Translations under genes and position numbers: made by a program
Shown here: positions 1 to 64,000 of the stretch, one piece after another
Position numbering within the stretch: the stretch's first letter is position 1
How the letters are laid out: each line of letters opens with the position of its first letter
Source: Pectinatus frisingensis
GTDB lineage: Bacteria > Bacillota > Negativicutes > Selenomonadales > Selenomonadaceae
Reading direction: 5' to 3'
Assembly: GCF_015732285.1 (NCBI RefSeq)
Contig: NZ_WIQU01000062.1
Location: 31,428-95,427 of the forward strand
Length of the DNA: 64,000 bases
The notes under the pieces: model-generated
Database searches by the model: none
Told to the model about the DNA's origin: nothing
What the model saw: the letters and a program-made list of their open reading frames with translations, nothing else

Positions 1-8
1 TTAACCGC

Positions 9-37
9 TTGACGAAGGCGCCATTAAACTGTATACT
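9..37 (+). promoter_or_regulatory. Putative sigma-A promoter for the secreted protein at 176
   Basis: TTGACG at 9-14 and TATACT at 32-37 are separated by 17 bp, close to the sigma-A consensus. The predicted start near position 44 gives an untranslated leader of about 130 nt before the ATG at 176. I recognise no riboswitch in that leader. Confidence 0.5.
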
Positions 38-175
38 TGCCTCAGCAGATTAACTAATGTAATTTACCGTAACGAGGTCAGCATCAGCAACGGATATTAT
101 AATATCATATACATAGAGATATTGCAATACCTTTACGGGAAAAAAATTATTTTTTAAATAAAAACGGGTGATTTA

Positions 176-784
176 ATGAAAAAAATAATAAGATTGGTTA
201 TGTTTTTATCAGTATTTAGTCTGGTAATGCCATATAAGATAAGCGCAGCGCAAGAAGTCACCGGGGATATGGCAAGTCAGACAAAATCACCGACAATAGC
301 AGCCGTTATGCCTGTTATTGGGGCAGATGAGGAATATGGGCAGGCTGATGCATATATTTACCAAAGTTTGAAAAAAGCATTGCATGTTCCGCTGAATGGC
401 ATTTTGAAAAAGATTACTTATATTGATGAAAAAAGAACTGCGGATGAGACAAGCAGGTTAATTAATGCAAAAGTTAATGTCATAGGACAGGATGGTATGA
501 AACAATTAGCTGAATCACTCGGAGCGGATCTCATAATTGGAGTTAAAGTCAACTCAATGATGCAGCAAATAACATATGGTGTGCATGATGATGTAAATCC
601 TTATTTGTTCAGTCGGGTGGGTTTACAATTGGTTGTCTATGATGCAAGGACAAATACATATAGCATATACAAAAACAATCAATATTACAGTGATGAATAT
701 TCTCCATCTGGAACGGTTGAAGTACTTACGCAGGATGCAATGTATTATCTTTTGAAAGATGCAAATGTTAAACAATATATTTAG
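176..784 (+). CDS. Secreted protein of unknown function with a possible CsgG/TolB-N-like fold
   Basis: This 202-residue protein starts with a typical signal peptide: basic MKK, a hydrophobic core and an Ala-rich cleavage region near residue 25 (ISAAQ). The mature part opens with a beta strand (IAAVMPV) and later has GADLIIGVKV, a strand-turn pattern like the small alpha/beta domain of CsgG, TolB-N and related envelope proteins. That similarity is an impression, not an identification. There is no lipobox, so it should be released to the periplasm or exterior. It stands alone, with a good promoter at 9-37 and a bidirectional terminator immediately downstream shared with lysS. Reality of the gene is well supported; function is unknown. 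Confidence 0.75.
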   Translation: MKKIIRLVMFLSVFSLVMPYKISAAQEVTGDMASQTKSPTIAAVMPVIGADEEYGQADAYIYQSLKKALHVPLNGILKKITYIDEKRTADETSRLINAKVNVIGQDGMKQLAESLGADLIIGVKVNSMMQQITYGVHDDVNPYLFSRVGLQLVVYDARTNTYSIYKNNQYYSDEYSPSGTVEVLTQDAMYYLLKDANVKQYI

Positions 785-800
785 CAAATATAATAACAAT

Positions 801-856
801 AAAAAACTGACTCTTTAATTCAATTCATAAGCTGATTTAAAGAGTCAGTTTTTTAA
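801..856. terminator. Bidirectional intrinsic terminator between the 176-784 gene and lysS
   Basis: Arms AAAAACTGACTCTTTA (802-817) and its complement (about 838-853) form a 15-16 bp stem with A-runs on one side and T-runs on the other. It can terminate the plus-strand gene and the converging greA-lysS transcript. Confidence 0.85.
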
Positions 857-2350
857 TTATTCTATTGGTTTTGTTTTCATGTGGGGAAACAGTATTACAT
901 CGCGTATGGATGGACTGTCAGTTAACAACATGACTAAGCGGTCAATGCCGATACCAAGTCCGCCGGTTGGGGCAAGACCATATTCTAGGGCCGTAATAAA
1001 GTCATTATCCATCATATGGGCTTCAGCATCGCCGAGTTCACGTTGTTTTTGCTGATCAATAAAACGTTGCTTCTGATCGATTGGGTCATTTAGTTCGGAA
1101 AAACCATTGGCCAGTTCCCGGCCGCAGATAAATAATTCGAATCTGTCAACAAAATCAGGATTTTGCTGATTGCGTTTAGCAAGTGGTGAAACGGCTGTGG
1201 GATATTGTATTACAAAAGTTGGCTGAATGAGTGTTTCTTCAACTTTTTCGTCGAAAATCTGATACATTATTTCCCAAATTCCATGATGAGTTTCGTATGG
1301 CACTTTTAATTCATCAGCAATAGAACGAGCCTGCTCAAGCGTCGTAACCGTGGTAAAATCTTTTCCTACAGCTTCTTTTACGGCATCGATCATAGTAATG
1401 CGGCGGATGTGGCTGAGGTCAACATCAGTACCCTGGTAGGTTATTTTGGCGGTGCCTGATACATCTTTGGCAACCTGAGCTATGAGTTGCTCGGTCATAT
1501 CCATTACTTCATTATAGTCGGCAAAAGCCTGATATGTTTCAACAGAAGTGAATTCCGGATTATGGCGGTTATCAACACCTTCATTGCGGAAGATGCGGCC
1601 TAGCTCATACACACGTTCCAGGCCACCGACAATAAGACGTTTTAGATATAATTCAGTCGCTATGCGCAGATACATATCCATATCCAATGCGTTATGATGA
1701 GTGATAAAAGGACGCGCATTGGCTCCACCGGCTATCGGATTCATTACCGGCGTTTCTACTTCCAAAAAACCTTTGTTATCAAGGAAACGGCGAACTGCCT
1801 GAATGATTTTCGTCCTGTTGATGAAGGTAGTTTTTACGGCCGGATTGACGATTAAATCTAAATAACGTTGGCGGTAACGGGTTTCAATGTCTTTGAGACC
1901 ATGAAATTTTTCCGGCAGCGGACGCAGTGATTTGGCTTCAATGGAAAAATCCTGAACTTTTACGGTCACTTCACCGCGATGCGTTTTGAATACAATTCCT
2001 GTAACACCGATGATATCACCAATATCCAATAATTTGAAATTAGCATAGCGCTCTTCACCGAGTACATCCAATTTAAAATAGATCTGGATATCACCAGTGA
2101 TGTCGGCCAAAACCGCAAAGCTGGCTTTGCCATGACCCCGTATAGCCATAAGACGTCCGGCTATACGAACTTCTGCAGCATTATTTTCTAAATTATCCGC
2201 ATCCTTTAATATGTCTTGTGCGTGCTGTGTTACGGGGTAGTTTCTACCAAACGGTTCTATTCCCTTATTAATAAACGCCTGCATTTTGTCACGGCGCACT
2301 ATCATTAATTCATTTATATCCTGATTTTCCTGAGGTTGATGCTTAGCCAT
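857..2350 (-). CDS. lysS: Lysyl-tRNA synthetase, class II
   Basis: LysS charges tRNA-Lys with lysine in the cytoplasm. The 497-residue length is typical. An OB-fold anticodon-binding domain (about residues 60-165, with the [10 protein letters not shown] strand) precedes the class II catalytic core. Motif 2 is visible as [16 protein letters not shown] and motif 3 as [13 protein letters not shown] near the C-terminus, followed by the usual SIRDVILFP. The ATG lies 6 nt after a GGAGG site. It follows greA by 18 bp on the same strand, a greA-lysS operon seen in many Firmicutes. Confidence 0.97.
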
Positions 2351-2368
2351 TGAAATCCTCCAATATTA

Positions 2369-2845
2369 TTATTTTACGTCCACTATCTTGTATTTTAATA
2401 GTCCGGCAGGAACTTTTACGTTAACTGTATCACCAACTTTGTGCCCGAGAATTGCTGCACCAACCGGTGATTCATTGGAAATCTTACCATCAGTGACATC
2501 AGCTTCAGCAGAGCCTACTATGGTATAGGTTTCATCTTCTTTAAATTCAAGGTCACGGATAACTACCTTGTTACCGAGCCGGATGATACCGCTGCCATCG
2601 CCTTGGGTATCATGGATGACATCGCTTTCGCGCAGGACTTTTTCCAAACGGAGAATTTCACCTTCGATAAATGCCTGTTCATTTTTTGCATCGTCATATT
2701 CAGAGTTTTCACTGATATCGCCAAAGTCAATAGCCTGTTTTATACGCTGTGCTACTTCGATACGGCGAACACTTTTTAAATTATCTAATTGCTGCTCAAT
2801 TTTTTTTAAGCCTTCTTCGGTTAGAATACCGCGTTTTTCTGCCAT
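2369..2845 (-). CDS. greA: Transcript cleavage factor GreA
   Basis: GreA enters the RNA polymerase secondary channel and stimulates cleavage of backtracked transcripts. The 158-residue protein has the expected layout: an N-terminal antiparallel coiled coil (about 1-75) with the acidic tip sequence DISENSEYDDAKNEQAF, and a C-terminal FKBP-like domain ending in SPVGAAILGHKVGD and a VPAG strand. The start has GGGAG about 10 nt upstream. It is the first gene of the greA-lysS unit. Confidence 0.97.
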   Translation of the reverse strand: MAEKRGILTEEGLKKIEQQLDNLKSVRRIEVAQRIKQAIDFGDISENSEYDDAKNEQAFIEGEILRLEKVLRESDVIHDTQGDGSGIIRLGNKVVIRDLEFKEDETYTIVGSAEADVTDGKISNESPVGAAILGHKVGDTVNVKVPAGLLKYKIVDVK

Positions 2846-3147
2846 AATAATGTTTCTCCCTTATAATGAAGTTCTTATTTCAAAGGAGTGCTGACTGCCC
2901 TTGAAATTTAGGAATCATCAACCCATTGAACTTGTCCACTAAATAAAACCATAAACATGATTATTGTATGGCAAATGATGCGGCAAGGTGGAATATTCCG
3001 GATAGATGACGCAGGCCAGTTTTATGTAAATAAGGCCTGAATGGTAAATACGATAAGGAGTGTCAAGCAACCTTGACACTCCTTCTGATTATATGTTGTT
3101 TTTATTTGTTTGTCAATTTAGCCGCAAATGTACTTTATATATAAATA
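2846..3147. other. Intergenic region upstream of greA with a perfect hairpin
   Basis: About 300 bp lie between greA and the HAD gene. The clear structure is a perfect 13-bp hairpin at 3055-3084 (AAGGAGTGTCAAG, loop CAAC, then its complement). It lies downstream of the HAD gene and probably helps end that transcript, although the minus-strand side has no proper U-run. I could not identify a confident promoter for greA. Confidence 0.5.
3055..3084 (-). terminator. Perfect 13-bp hairpin downstream of the HAD phosphatase gene
   Basis: The stem AAGGAGTGTCAAG/CTTGACACTCCTT has a 4-nt loop. No strong T-run follows in the minus direction, so the terminator assignment is tentative. Confidence 0.45.
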
Positions 3148-3954
3148 TTATACTAATCCGAGTGTATGCAAAGCAGCATATATTCCGTCATTATCATTGG
3201 TGGCTGTTATTTTGTCGGCACTTGCCTTTACGGTTTGAGGGGCATTGCCCATGGCAATACCTATACCGGCTTCCGCTAACATACCAATATCGTTGTAATT
3301 ATCCCCAAAAGCTATTGATTGTGCCGGTGTGACGGCGTAGTGGGATAGAAAAATCTTCACTGCCCGAGCTTTGGATATTGATTTATCAACTATCTCCAAC
3401 AAGGTGGGACTGGAACGTACAATGGTGAGTTCGGGATAAACATCAGATAACATTGTTTCCATGTGTGCGCAATCCATAGGGGAAGCCATGCATAAAAGTT
3501 TATGCGGTAAAAGATTTTTATTTGTTAATAATGCAGGGAAATTTTTTATGACCGGAGTGACACCGGTGATTTGTATTTCTGTTTGGATATTGGCGGGAGA
3601 AATATTTTCTACATACCAGCAATCATTGGTGTAATAATTTATGATGCACTGCGGCCATTGCTGATGGATTTTTTTGATAATTGCATGGCAAGAGTCAGGC
3701 GGTAATTGTTTGCTGTATATTTTTTTATTTTGAGCAGAAAGTATTAAAGCACCATTATAACTTATGATGGGCGTTTTGATGCCAATTTGGCAGATTATTG
3801 GTTTGATTGCTGCCGGCATGCGGGCGGAAACAGGTACAAAGGTAATACCTGCTTTACTGAGTGTGTGTATGGCGGAAATTGAGTTTGGTAAAATTTGATG
3901 ATGAGAATTGAGAAGTGTGCCATCAATGTCGGAAAATATAATTTTAAACGACAT
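3148..3954 (-). CDS. HAD superfamily phosphatase, Cof type
   Basis: The 268-residue protein has HAD motif I (DIDGTLL, residues 8-14, with the two catalytic Asp) and the C-terminal metal-binding motif AFGDNYNDIGML followed by the family hallmark GIAMGNA. The C2-type cap between them is typical of Cof/YidA-like enzymes, which dephosphorylate sugar phosphates, nucleotides or flavin intermediates. The substrate cannot be predicted. The ATG has GGAGG 5 nt upstream, and the gene starts 10 bp after a small upstream ORF, suggesting co-transcription. Confidence 0.92.
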   Translation of the reverse strand: MSFKIIFSDIDGTLLNSHHQILPNSISAIHTLSKAGITFVPVSARMPAAIKPIICQIGIKTPIISYNGALILSAQNKKIYSKQLPPDSCHAIIKKIHQQWPQCIINYYTNDCWYVENISPANIQTEIQITGVTPVIKNFPALLTNKNLLPHKLLCMASPMDCAHMETMLSDVYPELTIVRSSPTLLEIVDKSISKARAVKIFLSHYAVTPAQSIAFGDNYNDIGMLAEAGIGIAMGNAPQTVKASADKITATNDNDGIYAALHTLGLV

Positions 3955-3964
3955 AATACCTCCA

Positions 3965-4168
3965 TTAATTAATTTTGTAAAAAATCGTTAACTTTTTTTG
4001 TACCTTATTCAAGGCATTGTTGAGCGGAATGGTTCCGTCAATTATTTTTTTGGTTTCATTGTCAGCTATAAGCATGGATAGAGAATATTTTTTGAATTTC
4101 GGCGGTAAAATAGCTGTTTCCATGACATTACTGATTGTTGAAATATTCATTTTCATCACAGAGAGCAT
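3965..4168 (-). CDS. Small hypothetical protein upstream of the HAD gene
   Basis: This 67-codon ORF is basic and Lys/Ile-rich with no membrane segment, and I do not recognise it. In its favour, it ends just before the ribosome-binding site of the HAD gene, on the same strand. Against it, no good Shine-Dalgarno precedes the first ATG; an internal ATG at 4153-4155 or 4159 could be used instead. It may be a genuine small gene or chance coding. Confidence 0.4.
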   Translation of the reverse strand: MLSVMKMNISTISNVMETAILPPKFKKYSLSMLIADNETKKIIDGTIPLNNALNKVQKKLTIFYKIN

Positions 4169-4613
4169 CTCTTATTAAGTTTTACATGACCTCGATTTTA
4201 TTATAAGGGACACCTTGAAAATTATTTGAAAGCAGTTTTTACATTTTATATACTAATATAAGTATAATAACAAAAATAAATAAATGCAAATAGTAGAACA
4301 AATGTTTTAAATATTTAAAATCAACAAATATTTGCGGTCGCTATTTCGCCACAGTGACACTTAATGTCCAATAAGTGCAGGTTTGGCTGTAAATCGCAAG
4401 TTACTTATTATCAGATATTGACATGTTGTATACCTCATTAAATCTTAGCATCATATTTATAATAAATTAATATATTATTTGATTTTAGGGTATTAATACA
4501 TTCGGAATAAATTCCGATATAAATATTAACAAATAGTAATTTTTTATTGGTTTCATTAAATAATAAAGGTATAAATTGCTTATGACTATATTTGTTACAG
4601 GAGTGATACTGAG
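4169..4613. other. 445-bp intergenic region, no gene seen
   Basis: AT-rich sequence between the divergent 3965-4168 ORF and the diguanylate cyclase gene. A more GC-rich patch at about 4332-4400 has no structure I recognise. I looked for a GEMM-type c-di-GMP riboswitch because of the downstream GGDEF gene and did not find its conserved core. Confidence 0.5.
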
Positions 4614-6140
4614 TTGATAAGGAGAATATTTATATCCTTTTTTCTGTTAATGTTTAGTTTTTTTATTTTTGACTGGCTGTTTGACAATAAAGATAATTCA
4701 TCATTGGCAGAATCATCGTTCACTGCGGAACAAAAAACGTTAATTTTCTTAGGCAATAAGGACATTCCACCAATGGTTTACTTAAATAATGGAAAACCGG
4801 AAGGAATTATTGTTGATATAGCTAAAACCCTTGGCAGCGAAATGGACAGAAGGGTGGAAATAAAGGCTATGAATTGGCAAGAAGCGCAAGAAGAAGTCGT
4901 TTCAGGGGAGGCAGATGCCTTGTTGCAGATAAATCCTACTGAACAAAGAGAAAAAGATTATGATTTTTCCGATTCATTGCTGGAATCAAAATTTACAATA
5001 TTTGTTGCTGCAGACAGACGGGATATATTGACGATAGATGACTTGAACAAAGAAAAAGTGGGAGTTGAGAAAGAAGGGTATCCTATACAGATTTTGCAAA
5101 AACATCCGGAGATAGAAACAGTAGTAATTCCTGACTGGAAAACTGGTTTTAGTATGGTTGAATCAGGAAAATTGGATGCTGTGCTTGTTGATCGCTGGGT
5201 GGGAGAATATGTATTAGCAAAGAGTAATATCAAAAATATAAAATTGATTGAAAATCCTGTGGAAGTATCATATTCACGTATTGCCGTGAAAAAAGGTAAC
5301 AGGGATTTACTCAATTCGATTAATCAAGGATTACAGAAAATGAAAAATGATGGCACTATGAGAACTATTTTGGATAATTGGCATAACCAGAAAGTTGTAT
5401 TTTTTACGCAAAGTGACATAAAAAAAGTAATCTTATGGGGAAGTATGTTATTTATTTTTGTCATTTTATTTGCAACAGGAGTAATCATAGTGAGAATAAA
5501 AAAAATGAATGTGCAATTAAAATCTGAGGTTGAGCAGCGGACTTGTGATTTGAAATTGGCCAACAGTAAATTAGAAAAAGCTAATAGAAAATTGTGGCGG
5601 CTATCTTCTGTGGATGCTTTGACAAATATTGCCAATAGATGGTTTTTTAGAAAATGTTTGCGAAGAACATGGAATATTTGTCAACAGCATAAGAATAAAA
5701 TAGCAATTATTATGTCTGATATAGATCACTTTAAACAGTATAATGATACTTATGGACATCTTGCGGGTGATGACTGTCTTAAGATAGTTGCATCGGTTAT
5801 GAAAAATATTGCAAAAGAAAATAATGCATTGGCAGTCCGCTTTGGAGGAGAAGAGTTCATTGTTTTAATAGAGGAGCTGGAAAAAGAAAATATCATTGCT
5901 ATAGCGGAAAAAATACGTATGAATATTGCTGCTTTGAAAGACTTGAAAAGACTGACTACTATAAGTGTGGGGGTGTCAATTATTATTCCTGACGATAATT
6001 TATCTCCGCACAATTTGGTGGATGCAGCGGACAAAGCTCTATATCAGGCCAAACGGGAAGGACGTAACCGAATTTGCGTGAATGATTTATGTGCGGCAAA
6101 TACTGATGGGATTAAGGGCAATGTTTATGAGGACTTTTAA
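4614..6140 (+). CDS. Membrane diguanylate cyclase with periplasmic solute-binding sensor domain
   Basis: The 508-residue protein has an N-terminal membrane anchor (about 5-22), a periplasmic SBP_bac_3 domain (about 43-265, as in amino-acid-binding proteins), a second membrane helix (about 273-298), a short linker helix and a GGDEF domain (about 345-495). SVDALTNIANR opens the cyclase domain and GGEEF (411-415) is the active-site signature, so it should make c-di-GMP. The RxxD inhibitory site that often lies just upstream is absent (ENNA in the aligned position). The ligand is unknown, perhaps an amino acid. The start is TTG with AGGAG about 10 nt upstream. Monocistronic, with a strong terminator downstream. 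Confidence 0.93.
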   Translation: MIRRIFISFFLLMFSFFIFDWLFDNKDNSSLAESSFTAEQKTLIFLGNKDIPPMVYLNNGKPEGIIVDIAKTLGSEMDRRVEIKAMNWQEAQEEVVSGEADALLQINPTEQREKDYDFSDSLLESKFTIFVAADRRDILTIDDLNKEKVGVEKEGYPIQILQKHPEIETVVIPDWKTGFSMVESGKLDAVLVDRWVGEYVLAKSNIKNIKLIENPVEVSYSRIAVKKGNRDLLNSINQGLQKMKNDGTMRTILDNWHNQKVVFFTQSDIKKVILWGSMLFIFVILFATGVIIVRIKKMNVQLKSEVEQRTCDLKLANSKLEKANRKLWRLSSVDALTNIANRWFFRKCLRRTWNICQQHKNKIAIIMSDIDHFKQYNDTYGHLAGDDCLKIVASVMKNIAKENNALAVRFGGEEFIVLIEELEKENIIAIAEKIRMNIAALKDLKRLTTISVGVSIIIPDDNLSPHNLVDAADKALYQAKREGRNRICVNDLCAANTDGIKGNVYEDF

Positions 6141-6149
6141 TTGGTATAA

Positions 6150-6202
6150 AAAATAATCGGAATTAACTGCAATATCCTGCGGTTAATTCCGATTATTTTA
6201 TG
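6150..6202. terminator. Bidirectional terminator between the diguanylate cyclase gene and uvrA
   Basis: A stem of about 18 bp (AATAATCGGAATTAACTGC with its complement) has an 8-10 nt loop and flanking A/T runs on both sides. It serves the two converging genes. Confidence 0.85.
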
Positions 6203-6263
6203 GTTAGATATGATGCTTATTGTTGAGATGCCAGTTGCCGATGAATGATTTTTTTGTATGAAA

Positions 6264-9128
6264 TCAAATCTTTTGATGGTCAGTAAGAGCTTTTTTTGTA
6301 AGGGTGATGCCTTCTTTCAGGACAGATGCAAGAAATTGTCCGGTGTAGGACCGTTTTATTTTTACTATTTGTTCGGGTGTTCCCTTGGCGACTACTGTAC
6401 CGCCTTTGTCGCCGCCTTCCGGACCAAGATCGATAATGTAATCAGCTGTTTTTATTACATCAAGATTATGCTCAATGATAATGACTGTATCACCGTTGTC
6501 AACAAGTCGCTGCAGCACATTCATTAATTTGTGGATATCTGCTGTATGAAGGCCTGTAGTGGGTTCATCGAGAATATAAAGTGTACGGCCGGTACTGCGT
6601 TTGGATAATTCAGTAGATAATTTTATTCGCTGAGCTTCACCGCCTGATAATGTTGTGGCCGGTTGTCCAAGCTGGATATAACCGAGCCCAACATCCTGAA
6701 GAGTTTTTAGCTGTCTGGCTAGTTTAGGAATATTTTGAAAGAAATCAACAGCCTCGTCGACTACCATGTGCAGTACATCGGCAATGTTCTTTCCCTTATA
6801 TTTGACTTCAAGGGTTTCACGATTGTAGCGTGCGCCTTTGCATACTTCGCAGGGGACATATACATCAGGAAGAAAATGCATTTCAATTTTTATGATACCA
6901 TCACCATGGCAGGATTCACAACGTCCGCCTTTGACGTTGAAACTAAATCTGCCCGGTTTATAACCGCGTATTTTAGCTTCGTTTGTTTGGCTGAAAACTT
7001 CACGTATGGTATCAAAAATACCAGTATAAGTAGCGGGATTGGAGCGTGGTGTACGTCCGATTGGTGATTGGTCAATATTGATTATTTTATCGATATTGTC
7101 GATACCCTTTATAATTTTATGTTTACCGGGTTTTCCCTTGCTGCTGTAAAAATGCGCGGCAAGTCCCTTGTATAGTATTTCGTTTACTAACGTTGATTTG
7201 CCGGACCCGGATACGCCGGTGACGACAGTCAGAACACCAAGAGGAAATTTTACATTAATATTTTTGAGATTGTTTTCAGCAGCGCCGACTACTTCAATGT
7301 AGTTTCCATTTCCCTTACGGCGTTGCAACGGTACCGGAATGAATCTTTTGCGGCTTAAGTATTGCCCCGTTATGGATGCGGGGATTTTTTTTATTTCATC
7401 TGCTGTTCCCTGGGCAATCACTTCACCACCGTGAGCGCCCGCAGCCGGGCCAATGTCAATGATGTCGTCAGCAGCATACATTGTGTCTTCATCATGTTCA
7501 ACAACAATAAGAGTATTACCGAGATCCCGCAGATGTTTTAATGTAGACAGCAGACGGTTGTTGTCGCGCTGATGCAGTCCGATGCTGGGTTCATCAAGTA
7601 TATATAAGACACCGGTGAGACCAGAACCTATTTGTGTGGCAAGCCTTATTCGTTGAGCTTCGCCGCCGGACAGAGTTCCGGCAGCACGGCTTAAGGTAAG
7701 GTAATCCAAGCCGACGTTAAGAAGAAATCCCAGACGGGCATTTATTTCTTTCAATATTTGTGCGGCAATGAGTAATTGGCGTTTGTCCAGCTTTAGCAGG
7801 CGGAAAAATTTATCTGCCTCAGCAATGGTCATATTGGTGACTTCATTAATATTTTTTTCACCGATAGTTATTGCCAGCGCTTCCGGTTTAAGACGGGCAC
7901 CGCCGCATACGGGACAAGGTGTCGTACTCATATAAGCCTCGTATCCTTCACGCATTATGTCTGAGCCGGTTTCTCTATAACGACGTGCCAGAAGCGGCAT
8001 TACGCCTTCGAAAGCCGTATTGTATTCCTTTTCTTCACCAAACATGTTTTCGTAAAAAAAGTGAAAGGTTTCGTCAATGCTGCCATACAAGAGAATTTTT
8101 TGAACATTAGATTTTACTTTGTTCCAAGGAGTATCAAGCGTGTATTTATATGCTTTTAATACGGCATCAATTTGACACATGGCATAAGATGCCGGATTTT
8201 TTGACAGCGGAGCAAATACACCTTGTGCAAATGTCAGGCTTTTGTCAGGCAGGACAAGATCGATGTCAAATTCTTGTTTACTGCCCAGTCCGTCACATTC
8301 AGGGCAGGCACCATAGGGACTGTTAAAGGAAAACAGGCGTGGTGCGATTTCTGGCAGACTGATGCCGCAATCAATGCAGGCAAAATTTTGACTAAACATT
8401 AAAAGTTCACCATCGATTATTTGGACATAAACAATATCATTGCCGAGGTCAAGCGCAGTTTCAATGGAATCGGCCAAGCGGGATTCAATGCCTTCCCTTA
8501 CTACTAAACGGTCAACAATTACTTCTATCGTATGTTTTTTGTTTTTTTCCAAATTGATTTCATCGTTGATGTCCATGATATCACCGTCAATACGCACGCG
8601 GACATAGCCTTGACGGCGAATATTTTCCAGCAGTTTTTTATGCTCACCCTTTTTACCGCGGATAACTTGCGCCATTATTAATAGTTTTGTTTTTTCCGGC
8701 AGTTTTAAAATACTGTCAAGAATTTGATCTACAGTCTGCTGTGAAATAGGTTTGCCGCATTTTGGACAGTGCGGTTTTCCTGCACGGGCAAACAATAAGC
8801 GGAGATAATCGTAAATTTCAGTGACGGTCCCAACTGTTGAACGGGGATTACGGCTGGTGGTCTTTTGATCGATAGATATGGCTGGAGAAAGTCCTTCAAT
8901 ATAATCGACATCCGGTTTATCCATTTGCCCGAGAAATTGCCGGGCGTAAGAAGATAAGGATTCCACATAGCGCCTTTGTCCTTCGGCATAGATAGTATCA
9001 AAAGCCAAGGAGGATTTTCCCGAACCGGACAGACCGGTAATGACTACAAATTTGTCACGGGGAATGGAAACGTTAATATTTTTTAAATTGTGAGCACGGG
9101 CACCTTTTATTTTTAGTGAATCCGGCAA
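6264..9128 (-). CDS. uvrA: Excinuclease ABC subunit A
   Basis: UvrA is the damage-sensing ATPase that loads UvrB in nucleotide excision repair. About 954 residues is the normal length. Two ABC modules are visible: Walker [10 protein letters not shown] near the N-terminus and GVSGSGKST at about 640, each with an LSGGEAQRI signature. Zinc-binding pairs are CPKCG, CIDCG, CPECDG, CPVCGG and the [14 protein letters not shown] pair. The reading frame opens at a TTG at 9137, but GGAG abuts that codon; the TTG at 9128 has a proper 9-nt spacing and is my choice. uvrB and uvrC are elsewhere in this window. Confidence 0.97.
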
Positions 9129-9325
9129 AATGGTCAACTCCTGTATTTACGAAATAGTCACAGCAAATATATGCAAAATGAAGGTGTTTATATTGATATA
9201 TTTAATGTAAAATAGCAATAAATTTATTATAGGAATAGTATATATTAAATAATATATTTTTTCCAGTATATATTGATAAAAACTGAAAATAAAAGTTCAA
9301 GTTACTGAAAATAGAACTTAAATTA

Positions 9326-9637
9326 GGATCTTGGAACAAATGCAAAAAAATAATTCCGGATAATGTAGCACAAGGTCAGTATAATTATCCTGGTGAAAAA
9401 CATTATCAGGCAGTGGAAGCATGGCCCGATGCCGAAAAATATTTACCGAATGGAGACCGTAGAGCATTATTGAATTGTGATGCACATTTAAAGGCTACAT
9501 TGCTTGGTTCCAGTCAAATATTTGATGTTGACGATGGTGAATTCGGAGCAGGACCAACGGGATATGTTTATTTTGTTGATTTTGACAGGACAAGGGCCAG
9601 AGCACGTAAGTGTAAAGTAATAGTATTAGGTGAATAA
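9326..9637 (+). pseudogene. Probable 3' remnant of an unidentified gene
   Basis: An open frame of about 103 codons follows a TAG at 9323-9325 and has no ATG; the only in-frame start is a GTG at 9413. The frame before that GTG (WNKCKKIIPDN... then GEKHYQAVEAWPDAEK) reads like ordinary protein, continuous with the rest, and ends in a basic RTRARARKCK segment and VIVLGE. This suggests a 5'-truncated gene rather than a 74-codon intact one. I do not recognise the family. It lies directly before a MITE-like repeat, which fits decay by rearrangement. Confidence 0.45.
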
Positions 9638-9664
9638 AGTACAGGTTAAGAAGTAAATTGATAT

Positions 9665-9800
9665 AATGAAAAGGGACTGTCGAATGACAGCATTGATCTC
9701 ATGAAGATGTAATTGTATTTTTCTATACTTTTGGCGGATAAAGAAAGTGAAATTGCAATTTATGAATAAAAATGCTTAGGTGTGACAGTTTCTTTTTATG
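9665..9800. repeat. MITE-like dispersed repeat, copy 1
   Basis: A left end with AAAAGGGACTGTCG (9669-9683) is matched in inverse orientation by GTGACAGTTTCTTTTT (about 9782-9797), bounding a non-coding element of about 135 bp. The left-end sequence, including CATTGATCTCATGAAGATG, recurs in related form at 36595-36643 and, inverted, at 44680-44719. This pattern suggests a small non-autonomous element with terminal inverted repeats. Confidence 0.45.
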
Positions 9801-9837
9801 AAGTACTAATGAGCGCGGATATAGCTATAGATAAAAG

Positions 9838-9882
9838 ACAAAACCGTATGCAGTCAATACGCGGGCTGCATACGGTTTTGTA
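9838..9882 (-). terminator. Terminator of the metE operon
   Basis: The stem AAAACCGTATGCAG with its perfect complement has a 12-nt loop. In the minus direction it is followed by TTTTGTCTTTT. It lies 30 bp after the last gene of the metE unit. Confidence 0.85.
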
Positions 9883-9911
9883 TAGATACTGCCAATATAT
9901 CACTTGGTGTT

Positions 9912-11024
9912 TTACCAAACTGTTTCGGCTATTTGTTTTACTAAAGCGAGTTTCGCCCATTGTTCAGCTTCGGTCAGCTGATTGCCGATTTCACAGGAAG
10001 CAAAGCCACACTGTGGGCTTAGGTAAAGCCTATCTAATGGAATGTATTTTTCTGCTTCATGGATGCGGGCAATAACGGAAGCTTTATCTTCCAGTTGGGG
10101 AGATTTTGTGGTAATCAGGCCAAGCACGACTTTTTTGTTTGCCGGTACATACTGTAAAGGTTCAAAATTACCGGAACGTTCGTCGTCAAATTCAAGATAG
10201 AAAGCAGCAGCGTCTTCGTTGGCAAACAAAAATGGCGCAATTGGTGCATAACCACCGGAGCTAGCCCAGGTGGAGTGGTAATTTCCGCGGCACACATGGG
10301 TTGTAAGCGTTAAACCTTGTGGTTTGCCATTGATTACTAAATTGTTGATACGCAGGTATTTTTTTGCTTCGTTTTCAAGAGAAATATTGCTGTTTTGCCT
10401 GGCTGACCAATATTTTGTGTCACAAAACATTCCCCAGGTGCAATCATCAAACTGGACATTGTGGCAGCCAGCGGTAAAAAGATCATGCAATACGGTATGG
10501 TAAGCTTGGACGATATCTTGGATTAGATTCTCCAGATTGGGATAAATGCTTTTGGTATAAGCCGCATTGTCTTCACGAAACAGTTCAGCCAGCAACTGGG
10601 CCGGAGCCGGTAATGTCTGTTTTGCAACGGTGTTTTCATCTTCAAATTGTTTAACGAACTTAAAGTGTTCGACGAAAGGGTGATTTTTTCCGTCAATTTT
10701 TCCGGTTAGTCTGATAGAACCCGGAGTAGTTTCTTCATCATGAAAAAAATAGCCATGGTTAAGTTCAATGGCATCAATACCATTAAATCCCCACATAAAA
10801 TCAAGATGCCAGTAACTTCTGCGGAATTCACCATCAGTAATCACATGATAGCCGGCTGCTTTTTGTTTGGTGATCAGCGCAGTGATTTCTTTGTTTTCTA
10901 TTTCAGTTAGCTGATTTTGCGTTATTTTTTTGTTTTTATAATCTTCCCGCGCCTGCTTTAAAGCGGCAGGACGTAAGAAACTGCCTACATAATCATAGCG
11001 AAATGGTACCTGTAATTTATTCAT
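9912..11024 (-). CDS. MetE C-terminal-domain homologue (YxjG/YxjH type)
   Basis: This 370-residue protein is homologous to the catalytic C-terminal half of cobalamin-independent methionine synthase and resembles Bacillus YxjG/YxjH. It retains the zinc-site pattern: His-x-Cys in THVCRGNYHSTW and a distal Cys in LSPQCGFAS. It opens with FRYDYVGSFLRP and carries the ITDGEFRRSYWHLDF segment of the family. It probably transfers methyl groups to homocysteine or a related thiol, but the methyl donor is unknown. Its start overlaps the metE stop by 4 bp (ATGA), so the two are translationally coupled. A strong terminator follows. Confidence 0.88.
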   Translation of the reverse strand: MNKLQVPFRYDYVGSFLRPAALKQAREDYKNKKITQNQLTEIENKEITALITKQKAAGYHVITDGEFRRSYWHLDFMWGFNGIDAIELNHGYFFHDEETTPGSIRLTGKIDGKNHPFVEHFKFVKQFEDENTVAKQTLPAPAQLLAELFREDNAAYTKSIYPNLENLIQDIVQAYHTVLHDLFTAGCHNVQFDDCTWGMFCDTKYWSARQNSNISLENEAKKYLRINNLVINGKPQGLTLTTHVCRGNYHSTWASSGGYAPIAPFLFANEDAAAFYLEFDDERSGNFEPLQYVPANKKVVLGLITTKSPQLEDKASVIARIHEAEKYIPLDRLYLSPQCGFASCEIGNQLTEAEQWAKLALVKQIAETVW

Positions 11025-13306
11025 AAGTTTTTATCTCCCTTGGTTAATTGTGTGCGTACGTTTTTGGCAGCCTGGACAAGGTTTTTAAGACTGGCTGCAG
11101 TTTCTGTTTTACCGCGGGTTTTTAGACCGCAGTCAGGGTTTATCCATAAGTTTTCTTGAGGAATTTTTTGCAGCATCAGATGAATAGCTGCCTCAATTTC
11201 GGTGACGGATGGAACACGTGGTGAATGAATATCATATACACCAGGACCAACTTCAGTTTCAAAGTGATTATTTTGCAGTGCTGTCAGTATCGTAAGCTTG
11301 GAACGTGAGGCTTCAAAAGTAATCACGTCGGCATCCATGGCATCTATTTCAGGGATGATATCTTCAAATTCACTATAGCACATATGAGTGTGAATCTGGG
11401 TCGTGGGTTTTACTTTGGCATGGCAAAGGCGGAAGGCTTTGATGGCAAAATCAAGGTAATCACTGTGCCAGTCGGCATGGCGCAGTGGTAATTTTTCCCG
11501 CAGAGCGGCTTCGTCAATCTGAATGATGCGGATACCGGCCTGTTCCAATTCCAGTACTTCTTCCCGAATAGCAAGACCTATTTGATACATCATTTCCCTT
11601 GTGGAAATATCTTCACGGGGAAATGACCAGTTTAAGATAGTAACCGGACCGGTCAGCATGCCTTTAACATCTTTATCAGTTAGTGAAGCAGCGTATTTGA
11701 TATAATCGGTAGTAATTGATTTTTCTCTTTTGATATCACCAAAGATAATTGGTGGTTTAAGTCCGCGAGTACCATAAGACTGTACCCAGGCATTGGTGGT
11801 AAACACGTAACCCTTGAGATTTTCTCCAAAAAATTCGACCATATCATCACGTTCAAATTCACCATGAACAAGTACATCAAGGCCAATTTCTTCCTGGAAT
11901 TTGATACAATCTTTAATAAAATGTTTGGCAGTACTGCGATATTGTGTTTCATTAATTACACCGTGACGGTATTGGGAGCGATTTTGTTTTACAGCCTTGG
12001 TCTGAGGAAATGAACCGATAGTGGTTGTAGGCAGCAATGGCAGATTTAAGATTTTTCTTTGCAGTGCCTGACGTTTTTTCCGCGGCATTGCGCGGGTGAA
12101 ATCATCATTGGTCAAGGCAGCAACTTTTTCTTGTACTGTCTTGTCTATACGCAGCTCAGTGGATTGAAACAGCTGGCAATTTTGCTGGTAAGCGGGGTCG
12201 TTTTGGTAGTCAGGTAATTCGGTCAGCCGGCATATTTCCCGCAATTCTTCAAGTTTTTCATAGGCGAAGGAAAAACAGCGTGTGATTTCCGGTGCGAGCT
12301 GAGGCTCATTGGTTACTGTATAGGGAACATGGAGTAATGAACAGGAAGTGCTGAGAATAATTTTACGGCAATGGGCTTTTAAATTTTTCAGCTGCGATAA
12401 AACTGAATTATAGTTGCATCTCCAGATGTTTTTGCCATTTATCAGACCGGCAAATAGAATTTTATCATCAGGGAAATTAGTTGTTAATCGAGTAGTTTCC
12501 TTTCCTTCAAGAAAATCGAGTCCGATTCCGTCAAATTGCAGATTATATAGCTGACGGCAGCAGTCACGCACGTCACCAAAGTAAGTTTGCAGTAAGACTT
12601 TAACAGTTCCTTTTTTTTCTAATATAAATTGATACATATCGGTAAACAGTGCTATATCATTTGCAGTCAAATCCATTACAAGATATGGTTCATCAATTTG
12701 CAGCCAGTCAACTTTGTTTGTTGCACAGCTCTTTAAGATGTTATTGTAAGCGGTTTTTATCGAATCCACATAATCTGCAATGTTTTTATGACCGGTAAAG
12801 CTGGCAAGTTTCAGAAAAGTAAACGGACCGATTATTACCGGTTTGGTATTAATACCAAGAGATTGTGCCTGATGAAAACCGTCGAGAAAGTGATCAGAAC
12901 GGAGCAGGATATTGGTTGTGTCATCAAGTTCCGGTACCATGTAGTGGTAATTGGTATTGAACCATTTTTTCATGGCAGTCGCTTTAACATCACCGTGGTG
13001 ACCCTGGTAACCGCGGGCCATGGCAAAATATGCAGCGGTATCATCAAGATTCAAATCAAGATAACGCTGTGGAATGGCGTTGAGCATAAAAGAAGTATCC
13101 AGCATGCCGTCATACAGGGAAAAATCATTAGAAGGAATGAAAGCAGCACCAGCGGTTTGCTGGAGTTTCCATTGCTTTGCCCTGAGTTTAGCCGTAGTTT
13201 GTAAAAGTTCATCTGTATTGATTTCGTTGCGAAAGTATTTTTCGACAGTAAATTTTAGCTCCCTTTGGGCGCCGATTCGCGGAAACCCGACTACTGAATA
13301 TTGCAT
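11021..13306 (-). CDS. metE: Cobalamin-independent methionine synthase
   Basis: MetE methylates homocysteine with 5-methyltetrahydropteroyltri-glutamate to make methionine, without B12. The 761-residue length is typical of the two-barrel enzyme: an N-terminal half starting VGFPRIGAQRELKF and a catalytic C-terminal half. Zinc ligands are visible as the His and Cys of HTHMCYSEF and the Cys of INPDCGLKTRG, and TTIGSFPQT marks the start of the second barrel. It is followed by a 4-bp-overlapping YxjG-like paralogue. Only about 70 bp separate it from the terminator of the upstream lysR gene, leaving no room for a T-box or SAM riboswitch; control is probably by the adjacent LysR protein. Confidence 0.96.
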   Translation of the reverse strand: MQYSVVGFPRIGAQRELKFTVEKYFRNEINTDELLQTTAKLRAKQWKLQQTAGAAFIPSNDFSLYDGMLDTSFMLNAIPQRYLDLNLDDTAAYFAMARGYQGHHGDVKATAMKKWFNTNYHYMVPELDDTTNILLRSDHFLDGFHQAQSLGINTKPVIIGPFTFLKLASFTGHKNIADYVDSIKTAYNNILKSCATNKVDWLQIDEPYLVMDLTANDIALFTDMYQFILEKKGTVKVLLQTYFGDVRDCCRQLYNLQFDGIGLDFLEGKETTRLTTNFPDDKILFAGLINGKNIWRCNYNSVLSQLKNLKAHCRKIILSTSCSLLHVPYTVTNEPQLAPEITRCFSFAYEKLEELREICRLTELPDYQNDPAYQQNCQLFQSTELRIDKTVQEKVAALTNDDFTRAMPRKKRQALQRKILNLPLLPTTTIGSFPQTKAVKQNRSQYRHGVINETQYRSTAKHFIKDCIKFQEEIGLDVLVHGEFERDDMVEFFGENLKGYVFTTNAWVQSYGTRGLKPPIIFGDIKREKSITTDYIKYAASLTDKDVKGMLTGPVTILNWSFPREDISTREMMYQIGLAIREEVLELEQAGIRIIQIDEAALREKLPLRHADWHSDYLDFAIKAFRLCHAKVKPTTQIHTHMCYSEFEDIIPEIDAMDADVITFEASRSKLTILTALQNNHFETEVGPGVYDIHSPRVPSVTEIEAAIHLMLQKIPQENLWINPDCGLKTRGKTETAASLKNLVQAAKNVRTQLTKGDKNL

Positions 13307-13373
13307 AAGTTCATCTCCAAATTAATGTTTTATTTGTATATAGAATAGCGCAATGATCGTTTAACGTAAAATA

Positions 13374-13425
13374 TAAAAAAATAACGGTTTGCTATAGCTT
13401 GAATCTATAACAACCGTTATTTAGT
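13374..13425 (-). terminator. Terminator between the lysR gene and metE
   Basis: The stem AAATAACGGTTG with its complement encloses a loop that itself contains the inverted repeat CTATAG..TCTATAA. In the minus direction it is followed by TTTTTTTATATTTT. It should end the lysR transcript, making metE a separate unit. Confidence 0.8.
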
Positions 13426-13483
13426 AATAAATTAATTTAAATTAGCTTTATTAAATGAAAATAAACCATTTACATTAGCAGTT

Positions 13484-14389
13484 TTATTTCTCTGATAACT
13501 CTGCAGCATAATGTTTTAAGGCATTGATATACAATTGGGCAAAACGACCTGGACGTACTTTTGTGTGAGTGATATAGCCTATTTCCATATAGTCATCAAC
13601 AGTGAGTGGTAAAGCCAAGATATTTTTTCCATTTAATTCTTCACTGATAACTCCGCTGCAGATCGTATAACCATTGAGTCCAATGAGTAGATTGAATAAA
13701 GTAGCGCGGTCAGAAACCATAATATCTTTTTTGCTGTCCCGGGTACTTAGAATTTCCTCTGAAAAATAAAAAGAATTATGTGTACCCTGCTCGTAAGATA
13801 AACGAGGGTAGGGAGCAAGATCTTCAAGTGATACGGTGTGTTGGCCGGCAAGCGGACTAAAAGTGCTGACAAACACATGAGGTTTGGCAATAAAAAGCCG
13901 TTGAAAAGTCAAATCATTTTCCCGCAGAGTTTTGCGAAGGACAGTTTCATTGAATTTGTTAAGATATAAAATACCTACTTCGCTGTGCAATTTAGCAACA
14001 TCTTCAATAATCTCATAAGTCTGAGTCTCCCGGATACGAAAATCATATTCTTCACCGCCATGATTTTTCAGCAGTGTAACAAATGCTTCTACGGCAAAAG
14101 AATAATGCTGGGTGGATATACAAAATTGATGCTTTGTTGGTGTGATGCCAAAATATTTTTCTTCTATTAAGTCGGTTTGTTCGATAACCTGACGGGCGTA
14201 ACCAAGAAATTCTTCACCGTCAGTCGAAAGTATAACACCTTTATTGGTACGGACGAAGATAGTAATACCCAGCTCATTTTCCAGTTCTTTTATAGCAGCT
14301 GTGAGGCTGGGCTGGGTAATATAAAGCTGTTTGGCGGCTTTACTGATAGTTCCCACGGCAGCGACGGTTACGATATATTTTAGTTGCAA
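13484..14389 (-). CDS. LysR-family transcriptional regulator, possible methionine regulator
   Basis: The 301-residue protein has an N-terminal winged helix-turn-helix (about 1-60; GTISKAAKQLYITQPSLTAAI is the recognition region) and a periplasmic-binding-like effector domain. Position next to metE suggests a MetR-like role sensing homocysteine or another sulfur metabolite; this is inference. The start is unusual: the TTG at 14389 lies about 17 nt from the only good Shine-Dalgarno (GGAGG near 14406-14410). An ATG just after that site is out of frame and stops at once. A start-region mutation or non-standard initiation is possible. Confidence 0.85.
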   Translation of the reverse strand: MQLKYIVTVAAVGTISKAAKQLYITQPSLTAAIKELENELGITIFVRTNKGVILSTDGEEFLGYARQVIEQTDLIEEKYFGITPTKHQFCISTQHYSFAVEAFVTLLKNHGGEEYDFRIRETQTYEIIEDVAKLHSEVGILYLNKFNETVLRKTLRENDLTFQRLFIAKPHVFVSTFSPLAGQHTVSLEDLAPYPRLSYEQGTHNSFYFSEEILSTRDSKKDIMVSDRATLFNLLIGLNGYTICSGVISEELNGKNILALPLTVDDYMEIGYITHTKVRPGRFAQLYINALKHYAAELSEK

Positions 14390-14465
14390 TAAAGTCGTTC
14401 TACATTCCTCCTGACTGAGTCAAAATAATTGATGGTTTGTCTATAGAGTTATAAATGGCATAAAT

Positions 14466-16520
14466 TCAGGCAGTTTGCGAGGGTGTGTTTTTCTTTTTGC
14501 TGTTTTTTTCGTTTTGCAGTTCGAAAATTACGTCACGCAGTTCGGCTGCTTTTTCAAATTCTAAGGCCCGTGAAGCTGCCTGCATTTCTTTGGTAAGGGT
14601 GTTGAGCAGTTTTTGCTTTTCCTTGGCAGTCATTTTTAATTTCTTCCGTCCGGGTTTATATTGTGAATTATTTTCTGCAACCATTGTTGTTTCGATGAGA
14701 TTTTTAACTTTTTTTTGAATGGTCTTGGGGATGATACCATATTTTTTATTGTATTTATCTTGAATTTCACGGCGGCGATCTGTTTCATCAATGGCTTTTT
14801 GCATGGAATCAGTGATGCGATCAGCATACATGATTACTGTGCCGTGTGAATTGCGAGCTGCCCGGCCAATAGTTTGAACCAAGGAAGTTTCTGAGCGTAA
14901 AAAGCCTTCTTTATCGGCGTCAAGAATGGCTACCAGCGAAACTTCCGGCATATCAAGACCCTCGCGCAATAAATTTATGCCGATGAGCACATCGAAAACG
15001 CCCAGGCGCAAATCCCTTATTATTTCAGCGCGTTCAATAGTGGCAATATCAGAATGAAGATAACGGACTTTTATGCCCATTTCCTTTAAATAATCTGTCA
15101 GATTTTCGGCCATTTTTTTAGTCAAAGTGGTAATCAGCACACGTTCTTTTTTATCCATACGGATTTTTATTTCACTTAGCAGATCATCCATTTGACCTTC
15201 CAGCGGTCGTATTTCGATTTTGGGGTCTAGCAGACCAGTGGGACGAATAATTTGTTCAACTATCTGACTGGCTTGTGAAAGTTCATATGGTGCCGGTGTA
15301 GCTGATACATAAATTATTTGATTGATTCTTTCTACAAATTCTTCAAAACGCAATGGTCGGTTGTCGAAGGCAGACGGCAGACGAAATCCGTTATCGACTA
15401 GAGAAACCTTGCGGGAACGGTCACCGGCATACATTGCGCGCAACTGAGGTAGTGTGACATGAGATTCATCGATGACAATAAGAAAGTCATCAGGAAAGTA
15501 GTCTAAAAGGGTGTAAGGTGATTCGCCTTTTTTACGTCCGGTCAAATGACGTGAATAGTTTTCGATACCGGAGCAGTACCCCATTTCCTGCATGATTTCC
15601 AAATCATAATTAGTGCGCTGCTTGAGCCTTTGAGCTTCCAGCAGTTTGCCTTCACTTGTAAGATATTTGAGTTGCTCATTTAGTTCTTCTTCTATAGTTT
15701 TTACGGCTCTGTCCATGTTTTCCGGTGAAGTGACATAGTGTGAAGCGGGAAAAATTGTTATGCTTTTGCGTTCACCGAGTATCTCACCGGTCAGTGGATC
15801 AAATTCACTTATGCGATCCACTTCATCACCAAACAATTCAATACGAACGGCGCGATCTTGATAACCGGCCGGGTAGACTTCAATTATATCGCCGTGTACA
15901 CGGAATTTACCACGGACAAAGTTGATATCATTTCTTTCATATTGTATTTGCACCAGCTTGCGCAGCATGGCGTCGCGGGGATAGTCTTCACCACGGCGTA
16001 CCGATAACACCAATTCATAATATTGTTCCGGTGAACCTAAACCATAAATACAGGATACGCTGGCCACAATTATGACATCACGCCGTTCAAATAATGAACA
16101 AGTGGCTGAATGGCGCAGTTTATCAATCTCATCGTTGATCGAAGAATCTTTGGCAATATAGGTATCAGTCTGGGCAATATAAGCTTCCGGCTGATAGTAA
16201 TCATAATAACTTACAAAATATTCTACAGCATTGTTGGGGAAAAATTCCTTGAACTCGCTGGCAAGCTGCGCTGCCAGAGTTTTGTTGTGAGCTATTACCA
16301 GAGTCGGTTTTTGTACTTTTTCAATAACTTTGGCAATGGTAAAGGTCTTGCCGGTACCTGTGGCGCCAAGCAGGACCTGGGCAGTCTGTCCGTTTTCAAT
16401 GCCGGCGGCAAGATCTTTTATCGCTGCAGGCTGGTCACCTGTAGGTTGATATGGGGCAACGACTTTGAATGGTGTTTTTTCCACCAAATGAAGTGTGTTT
16501 AATTTTGGTACAGTAGCCAT
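14466..16520 (-). CDS. uvrB: Excinuclease ABC subunit B
   Basis: UvrB is the helicase-like damage-verification subunit of nucleotide excision repair. The 684-residue protein has Walker [11 protein letters not shown] near residue 55, the beta-hairpin [11 protein letters not shown], helicase motifs including DESH and QTIGRAARN, and the C-terminal UVR motif ([15 protein letters not shown]) that contacts UvrC. The ATG is 7 nt after GAGGG. It follows the EF-G-like gene but is separated from it by a terminator, so it is probably transcribed alone. Its partners uvrA and uvrC are also in this window. Confidence 0.97.
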
Positions 16521-16539
16521 ATTACATCCCTCGAAATAA

Positions 16540-16586
16540 AAAAATCAGTACTATTTTTAGTATAGCGTAACAGCACTGATTTTGAA
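16540..16586 (-). terminator. Terminator downstream of the EF-G-like gene
   Basis: An imperfect hairpin has outer arms AAATCAGT/ACTGATTT and inner arms around TACTATTTTTAGTA. In the minus direction it ends in TTTTTTTATTT. It lies between the EF-G-like gene and uvrB. Confidence 0.7.
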
Positions 16587-16599
16587 ATCTATTTTGCGG

Positions 16600-18648
16600 T
16601 TATTTTTTCAGTAATTTGTCACGAATTTTATCGGGGACTTCTTCATAGTGAGAAAAATCTATGCTGTAGCTGCCTCTTCCCTGTGTCTGTGAGCGAAGTT
16701 CCGTAGCATATTTTATAAGTTCAGCTTCAGGTACTTGAGCTTCAATGATGCTGATATCATGGGCAGGGCTGCTTGTATTGAGAATACGACCTCTCTTGGT
16801 GTTCAAGCCACCGATAACCGTACCTATATAGTATTCAGGAACTGTTATTTTTATGGAACAATATGGTTCCAGTATTGTTGGTGATGCTTCTGAAACAGCC
16901 TTTTTCAAGGCCAATCCGGCGGCCGTCTTAAAAGCCATTTCTGATGAATCGACAGTGTGATAAGAACCATCGGTAAGATTTGTTTTTATATCAGTCATTG
17001 GATAGTTGGAAAATAATCCTTTTGCTAATGTTTCTCTGATACCTTTTTCAACGGCGGGAATGTATTGACGGGGGACAGCTCCGCCAAAAATTGTTTCGGT
17101 GAATTGTATGCCGCAGCCACGTTCCAAGGGAGATATTTCCAGCCAGACATCACCATACTGACCATGACCGCCGCTTTGTTTTTTGTATTTACCTTCAGCT
17201 TTAGCGGCAGTCTTAATGGTTTCGCGATAAGCAACAGCCGGCTCAGTAAGATAAGCTGATACGCCAAATTTACGCTGGAGTTTTTCCAGAGCAATATCAA
17301 GATGAAGTTCTCCGATGCCGCTTATACATAATTCTCCGGTTCTGTTGTCTTTTTCAAGTTTTAATGATGGTTCCTCGTCAATCAATCGGGATAAAGCGGG
17401 ACTGATTTTATCCTCATCTGTCTTATCTTTGGCGGTTATAGCCAGCTTTAGCATTGGTTCAGGATAATCTGGTTTTTCATAACAGATGGGTGTCTCTTCA
17501 TAGCAGAGCGTGTCACCGGTTTTACTGGACTGGAGTTTAGTCACAGTAATTATATCCCCGGCAGATACTCTTTTTATCGGCAGGATGTTTTTACCGCAGG
17601 CAGTACAGATAGTGCCAATACGTTCAGTTTTTTGTGATGACGAATTGTATAATGTGCTATTTTCCCGCATACTACCGGATAATATCTTTATATAGCTGGT
17701 TCGACCGATAAATTGATCAACGACAGTTTTGAATATGACAGCAGAAAAAGCATCTTCTGTATTGCGTTCCTCAAGACTATTAGTAAAGGGGTTGCTGCCG
17801 ACAGATGTCCTGAAATAAGGTGTCGGTAGGTATTCTATAATACTATTTAAAAGCTGCCTGAAGCCGATGCCTTTTTCTGCCGAGCCACATAATACCGGGA
17901 AAATTTTTCCGGTTACAATGCCTTCGATAAGGGCTGCTGCCGTTTCGGTTTCACTTATTTCTTCTCCATTCAGGTATTTTTCCAAAAGTTCATCATTAAA
18001 TTCAGCCAATGATTCAATCAGTATATGCCGGGCATCTGTCACGGTCGACTGCATATAGTCCGGTATTTTATAAATCTGGGTCTGATTTTTAATCAGCACT
18101 TTTGTATTCATAGTTATAAGATCAGCTACACCATGAAAACTGTTTGCCTGCCCAATGGGCAGCTGTATAGGGACAACTCCTTTACCAAAGTGTATGCGCA
18201 ATTCATCTATTATATTATTGAAATCAACATTATCACGGTCAAGCTTATTTATAAAAATTGCACGTGGCAGGGAGATTTTTTCGGCATACTGCCAGGCTTT
18301 ATCTGTTTCAACTTCCACGCCGGAGGATGCTGAAACAATGATTAAAGCCGCTTCGGAAACAGACATCGCTGACTGAACCTGTGCTGTAAAGTCAGGATAA
18401 CCGGGTGTGTCGAGAAAATTTATTTTATAACCATGCCATTCACAGGCAGCCAATGTGGTATTGATAGTCATTTTGTGTTTTATTTCTTCCGGTTCATAGT
18501 CAAGAACAGAACTGCCATCAGCGGTTTTACCAATACGGTTGATCGAACCTGATTTGTAGAGGCAATTTTCGACTATAGATGTTTTACCGCATTTGCTATG
18601 TCCTACTACACTGATGTTTCTCAATTGAACACTGCTGAATTCCGTCAT
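16600..18648 (-). CDS. Elongation factor G-like GTPase (EF-G2 type)
   Basis: This 682-residue translational GTPase has G1 GHSKCGKTS, G3 DTPGYPDF and G4 NKLDRDN in the first 140 residues, followed by EF-G domains II to V. The divergent G1 spacing, the 'NKLDRDNVDF' version of G4 and the solo genomic position (no rpsL, rpsG or tuf neighbours) identify the EF-G-like paralogue rather than housekeeping FusA. Its cellular role is not established; ribosome-linked functions other than routine translocation are likely. The ATG has AGGAGG 8 nt upstream. Confidence 0.9.
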   Translation of the reverse strand: MTEFSSVQLRNISVVGHSKCGKTSIVENCLYKSGSINRIGKTADGSSVLDYEPEEIKHKMTINTTLAACEWHGYKINFLDTPGYPDFTAQVQSAMSVSEAALIIVSASSGVEVETDKAWQYAEKISLPRAIFINKLDRDNVDFNNIIDELRIHFGKGVVPIQLPIGQANSFHGVADLITMNTKVLIKNQTQIYKIPDYMQSTVTDARHILIESLAEFNDELLEKYLNGEEISETETAAALIEGIVTGKIFPVLCGSAEKGIGFRQLLNSIIEYLPTPYFRTSVGSNPFTNSLEERNTEDAFSAVIFKTVVDQFIGRTSYIKILSGSMRENSTLYNSSSQKTERIGTICTACGKNILPIKRVSAGDIITVTKLQSSKTGDTLCYEETPICYEKPDYPEPMLKLAITAKDKTDEDKISPALSRLIDEEPSLKLEKDNRTGELCISGIGELHLDIALEKLQRKFGVSAYLTEPAVAYRETIKTAAKAEGKYKKQSGGHGQYGDVWLEISPLERGCGIQFTETIFGGAVPRQYIPAVEKGIRETLAKGLFSNYPMTDIKTNLTDGSYHTVDSSEMAFKTAAGLALKKAVSEASPTILEPYCSIKITVPEYYIGTVIGGLNTKRGRILNTSSPAHDISIIEAQVPEAELIKYATELRSQTQGRGSYSIDFSHYEEVPDKIRDKLLKK

Positions 18649-18935
18649 AATTCCAGCCTCCTAGTATAATTTATTATTATAATAATTCTGTATAAAAAGA
18701 AAATTCCCTCTAATAGTAATATATTCAAAAAGGGAAAGTTTAGAGAAATTTTATCAATAGTATACATTTTATTATCAAATGTGCTAGAATCATATTTATA
18801 CAATCTTTATAAATTTTTAATTTAATCTTAATTTTATAAGGATATTATATTGCATAAAACAGTAATGTATATTATAGTAAATAGGCTGAATTTATACAAT
18901 CTTAATATGTAATTAGTGTACTGGAGGACTTTGCG
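18649..18935. other. Divergent intergenic region, no riboswitch seen
   Basis: An AT-rich spacer between the EF-G-like gene and the KimA-like transporter. I looked for the c-di-AMP (ydaO) riboswitch that controls kimA in Bacillus and saw none of its conserved blocks. Confidence 0.5.
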
Positions 18936-20777
18936 GTGTTTAGCAGAATAAGAAGACTGCTGATAGGGCGTCCGCTCAAAAATGAAGAGGCCCTTTATCA
19001 GCGTCTGCCAAAGTGGAAAGCCTTGGCAATATTTTCATCAGATGCGTTGTCGTCTGTAAGTTATGGCCCGGAACAGATAGCTGTCGTATTGGCATTATCT
19101 GGTATGGTAACTTATGGTTACTATCTTTATTCACTTATTCCGATAGTAATACTACTGGCAGTAGTAACTATTTCTTATACACAAGTGGCTAGAGCAAATC
19201 CGGGCGGCGGCGGTTCTTATTCGGTTGCCAGGGAAAATCTGGGAGAGGGACCGGCTTTAGTGGCAGGTGCTGCATTGTTTACTGATTATGTGCTCACTGT
19301 AGCTGTTAGTATAACATCCGGGACAGCTGCACTTACTTCGGCTTTTCCTTTTTTAGGTGATTATAAGATTGCTTTGGATTTGTTTGTTTTGTTTGGCGTC
19401 CTTACTATTATTAATTTGCGTGGGGTAAGTGAATCTGCTAAATTTTTTGTGCTGCCAACATATTTATTTGTCGGCAGTATGTTAGCGATAATATTGGTTG
19501 GTGTGGTTCAGGCTTTGACTGGTACGGCACCGGTTGTACCGGAAGTGTCTATGCAGCGTCAGCCAATGAATATGATGATATTTTTCCTGATATTGCGGGC
19601 TTTTGCCAATGGGTGCAGTTCCATGACCGGCTTGGAAGCAATAGCCAATGGTGTGCCAATGTTCAAAGAACCTGCATATGAAAATGCCATTCATACGACA
19701 TATTATATGTCGGGCTTATTGGCAACGATGATGGTGGGAATTTCATTTTTGGTATTACATTATCATGTCATGCCTAATCCCGATATAACGATGTTGTCTC
19801 AGATTGCGGAAATGACGGTAGGCCGGGGATATTTTTATTATTTTTTTCAGCTGGCAACGATGTTGATATTATTTTTGGCGGCTAATACCGCTTATAACGG
19901 ACTTCCGCCGCTTATGTCAATAATTGCCAAAGATGGTTATCTGCCGCGCTATTTGGGACAACGCGGTGAACGTTTGAACTTTTCCAATGGCATAATATTG
20001 CTCAGTTTAGCAACAGCTGTATTACTTATTGCATTTAATGGAAATACGGAACATTTGATTTCCTTGTATGCAATAGGTGTTTTCCTTTCCTTTACAATTG
20101 CCCAGTCCGGTATGGTGGTATATTGGTCGAGAAATAAGATACAGCATTGGCATTGGCGGGCGGCTATAAATGCTTTTGGTGCTGTAATAACGGGTATTGT
20201 TGTTGTTATTATAGCGGTGACTAAATTTTTTTATGGGGCGTGGATCGTTCTTATTTTTATTCCGGCGACGATATATTGCTTTAAGAAGATTAATTCGCAT
20301 TATACGGAAATGGGTAAAGAACTGGCACTTAAACCCGGTGAAAAATTTAGGTATATAAGTTCACCTATTGCTAAAAACTATGTAATACTGCCGATATCTT
20401 ATCCGACACGAAGTGTTATAGAAGCCATGCGTTATGCCAGAAAAATTGGTGATGAAGTCATAGCTGTGCATATTGCGGCAGATGAGCAAAATGCTGAATA
20501 TGTGAAAAAAGTCTGGCATATACAAGATCCTGAGATTGGTATTGTTACAATCAAATCACCTTATCGGATGGTTATACAACCGTTGCTGGATTTTATTAAA
20601 AAGGTGCTTGTTGATAAAAATCCGGAAGATTATGTTACGGTATTAATTCCTGAAGTACAGACGAATAAATGGTGGCATCGTCTTTTACACAATCAGACCG
20701 GTTTGATTTTACGGACTTTGTTGATACACAAGGAAAATGTTATCGTGGTAACCGTACCATTTAGATTAAAAATGTGA
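18936..20777 (+). CDS. APC-superfamily transporter, KimA-like (probable potassium uptake)
   Basis: The 613-residue membrane protein begins with a short cytosolic segment (IGRPLKNEE) and has about 12 membrane helices up to roughly residue 450, then a soluble C-terminal domain of about 160 residues. Signature stretches such as SSDALSSVSYGPEQI, NPGGGGSYSVARENLG and DYVLTVAVSITSGTAA match the KimA/YdaO branch, whose characterised members import K+ and are inhibited by c-di-AMP. Amino-acid transport cannot be excluded from sequence. The GTG start follows GGAGG with 8-nt spacing. Monocistronic, flanked by a strong terminator. Confidence 0.85.
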   Translation: MFSRIRRLLIGRPLKNEEALYQRLPKWKALAIFSSDALSSVSYGPEQIAVVLALSGMVTYGYYLYSLIPIVILLAVVTISYTQVARANPGGGGSYSVARENLGEGPALVAGAALFTDYVLTVAVSITSGTAALTSAFPFLGDYKIALDLFVLFGVLTIINLRGVSESAKFFVLPTYLFVGSMLAIILVGVVQALTGTAPVVPEVSMQRQPMNMMIFFLILRAFANGCSSMTGLEAIANGVPMFKEPAYENAIHTTYYMSGLLATMMVGISFLVLHYHVMPNPDITMLSQIAEMTVGRGYFYYFFQLATMLILFLAANTAYNGLPPLMSIIAKDGYLPRYLGQRGERLNFSNGIILLSLATAVLLIAFNGNTEHLISLYAIGVFLSFTIAQSGMVVYWSRNKIQHWHWRAAINAFGAVITGIVVVIIAVTKFFYGAWIVLIFIPATIYCFKKINSHYTEMGKELALKPGEKFRYISSPIAKNYVILPISYPTRSVIEAMRYARKIGDEVIAVHIAADEQNAEYVKKVWHIQDPEIGIVTIKSPYRMVIQPLLDFIKKVLVDKNPEDYVTVLIPEVQTNKWWHRLLHNQTGLILRTLLIHKENVIVVTVPFRLKM

Positions 20778-20796
20778 CTTGATTATTGAGATAAAC

Positions 20797-20846
20797 AGCA
20801 AAAAAAGCTTTTGTACGATTTTGGTACAAAAGCTTTTTTGCTGTGC
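20797..20846. terminator. Bidirectional terminator after the KimA-like gene
   Basis: A perfect stem (CAGCAAAAAAAGCTTTTGTAC and complement, about 20 bp) has a 7-nt loop. A/T runs within the arms let it work for both the transporter gene and iolG. Confidence 0.85.
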
Positions 20847-20914
20847 AGAACTAACAATAAAGGGGTATTTATATTGGAATTTATTAAATAAAATAGTGAG
20901 TATCTATATTATAG

Positions 20915-21949
20915 TCAGTCAATAGACAGATTGAAGGCTTTTTTTATTTCAGCTATTGTGACAGGTCTGTTTTCCTCAACAGATCTTTTGGCAGCAAGAC
21001 CGATGAGTACAGGCTGTAATCCGTCGTTGGCATTCACGGTGGTTGGGGTGTTATTGCTGATTGAATCGACAAAAGAATTGATTTCAGCGGCGTAGGCCAT
21101 CATATAACGTTCAAGGAAAAAATACATTGGTTTTTCACCTGTAACGCCATCTTTATCACTAATTACAGCGGTAGAATTACTATCATTATTTATTGAAACA
21201 GCACCTTTGGTGCCAAATACTTCGGCTCGTTGATCATAACCATAAGCAGCTTGACGACAGTTATCTATTATGGCGGTTGCACCATTGGCTAGCTTCATTG
21301 TTATCACTGCGGTATCTATGTCACCAGCTTTGCCAATCTCAGGATTAACAGTCACAGAACCAATAGCAAATACTTCTTCTACTTCGCTGCCAGACAGATA
21401 ACGCACCATGTCAAAATCATGTATAGTCATATCAAGAAAAATACCACCGGATACTTTTATGTATTCTATAGGGGGAGCTTGTGGATCGCGGGAGGTTATT
21501 TTTATTATTTGCTGTCTGCCTATTTTACCAGCAGTAACGGCATCTTTTACAGCCTTGAAATTATGATCAAAACGACGATTGAATCCGACTTGATACTTTA
21601 ATCCGGAAGTTTTTACTACATCCAAAACTTCTTTTATTTTTTTTACGTCATGGTCTATAGGTTTTTCGCAAAATACATGTTTACCAGATTTAATTGCTTC
21701 TATAGATATTGATGAGTGAGTATCCGTTGAGGAACATATAAGAACGGCATCAATATCTGGATCAGCCAAGATTTTTTTGTAATCGATATAAGTGTTCTCA
21801 ATATCTAGGGAAGCTGCCCATTGTTTGCTATTATCATTTAAAAAAGGATCTGCGACAGCTTTGATCTTTGCATTTTTAACAAATTTTGTGATGCTTTCAC
21901 CGTGAACACGTCCGATTCGTCCTATACCAATAATACCAATGTTTACCAT
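20915..21949 (-). CDS. iolG: Inositol 2-dehydrogenase-type oxidoreductase (Gfo/Idh/MocA family)
   Basis: The 344-residue protein has the N-terminal Rossmann motif GIGRIGRVHG, the family EKP motif (FCEKPIDHD, near residue 95) and the catalytic DMTIHDFDM segment near 175. These fit myo-inositol/scyllo-inositol 2-dehydrogenases, which oxidise inositol to inosose with NAD+. Related sugar dehydrogenases share the motifs, so substrate is not certain, but the 3' end of an iolE gene 24 bp away supports an inositol role. That neighbour is a remnant and no other iol genes are present, so the pathway here looks partly lost. Confidence 0.85.
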   Translation of the reverse strand: MVNIGIIGIGRIGRVHGESITKFVKNAKIKAVADPFLNDNSKQWAASLDIENTYIDYKKILADPDIDAVLICSSTDTHSSISIEAIKSGKHVFCEKPIDHDVKKIKEVLDVVKTSGLKYQVGFNRRFDHNFKAVKDAVTAGKIGRQQIIKITSRDPQAPPIEYIKVSGGIFLDMTIHDFDMVRYLSGSEVEEVFAIGSVTVNPEIGKAGDIDTAVITMKLANGATAIIDNCRQAAYGYDQRAEVFGTKGAVSINNDSNSTAVISDKDGVTGEKPMYFFLERYMMAYAAEINSFVDSISNNTPTTVNANDGLQPVLIGLAAKRSVEENRPVTIAEIKKAFNLSID

Positions 21950-21972
21950 TTATATCACCTGTTATTAATTAA

Positions 21973-22299
21973 TATTTGGTTTGTTCAGGTGAAGATCATT
22001 TACGTGTATTGGATAAATATATTGGTAGAATTAAACATGTGCACCTAAAAGATGTCCGTAAAGGTATTGTTGAAAAAGTAAAAAATGAAAATTTAAGTTT
22101 CTTAAAAGGTGTAAGAATGGGAATGTTTACTGTTCCCGGTGATGGAGACATTGATTTTAGACCAATATTTGATATCTTAAATAAAAACAATTATAGTGGA
22201 TGGGCATTAGTAGAAGCCGAACAAGATCCGGCTGTTGCAAACCCATTGGAATATGCATTAAAGGCACATGAATATGTTGAAAAGATAGCAAATATTTAA
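21973..22299 (+). pseudogene. iolE: 3' remnant of iolE (inosose dehydratase)
   Basis: About 108 codons match the C-terminal third of 2-keto-myo-inositol dehydratase: [26 protein letters not shown], the [11 protein letters not shown] segment and a [16 protein letters not shown] end. IolE is normally about 300 residues. The frame is open only from a TAA at 21970-21972; the TTG at 21976 has no ribosome-binding site. The break lies 24 bp from the divergent iolG start, so an upstream deletion or rearrangement removed the first two thirds. The 3' end and its terminator remain intact, implying a fairly recent event. Confidence 0.85.
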
Positions 22300-22329
22300 T
22301 TTTAGTGAAAGTAATACTTGTAATATAGA

Positions 22330-22368
22330 AATGCTTGGGGTATCTTATAATAACTCAGGCATTTTTTG
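22330..22368 (+). terminator. Terminator left from the iolE locus
   Basis: AAATGCTTGGG pairs with CTCAGGCATTT across a 14-nt loop, and TTTTTTG follows. It lies just past the iolE remnant stop. Confidence 0.65.
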
Positions 22369-22516
22369 TTTAAGTAATTTAGTAAAGAGAATTTTATTAG
22401 TAATAAAAAGATGCATATGAGTTGTCAATATGAATCTCACTGTTTTGTGAGATTGTAACGGTGAATATGAGATACAGATCATTAGATATTCGCACATTTG
22501 TTAATAATAAACCATC

Positions 22517-22545
22517 TTGACATTTTGGACGGTTAATTTTATACT
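22517..22545 (+). promoter_or_regulatory. Consensus sigma-A promoter for hutD-rpiR
   Basis: TTGACA at 22517-22522 and TATACT at 22540-22545 are 17 bp apart. The expected transcription start is near 22552, right at the base of leader hairpin A. Confidence 0.8.
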
Positions 22546-22552
22546 GATGCTG

Positions 22553-22589
22553 AGCAATGGTGCTTATCAGAAGGGTAAGTGCCTTTTTA
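22553..22589 (+). promoter_or_regulatory. Leader hairpin A (promoter-proximal attenuator family)
   Basis: AGCAAT is followed by arms GGTGCTTA (22559-22566) and TAAGTGCC (22576-22583), which pair with two G-U wobbles, then TTTTT. It matches hairpins B to E in its AGCAA opening and GGnGCTTA arm. It is the shortest member of the family. The hutD start lies 27 nt further on. Confidence 0.65.
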
Positions 22590-22615
22590 TTTTTAAAAGA
22601 AGGGCGATATTATAG

Positions 22616-23188
22616 ATGGCTGTTGAGGTGTTTTTAAAAGAGAACTATACTGTCACTGATTGGAGCGGCGGAACCACTACGCAGATGTATATATTTCCGG
22701 AAAACGCTGAGTATAATAAAAGAAATTTTAAATTGCGGCTAAGTTCAGCAACTGTAAAAACACCAGTATCCGAATTTACTGATTTGAAGAATATAGACCG
22801 TATTTTGATGAGTCTTAATAAAAAGATAGAACTCGAGCATAATAAGCAGGAAAAGGTCATATTGAAACCTTTTGAGGCATATTATTTCAGCGGCGGCGAT
22901 AAAACTATGAGCTATGGATGTTGTGAGGACTTTAATGTCATGCTTAAGCACGGTTCATATAATAAAGCAAAGCTTTTTCTTAATGAGGCAGGGCAATTCG
23001 ATCTGTATGGTGATGCAGATGAGTGTTTTTTATATGTATATAAAGGTGAATACAAGGTAATAACACAAGATGGCAGCAGTTATACACTTCAGGCTTTACA
23101 TATGATGCATCTTGATGATTTTTCTGCGGGAAAAATTATAAGACTGGATATGCAGTCAAAGATGGTAGTATTTAAAATTAATTGGTAA
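22616..23188 (+). CDS. hutD: HutD family cupin-like protein
   Basis: The 190-residue protein has the HutD/Ves signature near its start (VTDWSGGTTTQMYIFPE, then FKLRLSSATV), a double-stranded beta-helix pattern and no membrane segment. HutD genes accompany histidine-utilisation operons; HutD has been proposed to act as a governor limiting hut expression rather than as an enzyme. It is the first gene of a unit with the rpiR regulator and sits just upstream of the operon carrying hutI and hutU, which supports the call. Confidence 0.88.
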   Translation: MAVEVFLKENYTVTDWSGGTTTQMYIFPENAEYNKRNFKLRLSSATVKTPVSEFTDLKNIDRILMSLNKKIELEHNKQEKVILKPFEAYYFSGGDKTMSYGCCEDFNVMLKHGSYNKAKLFLNEAGQFDLYGDADECFLYVYKGEYKVITQDGSSYTLQALHMMHLDDFSAGKIIRLDMQSKMVVFKINW

Positions 23189-23316
23189 CATTTATGCAGG
23201 CATTAAGTCCATAAGCGTTGATTGAAATAATGGCTGCAGGTAAGTGCTGTGTTTTGCATAATGTCTTGAGTATTAATCAATGAAAATTAATTATTATATT
23301 ATTAAGGGAAACACAT

Positions 23317-24177
23317 ATGGGAAAGAATATTGAGACCTTTGGGCAGCTGACAAATATGCTTAAGCTTATTGCAGATACATCTCCGACCTATAAAAAGATT
23401 GCTATGTATATAAATGATAATTATCTGCAGATAGTATTCATGACTACAAATGAATTGGCGGAGCAGGTTGGGGTGAGCCAAGGCAGTATATCAAGATTTT
23501 TTATGGCTTTAGGGTACAGAGGATATAATGACTTTTTGCAGAATCTGCAGAATATAGTAAGTAAGGAATTAACAGCTCCTAAGAGGCTTCAATTCACTGA
23601 AAAGCATGGTGTAAAAGATAAATATATGCATTCAATTTTTGACAATGAATTAGCTAATATGGAAAAGCTTGGCAGCATAATGGAAACAGATAATTACAAA
23701 AAAATAGTTGATATGATAGCTTCTGACAGACAGTTGATTTTAATGTCAGCCAGAATGTCGGCTACTATTGTTCCGTATGTACGGTATATATTGAACAAAA
23801 TGAGAAATATGGTTTATGAATATAAGCCGTCGACGCCGCAATGGGATACAGTAGAACTTATGGATCCTGAAAAAGTAAATATAATGGCAGTTATGTTTCC
23901 GCGCTATCCGCGTGTACTTGTTGAAAAATGTCAACGGCTTAAAGAAAAAGGGTTTCATATATATGGCATTACTGATAGTGAATTTTCTCCGTTGATAGAA
24001 TGTAGTGATGCTGCGGTATGTGTACCGCTTACGGTATCGTCAATCTTTGATATTTACAGTACACCTATGATTTTTTTCAATATATTATTACGGGATGCAG
24101 CAAAGAAAATACCGGGAATTTCTATGCGCATGGATAAAATAGAGAAGATAGAACTGCAAAATAAAGTTTACTATTGA
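23317..24177 (+). CDS. RpiR/MurR-family transcriptional regulator
   Basis: The 286-residue protein has an N-terminal RpiR helix-turn-helix (about 1-80; MTTNELAEQVGVSQGSISRFFMALGYRGYNDF is the core) and a C-terminal SIS domain (about 130-270; ILMSARMSATIVPYVRYIL). SIS domains usually bind phosphosugars, which is odd next to imidazole catabolism; the ligand here is unknown. Some RpiR proteins regulate hut genes in other bacteria. Its stop codon overlaps the -35 box of the next operon. It is the best local candidate to control the island. Confidence 0.88.
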   Translation: MGKNIETFGQLTNMLKLIADTSPTYKKIAMYINDNYLQIVFMTTNELAEQVGVSQGSISRFFMALGYRGYNDFLQNLQNIVSKELTAPKRLQFTEKHGVKDKYMHSIFDNELANMEKLGSIMETDNYKKIVDMIASDRQLILMSARMSATIVPYVRYILNKMRNMVYEYKPSTPQWDTVELMDPEKVNIMAVMFPRYPRVLVEKCQRLKEKGFHIYGITDSEFSPLIECSDAAVCVPLTVSSIFDIYSTPMIFFNILLRDAAKKIPGISMRMDKIEKIELQNKVYY

Positions 24178-24202
24178 CATTTATTTAATAGAAATTTATA
24201 AT
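24174..24202 (+). promoter_or_regulatory. Perfect consensus promoter of the seven-gene catabolic operon
   Basis: TTGACA (24174-24179) and TATAAT (24197-24202) with exactly 17 bp between them. The -35 box contains the TGA stop of the rpiR gene. The start is expected near 24209, about 10 nt before leader hairpin B. Confidence 0.88.
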
Positions 24203-24219
24203 ATGATATATCAATAAGA

Positions 24220-24263
24220 AGCAACGGCGCTTTATTCAAAAGGGAATAGAGTGCTTTTTTTTT
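24220..24263 (+). promoter_or_regulatory. Leader hairpin B (promoter-proximal attenuator family)
   Basis: AGCAAC precedes arms GCGCTTTATTC (24227-24237) and GAATAGAGTGC (24244-24254), 11 bp with two G-U pairs, followed by nine T. As drawn it is an effective intrinsic terminator about 90 nt before the first gene. A short palindrome AATGA-TATTT-TCATT lies just downstream at 24275-24289 and could be a protein site. Confidence 0.75.
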
Positions 24264-24353
24264 ATTATTTATTGAATGATATTTTCATTATAAAACATTT
24301 GTGAATGAAACGATTTAGCAATGAGATATATATTTTAACAGAGGATGATGCTT

Positions 24354-25625
24354 GTGATAGAACAGATGAAAAAAAGAACTGTCTCAATTAATAAAGAGAG
24401 ACTTCTATATCGTTTAGAAGAAATGTCACAGTTTGGATTGAATAAGAAAACAGGTGGAATTGACCGTCAGCTTGGCAGCCAGGCTGATAAAGATACAAGA
24501 AAATGGCTGAAGAATATATGGAATAATGAAATGAGGCTCAATGTTACAGTGGATGCTATTGCCAATATTTGGGGAAGCTATGGACAGCATTTAAAAAACA
24601 GGCCTATTGTTTTTGGTTCGCATCACGATAGCGTTCCTAATGGGGGCAGATTTGATGGTGCATTAGGTGTTTTGATAGCAATGGAGGCTATTCAGACGAT
24701 AAAAGAAAATAATATTGCAACGCAGCATCCGTTGGAAATTATTTCTTTCACAGGTGAAGAACCAAATAGCTTTTCTGTATCAACTCTAGGAAGTAAAGTA
24801 TTGTGCGGACGCTTGACTAAAAAGAATATAGATTTATTGAGTGATAAGAATACAGGAAAAACTTTAACGGAAACTATTGATGAGCTTGGCGGCAGCAGTC
24901 AGAGAATAGATGAGGCTAAGCTTGTGCCAGGTATGATGACAGCTTTTTTGGAAATGCATATTGAACAAGGGCAATGTTTGTACAAGATGGAAAAGGCTGT
25001 TGCTGCCGTAAACTGTATCACAGGCATATATCGTGAAATAATAACGGTAAAAGGTGAGGCTAATCATGCTGGAACGACTCATTTGCAGGACAGACGCGAT
25101 GCATTGTGCGCAGCCTCGGAATTGTGTCTTGCCATTGAGGCTATAATGAAACGATTGAATGATGTATCTGTTACAGTTGGACGTATACAAATAAAGCCAA
25201 ATGCTTCTAATATAATACCTGGTGAAGCAAAATTCACAATAGATATGAGAACTGCTTATCCCGGGAGAAAAAGACAGGCATTGGCAATATTGACAGAAAA
25301 GGTAAAAGAAATAACTGATAGGCGCGGTGTAAAAATTATACGTGAACTTAATCTTGATCAGTCGGAAATGCCTATGGATAAGGAAGTGATAAATGCTGTT
25401 TTACGGGCATCAGAACTTGAAGAACAGCAGTCAATACAGCTTGTGAGTATGGCTGGGCATGATGCGGCTAATATGGCACGCCTTACTAAGACAGCAATGC
25501 TGTTTGTACAAAGTGTGAAAGGATACAGCCATTGTCCGGAAGAATATACAGCATCACAGGAAATTGAAATAGCAGCACAGGTTTATCTTGATACATTATT
25601 GATCTTGGATAGGGAGTTAAAATAA
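24354..25625 (+). CDS. M20-family amidohydrolase (N-carbamoyl-amino acid hydrolase/allantoate amidohydrolase type)
   Basis: About 423 residues of the hydantoinase/carbamoylase branch of M20 dimetal hydrolases. Metal-binding motifs are present: GSHHDSVPNGGRFDGALG (His and Asp ligands), SFTGEEPNSF (Glu pair), MHIEQG (His) and a C-terminal SHCPEEYT (His). Family members cleave N-carbamoyl or ureido groups from amino acids. In this operon it could release glutamate from N-carbamoyl- or N-formyl-glutamate. An ATG at 24345 abuts the GAGG site, so the GTG at 24354 (9-nt spacing) is the likelier start. First gene of the operon; the next starts 1 bp after its stop. Confidence 0.88.
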   Translation: MIEQMKKRTVSINKERLLYRLEEMSQFGLNKKTGGIDRQLGSQADKDTRKWLKNIWNNEMRLNVTVDAIANIWGSYGQHLKNRPIVFGSHHDSVPNGGRFDGALGVLIAMEAIQTIKENNIATQHPLEIISFTGEEPNSFSVSTLGSKVLCGRLTKKNIDLLSDKNTGKTLTETIDELGGSSQRIDEAKLVPGMMTAFLEMHIEQGQCLYKMEKAVAAVNCITGIYREIITVKGEANHAGTTHLQDRRDALCAASELCLAIEAIMKRLNDVSVTVGRIQIKPNASNIIPGEAKFTIDMRTAYPGRKRQALAILTEKVKEITDRRGVKIIRELNLDQSEMPMDKEVINAVLRASELEEQQSIQLVSMAGHDAANMARLTKTAMLFVQSVKGYSHCPEEYTASQEIEIAAQVYLDTLLILDRELK

Positions 25626-25626
25626 T

Positions 25627-26964
25627 ATGACGGTAAAAATAATAAAAGCGTCAGCAATTTTTAATGATAATATTCTAAAAAATAAAAGAGCTGTTGCTGT
25701 GAATATGGATACAGGTGATATCAAGAAAATAGGCCTATTTGAAGAGTTGCAGCAGGAATATTCAGATGCAGACATAGAGGACTGGGGAGAGCTTATAATT
25801 GTCCCGGGGAGTGTTAATGCTCATAATCATAGCTTTCAGAGTCTATTGAGAGGTATAGCTGCTGACAGACCTTTTTTAGAATGGCGGGATAATTCTCTTT
25901 ACAAGTTTTCGCCGCGAATGCGTCTCGACGATATCTATACAGGAGCTTTATTTGCTTTTACTGAAATGATGAAATGCGGTGTTACTACCGTGTCAGATTT
26001 TTTTTATCTGCATCAGTTTGGCAGCCAGAGTGATGAAGCGGTAATTCAAGCGGCAAAGGATGCCGGTATACGGCTGGTTGTTGCCAGTACTATGTATGAT
26101 TGGAGCGGAGCACCTTCAGGTTATGTAGAAAATGTAAAAATAGCTAGGAAACGTACTGAAATCTTGATGAAAAAATATTCCGGCGGCATGGTAAAAGTAA
26201 TACCGGCACCACATAGCCTTCATGCAGCTTCACCGGAAATGATAATGGCTGGGCATAAGCTGGCACAGGAATATGGTACGCCATATCATATTCATGTGGC
26301 AGAGGAAATGTTTGAAGTGGAACAGGTCAAAAGGGAACATGGTATGACACCACTTGCTTATTTGGATTCATTGGGAGTAGTTGATGAGCATATGTCAATA
26401 ATTCATGGTGTATGGCTCAATAATACTGAAATAAAAACAATGGGGCAAAAGGGAGCACATCTTATATACTGTCCATCCAGCAATATGTTTTTGGCTGATG
26501 GGATCACTGATATACCAGCTTATATGAAAAATGGCGTACCGATTGCCTTGGGCAGCGATGGTGCCTGTGGTAATAATCGTATCAGCGTATTCGAAGAAAT
26601 GCGCATGGTTTCCATATTGCAGAAGGCAAAAACCTGCAATGCACTTTGTGTAAATTACGAGGACTCTTTTAAAATGGGAACACAAAATGGAGGAATTGTA
26701 CTAGATATTCCTGTCGGTAAAATAATACCAGGCTATAAAGCTGATTTTGTCGGTATATCAGTAAAGGACTTTTCTATGCAGCCGTTAACGGAAAAAGGTC
26801 ATCAGTTTCTACCAAACATGGTTTATTCTATGCAGCCTACTGCGATTGGCCGGGTGGCAGTTAACGGCAGAACAACCGTGATAAATAATCAGCTTGTCAA
26901 TATAGTTGAGAGCAAAGTGCTTGAACTTATATCGGCAACAATGCATCATTTGGAACAAGACTAA
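25627..26964 (+). CDS. Amidohydrolase-family deiminase, HutF-like
   Basis: The 445-residue protein belongs to the SsnA/TRZ-ATZ/HutF group of metal-dependent deaminases. Visible motifs are NAHNHSFQSLLRG (metal His pair), PAPHSLHAASPEMI and HIHVAEEMFEVEQ, both close to formimidoylglutamate deiminase, and ALGSDGACGNN (metal Asp). HutF converts N-formimino-glutamate to N-formyl-glutamate plus ammonia, the step after HutI, which fits the operon. Triazine and guanine-type deaminases share the fold, so substrate is inferred from context. It may hand its product to the M20 hydrolase encoded immediately upstream. Confidence 0.82.
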   Translation: MTVKIIKASAIFNDNILKNKRAVAVNMDTGDIKKIGLFEELQQEYSDADIEDWGELIIVPGSVNAHNHSFQSLLRGIAADRPFLEWRDNSLYKFSPRMRLDDIYTGALFAFTEMMKCGVTTVSDFFYLHQFGSQSDEAVIQAAKDAGIRLVVASTMYDWSGAPSGYVENVKIARKRTEILMKKYSGGMVKVIPAPHSLHAASPEMIMAGHKLAQEYGTPYHIHVAEEMFEVEQVKREHGMTPLAYLDSLGVVDEHMSIIHGVWLNNTEIKTMGQKGAHLIYCPSSNMFLADGITDIPAYMKNGVPIALGSDGACGNNRISVFEEMRMVSILQKAKTCNALCVNYEDSFKMGTQNGGIVLDIPVGKIIPGYKADFVGISVKDFSMQPLTEKGHQFLPNMVYSMQPTAIGRVAVNGRTTVINNQLVNIVESKVLELISATMHHLEQD

Positions 26965-26987
26965 ATATATAATAGGGGAGATTATAG

Positions 26988-28187
26988 ATGTACCTGACAG
27001 AAGAAGAACAGAAAATGCTAAATGGTGATTATGGGCAGGGAACGCAGCTGGCAATGGAAATATTGGCAGCCATAGGTGAGGCTTATGATGCACCCAAAAT
27101 GGTGCCGGTGACGCGTACTCATGTTGCCCTCAGCAATCAGGAAGCTGATTTATGGTTTGCAGAAAAACTGGTAAAAGGCGGGGCAAAATGCTGCATTCGT
27201 CCCACCGTAAATCCGAGCTTCAATTTAAAGCAGTTTCAGGAAATAACAACTATAGAAAAAGAAGATGAAGAAATCGTGATGCGTACACATGCCGCTTATA
27301 ATAAGCTCGGTGCGGTAATGACTTATGACTGTACGCCATATTTAGAAAAAAATGTACCCCGCTTTGGTGAAATAATTTCTTTTTCGGAATCAAGTGCCAC
27401 ACCATTTGTTAATTCTGTTTATGGAGCTCGCACCAATAGAGAATCAGCACAAAGTGCCTTATGCAGCGCTGTAACTGGTGTTACACCATATTATGGTTAT
27501 TTGCTCAAGGAAAATCGTGCCGGACAGGTATTGGTCCATGTAGAAGCAGATATGGAAGATGATTTTGCCTATCAAATGCTGGGGTATTTCGCACCTAAAA
27601 AGATCGGATTTGACATACCTGTATTTGAAGGATTGAAAAATCCAAGCAAAGAAGCTTTGATGAATCTTGGTGCACAGCTTAATACTGGAGGAAATGTAGC
27701 GCTTTATCATATACTGGGGTTTACGCCGGAAGCATTAACTATGGAAGAAGCATTTCAAGGAAAGGCACCGCAGCATGAAGTGGTTATTACTGATGATGAT
27801 TTAAAGGCTATGCGGGAAGAAATTTCTGATAAGAAAGGCAAAATAGATTTTGCTCTTTATGGTTGTCCACATTTTACAATTGATCAGGTAAGCACGGTAG
27901 CTGATCTGGTGAATGGCAAAAAACTCGCTGTACCGCTTTTTATAATGACTTCTTCCTTGACACACAGTCTGGCACAAAAGATGGGATATATGGATATCAT
28001 AAGGGCTGCCGGTGGTGAAATAGTAGAGGATACCTGTATGGATCAGCCCTGCTGGAAATTCCTTTATGGCAAAAAGGGAATAACTGATTCACCAAAATGT
28101 GCTTATTATACTAAAAGGCGTGATATGCAGTTTGTGATAGCACCATTAAAAGACAGTGTCATTGCAGCATTGAAAGGGGAGTATTGA
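26988..28187 (+). CDS. Aconitase X catalytic (large) subunit
   Basis: The 399-residue protein matches the DUF521 aconitase X large subunit, starting MYLTEEEQKMLNGDYG and containing TRTHVALSNQEADLWF and SFSESSATPFVNSVYGARTNRE. Cysteines that could hold the Fe-S cluster occur in SALCSAV, LYGCPH and DTCMDQPC. Known aconitase X enzymes are dehydratases: cis-3-hydroxy-L-proline dehydratase in bacteria and phosphomevalonate dehydratase in archaea. Neither obviously belongs with hutI and hutU, so this is the puzzling member of the operon. The next gene, 1 bp downstream, is its swivel subunit. Confidence 0.9.
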   Translation: MYLTEEEQKMLNGDYGQGTQLAMEILAAIGEAYDAPKMVPVTRTHVALSNQEADLWFAEKLVKGGAKCCIRPTVNPSFNLKQFQEITTIEKEDEEIVMRTHAAYNKLGAVMTYDCTPYLEKNVPRFGEIISFSESSATPFVNSVYGARTNRESAQSALCSAVTGVTPYYGYLLKENRAGQVLVHVEADMEDDFAYQMLGYFAPKKIGFDIPVFEGLKNPSKEALMNLGAQLNTGGNVALYHILGFTPEALTMEEAFQGKAPQHEVVITDDDLKAMREEISDKKGKIDFALYGCPHFTIDQVSTVADLVNGKKLAVPLFIMTSSLTHSLAQKMGYMDIIRAAGGEIVEDTCMDQPCWKFLYGKKGITDSPKCAYYTKRRDMQFVIAPLKDSVIAALKGEY

Positions 28188-28188
28188 T

Positions 28189-28593
28189 ATGGATAAGCAG
28201 TATAAATGCCATAAAATATCCGGTGGTAAAGTTAAAGGTGAATTATTGTTTTCTAAAGATGGATTATGTTTTTATCTGATAGATCCGAAGACAGGTAAAA
28301 TTATAGAAAAAGAACACTGCCTTTATGGACAGTCTATTGCCGGAAAAATTCTCGTATTCCCATATGGTAAAGGAAGTTCTGTAGTACAGGCCGATGGTAT
28401 GTATCAATTGAAAATGACCGGCATGAATCCAGCGGCAATGATAGTTGTAAATGCTGATACCACTTTGGCTGCAAGCGCAATCATTCTTAAAGCGCCGATG
28501 GTAAATAAAATGAGTGGTGATTTTTACAAGGAGCTGCATAACGGAGATATGGCAGAGCTGGATGCAGATAATGGTATTTTAACTAGAATATGA
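28189..28593 (+). CDS. Aconitase X swivel (small) subunit
   Basis: The 134-residue DUF126 protein has the swivel-domain motif YGQSIAGKILVFPYGKGSS followed by a conserved VVQADGMYQL and a MIVVNADTTLAASAIILKAPMV strand. It forms the two-subunit (type II) aconitase X with the large subunit encoded just before it. Separate subunits rather than a fusion are typical of type II enzymes. Confidence 0.9.
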   Translation: MDKQYKCHKISGGKVKGELLFSKDGLCFYLIDPKTGKIIEKEHCLYGQSIAGKILVFPYGKGSSVVQADGMYQLKMTGMNPAAMIVVNADTTLAASAIILKAPMVNKMSGDFYKELHNGDMAELDADNGILTRI

Positions 28594-28606
28594 AAGGGAT
28601 ATTTGC

Positions 28607-29578
28607 ATGAAACCTGTAAAAATTTGGATAATTGATGAAGAATGGCCGGAATATGAATATGAAACTACCGTTTTAAAAAGAGAATTACCGGGCTGTGAAA
28701 TAAGATATTCAACTTATGACAATGAAAAGGATTTGGAAGAGTTCGGCCGGTACGCTGATATTATTTTAGCTCAGATATACGTTGATTTTTCTGCACAGAT
28801 AATAAATAAATTGGAATGCTGCAAAGGAATAGCCGTTTATGGAGGCGGTTATGACAGAGTTGATATCGCAGCAGCGCGTGCCAGAGGAATAGGTGTTACC
28901 AATGTTCATGGTTATTGTATAGAAGATATAGCAGATTACGTTATGGCGGCAATATACAGTATATGTAAACCATTAAATGGTTATAAGGATAATATTAAAG
29001 CAGGAATGTGGGGAGCACAGGCAGTAAAAAATGTAATTTTTCACAGAATTTCGCAGCGGACGCTGTTTGTAGCAGGATTTGGTCTGGTCGGCAGAGGCGT
29101 GGCACAAAAAGCATTGTCAATGGGGATGAAGGTAATAGCTTATGATCCTTTTGTACCGGAAGAAAAAATGCAGGAAATGCACGTTATGCCGGTATGTTTG
29201 GAAGATGGATTTAAACAAGCAGATTTTGCAAGTATACATATAATATGTAATGAAAAAACAACCAATCTTATAACGAAGAAATATTTTTCCATGATGAAAC
29301 CGACAGCTTATCTTATAAACACCGCCCGTGGAAAGGTACTTAATGAAGCAGAACTTATTGAAGCAGTAGAAAACAAAACCATTGCAGGAGCTATTATTGA
29401 TGTTGTAAATGTTGAACCACCGACAGGCAGGGAACAAATTTTTAATACAGGAAATATCACAGTAACACCGCATATATGCTACATATCGGCTGAATCTTAT
29501 AAAGAATTGAAGGAACGTACAGCATATAATGCTATAAAAATGCTGCGCGGTGAAAGACCTGATGACTTAGTGAACTGA
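28607..29578 (+). CDS. D-isomer-specific 2-hydroxyacid dehydrogenase
   Basis: The 323-residue NAD(P)-dependent oxidoreductase has the Rossmann motif AGFGLVGRG near residue 150, and the catalytic Arg (INTARGKVLNEAEL), Glu (VNVEPPTG) and His (TPHICYIS) of the family. It resembles the CtBP/phosphoglycerate-dehydrogenase-like branch of unknown substrate. In this operon a 2-oxo or 2-hydroxy acid with an imidazole side chain, such as imidazole-pyruvate/lactate, is a possible substrate; this is inference. It lies 13 bp after the aconitase X small subunit and 17 bp before hutI. Confidence 0.88.
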   Translation: MKPVKIWIIDEEWPEYEYETTVLKRELPGCEIRYSTYDNEKDLEEFGRYADIILAQIYVDFSAQIINKLECCKGIAVYGGGYDRVDIAAARARGIGVTNVHGYCIEDIADYVMAAIYSICKPLNGYKDNIKAGMWGAQAVKNVIFHRISQRTLFVAGFGLVGRGVAQKALSMGMKVIAYDPFVPEEKMQEMHVMPVCLEDGFKQADFASIHIICNEKTTNLITKKYFSMMKPTAYLINTARGKVLNEAELIEAVENKTIAGAIIDVVNVEPPTGREQIFNTGNITVTPHICYISAESYKELKERTAYNAIKMLRGERPDDLVN

Positions 29579-29595
29579 AAGAACAAGGTGATAAA

Positions 29596-30840
29596 ATGGA
29601 ACGTTTGCTGATAAAAAACTTGTCACAGATTGCAACACCTATAGGAAAGTCGGCTTTGAAAGGCAAGAAAATGGAAGACATAAAGTTTTATCATGATGGA
29701 GCCATTTATTGCGAAGATGGAATAATACAAGCAGTTGGTAATACTCAGGCGATAGTGCACAGATTAAAACCTGCAGCTGAAATGAAAATAATTGATGGTA
29801 AAGGAAAATGCGCTGTACCAGGTTTTATTGATCCGCATACGCATTTTTTGTTTGGCGGCACTCGTGCTGATGAATTTATTTCACGGCTGGAAGGTGTACC
29901 GTATATGGAGCTTTTGAAAAGGGGCGGTGGAATTGTCAGCACGATGAAGGCTACACGTGCTATGACGGAAGATGAAATGTATGCTGCCGGTAAAAAAACA
30001 CTGGAAAATATGATAAAACAGGGTTTCACCATGATAGAAGGAAAAAGCGGCTATGGGCTTGATCATGATACAGAATTAAAGATGCTGCGCGCTATGAAAA
30101 AAATGAATGAAACTTTACCAGTATCATTAAAAACAACATTTCTCGGAGCACATGCTGTTCCACCAGAATTTGCCGGTAATGCAGATGAGTTTATAGATTT
30201 TTTAATTGAAAAAGTTTTACCGGAAGTTGCAAAAGATAATCTTGCACAATTTTGCGATGTCTTTTGTGAAAAAGGTGTATTTACTGTAAAGCAGTCCAAG
30301 AAACTGCTGCTGGCTGCCCAGCAAATGGGATTAAAGTCAAAAATACATGCTGATGAGATAGTATCCACTGGTGGCGCCGGACTTGCTGTGCAGGTCGGAG
30401 CAATTAGTGCCGATCATTTATTGGCTGTATCGAGTACTGATATTGAAAAGCTGTCAGTAAGCAACACAGTGGCAGTACTTTTGCCAATCACGGCATTTTG
30501 TATGCGAAAAGACTTTGCCCCGGCTCGCCGCATGATAGATGCAGGATGTGCTGTAGCACTGGCAAGCGACTATAATCCGGGCAGCTGTTATTCATATGCA
30601 GCACCGCTTTTACTGGCACTTGCTGTTATAAGCATGAAGATGAGTATTAATGAGACTGTTACGGCTATAACGCTGAATGCTGCGGCAGCTGTTGATGAGG
30701 CTGAAACGGCAGGCAGCCTGGAAATAGGTAAAAAGGCAGATATTCTGCTTTTAAACAAACCGGATTATCGTTTTTTAGTTTATCTAACTGGTGTAAATAT
30801 AGTTGAGCATGTTATAAAAAATGGCAAACTGTTATTTTAA
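29596..30840 (+). CDS. hutI: Imidazolonepropionase
   Basis: HutI hydrolyses 4-imidazolone-5-propionate to N-formimino-L-glutamate, the third step of histidine degradation. The 414-residue protein shows the metal His pair in DPHTHFLFGGTRADEF, GKSGYGLD, the HADEIVSTGGAGLA segment, SADHLL and the Asp ligand in LASDYNPGS. All are characteristic of imidazolonepropionase, and length is normal. It directly precedes hutU, reversing the usual biochemical order but typical as a gene pair. Confidence 0.95.
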   Translation: MERLLIKNLSQIATPIGKSALKGKKMEDIKFYHDGAIYCEDGIIQAVGNTQAIVHRLKPAAEMKIIDGKGKCAVPGFIDPHTHFLFGGTRADEFISRLEGVPYMELLKRGGGIVSTMKATRAMTEDEMYAAGKKTLENMIKQGFTMIEGKSGYGLDHDTELKMLRAMKKMNETLPVSLKTTFLGAHAVPPEFAGNADEFIDFLIEKVLPEVAKDNLAQFCDVFCEKGVFTVKQSKKLLLAAQQMGLKSKIHADEIVSTGGAGLAVQVGAISADHLLAVSSTDIEKLSVSNTVAVLLPITAFCMRKDFAPARRMIDAGCAVALASDYNPGSCYSYAAPLLLALAVISMKMSINETVTAITLNAAAAVDEAETAGSLEIGKKADILLLNKPDYRFLVYLTGVNIVEHVIKNGKLLF

Positions 30841-30866
30841 AAAATTATGCAAGGGAGTAATTTGGA

Positions 30867-32879
30867 ATGGCAAAATTAGTAACTGATGTAAAGCTGGACA
30901 ATGTTTTTCCAGATATGCCGGAAGTCAAAAAAGGCATTCGTCGTGCACCGAGCCGCGGGTTTCTACTTAGCAATGATCAGACGAAAACAGCTTTAAAAAA
31001 TGCCCTGCGTTATCTGCCTAAAGAACTGCATGAAAAAGCTGCACCGGAATTTTTACATGAATTGAAAACATATGGTCGTATATACGCATATAGGTGGCGG
31101 CCGCAAGGACGCATCTACGGTAAACCGATAGATGAATATAAGGGAAATTGTATTGAAGGAAAAGCTTTTCAGGTAATGATCGATAATAATCTTGATTTTG
31201 AAGTGGCACTTTATCCTTATGAACTCGTAACATATGGTGAAACAGGCAGTGTATGCCATGATTGGCTTGGTTATAGACTGATAAAAAAGTATCTGGAAAT
31301 AATGACTAATGAACAAACTCTGGTAATAGAATCTGGCATGCCAATCGGTTTGTTTCCATCCAAACCGAATGCACCGCGTGTTATAAATACTAATGCCTTG
31401 ATGATTGGTATGTTTGATAATGAAAGGGATTGGGAAATCGCTGAGGAAATGGGTGTAGCCAATTATGGGCAGATGACAGCCGGTGGCTGGATGTATATTG
31501 GACCGCAGGGAATTGTTCATGGTACGTATAACACACTTTTAAATGCCGGTCGTCTGCACTTGGGAATTCCTAATGACGAAGATTTGCGCGGACATATATT
31601 CGTAAGCTCAGGAATGGGTGGAATGAGTGGCGCACAGCCTAAGGCTGTTGAAATAGCTAATGGGGTGGGTATAATAGCCGAAGTTGATTATTCCCGTATA
31701 AAAACGCGTCTGGATCAGGGATGGGTAAGTGAATGCTATGATAATCTTGATGAAGTATTTAAATCAGCTAATAAGCATATGAAAAATAGGATGACCATAT
31801 CTATAGCTTATAATGGCAATATAGTTGATCTTTTAGAGTATATTGTAAAAAATGATATAAAAATCGACCTTATGAGTGATCAAACTTCATGCCATGTTGT
31901 CTATGAGGGTGGATACTGCCCGCAGGGAATTACCTTTGAAGAACGTACACGCATGCTGTCAGAAGACCGTGAAACTTTTAAAAAATTTGTAGATAAAAGT
32001 CTGCGGCGTCAGTATAGGCTCATAATGAGCTGTGTAAAAAAAGGAACATATTTCTTTGACTATGGCAATTCTTTTCTTAAAGCAGTATATGATGCCGGTG
32101 TAAAAGAATTATCCAAGAATGGCATTGATGAAAAAGATGGATTTACTCTGCCGTCCTATGTTGAAGATATAATGGGACCGCATCTTTTTGATTATGGCTA
32201 TGGTCCATTTCGCTGGGTATGCCTTAGCGGTAAGCACAAAGATCTTGTGCAGACAGATAAGGCCGCTATGTCCTGTATCAATCCCGATCGCCGTTACCAG
32301 GATAGAGATAACTATAACTGGATACGTGATGCAGAAAAAAATAAAATGGTAGTTGGTACACAGGCACGCATACTTTATCAGGATGCTGAAGGAAGAATAA
32401 AAATTGCTCTTAAATTTAATGAAATGGTACGGAAGGGAAAAGTCGGACCAATAATGCTGGGACGTGATCATCATGATGTCAGCGGCACAGATTCGCCATT
32501 CAGAGAAACGTCTAATATTAAAGATGGCAGCAATGTTATGGCTGATATGGCTGTACAGTGCTATGCCGGTAATGCGGCCCGCGGCATGAGTCTGATTTCA
32601 CTGCACAATGGTGGTGGTACCGGTATAGGTAAAGCTATAAACGGTGGATTTGGACTGGTACTTGATGGCAGTGAAAGAATTGATAAGATAATAAAATCAG
32701 CTATACTCTGGGATGTAATGGGAGGAGTAGCCCGCCGTAACTGGGCACGCAATCCTCATGCAATGGAAGTGGCAGAAGAATTTAATAAAAAATATGAAGG
32801 CAAGGGACATATCACTATACCTTTTGTGGCAGACGAAGATATGATAAATACTCTTGTTGATAAAATGTTTGATGAATAA
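30867..32879 (+). CDS. hutU: Urocanate hydratase (long form)
   Basis: Urocanase adds water to urocanate with a tightly bound NAD+, giving imidazolonepropionate. At 670 residues this is the longer form, similar in length to animal urocanase, rather than the roughly 550-residue proteobacterial type. Conserved stretches include FVSSGMGGMSGAQPKA, the NAD-site region, DQTSCHVVYEGGYCPQG, VGPIMLGRDHHDVSGTDSP and the late SLHNGGGTGIGKAINGG. A thiourocanate-active homologue would look similar. It is the last gene of the operon; no hutH is found in the window. Confidence 0.94.
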   Translation: MAKLVTDVKLDNVFPDMPEVKKGIRRAPSRGFLLSNDQTKTALKNALRYLPKELHEKAAPEFLHELKTYGRIYAYRWRPQGRIYGKPIDEYKGNCIEGKAFQVMIDNNLDFEVALYPYELVTYGETGSVCHDWLGYRLIKKYLEIMTNEQTLVIESGMPIGLFPSKPNAPRVINTNALMIGMFDNERDWEIAEEMGVANYGQMTAGGWMYIGPQGIVHGTYNTLLNAGRLHLGIPNDEDLRGHIFVSSGMGGMSGAQPKAVEIANGVGIIAEVDYSRIKTRLDQGWVSECYDNLDEVFKSANKHMKNRMTISIAYNGNIVDLLEYIVKNDIKIDLMSDQTSCHVVYEGGYCPQGITFEERTRMLSEDRETFKKFVDKSLRRQYRLIMSCVKKGTYFFDYGNSFLKAVYDAGVKELSKNGIDEKDGFTLPSYVEDIMGPHLFDYGYGPFRWVCLSGKHKDLVQTDKAAMSCINPDRRYQDRDNYNWIRDAEKNKMVVGTQARILYQDAEGRIKIALKFNEMVRKGKVGPIMLGRDHHDVSGTDSPFRETSNIKDGSNVMADMAVQCYAGNAARGMSLISLHNGGGTGIGKAINGGFGLVLDGSERIDKIIKSAILWDVMGGVARRNWARNPHAMEVAEEFNKKYEGKGHITIPFVADEDMINTLVDKMFDE

Positions 32880-33134
32880 GTTTATGTTACCGGGTAGATT
32901 GACATTAAAATTGAAGAGTAAGCAGAAAATGATGAAATGGTATCTGCTTCGTGCCCAGGATATAATAAAGACTCATATAAAAGCATTAGCGAATGCAATT
33001 GCATTTGTAAAAATTAAGTATATATATTATCATTAAAGGATTATTAAAATGAGAAAAATGAGTATTGAATGCATAAATATATAAGTTTGATATAATAAAA
33101 TAAAGATATTTTAATATCATAATAAAATGTATAA

Positions 33135-33163
33135 TTGACAACCTAATAAATGCATATTATAAT
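33135..33163 (+). promoter_or_regulatory. Perfect consensus promoter of the ABC transporter unit
   Basis: TTGACA (33135-33140) and TATAAT (33158-33163) are separated by 17 bp. Transcription should start near 33170, just before leader hairpin C. Confidence 0.88.
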
Positions 33164-33175
33164 GAGTACATAAAA

Positions 33176-33217
33176 AGCAATGGCGCTTATCCTTTAGAGG
33201 ATAGGTGCCATTTTTAT
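33176..33217 (+). promoter_or_regulatory. Leader hairpin C (promoter-proximal attenuator family)
   Basis: AGCAA is followed by arms AATGGCGCTTATCC (33179-33192) and GGATAGGTGCCATT (33199-33212), 14 bp with two G-U pairs and a 6-nt loop, ending in a T-run. It is the cleanest member of the family. UAG-AGGA-UAG spans the loop and 3' arm. Confidence 0.8.
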
Positions 33218-33328
33218 TATATTTAGGCATAAATGAAATTATCATTAATGCAAGTGAATGATTTATTACAATCACAATATAAGGATAATATATAAGCTTA
33301 AGTATTTATAATATTATGGAGGTAAAAA

Positions 33329-34120
33329 ATGGGATCATTAATAGATGCATTTACACCTAAGGGAAAAATGAAATCTACATATGTCGTTGTAATTGCAGCA
33401 ATAGCATTCGCAATAATTTTACTGCTGTGGTCGGCATTTACTTTAACAGGAGCGGTTGATCAGTTTTTTTTGCCACCGCCTACTGATGTAATAAAAACAG
33501 CTATAAGTTTATTTACTCAGGGAGATTTCATAAAAGATATAGGGATAACGGTTTTTCGTGTTATGGCAGGGTTCATAATCGCGGCTGCAGTAGCGTTGCC
33601 GCTGGGACTTATGATAGGAACCTATGCACCTATGTCAGCTTTTTTGGAATATGTAGTTTCCTTTGTCAGATACCTGCCGGCATCAGCATTTATTCCATTG
33701 TTTATTTTGTGGATAGGAATAGATGAACCGGAAAAGATAGCGGTAATTATCCTGGGAAGTTTTCCACAGCTGATTTTGATGATTGCAACTAATGTGCGCA
33801 ATGTACCGATGTCAATGATTGAAGTCTCCTATACACTGGGAACATCAAAGGCTGATGTTTTATGGAAAGTAATTTTACCAAAAGCGCTGCCCGATATAAT
33901 GGATACATTTCGTACTGTTTTAGGCTGGGCATGGACATATGTAATAGTTGCAGAACTAGTAGGCGCATCTTCCGGCATAGGGTTTATGATAATTCAGTCA
34001 CAGAGGATGATGAATACGGCTAATATTTTTGTTGGCATTTTATCTATAGGATTTATAGGAATGATTATTGATGTTTTATTTAAACTTTGTCATAAGAAAT
34101 TTTTCTTCTGGAATAATTAA
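33329..34120 (+). CDS. ABC transporter permease, nitrate/sulfonate/taurine (SsuC/TauC) type
   Basis: The 263-residue inner-membrane protein has about six helices and the BPD_transp_1 EAA-type loop (SYTLGTSKADVLWKVILPKALP, near residue 170-190). The N-terminal region with FFLPPPTDVIKTAISLF is typical of the SsuC/TauC group. It pairs with the ATPase 22 bp downstream and the substrate-binding lipoprotein at 35444. The transported compound is unknown; linkage to the hut-type operon and the shared leader suggest an imidazole or ureido compound. GGAGG lies 8 nt before the ATG. Confidence 0.92.
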   Translation: MGSLIDAFTPKGKMKSTYVVVIAAIAFAIILLLWSAFTLTGAVDQFFLPPPTDVIKTAISLFTQGDFIKDIGITVFRVMAGFIIAAAVALPLGLMIGTYAPMSAFLEYVVSFVRYLPASAFIPLFILWIGIDEPEKIAVIILGSFPQLILMIATNVRNVPMSMIEVSYTLGTSKADVLWKVILPKALPDIMDTFRTVLGWAWTYVIVAELVGASSGIGFMIIQSQRMMNTANIFVGILSIGFIGMIIDVLFKLCHKKFFFWNN

Positions 34121-34142
34121 TGCATAACAGGAAGGGATACAA

Positions 34143-34955
34143 ATGCAGATTAGAGATATAGAAAATACCAATTTAGGGCTTGAGGTAGAGAATGTAACTA
34201 AAATATATAACATAAAAAAAGGCAATGTTTTAGCATTGGATAATGTTAGTTTGCATGTACATCCCAATGAATTTTTATCGCTGTTGGGAACGTCAGGCTG
34301 TGGAAAATCGACATTACTGCGGATCATTTGTGGATTAGAGAAAACAACGGAAGGTCGAATAGTAAATCAGGGGAAAGTTATAACAGGTCCGGGGGCAGAT
34401 AGAGGAATGGTCTTTCAGGCATATAATCTTTTTCCATGGATGACTATTTCTGAAAATATTCAATTTGGTTTAAAGCAAAAAAAAGCTTCTTCTAAAGAAG
34501 CCAGGGAAATAGCAGAACATTATACAAATCTTGTTGGTCTTAACGGTTTTGAAACGCAGTATCCTAATTCTCTTTCCGGAGGGATGAGGCAGAGGGTGGC
34601 AATTGCCAGAGCTTTAGCCAATGATCCCAGCGTGCTTCTTTTGGACGAACCTTTTGGAGCATTGGATATGCAGACAAGAGGAGTTATGCAGGAACTATTG
34701 TTGAACATATGGCAAAAATCACCAAAAACGATAATAATGGTGACTCATGATGTAGATGAAGCAATATTTTTGGCTGACAGGGTAGCGATAATGTCAGCCC
34801 GGCCCGGTAAAATTAAAGAAATACTGGATGTAAAGAAAGGACTGCCAAGGCCGCGTAACTATCATGTAAAAACATCACAGGAGTTTATCAAATATAAAGA
34901 AAGGGCAACTGATATTATCAGGGAAGAAAGTATGAAACTTTTAAATAGTGTATAA
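34143..34955 (+). CDS. ABC transporter ATP-binding protein, SsuB/TauB type
   Basis: The 270-residue ATPase has Walker A GTSGCGKST, Q-loop, signature LSGGMRQRV, Walker B VLLLDEPFGALD and switch VTHDVDEA. These place it in the nitrate/sulfonate/taurine importer group, as does the FPWMTISENIQFG segment. It energises the permease encoded just upstream. A small unknown protein gene follows after 14 bp. Confidence 0.94.
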   Translation: MQIRDIENTNLGLEVENVTKIYNIKKGNVLALDNVSLHVHPNEFLSLLGTSGCGKSTLLRIICGLEKTTEGRIVNQGKVITGPGADRGMVFQAYNLFPWMTISENIQFGLKQKKASSKEAREIAEHYTNLVGLNGFETQYPNSLSGGMRQRVAIARALANDPSVLLLDEPFGALDMQTRGVMQELLLNIWQKSPKTIIMVTHDVDEAIFLADRVAIMSARPGKIKEILDVKKGLPRPRNYHVKTSQEFIKYKERATDIIREESMKLLNSV

Positions 34956-34969
34956 AAAGGAGAATTTTT

Positions 34970-35200
34970 ATGTATTTGATAAGAAAGTTTATTACTGAGA
35001 ATCAGCAGGAAACCAGGCTGGTTGTAGGATATACCTATGAATTGGAAAATGCGGTAGAATCCATTGAAATTAATTATGGTGAGCCTGATTCTATAGAAGA
35101 TATTACAGGCGGTAAGATACTTTATTATAATAAATCAGGTAAAAAGATGGCTTTTTGGGTTCGTGAAATGAGTCTAATAGAAAAAGGCAATAAATTCTAA
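34970..35200 (+). CDS. Small protein of unknown function in the ABC transporter unit
   Basis: The 76-residue protein is acidic in the middle, has no membrane segment or Cys motif, and reads as a small alpha/beta domain (YLIRKFITENQQETRLVVGYTYE... then GGKILYYNKSGKKMAFWVREM). I do not recognise a family. AAAAGGAG precedes the ATG with 7-nt spacing and only 14 bp separate it from the ATPase, so translation is likely. A role as an accessory or regulatory protein for the transporter is conceivable but unproven. Confidence 0.7.
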   Translation: MYLIRKFITENQQETRLVVGYTYELENAVESIEINYGEPDSIEDITGGKILYYNKSGKKMAFWVREMSLIEKGNKF

Positions 35201-35320
35201 TAATAGGATGATTTTGATAATAACGAGCTACAATTTTAGTATGGGCTTATAGTCCTTTTCGGATGAAAATCATAAAACAAATATTAACAATAAGGTGTGA
35301 TGATATTACTCTAATGGCAA

Positions 35321-35366
35321 AGCAAAGGCGCTTATTCCAAGTAAGGGAGTAGGCGTTTTTGTTTTA
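35321..35366 (+). promoter_or_regulatory. Leader hairpin D (promoter-proximal attenuator family)
   Basis: AGCAA precedes arms GCGCTTATTCC (35328-35338) and GGGAGTAGGCGT (35345-35356), with G-U pairs and a 6-nt loop, then TTTTTGTTTT. The promoter is less clear than for A to C; TTAACA at 35284-35289 is a candidate -35 without a good -10. It lies between the 76-codon ORF and the binding-protein gene, so may also act on readthrough from upstream. Confidence 0.7.
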
Positions 35367-35443
35367 TTTTATATTAAGAAATGAATAATTTATTCATTCA
35401 ATATGGTGGTTATTTAATTTATATATTTTGGGAGGTAGCAACT

Positions 35444-36478
35444 ATGAAATTAAAATGGGAAAAATTGATTGCGGCTGGAATAGCATCAGCTATGCTGATT
35501 GTGGCTGCAGGATGTGGTGGAAGTACAGGTACGTCATCCGGTTCGGGATCTGGGACAGGATCGGGGTCGGCACAAAGTGACAAGGTAATCATAGGACAGT
35601 CGTCATGGATAGGTTTCGCACCACTTTATATAGCTGAAGAAAAAGGATTTTTTAAAGAACATGGTGCTGATGTTGAAATTCAGTCAATTGAAAGCAAGAC
35701 TGACAGCAAAACAGCGCTGGCAGCTGATCGGATTCAAGGTGTATCCACCGATATGTCCACGCAGGTCATGAATGCGGCAGCAGGCATTGATTTAGCACAA
35801 ATTCTGGCATTAGATACTTCAGCCGGCGGTGATGGCATAGTAGCTAAGAAGGAATATAATTCAATTGAGGATTTAAAAGGTAAGAAAATTGCACTTGATA
35901 CTACAGGCGGTGCTGATTATTTTTGGTTTCAATATTTATTACAGCAAAAAGGAATGACACTTAAGGATTTTGATGTGCAGAATATGTCAGCAGGGGATGC
36001 TGGAGCTGCTTTTGTTGCAGGAAAAGTTGATGCTGCTATTACTTGGCAGCCATGGCTTTCAAAAGCGGAAAAAACTGATTTTGGGCATACCATAATAGAC
36101 AGTAAGGCAAGCCCTGGCGTAATAGTAGATACATTCGCTATGAAAAAATCCTATATAAAGGATCATCCTCAAGTAGCAAAAGCAATTGTAGCAGGCTGGT
36201 ATGAAGCTATTAATTATATGAAATCCAACCCGGATGATGCTATAGCTATTATTGCAAAAAGAATGGGCGAAAAACCGGAAAGCATAAAATCTGAGTTAAA
36301 TGATGTAAAATTTTATGACCAAGCTGGTAATAAGGCTTATTTTGGAACTGCTGATAATCAGGGTGATTTTTATAAGGTTACTGCTTTGGCAGCTAAATTG
36401 TGGAAGGATCTTGGTCTTGTAAACAAGGATGTAGATGCCGCATCAATTATTGACGGTTCTTTTCTTGATGCAAAATAA
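35444..36478 (+). CDS. ABC transporter substrate-binding lipoprotein (SsuA/TauA/NMT1 type)
   Basis: The 344-residue protein starts MKLKWEKLIAAG and has a lipoprotein signal ending in VAAGC, followed by a Gly/Ser linker. The NMT1-like binding fold follows (WIGFAPLYIAEEKGFFKEHGADVEIQ is the classic opening). The open frame extends upstream to 35381, but the ATG at 35444 has GGAGG 8 nt before it and a proper signal peptide, so it is the true start. It probably feeds the permease and ATPase encoded upstream. The ligand is unknown. Confidence 0.92.
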   Translation: MKLKWEKLIAAGIASAMLIVAAGCGGSTGTSSGSGSGTGSGSAQSDKVIIGQSSWIGFAPLYIAEEKGFFKEHGADVEIQSIESKTDSKTALAADRIQGVSTDMSTQVMNAAAGIDLAQILALDTSAGGDGIVAKKEYNSIEDLKGKKIALDTTGGADYFWFQYLLQQKGMTLKDFDVQNMSAGDAGAAFVAGKVDAAITWQPWLSKAEKTDFGHTIIDSKASPGVIVDTFAMKKSYIKDHPQVAKAIVAGWYEAINYMKSNPDDAIAIIAKRMGEKPESIKSELNDVKFYDQAGNKAYFGTADNQGDFYKVTALAAKLWKDLGLVNKDVDAASIIDGSFLDAK

Positions 36479-36529
36479 CTTGAATAGTTAAAAACTCACT
36501 GATGATGATATATAAAAAATAATAGTTCA

Positions 36530-36592
36530 TGTACACTTCCTATATGGCAGACGGATATTAGAAATTGTTGCTGTGTAGGAAGTATTTTTATG
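36530..36592 (+). terminator. Possible terminator of the substrate-binding protein gene
   Basis: TACACTTCCTATA (from about 36532) and TGTGTAGGAAGTA form an 8-9 bp stem with a loop of about 30 nt, followed by TTTTTATG. The long loop makes the call tentative. Confidence 0.45.
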
Positions 36593-36594
36593 GG

Positions 36595-36645
36595 AAAATA
36601 AAGGGGCGTCGCATGAATGTGTTGATTTCATAAAGATGCGGCTAT
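36595..36645 (+). repeat. MITE-like dispersed repeat, copy 2 (single end)
   Basis: AAAATAAAGGGGCGTCGCATGAA followed by TTGATTTCATAAAGATGCGG is related to the left end of the element at 9665 and to the inverted right end at 44719. I find no matching inverted partner nearby, so this may be a partial copy. GTCGCAT and ATGCGGC can also pair to form a hairpin. Confidence 0.4.
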
Positions 36646-36718
36646 TATTTACAAGTCTTATTAGAATTGTAAATTTCAGTAGTAAATACAATTCTTTATA
36701 TAAAAAATTAATAATAAA

Positions 36719-36776
36719 ATAATGAGGCAATGGCAGTAAAATAAAAGAATTACTGTCATTGCCCCATTATTTATAT
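36719..36776. terminator. Bidirectional terminator upstream of the ctpA stop
   Basis: Arms AATGAGGCAATGGCAGTAA (36721-36739) and its near-perfect complement (36750-36768) form a 19-bp stem. It ends the minus-strand ftsE-ftsX-envC-ctpA cluster and would also stop plus-strand readthrough. Confidence 0.85.
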
Positions 36777-37931
36777 TTATTGTGCTAATTTTTGTTTCAT
36801 GACATCTATAGCTGTATTGAGCTGATTATCAACGTTACCGCTGGTATCAAGTTCTACAGGAACGTCGGGTTCAATACCGGTACCATCTATTGAACGACCG
36901 CTTGGCGTATAATATTTAGCAATAGTAAGCTTGATAGCAGTTCCTTCACCTAAAGGAATTATTTGTTGTACGGAACCTTTACCGTAAGATTTGGTACCAA
37001 CAAGAGTGGCAGCTTTAGTATCTTGCAAAGCACCGGCAAGAATTTCAGATGCGCTGGCACTGTTACCATCAATCAGGACGACAATCGGATAAGCAGATTG
37101 TTCCAGTTCCGAACTATAAGTTTCCTTGTTGCCGCTGCGGTCAACAGTTGAAACGATTGTACCTTTGGGAACTACTTGCTTGGCAATTTCAACGCAGCTG
37201 GTTAAAAGTCCGCCGGGATTTGAACGTAAATCAATTATCAAGCCTTTCATGCCTTGATTTTGTAAATCAGTATATGCTGCAGAAAATTCTTTACCAGTGT
37301 TTTCTGAAAACATACCTATTCGTAAGTAACCGATATTGTTATTAAGCATCTGATGTGTTACAGTGGATGTTTTAATAGTTGCCCGGGTTAGTTTTACACT
37401 GCGCTGGCCATCAGCATTTTTCAGTGTGAGTGTAACATCGGTACCGACAGGGCCTCTGATGTGTGAAGCTATTTGGTCAAAAGAAAAATCTTTAGTTGGG
37501 GTATCATCTATGGCAACTATTTCGTCACCTTGTTTTATACCGGCCTGTTCGCCGGGAGTGTCTTTCATTACTGTAACAACATTAACAGATTGGTTATCCT
37601 TGTTATATTGCATAACGACGCCGATTCCGCCGAATGAACCTTCTGTTTGTTCCATCAAGCGTTTATAAAGATCCTGATTGAGATAAACAGAATGTGGATC
37701 GCCCAGGGAATTAACCATACCGGTTATAGCACCATCAATTAATTTACTATTATCCACATTATTGACATAATCAGTCTGGATTAGTCGCAAGGCACCAAAA
37801 AAACGCACTGTGTCAGCAAGTTTATATTTATTAAAACCGAATAGAAAATAAAATATAGATAAAGTAATTAAAGAAGAGGCTATAAATACAATAAATACCA
37901 GCGCCGCCAGAAACTTTTTATTGACTTTCAT
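36777..37931 (-). CDS. ctpA: Carboxyl-terminal processing protease (S41 family)
   Basis: The protein of about 384 residues has an N-terminal membrane anchor (KKFLAALVFIVFIASSLITLSIF), a PDZ domain (about 95-180; GGIGVVMQ and GDEIVAIDDTPT) and the S41 peptidase core with the catalytic Ser in GNSASASEILAGAL and Lys in GTKSYGKGSVQ. It cleaves envelope proteins near the C-terminus. The frame opens at a TTG at 37946, but the ATG at 37931 beginning MKVNKK is the better start. It is the last gene of the ftsEX cluster, as in many Firmicutes. Confidence 0.95.
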   Translation of the reverse strand: MKVNKKFLAALVFIVFIASSLITLSIFYFLFGFNKYKLADTVRFFGALRLIQTDYVNNVDNSKLIDGAITGMVNSLGDPHSVYLNQDLYKRLMEQTEGSFGGIGVVMQYNKDNQSVNVVTVMKDTPGEQAGIKQGDEIVAIDDTPTKDFSFDQIASHIRGPVGTDVTLTLKNADGQRSVKLTRATIKTSTVTHQMLNNNIGYLRIGMFSENTGKEFSAAYTDLQNQGMKGLIIDLRSNPGGLLTSCVEIAKQVVPKGTIVSTVDRSGNKETYSSELEQSAYPIVVLIDGNSASASEILAGALQDTKAATLVGTKSYGKGSVQQIIPLGEGTAIKLTIAKYYTPSGRSIDGTGIEPDVPVELDTSGNVDNQLNTAIDVMKQKLAQ

Positions 37932-38004
37932 AATTATCACATCCAATAGAGTTTAGTACCGGCCTTATAGAGAAGGAATTGTATAGGACGGTTTGTGGAG
38001 CTGG

Positions 38005-39132
38005 TTATAAATAATTGAGAGGATTTACCGGTTCGCCGTTTTTACGTACTTCAAAATGACAATGTGGTCCGGTAGAATTACCGGTTGAACCACAATAAGC
38101 GATAACCTGGCCTTGGGAAACATATTGTCCTTCACTTACATTAAGGGATTGATTATGACCATATAGAGTCTGCAGATCACCGCCATGGCTTATAATGACA
38201 GCATTACCATACCCTGATATCCAGCCAGCATAGATGACAGTACCAGCAGCTGCCGCATGTATCGGCATACCATAGTCACCGCCGATATCTATGCCGCTGT
38301 GAAAAATGCGCGTGCCATATATTGGATGTATCCGCCAGCCGAAAGGTGATGTAATAGGGCCTGATATCGGCCAGATAAATTGTCCGCTGCCAGAGCCGGA
38401 ATAATCATCGGAATTGTTGCTGGTGTAAGCTAAAATCATTTGTTCGACTTGGCGGGACGCTGCCATAATCTCATCATAAGCTTGTTCGGCAGTCTGACGA
38501 TCATTCTTAACTTTATTAAGCAAAGCCTGTTGTTGGTCTTTTTTGTTTTGTAAAATATCAGCTTTTTCCTTGGCAGCCTGAGTAAGTTTTTCTATTTTAG
38601 CATGTTCGGTTTCAAGGTCTTTTTGGGTGTTGGTTATAGTTTGTTTTTCTTGTAGTATACCACTTATAAGGTCGTAATCATACTTAATGATGCGCTTTAT
38701 AAGGTCAATACGAGTTAAAAAATCAGAAAAATTGTTAGCACCAACGAGAACATCAATGTAGCTGATTTGACCATGCATGTAAATATCACGTAACCTTTTG
38801 CCAAGAATTTTTTCCCGTTTATCAAGATTTTGTTGGGTCTGCTTTAATAGGATTTCATTGTCATTAATTTTTTTGTTAGTGCCGTCAAGCTGATTTTTTA
38901 CATCATTATATGCCGTTGTTGCATTGTCGACTTGTTCAGCAATACTGCGCAACTGTTCAGATACGGTCATTTCTTTTGACTTTGCCGAATTGATTTCAGT
39001 TTGTTTGCTGGTAGCCTGTTGTTTGAGGGTATCTAGTTTATCTTGTAATGATTCGGCAAAAACGGAATCGGTAAGGCAGATTGTTATTAGAAATGTGATT
39101 AATATATGGCAAATACGTTTATGAAATAACAT
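38005..39132 (-). CDS. EnvC-like murein hydrolase activator (coiled coil plus M23 domain)
   Basis: The 375-residue exported protein has a signal peptide, a long coiled coil (about 27-245) and a C-terminal M23/LytM domain with HSGIDIGGDYGMPIHA and HCHFEVRKNGEPVNP, which retain the zinc-ligand pattern (HxxxD and HxH). It probably acts outside the cytoplasmic membrane under FtsEX control to open peptidoglycan at division. Intact zinc residues suggest it may be an active endopeptidase rather than only an activator. It follows ftsX by 13 bp. Confidence 0.93.
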   Translation of the reverse strand: MLFHKRICHILITFLITICLTDSVFAESLQDKLDTLKQQATSKQTEINSAKSKEMTVSEQLRSIAEQVDNATTAYNDVKNQLDGTNKKINDNEILLKQTQQNLDKREKILGKRLRDIYMHGQISYIDVLVGANNFSDFLTRIDLIKRIIKYDYDLISGILQEKQTITNTQKDLETEHAKIEKLTQAAKEKADILQNKKDQQQALLNKVKNDRQTAEQAYDEIMAASRQVEQMILAYTSNNSDDYSGSGSGQFIWPISGPITSPFGWRIHPIYGTRIFHSGIDIGGDYGMPIHAAAAGTVIYAGWISGYGNAVIISHGGDLQTLYGHNQSLNVSEGQYVSQGQVIAYCGSTGNSTGPHCHFEVRKNGEPVNPLNYL

Positions 39133-39145
39133 ATACTAATCTCCC

Positions 39146-40033
39146 TCATACTTTAAGATAACGTTTTATTGATATCACACTGCCCAAGGCGCCAATAATT
39201 ATACCGCTGAAAATTATAGCAATAGTCATATAAGTTAAAAAGGGGTAAAGTGGAATTAATGGGAAAAAGGTCATCATATCATAAATTTTTTGTGTCAGAG
39301 CCAAATATGAAAGACGCAACAATATTATAGCAACACTGCCACCAATGAAACCTAATACAACACCTTCCAAAAGAAATGGCCAACGAATAAACCAGTCTGT
39401 GGCGCCAACATATTTCATGATAGCGATTTCTTTACGCCGGGCAAAGACAGTCAGGCGGATCGTGTTGGAAATAATAAAGATAGTAGCGCCGAACATGAAA
39501 ATTATTATCGCAAGGCCGATTGATCTTATTAGTTGTGTCAAATCAAATAAATGTTCCACTACATCCTGGGCATAAACAGCAGTATCAACTCCGGGAAGTT
39601 TTTCTATTTCTTTGGAGGCTGTTTTTACCATTTGAGGGTTTTTGACAGTGATTTCATAAGCATTGGGTAAAGGATTAGTGCTGTCAAGTGAATCCAGCAG
39701 ATATTTTTGATCACCCAGTCTTTCCTGGAAACGTTCCATTGCTTTTTCTTTAGAAATGTAAGCAACAGAGTCAATTCCCTGCATGGCCTCGAGTTTTTCT
39801 TTTAACTCTTCACTTTGCTTTTGACTGATGTCATCTTTTAAGTAAACACTTATTTGCACTTGTGATTCCAGAGTAGATGCCATACGATCAAGATTTACTA
39901 CAATCATCAAAAACATACCCAGAATGAATAAGGAGATTGTAACTGTACCTATTGATGCCAAAGACATCCAATTATTACGTTTTAATGATGTTGCAACTTC
40001 TTTTATAAAATACTCTGAGGTCTTAAGTTTCAT
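39146..40033 (-). CDS. ftsX: Cell division protein FtsX
   Basis: FtsX is the membrane partner of FtsE and transmits ATP hydrolysis to periplasmic hydrolases. About 295 residues: an N-terminal helix (WMSLASIGTVTISLFILGMF), an extracytoplasmic domain (about 50-165) and three more helices with the FtsX-type ATIFIISNTIRLTVFARRKEIAIMKYVGAT segment. The open frame extends to 40075, but the ATG at 40033 has GGGAGG at proper spacing, giving an 11-bp overlap with ftsE, normal for this pair. Confidence 0.95.
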   Translation of the reverse strand: MKLKTSEYFIKEVATSLKRNNWMSLASIGTVTISLFILGMFLMIVVNLDRMASTLESQVQISVYLKDDISQKQSEELKEKLEAMQGIDSVAYISKEKAMERFQERLGDQKYLLDSLDSTNPLPNAYEITVKNPQMVKTASKEIEKLPGVDTAVYAQDVVEHLFDLTQLIRSIGLAIIIFMFGATIFIISNTIRLTVFARRKEIAIMKYVGATDWFIRWPFLLEGVVLGFIGGSVAIILLRLSYLALTQKIYDMMTFFPLIPLYPFLTYMTIAIIFSGIIIGALGSVISIKRYLKV

Positions 40034-40733
40034 ACCCATATCCTCCCGAAGCTTCATCACGTATGATGCGCCCATTTTCTATGGCTATGACACGCTTTTG
40101 CATTGTGTCCACAATTGTCTTGTCATGTGTGGCCATCACTATTGTGGTACCGACAGCGTTGATGCGCTGAAAAATATCCATTATTTCCCATGAAGTTTCG
40201 GGGTCAAGGTTTCCTGTCGGTTCGTCGGCAATTATTACGGATGGGTTATTTACAATGGCTCTTGCTATAGCAACACGCTGCTGTTCACCACCGGACAATT
40301 GAGAGGGAAAACACTTATATTTTTCCCGTAACCCGACAATATCCAGTACGCTGTTAACACTACGCAAAATGAGCCGTCGGGGTGATTCGATAACTCGCAT
40401 AGCAAAAGCAACATTTTCATAGACTGTTTTATTGGGCAGCAGGCGGTAGTCCTGAAATATTACACCCAGACTGCGCCTTAGATATGGTAATTCACGTGTA
40501 GACATATTGTTTATATTGTAACCGTTTACAACTAACAACCCAGATGTGGGAAGAATTTCACGAAGCAATAATTTAATGAAAGTGGATTTTCCGGCACCAC
40601 TGGTGCCGACGATAAAGACAAACTCACCGCGAGTTATATTGATATTGACCTTGTCCAGGGCAATTGCGCCATTATCGTATACCATCGAGATATCTTTCAT
40701 TTTTATGATGTTTATCTCATTAGGTGATTTCAT
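40023..40733 (-). CDS. ftsE: Cell division ATP-binding protein FtsE
   Basis: The 236-residue ABC ATPase has Walker [10 protein letters not shown], signature LSGGEQQRV, Walker [13 protein letters not shown] and ATHDKTIVD. The [15 protein letters not shown] start and [18 protein letters not shown] segment are FtsE hallmarks. It works with FtsX to activate peptidoglycan hydrolases at the septum. The ATG has AAGGAG 8-9 nt upstream. First gene of the ftsE-ftsX-envC-like-ctpA cluster. Confidence 0.95.
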
Positions 40734-40830
40734 TGAGGCAACTCTCCTTAATACCGGAATTTTACTGAAATATAAGAGGGTTTTATCATAAATCTGTTAT
40801 TACTGCCGATTTCATGGCGGGAAAGAAAAT

Positions 40831-41718
40831 TTATTCTGCAAGAACTTTTGTACCGGTTTCAGTTATAAGAATAGTTTTTTCCCATTGTGCCGATAAAGAA
40901 CCGTCTTTAGTATAAACAGTCCAGCCGTCGTCTTCATCGGTATATACATCAAAATCTCCTGCGTTGATCATTGGTTCGACAGTGAAGACCATGCCTGGAA
41001 CTAAGAGCATGCCGGTGTTTTTTTCGCCGATGTGGTTAACAAAGGGGTCTTCGTGGAATTTTTTACCAACACCATGTCCTCCCAGTGCAGTAACCACGGA
41101 ATAGTGGTTCGCATGGGCATTTTTTTCAATAACGGCTCCGATATCACCGAGAAAATGCCATGGTTTAGCTGCGTTTATACCCAGTTCCATGCACTGTCTG
41201 GTAACTTCGACCAATTTTTTTGCCTCATCACTAACGTCACCAATCATAAACATGCGTGAAGCATCGGCAAAATATCCATTTAATATGGTTGTGATGTCTA
41301 CATTGACGATATCGCCGCTTTTTAGAATGGTTTTTTCGGAAGGAATGCCATGACAAACAACATTGTTTATTGATATGCAGATGCTTTTGGGGTATCCGGC
41401 ATAATTCAGGCAAGCTGGTATGCCGCCATTGTCGACAATGAATTTATCAGCTATGTCATTGAGTGTGAGAGTATCCATACCTTCTTTTATATTTTCTGCA
41501 ATTAAATCAAGTGCGGCATTATTTATCTTACCACTTTCAATTATACCCGCAATATCTTTTTCAGTTTTTATTATTTCATGTGGTGGCCTTACCTGTCCCC
41601 TTTTAAAATCAAGTTTCATACCATCGATTTTTTCATCAAATTCAAGATGGCAGCGTTTATATTTTAGACCGCTGCCGCACCAGCAAAGATCATTTCTATG
41701 CAAAATATATTCCTCCAT
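40831..41718 (-). CDS. map: Methionine aminopeptidase type I with SEC-C zinc finger
   Basis: MetAP removes the initiator methionine from new proteins. The 295-residue protein has an N-terminal SEC-C motif (RNDLCWCGSGLKYKRCH, about 8-25) before the catalytic domain. Metal ligands are visible: Asp in VNVDITT, Asp in YFADASRMF, His in GGHGVGKKFHEDP, Glu in FTVEPMI and Glu in QWEKTIL. The N-terminal zinc finger may dock on the ribosome. This extended form differs from the roughly 250-residue housekeeping copy usually found near secY and may be a second MetAP. Confidence 0.94.
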   Translation of the reverse strand: MEEYILHRNDLCWCGSGLKYKRCHLEFDEKIDGMKLDFKRGQVRPPHEIIKTEKDIAGIIESGKINNAALDLIAENIKEGMDTLTLNDIADKFIVDNGGIPACLNYAGYPKSICISINNVVCHGIPSEKTILKSGDIVNVDITTILNGYFADASRMFMIGDVSDEAKKLVEVTRQCMELGINAAKPWHFLGDIGAVIEKNAHANHYSVVTALGGHGVGKKFHEDPFVNHIGEKNTGMLLVPGMVFTVEPMINAGDFDVYTDEDDGWTVYTKDGSLSAQWEKTILITETGTKVLAE

Positions 41719-41986
41719 TGGTTTAATTATATGTTATGCAGTCGATTAAACAAAATAATAGACGATTTATACATAACTATATTATATTCTAGGCTAAAAT
41801 ATAATAATCCTTTATTTCATGAGAAATATTATATTACTTATAATAATACCACGAATGGCAAAAGCCTGCGTGTTTAATACAGCATGATTATAACAGATGG
41901 TATTTGCAGTTGGAAAATTCGTATATGTAATAAATAAAATTGTGCTCTGATAACAATGGAGCATAAAAAAATTGTGCTTGGGTACA

Positions 41987-42016
41987 TTGACTGGATTAAA
42001 AGGTACATGGTAGAAT
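41987..42016 (+). promoter_or_regulatory. Sigma-A promoter of the amino-acid ABC operon
   Basis: TTGACT (41987-41992) and TAGAAT (42011-42016) are 18 bp apart. The start is expected near 42023, about 27 nt before leader hairpin E. Confidence 0.7.
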
Positions 42017-42049
42017 GAACGTAATTCCTAAGAGCATATAGTTTTATCG

Positions 42050-42096
42050 AGCAGAGTCGCTCAATTTCCGTGAGGAGATTGGGCGGCTTTTATTTT
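42050..42096 (+). promoter_or_regulatory. Leader hairpin E (promoter-proximal attenuator family)
   Basis: AGCAG precedes arms AGTCGCTCAATTTCC (42055-42069) and GGAGATTGGGCGGCT (42074-42088), 15 bp with three G-U pairs and a GTGA loop, then TTTTATTTTT. It is the most divergent and longest member; it shares position, AGCA opening and the CGCT arm with A to D. Confidence 0.65.
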
Positions 42097-42188
42097 TATA
42101 CTTTATGCAGTCAGCACGATATCAATTGTTGTATTTAGTTTGAGGAATTTATATTGGGAGTATTTTCTGTAATAAAGGGGCGTCTGTT

Positions 42189-42917
42189 ATGCTGAATATA
42201 TTCGATTTAAAAAAGAATTATGGAGATACGGAAGTTCTGAAAAATATAACCATAAGAATCGATGATGGTGAAGTGGTTTGTATAATAGGTCCTTCCGGTT
42301 CGGGGAAAAGCACTTTTCTACGCTGCCTGAATTTGTTGGAAGTGCCCACAAGTGGGAAGATTTACTATAATGGCAGTATTCTTGATGAAGATCTTGACAG
42401 TAAGCGAATGCGCCGGGAAGTGGGAATGGTATTTCAGAAGTTTAATTTGTTTCCTATGTTTACAGTATTGAAAAATATTATGTATGCACCGATACATGTG
42501 AAAAAAATGAAAAAAAAAGATGCGGAAATTTTAGCACACAGTCTTTTAAAAAAAGTGGGATTGGATAATAAGGCAAATGCCTATCCGATGCAGCTTTCCG
42601 GTGGGCAGCAACAGCGAGTCGCCATTGCCAGAGCACTTGCCATGCAACCTAAGCTACTCTTATTTGATGAGCCTACTTCTGCTCTTGATCCTGAACTTGT
42701 CGGTGAAGTTTTAAATGTAATGAGAGACTTGAAAAAAGATGGAATGTCTATGGTTGTAGTAACGCATGAAATGGGGTTTGCCCGTGACGTTTCTGATCGA
42801 GTCGTATTCATGGATAAAGGTTATATCGTAGAAGAAGGGTGTCCTGCCGATATATTTAATCATCCTAAGGAAGAACGTACTCAGCGGTTTCTTAACAGAG
42901 TACTGGGGGGAATGTAA
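42189..42917 (+). CDS. Polar amino-acid ABC transporter ATP-binding protein (GlnQ type)
   Basis: The 242-residue ATPase has Walker [10 protein letters not shown] followed by FLRCLNLLE, signature LSGGQQQRV, Walker [15 protein letters not shown] and [11 protein letters not shown], all characteristic of the HisP/GlnQ amino-acid importer group. The permease gene starts 2 bp after its stop. The specific amino acid is unknown. The operon has a family-type leader hairpin upstream (42050-42096). Confidence 0.95.
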
Positions 42918-42919
42918 AC

Positions 42920-43633
42920 ATGGATAATTTACTATCTCAGTTACATTTTGCGACAGTTGGGCAGTATTTAGTGCCCTCTCTTATTGATGGTGTAGGAATT
43001 GTTTTAGAAGCTACATTTTTCGGATTTATTTTAGCTACCATAGTGGGTGTATTTATCGCTGTAGGAAGATTATTCGGATGGAAACCAATAAAAATATTTT
43101 TGTATGTTTTTTTAGAAATAATAAGAGGAACTCCTCTTTTGGTGCAACTTGTGTATATATATTATGTTGTTCCGCTTATTATAAACCTGTTAGCCGGAAT
43201 GCTGGGGTATAAAACTGATATGCAGATAGCACCTTTGACTGCAGGAATAGCAGGTTTGGCAATTAATTATGGCTGTTATATGTCAGAAGTTGTCAGGGCA
43301 GGAATAATAGCGGTAGATAAAGGCCAGATGGAAGCGGCTTTAGTGCTGGGGTTTGGTAAATATGAAGCATTATTTCGCATCGTGATGCCCCAGGCTCTGC
43401 GTAGTATAATTCCATCTTTGGGAAATTATTTAGTAATGATGATCAAGGATACATCTTTATTGGCATATGTGGCAGTAAACGAATTGTTGCTGCGGACACA
43501 AACATATGCATCACAAACTTTTTATACGATTGAAGCGTATAGTTATCTGGCAATTGCCTATTTGATTTTGAGTGTACCATTGTCACATTGTGTAAAATTC
43601 ATTGAATATAAACTTTCTTCATCTAGTCGTTAG
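42920..43633 (+). CDS. Polar amino-acid ABC transporter permease (HisM/GlnP type)
   Basis: The 237-residue membrane protein has about five helices and the HisM-type motif EIIRGTPLLVQLVYIYYVVPL, with the cytoplasmic EAA loop EAALVLGFGKYEALFRIVMPQALRS near residues 140-165. It forms the channel with the ATPase encoded 2 bp upstream. GGGGGAATG within the end of the ATPase gene provides its ribosome-binding site. Confidence 0.94.
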   Translation: MDNLLSQLHFATVGQYLVPSLIDGVGIVLEATFFGFILATIVGVFIAVGRLFGWKPIKIFLYVFLEIIRGTPLLVQLVYIYYVVPLIINLLAGMLGYKTDMQIAPLTAGIAGLAINYGCYMSEVVRAGIIAVDKGQMEAALVLGFGKYEALFRIVMPQALRSIIPSLGNYLVMMIKDTSLLAYVAVNELLLRTQTYASQTFYTIEAYSYLAIAYLILSVPLSHCVKFIEYKLSSSSR

Positions 43634-43662
43634 ATGAAGAATAAAATGAAAGGTTGGTTTTT

Positions 43663-44559
43663 ATGAAAATTTATCACAAAAAAGTTATTGTTTTGGGACT
43701 GAGTATTTTGGCGGCATTATTCATTTTTGCCGGATGTGGATCTAATAATACGGAAAAATCCACGGATTCATCTTCGGCACAAAACACTGCAGATGGTAAT
43801 ACACTTGATAAGATACGCAAAAGTGGTGTATTAGTTGTGGGTTCTTCCAATGATGCACCGTTTGCATATATTGATGCCAAAACCAACGAATTTTCCGGTG
43901 TGGATTCAGATATAATAAAAGAAATAGCAAGGCGGCTTGGTGTCGAAAAAGTTGAAATGAAGCAGATACCTTTTGAAAATTTGCTTATTTCTCTTGATAA
44001 CGGATCTGTGGATATGATTACAGATGCAATGTATATAAAACCTGAACGGTTACAAAAAGCATTGTTTACTAATATCTGGTATACGGAAGCTGAAGCTGTT
44101 GTTGTAAAAAAAGAATCTGATATAAAGAGCAAAAGTGATTTAAAAGATAAGGTTATTGGTGGACAGAAGGGAATGACTTTTCTGGAACTTGCTGATAAAT
44201 GGAAAAATGATGGAATAGTAAAAGATGTTAAGGTATTCAATAGTCAGTCAGAACTGATGATGGCGGTTAATACGGGCAAGATAGATGCTTGTGTTACTGA
44301 TGGAATTGTCGCAGCCTACACCTTAAAACAAAATTCCTCACTTGATCTGCGTATATTAAGTCCCTATGAACCGGAAGCTTCGGGGAAAATTGGTGCGGCG
44401 GTGAGATTTGCTGATAAGGATCTGTTGGATGCAGTAAATACCGAATTGGAAAAAATGCGCAATGATGGTACCTTAAAGAAAATACTGGAAAAATATGGGT
44501 TACCTGAAAGTTATATGGTGTTATCGACAGATGCTGCTGTGACTAAAAATATTAAATAA
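43663..44559 (+). CDS. Amino-acid ABC transporter substrate-binding lipoprotein
   Basis: The 298-residue protein has a lipoprotein signal with lipobox FAGC near residue 24, then a Ser/Thr linker and an SBP_bac_3 fold (KIRKSGVLVVGSSNDAPFAYID, and later DALVVKK-type lobes ending NDGTLKKILEKYGLP). The frame extends to a TTG at 43654, but the ATG at 43663 with AAAGG 9 nt upstream is preferred. It completes a three-gene importer with the ATPase and permease. The ligand is not predictable; the diguanylate cyclase sensor at 4614 uses the same fold. Confidence 0.92.
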   Translation: MKIYHKKVIVLGLSILAALFIFAGCGSNNTEKSTDSSSAQNTADGNTLDKIRKSGVLVVGSSNDAPFAYIDAKTNEFSGVDSDIIKEIARRLGVEKVEMKQIPFENLLISLDNGSVDMITDAMYIKPERLQKALFTNIWYTEAEAVVVKKESDIKSKSDLKDKVIGGQKGMTFLELADKWKNDGIVKDVKVFNSQSELMMAVNTGKIDACVTDGIVAAYTLKQNSSLDLRILSPYEPEASGKIGAAVRFADKDLLDAVNTELEKMRNDGTLKKILEKYGLPESYMVLSTDAAVTKNIK

Positions 44560-44965
44560 ATTTATAAAATATAAATGAGACTGTCGTACGTAATCATTTT
44601 CATTGATAATATGCAGTATATCGTTCCCTTGGTGTCTATTCTTAAAAGAATAGAGAGGCATAGCAATGGTAGATTTGCATCTTTATAAAGTGAATGTTGT
44701 TCGTGCGGCGGTTTTATTTTTGTTGAAAGGTATTTTCAATATGGATTTTTTAGTTAACTGATATTTATAGGTAAAAAGAGATGATTGCTATGTGTTTTTC
44801 AAAGTTGTATAATTTTTTCGTGAAAGTTTACTATAAATGTAAGTAAATATTTATAATATCTTGAAAAAAATCATCGAAAATTTCAAATATTAGTTGCGAT
44901 AATTTAAGATGTAATGCCGGATAATAGGTGGCTGTTTAAAAGGATGCTGTGAAAGGCAGGAAACT
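44560..44965. other. Intergenic region mostly occupied by a MITE-like repeat
   Basis: The first 160 bp are the repeat at 44573-44719. The rest is AT-rich; no promoter for the alanyl-tRNA editing gene was identified with confidence. Confidence 0.5.
44573..44719. repeat. MITE-like dispersed repeat, copy 3
   Basis: The left end AAATGAGACTGTCGTACG (44573-44590) and the inverted right end (44696-44719, reading AAATAAAACCGCCGCACGAA on the minus strand) agree at most positions, bounding a 147-bp non-coding element. A central hairpin GTCTATTCTT/AAGAATAGA lies at about 44634-44655. The right end continues with CTTTATAAAGATGC, shared with copies 1 and 2. Confidence 0.5.
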
Positions 44966-46162
44966 ATGACTAAGAAATTATTTGAAGATAATGTTATGGA
45001 AAAAGAGTGCGGAGCAGTGGTAGAAAACTGCGTACCGATGAAATCAGGGTTTGGTATTGTGCTTGACCAGACTGTGTTTTTCCCAGAAGGAGGCGGGCAG
45101 CTTAGTGATGTTGGCTGGTTGGAGACAGAAGCTGATGAGAAAATTCCCGTTACGCATGTTCGTATAAAGGATGGTATCATTTTACATGAAATCAATAAGG
45201 AATTATCTGTCGGAACCCGTGTCAACGCAGTATTGGATTGGCAGATTCGTTTTGATCATATGCAGCAACACTGTGGTGAACATTTATTATCATATGCATT
45301 TTGGAAATTGTTTGGGTGTGATAATGTAGGTTTCCATATGAATTCTGAAATAGTTACTATTGATCTTGACAAAGCAGTATCACTGAAAAAAATTCATCTG
45401 GCAGAAGAGTTGGCTAATAAGCAAATCCAGGAGAATAAGATCATTAGAGTAAAATGGATGTCACATATGGAAGCTGCAAAACTCAATTTACGGAAATTTA
45501 ATGAAAAAATTACCGGTATGTTGCGTATTGTAAGCATTGAGGGAAGTGATACGTGTACTTGTTGTGGTACGCATCCGCCGGCAACTGGGATGGTGGGACT
45601 GGTTAAAATATTTCATACGGAAAAGCATAAAGAAGGAATGCGTATTTATTTTCTGTGCGGGCGGCTGGCACTGCAGGCGATTACTCAACGCTTGGAAGCA
45701 TTGGCAAAAGCAGCTCGGATACTTTCAGTCAAAGATGAGAAAATTGCCGCCGGAGTTGCCAGACTTAGTGAAGAAAATCGACAGCTTAAAAAAATTTCTC
45801 ACGAACAAGATGAAATGCTTATGGAATATCAAGTCCGTGATTTGCTGGCGGCATCACATACAGATGCAAGAGGAAATATTTGTTTGACTGTATTATCAGA
45901 TACATTAACGGCTAATTATGCTAAAGAATTGGCTAAGCATCTGGCGAAAATACCAAAGGCACAGGCGTTGATAGCATATGCTTTTAATGGCCGTATCAAT
46001 TATATTCTCTCGCTTGGAAATCAGGCTGCTGGTGATTGCCGAAAAATATTACGGCAGATCAATGATATGCTTAACGGACAGGGTGGTGGCAAAGAGAACT
46101 TTGCTCAAGGAAGTGCTTCAGTACGACATGGATGGCAGGAACTGTTTAAAAAGATTATTTAG
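44966..46162 (+). CDS. Alanyl-tRNA editing protein (AlaX type, with DHHA1 domain)
   Basis: The 398-residue protein contains the AlaRS-like N-terminal region (VFFPEGGGQLSDVGWL), the editing-domain zinc motifs HCGEH (His-x3-His) and CCGTH (Cys-x3-His), a coiled coil (about 240-290) and a DHHA1 domain ending GGGKENFAQGSA. It lacks the aminoacylation core, so it should deacylate Ser- or Gly-tRNA-Ala in trans. ATG follows AAAGGCAGG with suitable spacing. Single-gene unit ended by the terminator at 46231-46272. Confidence 0.93.
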   Translation: MTKKLFEDNVMEKECGAVVENCVPMKSGFGIVLDQTVFFPEGGGQLSDVGWLETEADEKIPVTHVRIKDGIILHEINKELSVGTRVNAVLDWQIRFDHMQQHCGEHLLSYAFWKLFGCDNVGFHMNSEIVTIDLDKAVSLKKIHLAEELANKQIQENKIIRVKWMSHMEAAKLNLRKFNEKITGMLRIVSIEGSDTCTCCGTHPPATGMVGLVKIFHTEKHKEGMRIYFLCGRLALQAITQRLEALAKAARILSVKDEKIAAGVARLSEENRQLKKISHEQDEMLMEYQVRDLLAASHTDARGNICLTVLSDTLTANYAKELAKHLAKIPKAQALIAYAFNGRINYILSLGNQAAGDCRKILRQINDMLNGQGGGKENFAQGSASVRHGWQELFKKII

Positions 46163-46230
46163 AAATTTAAAAATGTAAGGGTGTTTGAAGTAATTAATCA
46201 GTGATTTTGGGATTTTATCTGGTTTTGTGA

Positions 46231-46272
46231 TAAAAAAACTGCCAACATATTTTTATGGTGACAGTTTTTTTG
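46231..46272. terminator. Bidirectional terminator between the tRNA-editing gene and the aminotransferase gene
   Basis: AAAAAAACTGCCA pairs with TGGTGACAGTTTTTTT across a 10-nt loop. The two flanking genes converge on it. Confidence 0.8.
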
Positions 46273-46304
46273 CAATAATAATATAGTTAAAACATAAAAT
46301 AGTA

Positions 46305-47672
46305 TTAGATATTTCTACGGCCTACACATTTTTCAATGGCTGCTTCAAATATATCCAGACCAGTATCGAGTTGTTCATCAGTTATTACCAGAGGAGCCAG
46401 AAAACGTATGACATTATTATAGATGCCGGCACTTTCCAGCAATAATCCATGCTGTACTGCTTCGGCAGTCAATTCATTGACCAATTCTCCGGCTGGTTCC
46501 TTACTGTATTTGCTTTTAACGAATTCTATACCGATCATACCGCCTAAACCACGAATATCACCGACAGCATCATATTTTTTCAACCATTCGGCATAACGAG
46601 TCATGACTTTTTTCCCTATTTCGATGGAACGTTGGGCCAGATTGTCCCGCTGCATTATTTCAATGACTTTTAAAGCCGCCGCGCATGCTAAAGGATTGCC
46701 GCAATATGTTCCACCGATGATTCCAGCTGGGACAGCCTGCATAATTTCATCACGGGCAACAATGCCACTGAGTGGAATACCGGCTGCTATTGATTTTGCC
46801 ATTGTAATAATGTCTGGCTGTACACCGGCTTCACACCAGTATTCAGTCGCGAAAATACGACCGGTACGGCAGAAACCGCATTGTACTTCATCGGCAACAA
46901 GAAGAATACTATATTTATCACAAATTTTTCGTATGGCTTGCACCCATTCTATTGGAGCAGGAATAAAACCTCCTTCACCTTGTAATGGTTCGACAACTAT
47001 TGCTGCTACATATTCAGGATCGGAGCAGTTGCGAAAAGTTTCATAAAGTTTTTCGATGTAATAGTCAATGGCTTTTTCTTTTGGCATACCGTCTGGCCGA
47101 CGGTAAAGATAGGGAAATTCGGCGCGATATACACCATCCGGAAATGGCCCCATTCCCCTGGCATAGGATTTTTTTGCAGTCATGGACATTGTAAGTAAAG
47201 TACGTCCATGAAAGGCTCCGGAAAATACTATGATATTGGGACGTTTGGTAAAGGCTTTGGCTATCTTTACTGCGTTTTCATCGGCTTCAGCACCGCTGTT
47301 GGCAAAAAATGTACGTTTTTTATTACCTTTGACTGGAGCAAGTGAATTGATCGTTTCAGCTAATTTCACGTAGCCTTCATGTGTGATGACGTTAAACATT
47401 CCATGAAAATAATTTTCGGCTTGTTTTTTTACAGCTGCTATTACTTCCGGGTGACTGAATCCTATATTTAAAACGCCCACTCCACCAATAAAATCTAAGA
47501 AACGGTTACCATCAAGATCTTCGATTATTGCGCCAGCACCGCGCTTGATAACCACGGGATAACCACAACGGATAGCACTGGGAACAGCCTCGTTCCTTCG
47601 ATTTATGACTGAAGCTGATTTTGGCCCCGGCAGATGTGATGTGACTATTTTAGGCAGGTCATCTTTTAACAT
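46305..47672 (-). CDS. Class III (4-aminobutyrate-type) aminotransferase
   Basis: The PLP enzyme of about 455 residues belongs to the GabT/ornithine aminotransferase family: FFANSGAEADENAVKIA (phosphate-binding), FSGAFHGRT, VVEPLQGEGGF, VADEVQCGFCRTG and the PLP Lys in TMAKSIAAG. Substrate is uncertain: 4-aminobutyrate or another omega-amino acid, or an amino-acid racemase of the same fold. The frame extends to 47720 but the ATG at 47672 has AAGGAG 8 nt upstream. It is divergent from a PucR-family regulator, its probable controller. Confidence 0.9.
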   Translation of the reverse strand: MLKDDLPKIVTSHLPGPKSASVINRRNEAVPSAIRCGYPVVIKRGAGAIIEDLDGNRFLDFIGGVGVLNIGFSHPEVIAAVKKQAENYFHGMFNVITHEGYVKLAETINSLAPVKGNKKRTFFANSGAEADENAVKIAKAFTKRPNIIVFSGAFHGRTLLTMSMTAKKSYARGMGPFPDGVYRAEFPYLYRRPDGMPKEKAIDYYIEKLYETFRNCSDPEYVAAIVVEPLQGEGGFIPAPIEWVQAIRKICDKYSILLVADEVQCGFCRTGRIFATEYWCEAGVQPDIITMAKSIAAGIPLSGIVARDEIMQAVPAGIIGGTYCGNPLACAAALKVIEIMQRDNLAQRSIEIGKKVMTRYAEWLKKYDAVGDIRGLGGMIGIEFVKSKYSKEPAGELVNELTAEAVQHGLLLESAGIYNNVIRFLAPLVITDEQLDTGLDIFEAAIEKCVGRRNI

Positions 47673-47942
47673 TATACTTATCTCCTTTGCATAAATTAAA
47701 AAACTGTAGGCAAAACCCAATTATCAATGAAGATATATGGCTTCGTTGCCGTACAGTTTTATTTTAAATACTTCTTTATAGTATCGCAGTGGAGATGTTG
47801 TCACAACGGAATATGAAACTAATCTTTTTAAAAAAGTTTGTACTTTACGCACAAATAGAATTACTGTATCATAAATAAAAGTAAAATTATTGATAACTTT
47901 ATTGTGCCTGACTGGGAATTTGTATGAAGGAGAGCTGGTAAG

Positions 47943-49127
47943 ATGTCTATCCAAATGAAAAAGATATTTAACGAGACAATCAAAATTTATCAATTAACTT
48001 TACTCGCCGGTAAAAGTGGGCTGGATAATGAGATAGTCTGGGTGCAATATGTGGAAGATATAGCAACCTCCAATTTTCTGCGTGGTAATGAACTGATAAT
48101 AACAACAGGATTATGCAGTAATGGTAAAGTCTGGATTATGGATTTTATAAGAAAGCTGATTGCACGAAAGGCATCAGGAATAATTATTAATATTGGTAAA
48201 TATATTCAAGTAGAAGATATTGATGGTGATGTTATCTCTTTGTGTGAAAAGAAAAATTTTCCTTTGTTAACAATGCCTTGGCGAATTCATTTATCCGATA
48301 TTATGCAGGATTATCTTGATAGATTGTTTTTAGCTGCACAGACCGATAATGAAATTACAGAGATGGTAAGGCAGGCAATTTTTAAGCCGGAAAAATTTAT
48401 GGCGGAAATAAAAAACAGTAAAATAAATAATTTGATGGATAATCGTTCGTTTCATATAATGGTTTTTAATTATCCGGCAATTATTTCTGAAAAAATACAT
48501 GTAGAGATATTACTGCACAATAAAAAATTATTAAATCAAATTCAAAAAAAATATGTTGCATTTTGGCAGAAAAATTTATTGATTATAATTGTTAGTGAAT
48601 CTGATAAAGATAATCTGCAGAAAATTATAGCTGAATGTGATAATTTTCAATATAGATTGTTGCATAAGAGTGAAATTCCTTGTGGAGTTAGTTCCAAACA
48701 CAAGGAGAATAGTTCTTTTAATGAAGCATTTAATGAGGCTGTGGCAGCAATTTGCGTTGCGTCGTTATATAATGTTAATATTTTGTTTTTTGATGATCTT
48801 GGTGTGTACAGAGTATTGTTTGCCACCAATAATAATAAAATGTTAAAAAAGATACATGACACTCTTTTGTCGGTCGTAATAGAATATGATGAAAAGCATA
48901 AAGCACAATTATACAATACTTTGCGAATATATCTTTTTAATAACAGCAGTTTGCAGACAACAGCCAAGATTACTTTTACACATCGCAATACGATAAATTA
49001 CCGTATTACAAAGATTCGTCATTTGCTTGATTGTGATTTGGATAATGCTGTGGTACGATTTAATTTGATGATGGCATTTTATATTTCTGATTATCTGCGC
49101 ATCATTGATATGAATTTACATTCGTAA
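47943..49127 (+). CDS. PucR-family transcriptional regulator
   Basis: The 394-residue protein has the N-terminal PucR sensor domain (about 10-125; VEDIATSNFLRGNELIITTGL is typical) and a C-terminal PucR-type helix-turn-helix (about 330-385; TAKITFTHRNTINYRITKIRHLL). Such proteins often activate a neighbouring catabolic gene, for example GABA aminotransferase or purine genes. Here the divergent class III aminotransferase gene is the obvious target. The ATG follows GAAGGAGAGC at about 7-8 nt. A minus-strand ORF across its start is spurious. Confidence 0.88.
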   Translation: MSIQMKKIFNETIKIYQLTLLAGKSGLDNEIVWVQYVEDIATSNFLRGNELIITTGLCSNGKVWIMDFIRKLIARKASGIIINIGKYIQVEDIDGDVISLCEKKNFPLLTMPWRIHLSDIMQDYLDRLFLAAQTDNEITEMVRQAIFKPEKFMAEIKNSKINNLMDNRSFHIMVFNYPAIISEKIHVEILLHNKKLLNQIQKKYVAFWQKNLLIIIVSESDKDNLQKIIAECDNFQYRLLHKSEIPCGVSSKHKENSSFNEAFNEAVAAICVASLYNVNILFFDDLGVYRVLFATNNNKMLKKIHDTLLSVVIEYDEKHKAQLYNTLRIYLFNNSSLQTTAKITFTHRNTINYRITKIRHLLDCDLDNAVVRFNLMMAFYISDYLRIIDMNLHS

Positions 49128-49150
49128 ATAATAGATAAAGAATATGGTTG

Positions 49151-50977
49151 ATGAGAATGAATGAATTAATTAAACAAAAATTGCAACAATTACCGATTAA
49201 TCCTGGCGTTTATATAATGAAAGATGTCAATAAACGAATAATTTATGTCGGTAAAGCTGTGGTATTGAAGAATCGTGTGCGGCAGTATTTTCAAAGCAAT
49301 AAGAATCATTCGGCCAAGGTTATAGCAATGGTTAAGAGAATTGCTGATTTTGAGACGATAATAACAGATTCAGAAATAGAAGCATTGATTTTAGAATGCA
49401 ATTTGATAAAAAAACATCATCCGCATTATAACATAAGTTTGCGTGATGATAAAACTTATCCGTATTTGAAGGTCACTTTGAATGAAGACTTTCCGAGGGT
49501 GATAATAACGAGACGCGTAAAAAAAGATGGTTCACGTTATTTTGGACCCTACACGAATGTAGGTGCAGTCAAAGAAAGCCTGAAATTGCTGCGCAAGTCT
49601 TTTCCGCTTCGAACCTGCAAAAATATGAATGTTGACAGGCCATGTCTTGAATATCACATAAAACGTTGTTTGGCACCGTGCGTAGGGAAAATTGGTAAAA
49701 ATTCCTATGGTGAGATGGTAAAATCAGTTGTATTGTTTTTGGATGGAAAAAGTGCTGTGCTGGAAAAAAATTTACAGCAACGAATGGGAAAAGCGGCAGC
49801 AAATCTTCAGTTTGAATTGGCTGCTTCATTGCGTGATCAATTGTCAGCAGTGCGCAAGACAACAGAAAAACAAAAAATAATGCTTGATGGCGGGGACCAA
49901 GATGCTGTGGGAATGGCCCGCTCGGTATATGGTGCCTGTATTCAGGTGTTTTATATAAGAAACGGCAAGATGATAGGACGAAGCCATTTTATCTTGAAGA
50001 ATAGTGAGGATGAAACTGATGAGGCAATACTCACAGCTTTTTTGCAGCAGTATTATAATCAGGCATCTTCATTACCTAGAGAAGTGTTATTACCAATAAA
50101 AATAGATGAAAGCATATTGATTGAAAAATGGCTTACAAAGGCACAAGGTAATAAAGTTGAAATAAGTGTACCGCAGCGTGGCGTGAAAAAGGATATTGTA
50201 AATATGGCTGAGGAAAATGCTGATAAATTTCTCAGGGATGAACAAGAACGGATAATGAGAGAAAAGGCCAAAACTACAGGGGCCGTAGAAGAACTTGGTA
50301 AATATTTGAAACTGCCGCAACTGCCACGACGTATGGAATGTTTTGATATATCTCATATTCAGGGATCGGAAACGGTAGCTTCGATGGTCGTATTTGAGGA
50401 TGGTGAGCCCAAAAAGTCAGATTATCGGCGCTTTAAAATAAATTCTACAGAAGGAAAACCCGATGATTTTATGTCGATGCGCGAAGTGACCAAACGGCGT
50501 TATGAAAAATTAACTGAAACAGAAATGCCTGATCTGATAATAATTGACGGCGGCAAGGGACAACTTAGCTCAGCCTTGGAAATAATAAGAGGGGCAGGTC
50601 ATTTGAGTGTTCCCGTAGTCGGATTGGCTAAACGTTTTGAATACATTTTCATTGAGGGTGAAAGTGAACCTGTTATTCTACCACGGCATGGGGAAGCTCT
50701 TTATCTGGTACAGCGCATTCGTGACGAAGCTCATCGGTTTGCCATTACATATCACAGAAAACTGCGCAGCAGGCGCAATATGGTATCAATACTGGATCAT
50801 ATCGATGGAATTGGACCGAAAAGGCGCAAAGTACTTTGGGAGCACTTTGGCCGTCTGGATAAAATAAAAGCGGCAACAGTGGATGAAATGGCAGCTGTAA
50901 ATGGTATGACTAAGCCGGCGGCGCAGGCGGTGTACAATTTTTTTGCGGCGCAGCAATCATTTATTGACAACAGGTGA
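49151..50977 (+). CDS. uvrC: Excinuclease ABC subunit C
   Basis: UvrC makes both incisions in nucleotide excision repair. About 608 residues: N-terminal GIY-YIG nuclease (INPGVYIMKD, then RIIYVGKAVVLKNRVRQYF), a UVR motif (about 205-240), an RNase H-like endonuclease with ECFDISHIQGSE and IIDGGKGQLS, and C-terminal helix-hairpin-helices (HIDGIGPKRRKVL). A TTG at 49148 and ATGs at 49151 and 49157 are possible starts with a weak ribosome-binding site. uvrA and uvrB are far away in the same window. Confidence 0.97.
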   Translation: MRMNELIKQKLQQLPINPGVYIMKDVNKRIIYVGKAVVLKNRVRQYFQSNKNHSAKVIAMVKRIADFETIITDSEIEALILECNLIKKHHPHYNISLRDDKTYPYLKVTLNEDFPRVIITRRVKKDGSRYFGPYTNVGAVKESLKLLRKSFPLRTCKNMNVDRPCLEYHIKRCLAPCVGKIGKNSYGEMVKSVVLFLDGKSAVLEKNLQQRMGKAAANLQFELAASLRDQLSAVRKTTEKQKIMLDGGDQDAVGMARSVYGACIQVFYIRNGKMIGRSHFILKNSEDETDEAILTAFLQQYYNQASSLPREVLLPIKIDESILIEKWLTKAQGNKVEISVPQRGVKKDIVNMAEENADKFLRDEQERIMREKAKTTGAVEELGKYLKLPQLPRRMECFDISHIQGSETVASMVVFEDGEPKKSDYRRFKINSTEGKPDDFMSMREVTKRRYEKLTETEMPDLIIIDGGKGQLSSALEIIRGAGHLSVPVVGLAKRFEYIFIEGESEPVILPRHGEALYLVQRIRDEAHRFAITYHRKLRSRRNMVSILDHIDGIGPKRRKVLWEHFGRLDKIKAATVDEMAAVNGMTKPAAQAVYNFFAAQQSFIDNR

Positions 50978-51053
50978 CCGCTATGTTCATGCTGTTGTGT
51001 TTGTCAAAGGATTGATTTACAATAAATATATCAGCAGCAAGGGATGGGATAAA

Positions 51054-51911
51054 ATGAAATTGATTGATTTACATGTTCATTCGACAATGTCGGACGGAAC
51101 GTATACACCGGAAGAAGTTATAAAATTAGCAAAACAGCAGGGACTAGCGGCAGTTACCCTGACTGATCATGATACCATTGATGGATTGGCTGAAGCCGCT
51201 GCTGCCGCAGCCAAAACTAATGTGGAATTTATTAACGGTATGGAAGTTTCCGTTGATTATAAAAATCGTAAACTGCATGTTGTTGCATTAGGATTTGATG
51301 CAGATAGCCTGGCGTTTAAGAAAATATATAAAAAAATTCGCAGCAATAAAGAAAAAGACATGGATAAAATTATTGCTAAAATAAAGGATAAGGGTATTGA
51401 TATAAGTGTTGAAAAAGTTAGTCCATTTATAAATGGGACAAAGCTGGAAAATTATGGAATAATGCGTTATTTGGTTTCCGTACATGCAGCGGATCGAATA
51501 CAAAAGATATGGGATACTTATATAAATCCGGCGGTGGAGGAATTGGGCCTTAACAAAAATGTTGAAATTGCGGAATTAGCGCGGGGAATTCATCAGGCCG
51601 GAGGTGTGTTGTCATTGGCACATTTTCATAAAAACATCGGTCTTAAAGGTCTGACACGTATTGAACAGGAAAAGGCCATTGCCCAGCTTCACAGTGAAGG
51701 TTTGGATGGTATGGAAAAATATTATACCAATTATACGGAAGAAGACAGAATGTTTGCTGCGGCCATGATTGATAAATATAAACTTTTACCGACGGGCGGC
51801 AGTGATTTTCATGGACAAAACCGCATCGGAGTTGATCTGGGCACAGGTTGTAATAATAACCTGAAAATACCATATGAATTTTATGAAAATATATTGAATC
51901 ATAGTAAATAG
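51054..51911 (+). CDS. PHP-domain phosphoesterase
   Basis: The 285-residue protein has the PHP metal motifs DLHVHSTMSDGT, LTDHDTIDGL, GMEVSVDY, LAHFHK and TGGSDFHG. This set matches 3',5'-nucleoside bisphosphate phosphatases/RNase AM-like enzymes, which degrade nucleotides or short RNA 5' ends. The frame extends back to 50943 inside uvrC, but the ATG at 51054 that starts MKLIDLHVH is the natural start. It follows uvrC by about 75 bp and may share its transcript. Confidence 0.9.
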   Translation: MKLIDLHVHSTMSDGTYTPEEVIKLAKQQGLAAVTLTDHDTIDGLAEAAAAAAKTNVEFINGMEVSVDYKNRKLHVVALGFDADSLAFKKIYKKIRSNKEKDMDKIIAKIKDKGIDISVEKVSPFINGTKLENYGIMRYLVSVHAADRIQKIWDTYINPAVEELGLNKNVEIAELARGIHQAGGVLSLAHFHKNIGLKGLTRIEQEKAIAQLHSEGLDGMEKYYTNYTEEDRMFAAAMIDKYKLLPTGGSDFHGQNRIGVDLGTGCNNNLKIPYEFYENILNHSK

Positions 51912-52050
51912 GTGTGATTTAGTATATTGTAGATTTAATAACATGTGCTTTACAGAATTTTAATGCATACTGAAAACTGCTAAATATCTCAAGAAATGTC
52001 AGCATGATAGAAGTATATTGGCAACATAAATTTTTAAAGAGGTAAGGCGA

Positions 52051-52884
52051 TTGTTGAATATAGGAAGCCATATATCGGCAGCGGGTGGTTTTTTGGCAAT
52101 GGGCAAAGAGGCCGTCAGTCTCGATGCAAATGTATTTGCTTTTTTTACTCGCAATCCACGCGGCGGCCGGGCAAAAAAAATAGATGAAGAGGATATTATA
52201 AAATTTAACGCATTTTGTCGGGAAAACAATATTATTAAATTAGTGGCACACGCTCCGTATACACTTAATGCCTGTTCGGGTAGGGAAAATATAAGGCAAT
52301 TTGCTAAAGAAACTATGGCTGATGATTTGAAGCGTATGGAATATGTACCGGATAATTATTATAATTTTCACCCGGGCAGTCATGTTGGGCAAGGGGAACA
52401 AATAGGTATAAGGCAAATTGCTGAGTGCCTTAATGTAATATTGTTACCGGAACAGAGAACGACGGTGCTGCTGGAAACAATGGCTGGCAAGGGAACAGAA
52501 ATCGGTCGCAGCTTTGAAGAGATACGTGCTATCATTGATAAAGTACTATTACAAGATAAGATTGGGGTATGCTTGGACACCTGCCATGTTTTTGACGGTG
52601 GATACGATATTGTCAATGATCTTGATGGTGTTGTTCAGCAGTTTGATAACATTATTGGTTTGCATCGTCTTAAGGCGATACATTTAAATGACAGTAAAAA
52701 TAGCATGGGATCACATAAAGATCGCCATGAAAAGATTGGTGCGGGCAATATCGGACTTAAAGCATTAACCAGAGTAATTAATCATCCAAAACTTCGACAT
52801 TTGCCTTTTATTTTGGAAACACCTAATGATCATGACGGGTATGCCGGAGAAATTGCTATGTTAAGAGAAAAATATATTGAATGA
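52051..52884 (+). CDS. nfo: Deoxyribonuclease IV (AP endonuclease)
   Basis: Nfo cleaves DNA at abasic sites in base excision repair. The 277-residue TIM barrel has the trinuclear zinc motifs [53 protein letters not shown] and LETPNDHDG. It starts at TTG ([13 protein letters not shown]) with GAGGTAAGG upstream. With uvrA, uvrB and uvrC in the same 64 kb, the window is rich in DNA repair. Confidence 0.96.
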
Positions 52885-52958
52885 AGATGGGGATAGGATA
52901 GACTTTGAATATATGATAAGATAATAAGAAAGACCAATTTGAGAAAGAGGGAGTTATT

Positions 52959-53510
52959 TTGATAAGAGACTTTGATGGTAAGACACCGACTGTTGACAGT
53001 AAGGCATATGTTTTTAATGAAGGCTGTGTTATAGGAATGGTAGAGATGGACGAATACAGCAGTGTTTGGTTTAATGCTACAGTTCGTGGTGATATAGCTC
53101 CGGTAAAAATTGGCAGGTATACCAATGTACAGGATAATGCAGTACTGCATGTGGCTGATGATCTTCCCTGTATAGTTGGTGATTTTGTAACTATAGGGCA
53201 TAGTGCTGTCCTGCATGCATGCACAGTGGAAAATAATTGTTTAATAGGGATGCATGCTACTGTATTGGATGGAGCGGTAATCGGTGAGGGATCTATCGTT
53301 GGTGCTGGTGCTTTGGTTACTAAGAATACTATTGTTCCACCGCATTCATTAGTACTTGGTGTACCGGCCAAAGTCGTTAAATCTATGAGTGCGGAGTCTG
53401 CTAAAAGTATTCATGCACAGGCAGTTAAATATAAAACAGCTTGGACTGAGGGCTATGGTATATTGCCCGGTGCTGCCGGTGAAAAATATAATGGTGAAAA
53501 AATAGTCTAG
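52959..53510 (+). CDS. Gamma-carbonic anhydrase-family protein
   Basis: The 183-residue left-handed beta-helix protein has hexapeptide repeats through residues 10-150 (GDFVTIGHSAVLHACTVENNCLIGMHATV). Histidines in GHSAVLHA and GMHAT fit the zinc site of gamma-carbonic anhydrases, and the C-terminal helix is typical. Many homologues (YrdA/PaaY) have no proven physiological role. TTG start with GAGGGAG upstream. Ends directly at a strong bidirectional terminator. Confidence 0.9.
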   Translation: MIRDFDGKTPTVDSKAYVFNEGCVIGMVEMDEYSSVWFNATVRGDIAPVKIGRYTNVQDNAVLHVADDLPCIVGDFVTIGHSAVLHACTVENNCLIGMHATVLDGAVIGEGSIVGAGALVTKNTIVPPHSLVLGVPAKVVKSMSAESAKSIHAQAVKYKTAWTEGYGILPGAAGEKYNGEKIV

Positions 53511-53568
53511 GGGCAATAAAAAATCTGTATGACAGTAGCAATACCGTCATACAGATTTTTTATTGCCC
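53511..53568. terminator. Very strong bidirectional terminator
   Basis: A perfect 23-bp stem (53511-53533 with 53545-53567) has an 11-nt loop and internal A/T runs. It serves the gamma-carbonic anhydrase gene and the converging HD-GYP gene. Confidence 0.9.
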
Positions 53569-53576
53569 TTTTTAAG

Positions 53577-54716
53577 TTAAGTATTATTATCACTGTCTTC
53601 TAAAAGAGAAGATGGATCAAATTGGATTGCATTAATGAGATTGATGGCTTCATAATCATCATATACATTTTCAATAAAACAAACAGGATTTAAAGATAAA
53701 TCCGTTAATATAGGCTTATGTAAACGATTGTATTTATCAGTGAATATATATATAATCGGAAAAAGAGTTTTACCAAATGAAGAAGATTTTACAATCGCCG
53801 AACCGAGATTTGTTTTAATAATAGTACCATTGGGATAAATAGCAACATTATCAAAAAAAGTTCTTAATATGTTGATATCAAATTGTCCTGGTGAATGATG
53901 CATCATGATATCAAAGGCAATATGCGGTTTGTAAGCTTTTTTATAAGGCCGCAGGCTGGTTAGGGCATCATATACATCAGCAATAGCAACAATTTTAGCA
54001 AGAAAATTAATTCGTTTATCCGGGAGTCCTCTGGGGTAACCACTGCCATCAATTTTTTCATGATGCTGTTCCGCAATGTCAATTATATTACTATTAAAAC
54101 AGCCAGCATCATGCAGTTTATGTACAGAAAAAATTGGATGCTTTCTGATGATAGAAAACTCATCGTTGGATAATGGTGAAGTTTTGTTTAGTATTTCAAT
54201 GGGAATAGCCGTCTTTCCTAAGTCATGAAGCATAGCACCTAAGGTAAGGTCGTGTAACATTTCATATGATAATGAATGGAGAGAGCCTATAATAGCAGCC
54301 AATATTGATACATCAATGGAATGGACCAAGGTATAGTTATCATAGGTTCGAATATCATTCATTTGGACGAGGACATGTTTATTATGGATTACATCTTGGA
54401 TTATTGCGACAACAGAGCGATGCAGATTCTCAATAATAAAGATGCCTCTTTTGTCAAGATCTGAGAATGCTGTCGTCAAACTTTTTATTGCAGCGGCACG
54501 TGTTGATTCAGATACGGCTTCATTAGGCATTGAAAAATTGTTATGGGTATCTGTTGATGCGACAGCTATTTCTTTAACACCGAGCAGCTTTAACTTCGTA
54601 ATGTAAAAATCTGTTAATTTTGTACCGCGACGCAAAAGGAAAAGGCCGCTGTTATCAAAAATATTTTGGCAGGTTGTCATTCCCGGACGCAGTTTAGCTG
54701 TAGGTAGTATAATCAT
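53577..54716 (-). CDS. HD-GYP domain protein, probable c-di-GMP phosphodiesterase
   Basis: The 379-residue protein carries an HD-GYP domain (about 120-300) with HDLGKTAIP and the full HHEKIDGSGYPRGL motif, so it is probably an active c-di-GMP hydrolase. The N-terminal region (about 1-100) has no membrane segment and resembles the DUF3391-like regions of such proteins. It may counteract diguanylate cyclases such as the one at 4614. Monocistronic. Confidence 0.92.
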   Translation of the reverse strand: MIILPTAKLRPGMTTCQNIFDNSGLFLLRRGTKLTDFYITKLKLLGVKEIAVASTDTHNNFSMPNEAVSESTRAAAIKSLTTAFSDLDKRGIFIIENLHRSVVAIIQDVIHNKHVLVQMNDIRTYDNYTLVHSIDVSILAAIIGSLHSLSYEMLHDLTLGAMLHDLGKTAIPIEILNKTSPLSNDEFSIIRKHPIFSVHKLHDAGCFNSNIIDIAEQHHEKIDGSGYPRGLPDKRINFLAKIVAIADVYDALTSLRPYKKAYKPHIAFDIMMHHSPGQFDINILRTFFDNVAIYPNGTIIKTNLGSAIVKSSSFGKTLFPIIYIFTDKYNRLHKPILTDLSLNPVCFIENVYDDYEAINLINAIQFDPSSLLEDSDNNT

Positions 54717-54841
54717 AATGTTTGTGTCACCCTTGATTAATCAAAATAGTTATGATGTTTGCTGCTTATAATATATGTTAAATCTTTGTGTAAAATGAAA
54801 TCATTGTCATAGGATAATAATTTTGACTAAAGTTTTGAAAA

Positions 54842-55318
54842 TTATTTCTTGGGAAAACGCCGTATTCCATACCGTTGCATATATTCTAATGATTTTGGTG
54901 CTTTTAGAATTTCTGCGTAAATGATAGCCTTTGTCAGTGTAGTTTTACTGATGTCAATATTGTATTGATTTGTAGTGACCGGTCTTGGTATATTACCTGC
55001 CGCAAAAATAGGTGAAGAATTTTGTTGGGATGATGTCGAAGGTGCTTTAGGCAAGGCAATATTTACGGGCGTTGATTTTAGTTCTGGCAAGGATGGTTCC
55101 CTTTTTAAGGGAGGGTGCCCGACAGCAGTTTCAGCGGCAGTCTCCTTTTGGGGCTTATGCATCATGTAATCTAATGATCGTTTCGCTGTTTTTTCCGGCG
55201 GAGGCAATGGTTTTTTTATTGGTGGAAAAGGATATTTGGCTGGTTTGGTATTTTTCCTGCCGACATCGGATAATAAAAAAAATATAACTATAACGGCCAA
55301 TATTATAAAAATATCCAT
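54842..55318 (-). CDS. Small membrane-anchored proline-rich protein of unknown function
   Basis: The 158-residue protein has one N-terminal membrane helix (about 3-17), a Pro/Lys-rich low-complexity stretch (PFPPIKKPLPPPEK and onwards to about residue 115) and a short C-terminal conserved-looking segment (LTKAIIYAEILKAPKSLEYMQRYGIRRF). No family is recognised. Its ATG lies 1 bp after the floA stop, so it is co-expressed with floA and NfeD and may be a partner of the flotillin membrane assembly. Confidence 0.78.
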   Translation of the reverse strand: MDIFIILAVIVIFFLLSDVGRKNTKPAKYPFPPIKKPLPPPEKTAKRSLDYMMHKPQKETAAETAVGHPPLKREPSLPELKSTPVNIALPKAPSTSSQQNSSPIFAAGNIPRPVTTNQYNIDISKTTLTKAIIYAEILKAPKSLEYMQRYGIRRFPKK

Positions 55319-55319
55319 G

Positions 55320-56318
55320 TCATTTCACCGGTGGGGGAGTTGTTGGAAGTTCCTCATCGCTGCTTTTACTGATAGTTTCACGCATTTTGGTATCAGCATT
55401 GATGTTGTTCAGGTTGTAATAGTCCATCACACCAAGTTTGCCTTCACGCAGGGCGGCAGCAAGTGCGTGAGGAACATCTGATTGGGCTTCGACAACACGA
55501 GCCTGCATTTCCTGGGTATAAGCTTTCATTTCTTGTTCCTTGGCTACGGCCATTGCTCTTCTTTCTTCTGCTTTAGCCTGGGCGATACGTTTATCTGCTT
55601 CAGCTTGGTCGGTTTGTAATTGTGCGCCTATATTTCTTCCTACGTCCACATCAGCAATGTCAATAGATAATATTTCGAAAGCAGTTCCGGCATCAAGTCC
55701 CTTACCCAGGACCGTTTTAGAAATATCGTCAGGGTTAGATAAAACATCGGAGTGGTTTTCAGAAGAGCCGACAGTAGTCACTATTCCTTCACCAACACGG
55801 GCAATGATTGTTGGTTCTCCGGCACCACCTACCAGCCGGTCAATGTTTGCCCGCACCGTTACGCGTGCTTTTATTTTTAATTCGATACCATTTTTGGCCA
55901 CTGCTGATACGATTGGTGTCTCTATCACTTTAGGGTTGACACTCATTTGTACAGCTTCTAAAACATCACGGCCGGCAAGATCAATTGCCGCTGAACGTTC
56001 AAAAGGAAGTGGAATTTGAGCACGATGGGCAGCAATAAGGGCGTCAATAACCTTATCAACATTGCCACCGGCCAGATAATGCGCTTCCAGTTGGTTGGAA
56101 TTAACTGTAAGACCGGCTTTGTTAGCCTTGATAAGCGGTAAAATTATTTTCTGTGGTATTACACGCCGCATGCGCATGCCGACCAAAGTAAAAATACCAA
56201 CAGGAACGTTGGCAGCGAGAGCTGAAATCCACAATCCTAATGGCACAAAGTATAAAAATGCCATAATGACAACAACGGCAATAACTAATAAGAATCCAGA
56301 ACCAAGTAACAACTCCAT
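55320..56318 (-). CDS. floA: Flotillin-like protein FloA
   Basis: FloA scaffolds functional membrane microdomains. The 332-residue protein has an N-terminal membrane region ([27 protein letters not shown]), an SPFH domain (about 35-240; [28 protein letters not shown]) and a coiled coil rich in Glu/Ala repeats ([30 protein letters not shown]). It lies 32 bp after an NfeD-family gene, the standard pairing. Confidence 0.95.
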
Positions 56319-56350
56319 ATGTGGTGACCTCCTGATAAAAATTTATAGGG

Positions 56351-56983
56351 TTATATTTTTCTTACGATAATACGGCTGCCTTCTATTTTTATAACACGGA
56401 CAGTTTGACCTTCATCAATGTAAGCACCTTCCGATACGGCATCTATAGGAGTACCGGCAACTATAATTGTGCCTGAAGGACGTAATTTTGTCAATACAAT
56501 ACCGGTCTTATTCAGCAATGATGAATGATCAATGCTGCTGATGTAACCGCGTTCTTTAGTTGACATGTCTTTTAATATCATTTTTTGCCATAATTGACTT
56601 GCGGGGAGATATTTTACTATCAGAGCAAAAACAGCCACAGCGATAACCAATGCGCCTAACAGCATATAAATAGCATTCAAGTTACCACCCAAAGCCAATA
56701 TAACACTATAGAGCATCATTACAATGCCTAATGCAGCAAAGACACCGGTTACAGGGGTTACAGCTTCAATGACAATAAATAAAATACCGCCGAGAAACAG
56801 GGCAATATGATAAATATTGACTAATCCGTTTATGTAGCTGCTGCCCCAGAAAATTGCTGCAGCTATCATGCCTAATAGAGCACCAATGCCAGTTCCGCCA
56901 GTTTTTATTTCAATCAATATGGATAAAAATATTATCGCTATCAGAAGAATTTTCAATGCGGGTAAGTCGACAATGATATTCAT
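56351..56983 (-). CDS. NfeD-family membrane protein
   Basis: The 210-residue protein has four or five membrane helices (about 5-125) and a C-terminal OB-fold (about 150-210; GIVLTKLRPSGTIIVAGTPIDAVSEGAYIDEGQTVRVIKIEG is characteristic). It lacks the N-terminal ClpP-like protease part of long NfeD proteins. Upstream of floA, it should help organise flotillin domains. Confidence 0.93.
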   Translation of the reverse strand: MNIIVDLPALKILLIAIIFLSILIEIKTGGTGIGALLGMIAAAIFWGSSYINGLVNIYHIALFLGGILFIVIEAVTPVTGVFAALGIVMMLYSVILALGGNLNAIYMLLGALVIAVAVFALIVKYLPASQLWQKMILKDMSTKERGYISSIDHSSLLNKTGIVLTKLRPSGTIIVAGTPIDAVSEGAYIDEGQTVRVIKIEGSRIIVRKI

Positions 56984-57162
56984 TGAGTAGTCCTCCTTTA
57001 GTTATGTTGAGTTATTAGTAATATTATATGATATCAATTGGCATTACTTTTATTAAGATTATATTATTCTATATGCAGTTCAAAAGCAAGGTGAATTTGT
57101 GCAAATATGGCACATTCGGATTATTGCAGTAATGCAACCGCTAAATTTTATAATATGTTATT

Positions 57163-58497
57163 TTATTGATTTTTTTGTATATGGGCCGTTAGAAAAATTA
57201 TGATTTCACTTTCTGATTTGCTGGTTTTAGTACTACGGAAAAAATTTCCTAAAATGGGTAAATCACCTAAAAAAGGAATTTTACTGATGTTTTTTGCTTC
57301 TTCACTACCGATAAGACCACCGATGATCATTGTTTCACCATCTTTAAGACGCACTGTAGTATCTGCTGAACGTTTTTGAAAACGATAGGCCTTTAAGTCT
57401 TCAACATATAGGGGACTGCTGACTTCCGTATGGACTGCGGCGGTAATATCGCCATTATCATTTATAAATGGGGTGTAACGTAAAATTATACCGGTATCAT
57501 GATATTCATAGGATGTCGTAGTAGTGGAATCAGTCACACTGACTTTAGGAATAGGGATACTGCCGCCAATTGCAATGACGGCTTCGTGATTATTTAATGT
57601 CATTATATTAGGTTTTGCTAAAATATTGGCTTTGCCATCAGTGATTAAGGCATTTATGGTTGCTCCGTAATAAAATTCAAAAGGAATGTTTTCCGGACCT
57701 TTACCAAATTGGATTATACCGGGAATGCTGCTGTTATAATGGCGGGTTGTTTTAGTTGAAGGGATGTCTTCGGTAACTGTCGAACGGCTCCCGTCAGGAT
57801 TTATAACGCTGTGTTTGATGGCAGTATATGATGTTTCAATGTCAGGAGTTTGTGGTAGTTGCGACCAATTCCATTCAATGCCGAGTTTTTTTGAGGCATC
57901 TTTTTGTATGGCAATGACTTTAGCTTCCAACATAACTTGTTTTACTGGTACATCAAGACGTTTGATAAATGCGGCAATTTCGGCTGCATCACCATCTGTT
58001 CCATAAAAAATTACAGTATTATTGTCTGAATCAATCCAAGTATTATTGGTCGGGACAATGGCTGGTCCGAAATTTATTGTTTTATCAGGTTTATTGTTGT
58101 CAGTTGAGGATTTATTGGCAGTATAGCTGAATATTTTTAGGGTATTGGTTAAAAAGACAGGTGATATATGTTGTAATTTAAATATGTGTAAGCTGCCAAG
58201 GGTATTGTTAAGTACATGATTTTTACCGATAAAAAGGGTATTGTTGGTCTGCTCAACGGAAAAGCCATTGCTTTTAGCAATTAATTTTATGGCATCAAGT
58301 GCGGTAATATCGGTAAGGTTAGCAGAGACAATACCGGACACATCATCATTTAGAATGATATTTATATTACCATCTGCAGCCAATGCAGTGAATATATATC
58401 TTATGTCAGCGTCAGATACACGTAGAGACATCGCAAAGGAAGGGCAGGGCAGTAACCAAAGTAAAAATGCTGTGATTATCATGTACTTAAGGTGCAT
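57163..58497 (-). CDS. Secretin (type II/IV pilus outer-membrane channel family)
   Basis: The protein of about 444 residues has a signal peptide (LLWLLPCPSFA), an STN-like N-domain (about 25-90; DGNINIILNDDVSG), an N1-type ring domain (about 95-190; NNTVIFYGTDGDAAEIAAFIKRLDVPV) and the secretin core ending VPFLGDLPILGNFFRSTKTS. It would form a ring in an outer membrane, supporting a diderm organism. The frame opens at 58509 but the ATG at 58497 is better spaced from AAGGA. It overlaps the upstream GspC/PilP-like gene by about 11 bp. Confidence 0.92.
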   Translation of the reverse strand: MHLKYMIITAFLLWLLPCPSFAMSLRVSDADIRYIFTALAADGNINIILNDDVSGIVSANLTDITALDAIKLIAKSNGFSVEQTNNTLFIGKNHVLNNTLGSLHIFKLQHISPVFLTNTLKIFSYTANKSSTDNNKPDKTINFGPAIVPTNNTWIDSDNNTVIFYGTDGDAAEIAAFIKRLDVPVKQVMLEAKVIAIQKDASKKLGIEWNWSQLPQTPDIETSYTAIKHSVINPDGSRSTVTEDIPSTKTTRHYNSSIPGIIQFGKGPENIPFEFYYGATINALITDGKANILAKPNIMTLNNHEAVIAIGGSIPIPKVSVTDSTTTTSYEYHDTGIILRYTPFINDNGDITAAVHTEVSSPLYVEDLKAYRFQKRSADTTVRLKDGETMIIGGLIGSEEAKNISKIPFLGDLPILGNFFRSTKTSKSESEIIIFLTAHIQKNQ

Positions 58498-59098
58498 AAC
58501 TGTTTCCATCCTTTATACTGAAACTGTCTAAATAATAGACTGATATTTCTCCAGTTTCATTTCTTAGTTGAACACTGTCGTCATCAATGGCTAAAACAAA
58601 ATATGAGATAAAATTATCACCTGCCGATACAGTGTAGTAAGTGTTTTGGGTTTTGATTATAGCTTTATGATTATCTGAAACGATAATACCTGTCAATTGC
58701 AAAGATTTGTCCGGTTGAGGTTTTATATTGATAGCGGGCAGATTTTTTTGTTCGGCAGATTCTATAATATTGTTTGTTTCAGTATCGTTTGTTGAGACGG
58801 ATTCATTAACAGCGTGTTCGGGTGTAAAAGGATTGTGCAGTGTGCTTGATTGATGTATGGGAACGGTGGAATACTCAAGGTTTGATAAAGATTTTTTTAG
58901 TGACGGAGCAGGATGCTTCGTCGAGTTATTGGAAAAAGATATACCGATAAAATGAATAATTAAAATAGTACTGCAAAATAATAATAATACGAAAATTAAA
59001 AATATTTTCTTTCGAATAATAATAAAATATCTGGCTTGTAATAATGAATCTTTTATTTTTAGCTTATTGGGAAGCTTTGCATGAAAATTTGGCAGCAT
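58487..59098 (-). CDS. GspC/PilP-like inner-membrane protein
   Basis: The 203-residue protein has a short cytosolic start, one membrane helix (about 30-52), a low-complexity periplasmic linker and a C-terminal beta domain (about 130-195; LQLTGIIVSDNHKAIIKTQNTYYTVSAGD). This layout matches GspC/PilP, which link the inner-membrane platform to the secretin N-domains. It overlaps the secretin gene, so the two products should interact. Homology is inferred from architecture and context rather than a strong motif. Confidence 0.75.
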   Translation of the reverse strand: MLPNFHAKLPNKLKIKDSLLQARYFIIIRKKIFLIFVLLLFCSTILIIHFIGISFSNNSTKHPAPSLKKSLSNLEYSTVPIHQSSTLHNPFTPEHAVNESVSTNDTETNNIIESAEQKNLPAINIKPQPDKSLQLTGIIVSDNHKAIIKTQNTYYTVSAGDNFISYFVLAIDDDSVQLRNETGEISVYYLDSFSIKDGNSYAP

Positions 59099-59356
59099 TT
59101 AGCACCTCTTTATAAATGTGGGGTGTATAGTTGTCAGTCAGCAATGCGCGTATTGTATATACTGGCAATTAATATAAAAATTCAAATATATATAACATTA
59201 TATGGTGTTTTTTGAGGGGCGTCAATCTGTCGGCAATTTTGAAATATAATAAATAAAGTAAAAAGATTAAATTTAAAAGGGGTTTTATTTTATATGACGA
59301 ATTGATATAGTATAAATACAGATCCACGAACTACTTAGAAAGGTGTTGAAGATATT

Positions 59357-59893
59357 ATGGCAACATTCACTATTAGAGGAAAAAACATTGAAATTACTCC
59401 AGCTTTACACGATTACGTGGAAAAAAAGGTTGGCAGGGTGACTAAGTATTTTGATACTGTGGGTGAAATTACCGTATTGCTGACGGTGACAAAAGGACGC
59501 CATATTGTAGAAGTAACTGTGCCGGTGGAAGGTATATTGTTACGTGGTGAAGAATCAACCATGGACATGTATACGTCGATAGATTTGGTTATAGAAAAGC
59601 TGGAACGTCAAATACGTAAACATAAGACTAAATTGGCACGTCGTTTTCGTACCGGCAATTTTAAAATGGAAGATATCCCGTCCAGCCCTAATGACGCTGA
59701 TAATAGTGAGGAATATCCTGTAGTAAAAACAAAACGTTTTGCAGTTAAGCCAATGGATGTTCAAGAAGCTATCATGCAAATGAATCTTATAAACCATGAA
59801 TTTTTTGTATTTCGTGACGCCAAGTCCGATGAAGTAAATGTTGTATATCGCCGTAAGGATGGAAATTACGGGCTGATAGAACCAAGCCATTAA
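59357..59893 (+). CDS. hpf: Ribosome hibernation promoting factor, long form
   Basis: Long HPF drives 100S ribosome dimer formation in starvation. The 178-residue protein has the N-terminal ribosome-binding domain (FTIRGKNIEITPALHDYVEKKVGRVTKYF), a basic linker and the C-terminal dimerisation domain (VVKTKRFAVKPMDVQEAIMQMNLINHEFFVFRD). AGAAAGGTG precedes the ATG. Monocistronic. Confidence 0.96.
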   Translation: MATFTIRGKNIEITPALHDYVEKKVGRVTKYFDTVGEITVLLTVTKGRHIVEVTVPVEGILLRGEESTMDMYTSIDLVIEKLERQIRKHKTKLARRFRTGNFKMEDIPSSPNDADNSEEYPVVKTKRFAVKPMDVQEAIMQMNLINHEFFVFRDAKSDEVNVVYRRKDGNYGLIEPSH

Positions 59894-60029
59894 TTTGTGC
59901 TAAGAATATTGATATGTTGCTGAAGCGGGCGGATATATAATCTGTCCGCTTTTTGATTGAAAAATTTCAATTTGATGAATTGACAAACACAGCAAAGTTT
60001 ACAAAATAACAAATTTAGGGAAAAGAGGC

Positions 60030-60058
60030 TTGACAAAAATATAAAATACTGGTATATT
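60030..60058 (+). promoter_or_regulatory. Consensus sigma-A promoter of the T-box aroF-tyrA operon
   Basis: TTGACA (60030-60035) and TATATT (60053-60058) are separated by 17 bp. The start is expected near 60065, at the 5' end of the T-box leader. Confidence 0.85.
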
Positions 60059-60064
60059 CCTATA

Positions 60065-60320
60065 CAAGATGAAATGCAGTGAACAGGAAAAGTACATTGG
60101 CCGACATTTTACAGAGAGCTGTGGATTGGTGCAACGCAGTAAGTGTGGCAATGGAAATACACTTGTGAGCAGCAGGCTGAATTGATAGTAGGCTGTGCCG
60201 GATTGCCTCCGTTATCTTGGGCTAGGATATGTTAGTATCTGAAAAAGTGGCTTGCTAAAGGCAAGTAGGGTGGTACCACGGGTAAATTGCTCGTCCCTTT
60301 TGAGGGACGGGTTTTTTTGT
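60065..60320 (+). promoter_or_regulatory. T-box riboswitch leader, specifier probably UAC (tyrosine)
   Basis: A full T-box leader: stem I with the ACAGAGAG bulge region (60111-60118) and a specifier region GGAAA-UAC-A (UAC at 60158-60160), the T-box sequence AGGGTGGTACCACGG (60267-60281), and a terminator with stem CGTCCCT/AGGGACG (60292-60309) and a T-run. Uncharged tRNA binding favours the antiterminator. UAC reads as tyrosine, fitting the aroF-tyrA genes behind it; the exact codon rests on reading the loop by eye. Confidence 0.9.
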
Positions 60321-60367
60321 TTGCATTCATCGCGAAATAATAACTGGATGATTTAGGAGGAGTAAGA

Positions 60368-61378
60368 ATGATTATTGTAATGAGTCCTGAGGCGACGCAA
60401 GAAGACTTGGCAAAAGTAGAGGAAAAAATTAAAGCAGAAGGTCTGTCATTTCACTTATCAAAAGGGGCTGTGCGAACTATAGTCGGTGTTATCGGTGATA
60501 AGAAGATTATTTCGGGTCTGCAGATGAATGCGTTTAAAGGAGTGGAAAAAGCTATTCGGATTACTGAAAAATATAAATTGGTCAGCAGAGAGTTTCGCCA
60601 TGAAGACACGATTGTTGATGTTGGCGGAGTAAAGGTCGGAGGACCACATTTAGCTATCATGGCAGGGCCTTGTGCAGTAGAAAGTCGGGAACAGCTTATG
60701 GAAGCTGCCGAATGTGTAAAAAAAGGCGGAGCTAATTTTTTGCGTGGTGGTGCTTTTAAACCGCGTACTTCTCCATACGATTTTCAGGGCTTGGCAGAAG
60801 AAGGATTAGCAATGTTGAAAGATGCCGGGGAAAAATTTGGTTTAAGGGTAGTCACAGAAGTAGTTAATCAAAATGATATAGAAATGATCAGTAATTATGC
60901 AGATGTTTTACAAATAGGTGCCCGCAACATGCAAAATTTTCAATTATTAAAAGAAGTTGGGAAGACACATAAACCGGTACTTTTGAAACGTGGATTGGCA
61001 GCTACAATAAGTGAATGGCTTAATGCTGCCGAGTACATTGCAAATGAGGGCAATTATAATATAATACTATGTGAACGCGGCATTAGAACATATGAAACTT
61101 TTACTAGAAATACGCTGGATCTGGGGGCAGTGGCCGCAGTCAAGGAGTTGTCACATCTGCCGGTTATTGTTGATCCAAGCCATGGTACGGGAAGATGGCA
61201 GATGGTACGTCCGATGGCAAGAGCTGCAATTGCGGCGGGTGCTGATGGCCTCATTATTGAAGTGCATCCACATCCCGAAAGTGCTCTGAGTGACGGGGAT
61301 CAGTCTTTGACGCCGCAGAATTTTGAATCCACGATGGTAGAAGTGAGGAAAATTGCAGCAATGATGGGAAAAAAATGA
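60368..61378 (+). CDS. aroF: 3-deoxy-7-phosphoheptulonate synthase (type I beta)
   Basis: DAHP synthase condenses erythrose 4-phosphate with PEP, the first step of aromatic amino-acid synthesis. The 336-residue protein has an N-terminal ferredoxin-like regulatory domain (about 1-70) as in the Thermotoga enzyme, then the TIM barrel with [40 protein letters not shown] and [17 protein letters not shown]. The regulatory domain probably gives feedback inhibition by tyrosine or phenylalanine, adding to T-box control. GGAGGAG lies before the ATG. It overlaps tyrA by 4 bp. Confidence 0.96.
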
Positions 61379-62277
61379 CGATGACCAAATTGAAGTTAGC
61401 TATTTTGGGTGTCGGGCTGATTGGTGGATCTTTTGGATTAGCGCTTAAGGATAAACTGCATGATAAAATTTATATAACAGGAACAACGCGTACTGAAAAA
61501 TCTTGTAAAAAGGCTGAAATGATGGGTGCCGTTGATAAAGGATATATAGATAATACCGCAGCAGTGAAAGATGCAGATGTAGTGTATTTAAGCACACCGG
61601 TATTGCAGATGGTGCCAATAGTGCAGCAGATACTTCCTTGTTTGAAAAAAGGAACGATAATAACCGATGCCGGCAGTACAAAACAGTATATAGCTGCCAG
61701 CTTGCAGAGAATATTGCCGGAAGAGATTTATTATGTACCGACACATCCCATGGCCGGCAGGGAACAAAGCGGTATAACAGCTGCAAGCAAAGATTTATTT
61801 AAGAATAAAAGCTATGTGATAATAAAAGATCCAAAAATGTTCACTCCGGCGGAAGCTGTCGAAAAAATACGCACATTGATCGTACTGACAGGTGCTCATG
61901 TAACTGAGCTTGATTTAGTCAAACATGACCGTTGTGCGTCCTTGATAAGCCATGTTCCGCATATAACGGCAGCTGCCTTGGTAAATTTGTTAAATCGCAA
62001 TTATAATGATCTTGAGGAATGTATTAAATTAGCCGGGGGAGGGTTTAAGGATACGACGCGGATAGCATCATCCAATGCAGATATGTGGGCTGATATATGC
62101 ATATCAAATCCTATACCGATAATTAATAATCTGCAGACATTGCAGACGATAATCGATGATGTCATTGCTGCGGTCAATAATAAGAATCGGGAGGCATTGT
62201 ATGATTATTTTTCCACAGCAAAGCAGACGCGTGATAAAATTATCGATGAGAGTAAAAATATGTATGAAATAGAATAA
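61375..62277 (+). CDS. tyrA: Prephenate dehydrogenase
   Basis: TyrA oxidatively decarboxylates prephenate to 4-hydroxyphenylpyruvate, the precursor of tyrosine. The 300-residue protein has the Rossmann motif LGVGLIGGSFG, the catalytic-site THPMAGREQSG and SHVPHITAAALVN segments. There is no ACT domain. It overlaps aroF by 4 bp and ends at a strong terminator, so the operon is a two-gene tyrosine branch behind the T-box. Confidence 0.95.
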   Translation: MTMTKLKLAILGVGLIGGSFGLALKDKLHDKIYITGTTRTEKSCKKAEMMGAVDKGYIDNTAAVKDADVVYLSTPVLQMVPIVQQILPCLKKGTIITDAGSTKQYIAASLQRILPEEIYYVPTHPMAGREQSGITAASKDLFKNKSYVIIKDPKMFTPAEAVEKIRTLIVLTGAHVTELDLVKHDRCASLISHVPHITAAALVNLLNRNYNDLEECIKLAGGGFKDTTRIASSNADMWADICISNPIPIINNLQTLQTIIDDVIAAVNNKNREALYDYFSTAKQTRDKIIDESKNMYEIE

Positions 62278-62281
62278 TTGA

Positions 62282-62317
62282 CAAAAGATTCCGAGGCATC
62301 TCGGAATCTTTTGTTTG
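62282..62317 (+). terminator. Terminator of the aroF-tyrA operon
   Basis: Perfect 14-bp stem CAAAAGATTCCGAG (62282-62295) with its complement (62300-62313), GCAT loop and TTTTGTTTG. Confidence 0.85.
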
Positions 62318-62338
62318 TAAGAGCAAGTGTCGGGGAAA

Positions 62339-62367
62339 ATGACAAGTCGGATAAAATCAGCTATAAT
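62339..62367 (+). promoter_or_regulatory. Putative promoter of prmA-rsmE
   Basis: ATGACA (62339-62344) and TATAAT (62362-62367) with 17 bp between. It lies just after the tyrA terminator and 40 bp before the prmA start, indicating a new transcription unit. Confidence 0.7.
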
Positions 62368-62406
62368 GAGTTTGCTGTGAATTCAATATTATTGGGGAGA
62401 GATTTT

Positions 62407-63342
62407 ATGGATTGGGCACAGATTTCTGTACGCACTTCACATGAAGCTATGGATGTAATAGCTGAAATTTTTACTGATTTGGGAGCAAATGGTGTATCCA
62501 TGGATGATCCGGCCATTATAAATGAATATATAAATTCTGATTTATGGGATTATACAGATATACCATTACAAAAAGATACTGAAGTAGTTACTGTAAATGC
62601 ATGGTTGCCACGTGATACTGAGCTGGATGGACGGTTGGGTGAGCTGCATGAACGTTTAAAAAAATTGTCATTGACGCTTAATACTGCACCGGCTGAAATA
62701 ATGGTTGGTAATATTAAAGATGAAGATTGGGCTAATAATTGGAAGAAATATTTTCATCCTGTTAAAATTGGGCAGAGAATTGTTGTAAAACCATCGTGGG
62801 AGAATTATTTACCACAAAGTGGAGAAATTATTGTAGAACTTGATCCCGGCTGTGCTTTTGGCACAGGAATGCATCCAACGACATCAATGTGTGTTAATTT
62901 TATGGAACAATATTTATCACCACAAATGAATTTGTTTGATGTGGGAACAGGTTCAGGTATATTGGCAATTACCGCTGCCAAACTGGGAGTAAAATCTGTG
63001 CAGGCAGGAGACTATGACACTGTGGCGGTAAAAACAGCAAAAGATAATATTGCTGATAATCAGGTTGATACTATTAAGTGTTTCCAAAGTGACTTATTAA
63101 AAAGATTTTCGGGCAAGGCGGATTTTATCTGCGCCAATATAATTGCTGACATAATTATTCGATTGTTTGATGAACTGCCGAAAAAATTAGCGACAAATGG
63201 TATTTTGCTGGCCAGCGGAATAATCGAGGATCGTTTGCAGGACGTTGAAACAGCGGCGTTAGAGCATGGCCTCTATATTACCGATATGCAGAAAAAAGCT
63301 GGTTGGGTGGCGTTGATAATAAGATTTAAGGCGGCTGAATAA
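62407..63342 (+). CDS. prmA: Ribosomal protein L11 methyltransferase
   Basis: PrmA trimethylates ribosomal protein L11. The protein of about 311 residues starts MDWAQISVRTSHEAMDVIAE, has the N-terminal L11-binding domain and the SAM-binding domain with LFDVGTGSGILAITAAKLG and FICANIIADII. The open frame extends back to 62278, but that stretch contains the tyrA terminator and a promoter; the ATG at 62407 follows GGGGAGAG. It overlaps rsmE by 1 bp (TAATG). Confidence 0.96.
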   Translation: MDWAQISVRTSHEAMDVIAEIFTDLGANGVSMDDPAIINEYINSDLWDYTDIPLQKDTEVVTVNAWLPRDTELDGRLGELHERLKKLSLTLNTAPAEIMVGNIKDEDWANNWKKYFHPVKIGQRIVVKPSWENYLPQSGEIIVELDPGCAFGTGMHPTTSMCVNFMEQYLSPQMNLFDVGTGSGILAITAAKLGVKSVQAGDYDTVAVKTAKDNIADNQVDTIKCFQSDLLKRFSGKADFICANIIADIIIRLFDELPKKLATNGILLASGIIEDRLQDVETAALEHGLYITDMQKKAGWVALIIRFKAAE

Positions 63343-64000
63343 TGCGGCGGTTATTTATTGATGGGACATTAACAGAGTATATGATCATTGAAGGTGACGA
63401 TGCCAGACATTTGCTGTATGCCATGCGGGTAAAACCGGGACAACGCATAGTAGTGGCTGATAAAAAAGGGATAATTGCCGAAACTGAGATAATAAAGTGT
63501 GAAACGCAAAGGGTATTTTTACATCTGCTACATAAATTAAGTGATCAGAAAAACGAGTCAGATATTGAGATCGTATTGGTGCAATGCTTGCCAAAAGGTG
63601 ACAAAATGGATTATATCGTACAAAAGGCGGCTGAACTTGGCGTGAATAAAATTATACCGGTGATGAGCTGCAATTGTGTAGTGAGATATGATTTAGAAAA
63701 AAGAGAAAAACGACAGCAAAAATGGCAAAAAATTGCTGAGGAGGCATCTAAGCAATGTGGCAGGGGATCAGTACCGCAGATTGCTGCAATAACTGATTTA
63801 TCAACGTGTCTGGATATGGCTGAAGGCTATAATGCCTGTATTTGTTATGAAAATGAAAAACACATGTCTCTTAATCAATATTTAAAAAATCATGATGGGA
63901 TGAATTATATGTTGTTTATTGGCCCGGAGGGTGGTTTCACTTTGGATGAGGCGGCACGATGTAAAATACGGGGGATAAACAGTATTTCATTGGGTAATAG
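63342..64000 (+). CDS. rsmE: 16S rRNA m3U1498 methyltransferase, 3' end cut by the window
   Basis: The frame starting ATG at 63342 runs to the window end (219 codons). It begins MRRLFIDG and has ARHLLYAMRVKPGQ, VQCLPKGDKMDYIVQKAAELGV, the EEASKQCGRGSVP segment and the SPOUT-fold motif LFIGPEGGF. Only about 25-30 codons should be missing. It partners prmA, a common gene pair; both modify the ribosome. Confidence 0.95.
   Translation, partial: MRRLFIDGTLTEYMIIEGDDARHLLYAMRVKPGQRIVVADKKGIIAETEIIKCETQRVFLHLLHKLSDQKNESDIEIVLVQCLPKGDKMDYIVQKAAELGVNKIIPVMSCNCVVRYDLEKREKRQQKWQKIAEEASKQCGRGSVPQIAAITDLSTCLDMAEGYNACICYENEKHMSLNQYLKNHDGMNYMLFIGPEGGFTLDEAARCKIRGINSISLGN

Follow-up and report, generated by a model that had tools for sequence, protein, structure and literature searches.

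HutH, the histidine ammonia-lyase, is the textbook entry to the urocanate pathway, and the classical layout of histidine utilisation genes is hutHUIFG. In the window studied here (the whole stretch of 64,000 nucleotides of Pectinatus frisingensis DNA that was analysed), urocanate-pathway genes are found in an operon without hutH, which raises the question of where their urocanate would come from. As read from the sequence, seven intact open reading frames follow one another closely on the plus strand (24345-32879, 1 to 26 bases apart); their products are an M20 amidase, a HutF-like amidohydrolase, the two subunits of an aconitase X, a D-2-hydroxyacid dehydrogenase (D2HDH), HutI and HutU, and HutH is absent among these seven. 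Directly upstream lie hutD and a gene for an RpiR-family regulator, and an NMT1-type ABC transporter is encoded downstream (Table 1). Open reading frames and family matches confirmed the seven-gene operon with the aconitase X pair and D2HDH, but no hutH, described in the initial annotation; the operon that it placed at 24354-32879 is real, but that start falls 9 bases inside the first reading frame. On comparative grounds only and without activity data, we propose with a probability of roughly 60% that the operon serves the breakdown of imidazole-lactate to glutamate without histidine ammonia-lyase, with aconitase X acting as imidazole-lactate dehydratase.

Table 1. Features of the aconitase X locus (positions in the window)
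Feature	Position	Strand	Matches and inferred role
Promoter-like TTGACA-17-TATAAT and AGCAAnGGYGCTT leader hairpin with T-run	24174..24263	+	Precedes M20/aconitase X operon
HutD-family protein	22616..23188	+	Pfam PF05962, 96.4 bits (cut-off 25)
RpiR-family (HTH_6 + SIS) transcriptional regulator	23317..24177	+	Pfam PF01418, PF01380; homologue at 22/33 aconitase X loci and 6/6 HutH-only operons
M20 hydantoinase/carbamoylase-family amidase	24345..25625	+	TIGR01879, 320 bits (cut-off 204); inferred N-formylglutamate (or formiminoglutamate) hydrolase
HutF-like amidohydrolase	25627..26964	+	PF01979; inferred formimidoylglutamate deiminase
Aconitase X large subunit	26988..28187	+	PF04412, 441.5 bits (cut-off 31.5); 7cnr, E 1e-75; proposed imidazole-lactate dehydratase catalytic subunit
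Aconitase X small (swivel) subunit	28189..28593	+	PF01989, 94.6 bits (cut-off 27); 7cnr_B, E 2e-21; putative catalytic Ser63
D-2-hydroxyacid dehydrogenase (D2HDH)	28607..29578	+	PF02826, PF00389; inferred imidazolepyruvate/imidazole-lactate oxidoreductase
HutI imidazolonepropionase	29596..30840	+	TIGR01224, 453.8 bits (cut-off 298)
HutU urocanate hydratase	30867..32879	+	TIGR01228, 433 bits (cut-off 375); sole urocanase match in genome
ABC transporter permease (NMT1/TauABC-type)	33329..34120	+	ORF; homologue at 18/33 aconitase X loci; probable substrate uptake
ABC transporter ATPase, same NMT1/TauABC-type system	34143..34955	+	ORF; cluster's ATPases at 23/33 loci, some from other ABC systems
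NMT1-family substrate-binding protein	35381..36478	+	PF09084, PF13379; homologue at 23/33 aconitase X loci

The locus resembles a classical Hut cluster in that HutU, HutI (both over their NCBIfam cut-offs), HutD, a HutF-like deaminase and an amidase are encoded together. It differs in lacking HutH, in having an M20 amidase and no HutG-family protein among the locus genes, and in the added aconitase X, D2HDH and a different ABC transporter. The HutF-like gene of the initial annotation encodes an amidohydrolase that resembles HutF (3mdu, E 7e-25, other PDB deaminases ranking ahead), but it scores far under the hutF equivalog cut-off (TIGR02022, 176.6 against 413.05 bits) and can be assigned to the amidohydrolase superfamily only. 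The closest solved structures are 3n5f, an N-carbamoyl-L-amino acid hydrolase, for the M20 protein, and McyI and other 2-hydroxyacid dehydrogenases for D2HDH. The NMT1-family binding protein falls just under the cut-off of SsuA_fam (TIGR01728, 153.9 against 163.5 bits).

According to the initial annotation, a hutH gene co-regulated with the operon, together with a lack of activity on imidazole acids, could refute its hypothesis; it also suggested checking the rest of the genome for hutH. The only HutH-family (PF00221) protein of this genome is encoded on other contigs, split over C69 and C68, beside a betaine-type ABC transporter, and lacks the MIO-forming Ala-Ser-Gly. No canonical MIO-type HutH was found in the window genome. 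A true hutH hidden elsewhere was set aside, as the homologue found is MIO-less.

Furthermore, we surveyed 189 genomes of the order, counting aconitase X at E <= 1e-20 against the window protein. Urocanase was present in 18 of them; aconitase X was found in 12 of these 18 and in none of the 171 urocanase-free genomes (Fisher 6e-15, uncorrected for kinship). Outside the order, 20 of 21 aconitase X genomes contain urocanase. Among the 18 urocanase genomes of the order, HutH is present in all six that lack aconitase X, aconitase X in all six that lack a HutH homologue, and six have both; taken on its own, this contrast reaches p = 0.05 (n = 18 genomes, kinship ignored). No HutH homologue at all was found in 18 of the 32 genomes carrying both aconitase X and urocanase. 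For the 21 genomes outside the order completeness is not given and several are metagenome-assembled, so that the absence of HutH is weaker there than in G044, G045 and G046 (99-100% complete); the host genomes of loci L069 and L077 were outside the genome-wide searches. The six HutH-only relatives share an RpiR-M20-HutF-HutU run, with HutI in five and HutH in the same stretch in five, and in a single tree (no support values) HutU proteins from HutH-only operons are interleaved with those from aconitase X operons. Because HutH and aconitase X interchange and the HutH-only relatives share the M20/HutF/HutU operon, aconitase X appears, by this comparison, able to replace HutH as urocanate source. 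It is not merely a HutH stand-in, since a HutH-family protein accompanies it in 6 of the 12 genomes of the order and in 8 of the 21 outside it.

The initial annotation had also suggested checking whether the gene order is conserved in other taxa. Two short peptide patterns retrieved 33 aconitase X loci (genome contigs); the family is probably larger. HutF-like proteins and HutU each recur at 25 of these loci, M20 and HutI each at 24, the RpiR regulator at 22 and D2HDH at 21. The gene set recurs and is thus not due to chance. A reading in which aconitase X is merely co-operonic, acts on a substrate unrelated to urocanate such as a hydroxyproline, and the strains use external urocanate could draw on the unrelated substrates of the known aconitase X enzymes (PMC8184944) and on four loci (L054, L056, L059 and L063) where neither HutU nor HutI was found in the locus DNA examined, urocanase being present in their genomes. 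It is very doubtful in view of the absence of aconitase X from the urocanase-free genomes of the order, of locus L077, where HutU adjoins aconitase X even at 42% identity, and of the missing landmark residues of both known activities.

By its domains, fold, Fe-S cysteines and catalytic Ser/Glu/Lys, the predicted protein pair is an aconitase X; cluster binding and hydro-lyase activity are inferred. The large subunit was modelled with AlphaFold (pLDDT 93); in a comparison with the PDB, the best five hits were aconitase X chains and the next five aconitase or homoaconitase. The pair resembles the mevalonate 5-phosphate dehydratase of Thermococcus kodakarensis (aconitase X type IIb, 7cnr/7cns) in its two subunits, 37% identity, TM of 0.89-0.92, three Fe-S cysteines and catalytic Ser, Glu, Lys and Tyr. 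In the alignments, Cys115, Cys293 and Cys350 (Fe-S), Glu134 and Lys370 are kept in the window, in 30 of 30 clade rows and in L074 and L077; Ser135 and Tyr374 are also invariant, as is small-subunit Ser63 in 9 of 9 aligned proteins. Unlike the T. kodakarensis enzyme, the window protein stands in a hut operon, carries an added Asp352-Gln353, which is clade-specific and follows Cys350, and has a shorter and different stretch in place of the phosphate-binding loop Gly48-Val49-Ser50, so that the landmark of mevalonate 5-phosphate dehydratase is not met. The Asn79 equivalent is kept as Asn75, and the Asn53 equivalent is alignment-dependent. The list of clade-specific residues was drawn up from 30 of the 33 loci, leaving out L064 (truncated), L079 (outgroup) and L052 (needlessly, as it is present in the 25-row alignment).

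The hydroxyproline-type aconitase X (NF051439) has the same fold and catalytic core, but its model is not met (222.6 bits, cut-off 700). The window protein follows the type II Fe-S ligand pattern (Cys293, which is Ser in wild-type type I) and has no Asp203 equivalent; Trp35 is replaced by Tyr29 and Thr72 by Val65, and the placement of Ile206 is uncertain. With the landmark residues of both activities absent, hydroxyproline and phosphomevalonate dehydratase were set aside, in agreement with the initial view that known aconitase X substrates do not fit. Subclasses IIc-IIf, which lack the landmarks of the two known activities, are uncharacterised (PMC8184944).

In the pathway that we propose, the two-subunit aconitase X, with a [4Fe-4S] cluster as Lewis acid, would remove water from imidazole-lactate to give urocanate, which would be converted via formiminoglutamate and formylglutamate to glutamate by HutU, HutI, the HutF-like deaminase and the M20 amidase. 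D2HDH would interconvert imidazolepyruvate and D-imidazole-lactate, histidine could possibly be fed in too by transamination and reduction, and the NMT1-type ABC transporter would import the acid. The substrate, the cluster type, the direction and the roles of the HutF-like protein, the M20 protein and the transporter are inferred, without activity, growth or expression data. The Stickland phenyllactate dehydratase route, from 2-oxo acid over 2-hydroxy acid to aryl-acrylate, follows the same overall logic via CoA esters and radical chemistry, whereas the reaction proposed here would be that of an aconitase-type hydro-lyase on the free acid.

Imidazole-lactate does not match the chemistry of the known aconitase X enzymes, in which the proton leaves the carbon beside the carboxylate and the hydroxyl leaves C3; it needs the reverse, with the hydroxyl on C2 and the proton from C3. 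The kept carboxylate-binding Ser135, Lys370 and Tyr374 together with Ser63 would fit a 3-hydroxy acid at least as well, and this conserved pocket is the main argument for such an acid instead. Urocanate could then be made by the usual chemistry from 3-hydroxy-3-(imidazol-4-yl)propanoate, for which we know of no natural source. The residues that hold the carboxylate and the C3 hydroxyl in solved enzymes (PMC8184944) are all invariant here, and SDR genes occur at 8 loci; on the other hand, the recurrent partners (D2HDH, LarA-type isomerases and an indolepyruvate (IOR)-type oxidoreductase) act on 2-hydroxy or 2-oxo acids, LarA chemistry as far as the available parts of the sources tell (PMC7583248, PMC11770544). 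Judged by their families, these partners point to a 2-hydroxy or 2-oxo acid, and we consider the 3-hydroxy acid unlikely.

Of 33 genomes, 21 encode a close D2HDH (48% identity or more) at the aconitase X locus. The nickel-pincer isomerase, found in relatives and not in the window (NF052515, LarA superfamily group 22, 495 bits, cut-off 400), reaches at least 54% identity in 7 of 33, and in all seven the aconitase X locus lacks a close D2HDH; within the order alone, the partner is D2HDH in six cases and the isomerase in six. The isomerase genomes G045, G182 and G183 also carry a D2HDH paralogue of 40-42% identity, and weaker isomerase homologues (37-43%) occur in the dehydrogenase genomes G178, G190 and G191; isomerase matches under 45% (a second copy in G045, two in G178, one each in G190 and G191) were not counted as the close type. 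In the strains with the close isomerase, this enzyme would handle the stereochemistry in place of D2HDH. The sources, as far as available, give no substrate for group 22; imidazole-lactate is proposed here. At L074, in a genome without PF00221, aconitase X and a LarA homologue are flanked by HutU on one side and by downstream genes resembling those of glutamate fermentation on the other. Genes for IorB-like proteins and acyl-CoA ligases are found at five loci, with an IorA-like gene at four of these.

One region, L073, joins HutH, aconitase X, the isomerase, a D2HDH paralogue, IorA/IorB-like and acyl-CoA ligase genes. Such a set would suit an aconitase X working as hydratase, which would turn HutH-made or imported urocanate into imidazole-lactate; oxidation to imidazolepyruvate and imidazoleacetate would follow, in a branch that serves energy or redox needs. 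This seems improbable, as the 18 genomes without a HutH homologue would need an outside source of urocanate and the downstream HutU/HutI/HutF/M20 set is kept at most loci.

We also considered that the operon is fed by another histidine relative (an N-methylhistidine-derived lactate, or a hercynine- or ergothioneine-derived acid), or that aconitase X deaminates histidine directly. The M20 protein reaches 360 bits with the N-carbamyl-glutamate amidase model ErtE (NF058540), whose role we take to be in the ergothioneine pathway, and the MIO-less HutH homologue lies beside a betaine-type ABC system. However, the cut-offs of ErtE (520) and of thiourocanate hydratase (301 of 930 bits) are missed, and the ergothioneine pathway was set aside on this ground; the interleaved HutU proteins favour plain urocanate, and a direct ammonia-lyase would leave isomerase or D2HDH unneeded. 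We give these feeds little credence. A HisC paralogue with a leader similar to that of the operon, in the window genome and in G046, is compatible with histidine transamination. Similar leaders precede other parts of the locus (22517-22590, 33135-33220 and 35319-35370, the last without a strong promoter match). Promoter-like sites were not in excess (59 against 60.5 +- 9.1 in shuffled sequence), in contrast to terminators (22 against 8.2 +- 2.7), and none of seven Rfam matches at E <= 1 between 18000 and 38000 reached its gathering score.

The imidazole-lactate reading thus rests on the HutH interchange, the absence of HutH from 18 of 32 genomes, the swap of D2HDH and nickel-pincer isomerase and the missing specificity residues of both known activities. 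These data support, comparatively only, the earlier hypothesis of an imidazole hydroxy acid being channelled towards urocanate by aconitase X; the exact substrate is inferred. We lean only slightly towards a new activity that would give histidine degradation a second way in: a CoA-, radical- and MIO-free dehydration of free imidazole-lactate, with the imidazolium ring replacing a carboxylate as electron sink, spread over Negativicutes, Clostridia, Bacilli, Actinobacteria and others, partnered by D2HDH or the group 22 isomerase as putative imidazole-lactate racemase, and with a possible IOR-type oxidative branch to imidazoleacetate.

Among the matches listed (titles and starts of abstracts), we found no direct route from imidazole-lactate to urocanate, and none of the matches listed joined aconitase X or DUF521 with urocanate or imidazole-lactate. 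Coote and Hassall reportedly described imidazolyl-lactate use in Pseudomonas through histidine, not straight to urocanate. Imidazole-lactate is described, in the part of the source available, as a microbial-derived metabolite with biological effects (PMC12583827). In a preprint survey, likewise available in part, species were classed as histidine degraders only if hutH was found (PMC13320830). Genomes that have hutU but lack hutH would be misread. The proposal offers a testable function for an aconitase X clade that has the landmark residues of neither known activity (its membership in subclasses IIc-IIf is unassigned) and suggests one for a nickel-pincer isomerase group. If true, aconitase chemistry would also cover a carbon acid that owes its acidity to a ring.

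The window lies within contig C24 of the 2.92-Mb genome of Pectinatus frisingensis, a member of the Selenomonadaceae (Negativicutes); its congeners P. brassicae, P. cerevisiiphilus and P. haikarae were included in the comparison. All genes named in the initial annotation (hutU, hutI, a HutF-like gene, the aconitase X pair and a D-2-hydroxyacid dehydrogenase, D2HDH) were found in one forward-strand run of seven genes, M20 to HutU, separated by gaps of 1-26 bases. HutI and HutU passed their equivalog cut-offs, and the HutF-like and M20 proteins were assigned at the superfamily or subfamily level only.

Coordinates of the operon, its neighbours and the leader elements in the window
Feature	Position	Strand	Remark
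HutD	22616-23188	+	upstream of RpiR regulator
RpiR regulator	23317-24177	+	precedes seven-gene run
M20 amidase, HutF-like amidohydrolase, aconitase X large subunit, small subunit, D2HDH, HutI, HutU (in order)	24345-32879	+	
NMT1-type ABC transporter	33329-36478	+	after HutU
AGCAAnGGYGCTT + hairpin + T-run leaders	22553-22590, 24220-24263, 33176-33220, 35319-35370		three directly after strong promoter matches

The absence of a histidine ammonia-lyase (HutH), which the initial annotation had described for the operon, also held, for a canonical enzyme, when the rest of the genome was searched. The single protein of the HutH family (PF00221), split across the ends of contigs C69 and C68, lacks Ala-Ser-Gly in the alignment (SVGY---LSPEAHM vs SVGASGDLAPLSHM in P. 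brassicae), and the Tyr of its YSLRC motif is replaced by Met. In HutH, Ala-Ser-Gly forms the MIO group. Among the 25 PF00221 proteins of relatives aligned with it, the tripeptide is Ala-Ser-Gly in 17, Cys-Ser-Gly in two and absent in six. As its only PF00221 protein is MIO-less, the window genome yielded no canonical HutH, and we infer that this protein is more likely a betaine lyase. Ergothionase, a trimethylamine lyase of the HutH superfamily, is likewise without MIO according to PMC13405746. On C68 (2-6815; locus L003), the MIO-less homologue, a candidate histidine-betaine or ergothioneine lyase, is followed by a glycine-betaine-type ABC system, whose binding protein is OsmF-like, as well as by genes for a ferredoxin-domain protein and an O-acetylhomoserine sulfhydrylase-like protein. 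Close homologues (62-63%) occur in genomes G189 and G191, whose short loci contain none of these neighbours.

Within the order (189 genomes searched), aconitase X, defined by E <= 1e-20 with the window's protein, was found in 12 genomes, urocanase in 18 and PF00221 in 12. All 12 aconitase X genomes encode urocanase, and aconitase X occurs in none of the 171 urocanase-free genomes. The 18 urocanase genomes divide into six with PF00221 only, six with aconitase X only, six with both and none with neither. The aconitase X-only genomes (G044, G045, G046, G047, G048 and G181) are 82-100% complete, G046 being 99% complete in two contigs. Taken alone, the contrast between HutH and aconitase X in these 18 genomes gave p = 0.05, or p = 0.04 with the MIO-less protein scored as no HutH, neither being corrected for kinship. 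A scan of genome contigs yielded 33 aconitase X loci (34-90% identity), including those of Sporolactobacillus, Heyndrickxia, Bifidobacterium tibiigranuli, Propionispora, Faecalispora, a Propionibacterium MAG, Ca. Dichloromethanomonas and Synergistales. Ten are from genomes of the order; 21 of the other 23 were searched genome-wide, with urocanase present in 20/21 and PF00221 in 8/21. The one genome without urocanase is a Chloroflexi genome whose aconitase X (34% identity) served as outgroup. Over the order and the others together, any PF00221 is absent from 18 of the 32 genomes having aconitase X and urocanase, and 10 of the remaining 14 encode an intact Ala-Ser-Gly protein.

In the order, the six genomes with urocanase but without aconitase X all share the RpiR-M20-HutF-HutU run of the window, with HutI seen in five (the G176 stretch ended before it) and HutH in the same stretch in five. 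In G010, G149 and G158, HutH and M20 are separated by an ABC ATPase; its neighbouring binding protein, examined in G149 only, belongs to the polar amino-acid type rather than to NMT1. The HutUs from five of the six genomes are 76-78% identical to that of the window and nest among aconitase X-linked HutUs (FastTree, no support values). Judged from gene order and sequence, the downstream pathway is therefore common to HutH-only and aconitase X operons, with aconitase X occupying the place of HutH. It follows, as a strong inference, that the compound delivered to HutU by aconitase X is urocanate.

We compared the residues of the window's large subunit and its clade with the Thermococcus enzyme, taking residue roles from PMC8184944. 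Across the clade there is no variation at the Fe-S ligands Cys 115, 293 and 350, at Glu134 and Lys370, which bind the hydroxyl group, or at Ser135 and Tyr374, which bind the carboxylate; the base Ser63 is likewise constant among the nine aligned small subunits. The predicted large subunit (pLDDT 93) superposes on the Thermococcus structure 7cnr with a TM of 0.89-0.92. The phosphate loop is altered and shortened, nothing in the alignment of the clade corresponds to Asp203 of the hydroxyproline enzyme, and the Trp35/Leu27 position is Tyr29 in the window protein, so that the earlier view that hydroxyproline and phosphomevalonate do not fit was supported by the altered loop and the missing Asp203. 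Shortly after Cys350, Asp352-Gln353 is invariant in the window protein and 30 clade rows, among them L074 and L077, and neither solved enzyme has it, nor does the Chloroflexi outgroup; in a separate 25-row alignment, outgroup included, it is nearly invariant. We infer from these alignments that it is a candidate ring contact. The main objection to imidazole-lactate as substrate is the retention of the carboxylate pocket. In known aconitase X enzymes the abstracted proton is adjacent to the carboxylate, and that of imidazole-lactate would leave beside the ring instead. Either the carboxylate pocket holds the ring, or the enzyme in fact acts on the 3-hydroxy isomer.

The partner genes of aconitase X favour a 2-hydroxy acid as substrate, several being of families that act on such compounds. 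D2HDH (at least 48% identity) is present at the locus in 21/33 genomes, and seven (G044, G045, G180-G183 and G194) have a nickel-pincer isomerase of group 22 instead, assigned from the G044 protein (495 bits, cut-off 400) and at least 54% identity to it in the others. The isomerase adjoins NMT1 ABC genes in P. cerevisiiphilus and P. haikarae and aconitase X in G180, G182 and G183, with one gene between in G181 and about 5 kb in G194. A close D2HDH at the aconitase X locus and a close isomerase were never found together in one genome (six vs six in the order, Fisher 0.002; 21 and seven of 33 overall, Fisher 2e-4; kinship not corrected). Against a clean split, isomerase genomes G045, G182 and G183 have a 40-42% D2HDH paralogue, followed in G045 and G182 by an IorA-like gene, and G178, G190 and G191 combine a close D2HDH with a 37-43% isomerase homologue. 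According to PMC7583248 and PMC11770544, 2-hydroxy acids are substrates of LarA enzymes, phenyllactate of one. At L074 and L077, aconitase X has a more distant LarA homologue as neighbour; the two homologues fall in one cluster, and the LarA domain was tested for L074. In L074 (Ca. Dichloromethanomonas, G205), the pair is flanked by HutU on one side and, on the other, by what look like cyclodeaminase and methylaspartate-route genes from reading of the sequences without a family search; PF00221 was not found in G205.

IorB-like and acyl-CoA ligase genes occur at five loci (L052, L055, L073, L075 and L080), with IorA-like genes at four of these, as an aryl-pyruvate branch would lead one to expect; the IorA tested was under the equivalog cut-off (554 vs 651). 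In G045 (contig C1, L170 4288-10001), an operon behind an AGCAAnGGYGCTT-type leader encodes an NMT1-type binding protein, a D2HDH paralogue (42%) and proteins resembling IorA, IorB and an acyl-CoA ligase, possibly an oxidative branch from aryl-lactates. HisD-family genes are found at six aconitase X loci and SDR genes at eight, both being seen at L060, L065, L066, L069, L071 and L072. This recalls the logic of HpsN, in which a 2-hydroxy acid is made from a diol. The tested HisD may be a plain histidinol dehydrogenase, since it clears the hisD cut-off (474 vs 243.8 bits).

Promoter-like matches (11 or 12 of 12) precede hutD, the M20 operon and the permease; in the scan as a whole, sites were no more numerous than in shuffles. 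AGCAAnGGYGCTT with a hairpin and T-run follows these three matches and also precedes the binding-protein gene. The motif occurs eight times in the window genome, vs once for the reversed control, and five occurrences come with hairpin and T-run. For the element, no match to an Rfam family attained the gathering score. The fifth occurrence with hairpin and T-run precedes a second HisC-type aminotransferase (267.6 bits, just under the hisC cut-off of 276.55) with a GlnP-type permease (contig C65, L136 8253-10078). This pair also lies behind a similar leader in G046, and the HisC paralogue occurs in G043, G180 and G182 without permease or leader in the DNA examined; by inference, HisC could form imidazolepyruvate from histidine. 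In relatives of the same family, similar leaders precede M20, NMT1-ABC and group 22 isomerase genes and, by eye, nifH-like and 5-oxoprolinase-like genes. Because of the latter two, a nitrogen-related signal is more probable than a specific one, and the element looks like a nitrogen-linked transcription attenuator.

Among the matches listed, no paper linking aconitase X with urocanate was found. According to PMC8184944, aconitase X subclasses IIc-IIf are without the landmark residues of either known activity. By every sequence feature tested, the window protein is a member of aconitase X, and a new function for it is probable.
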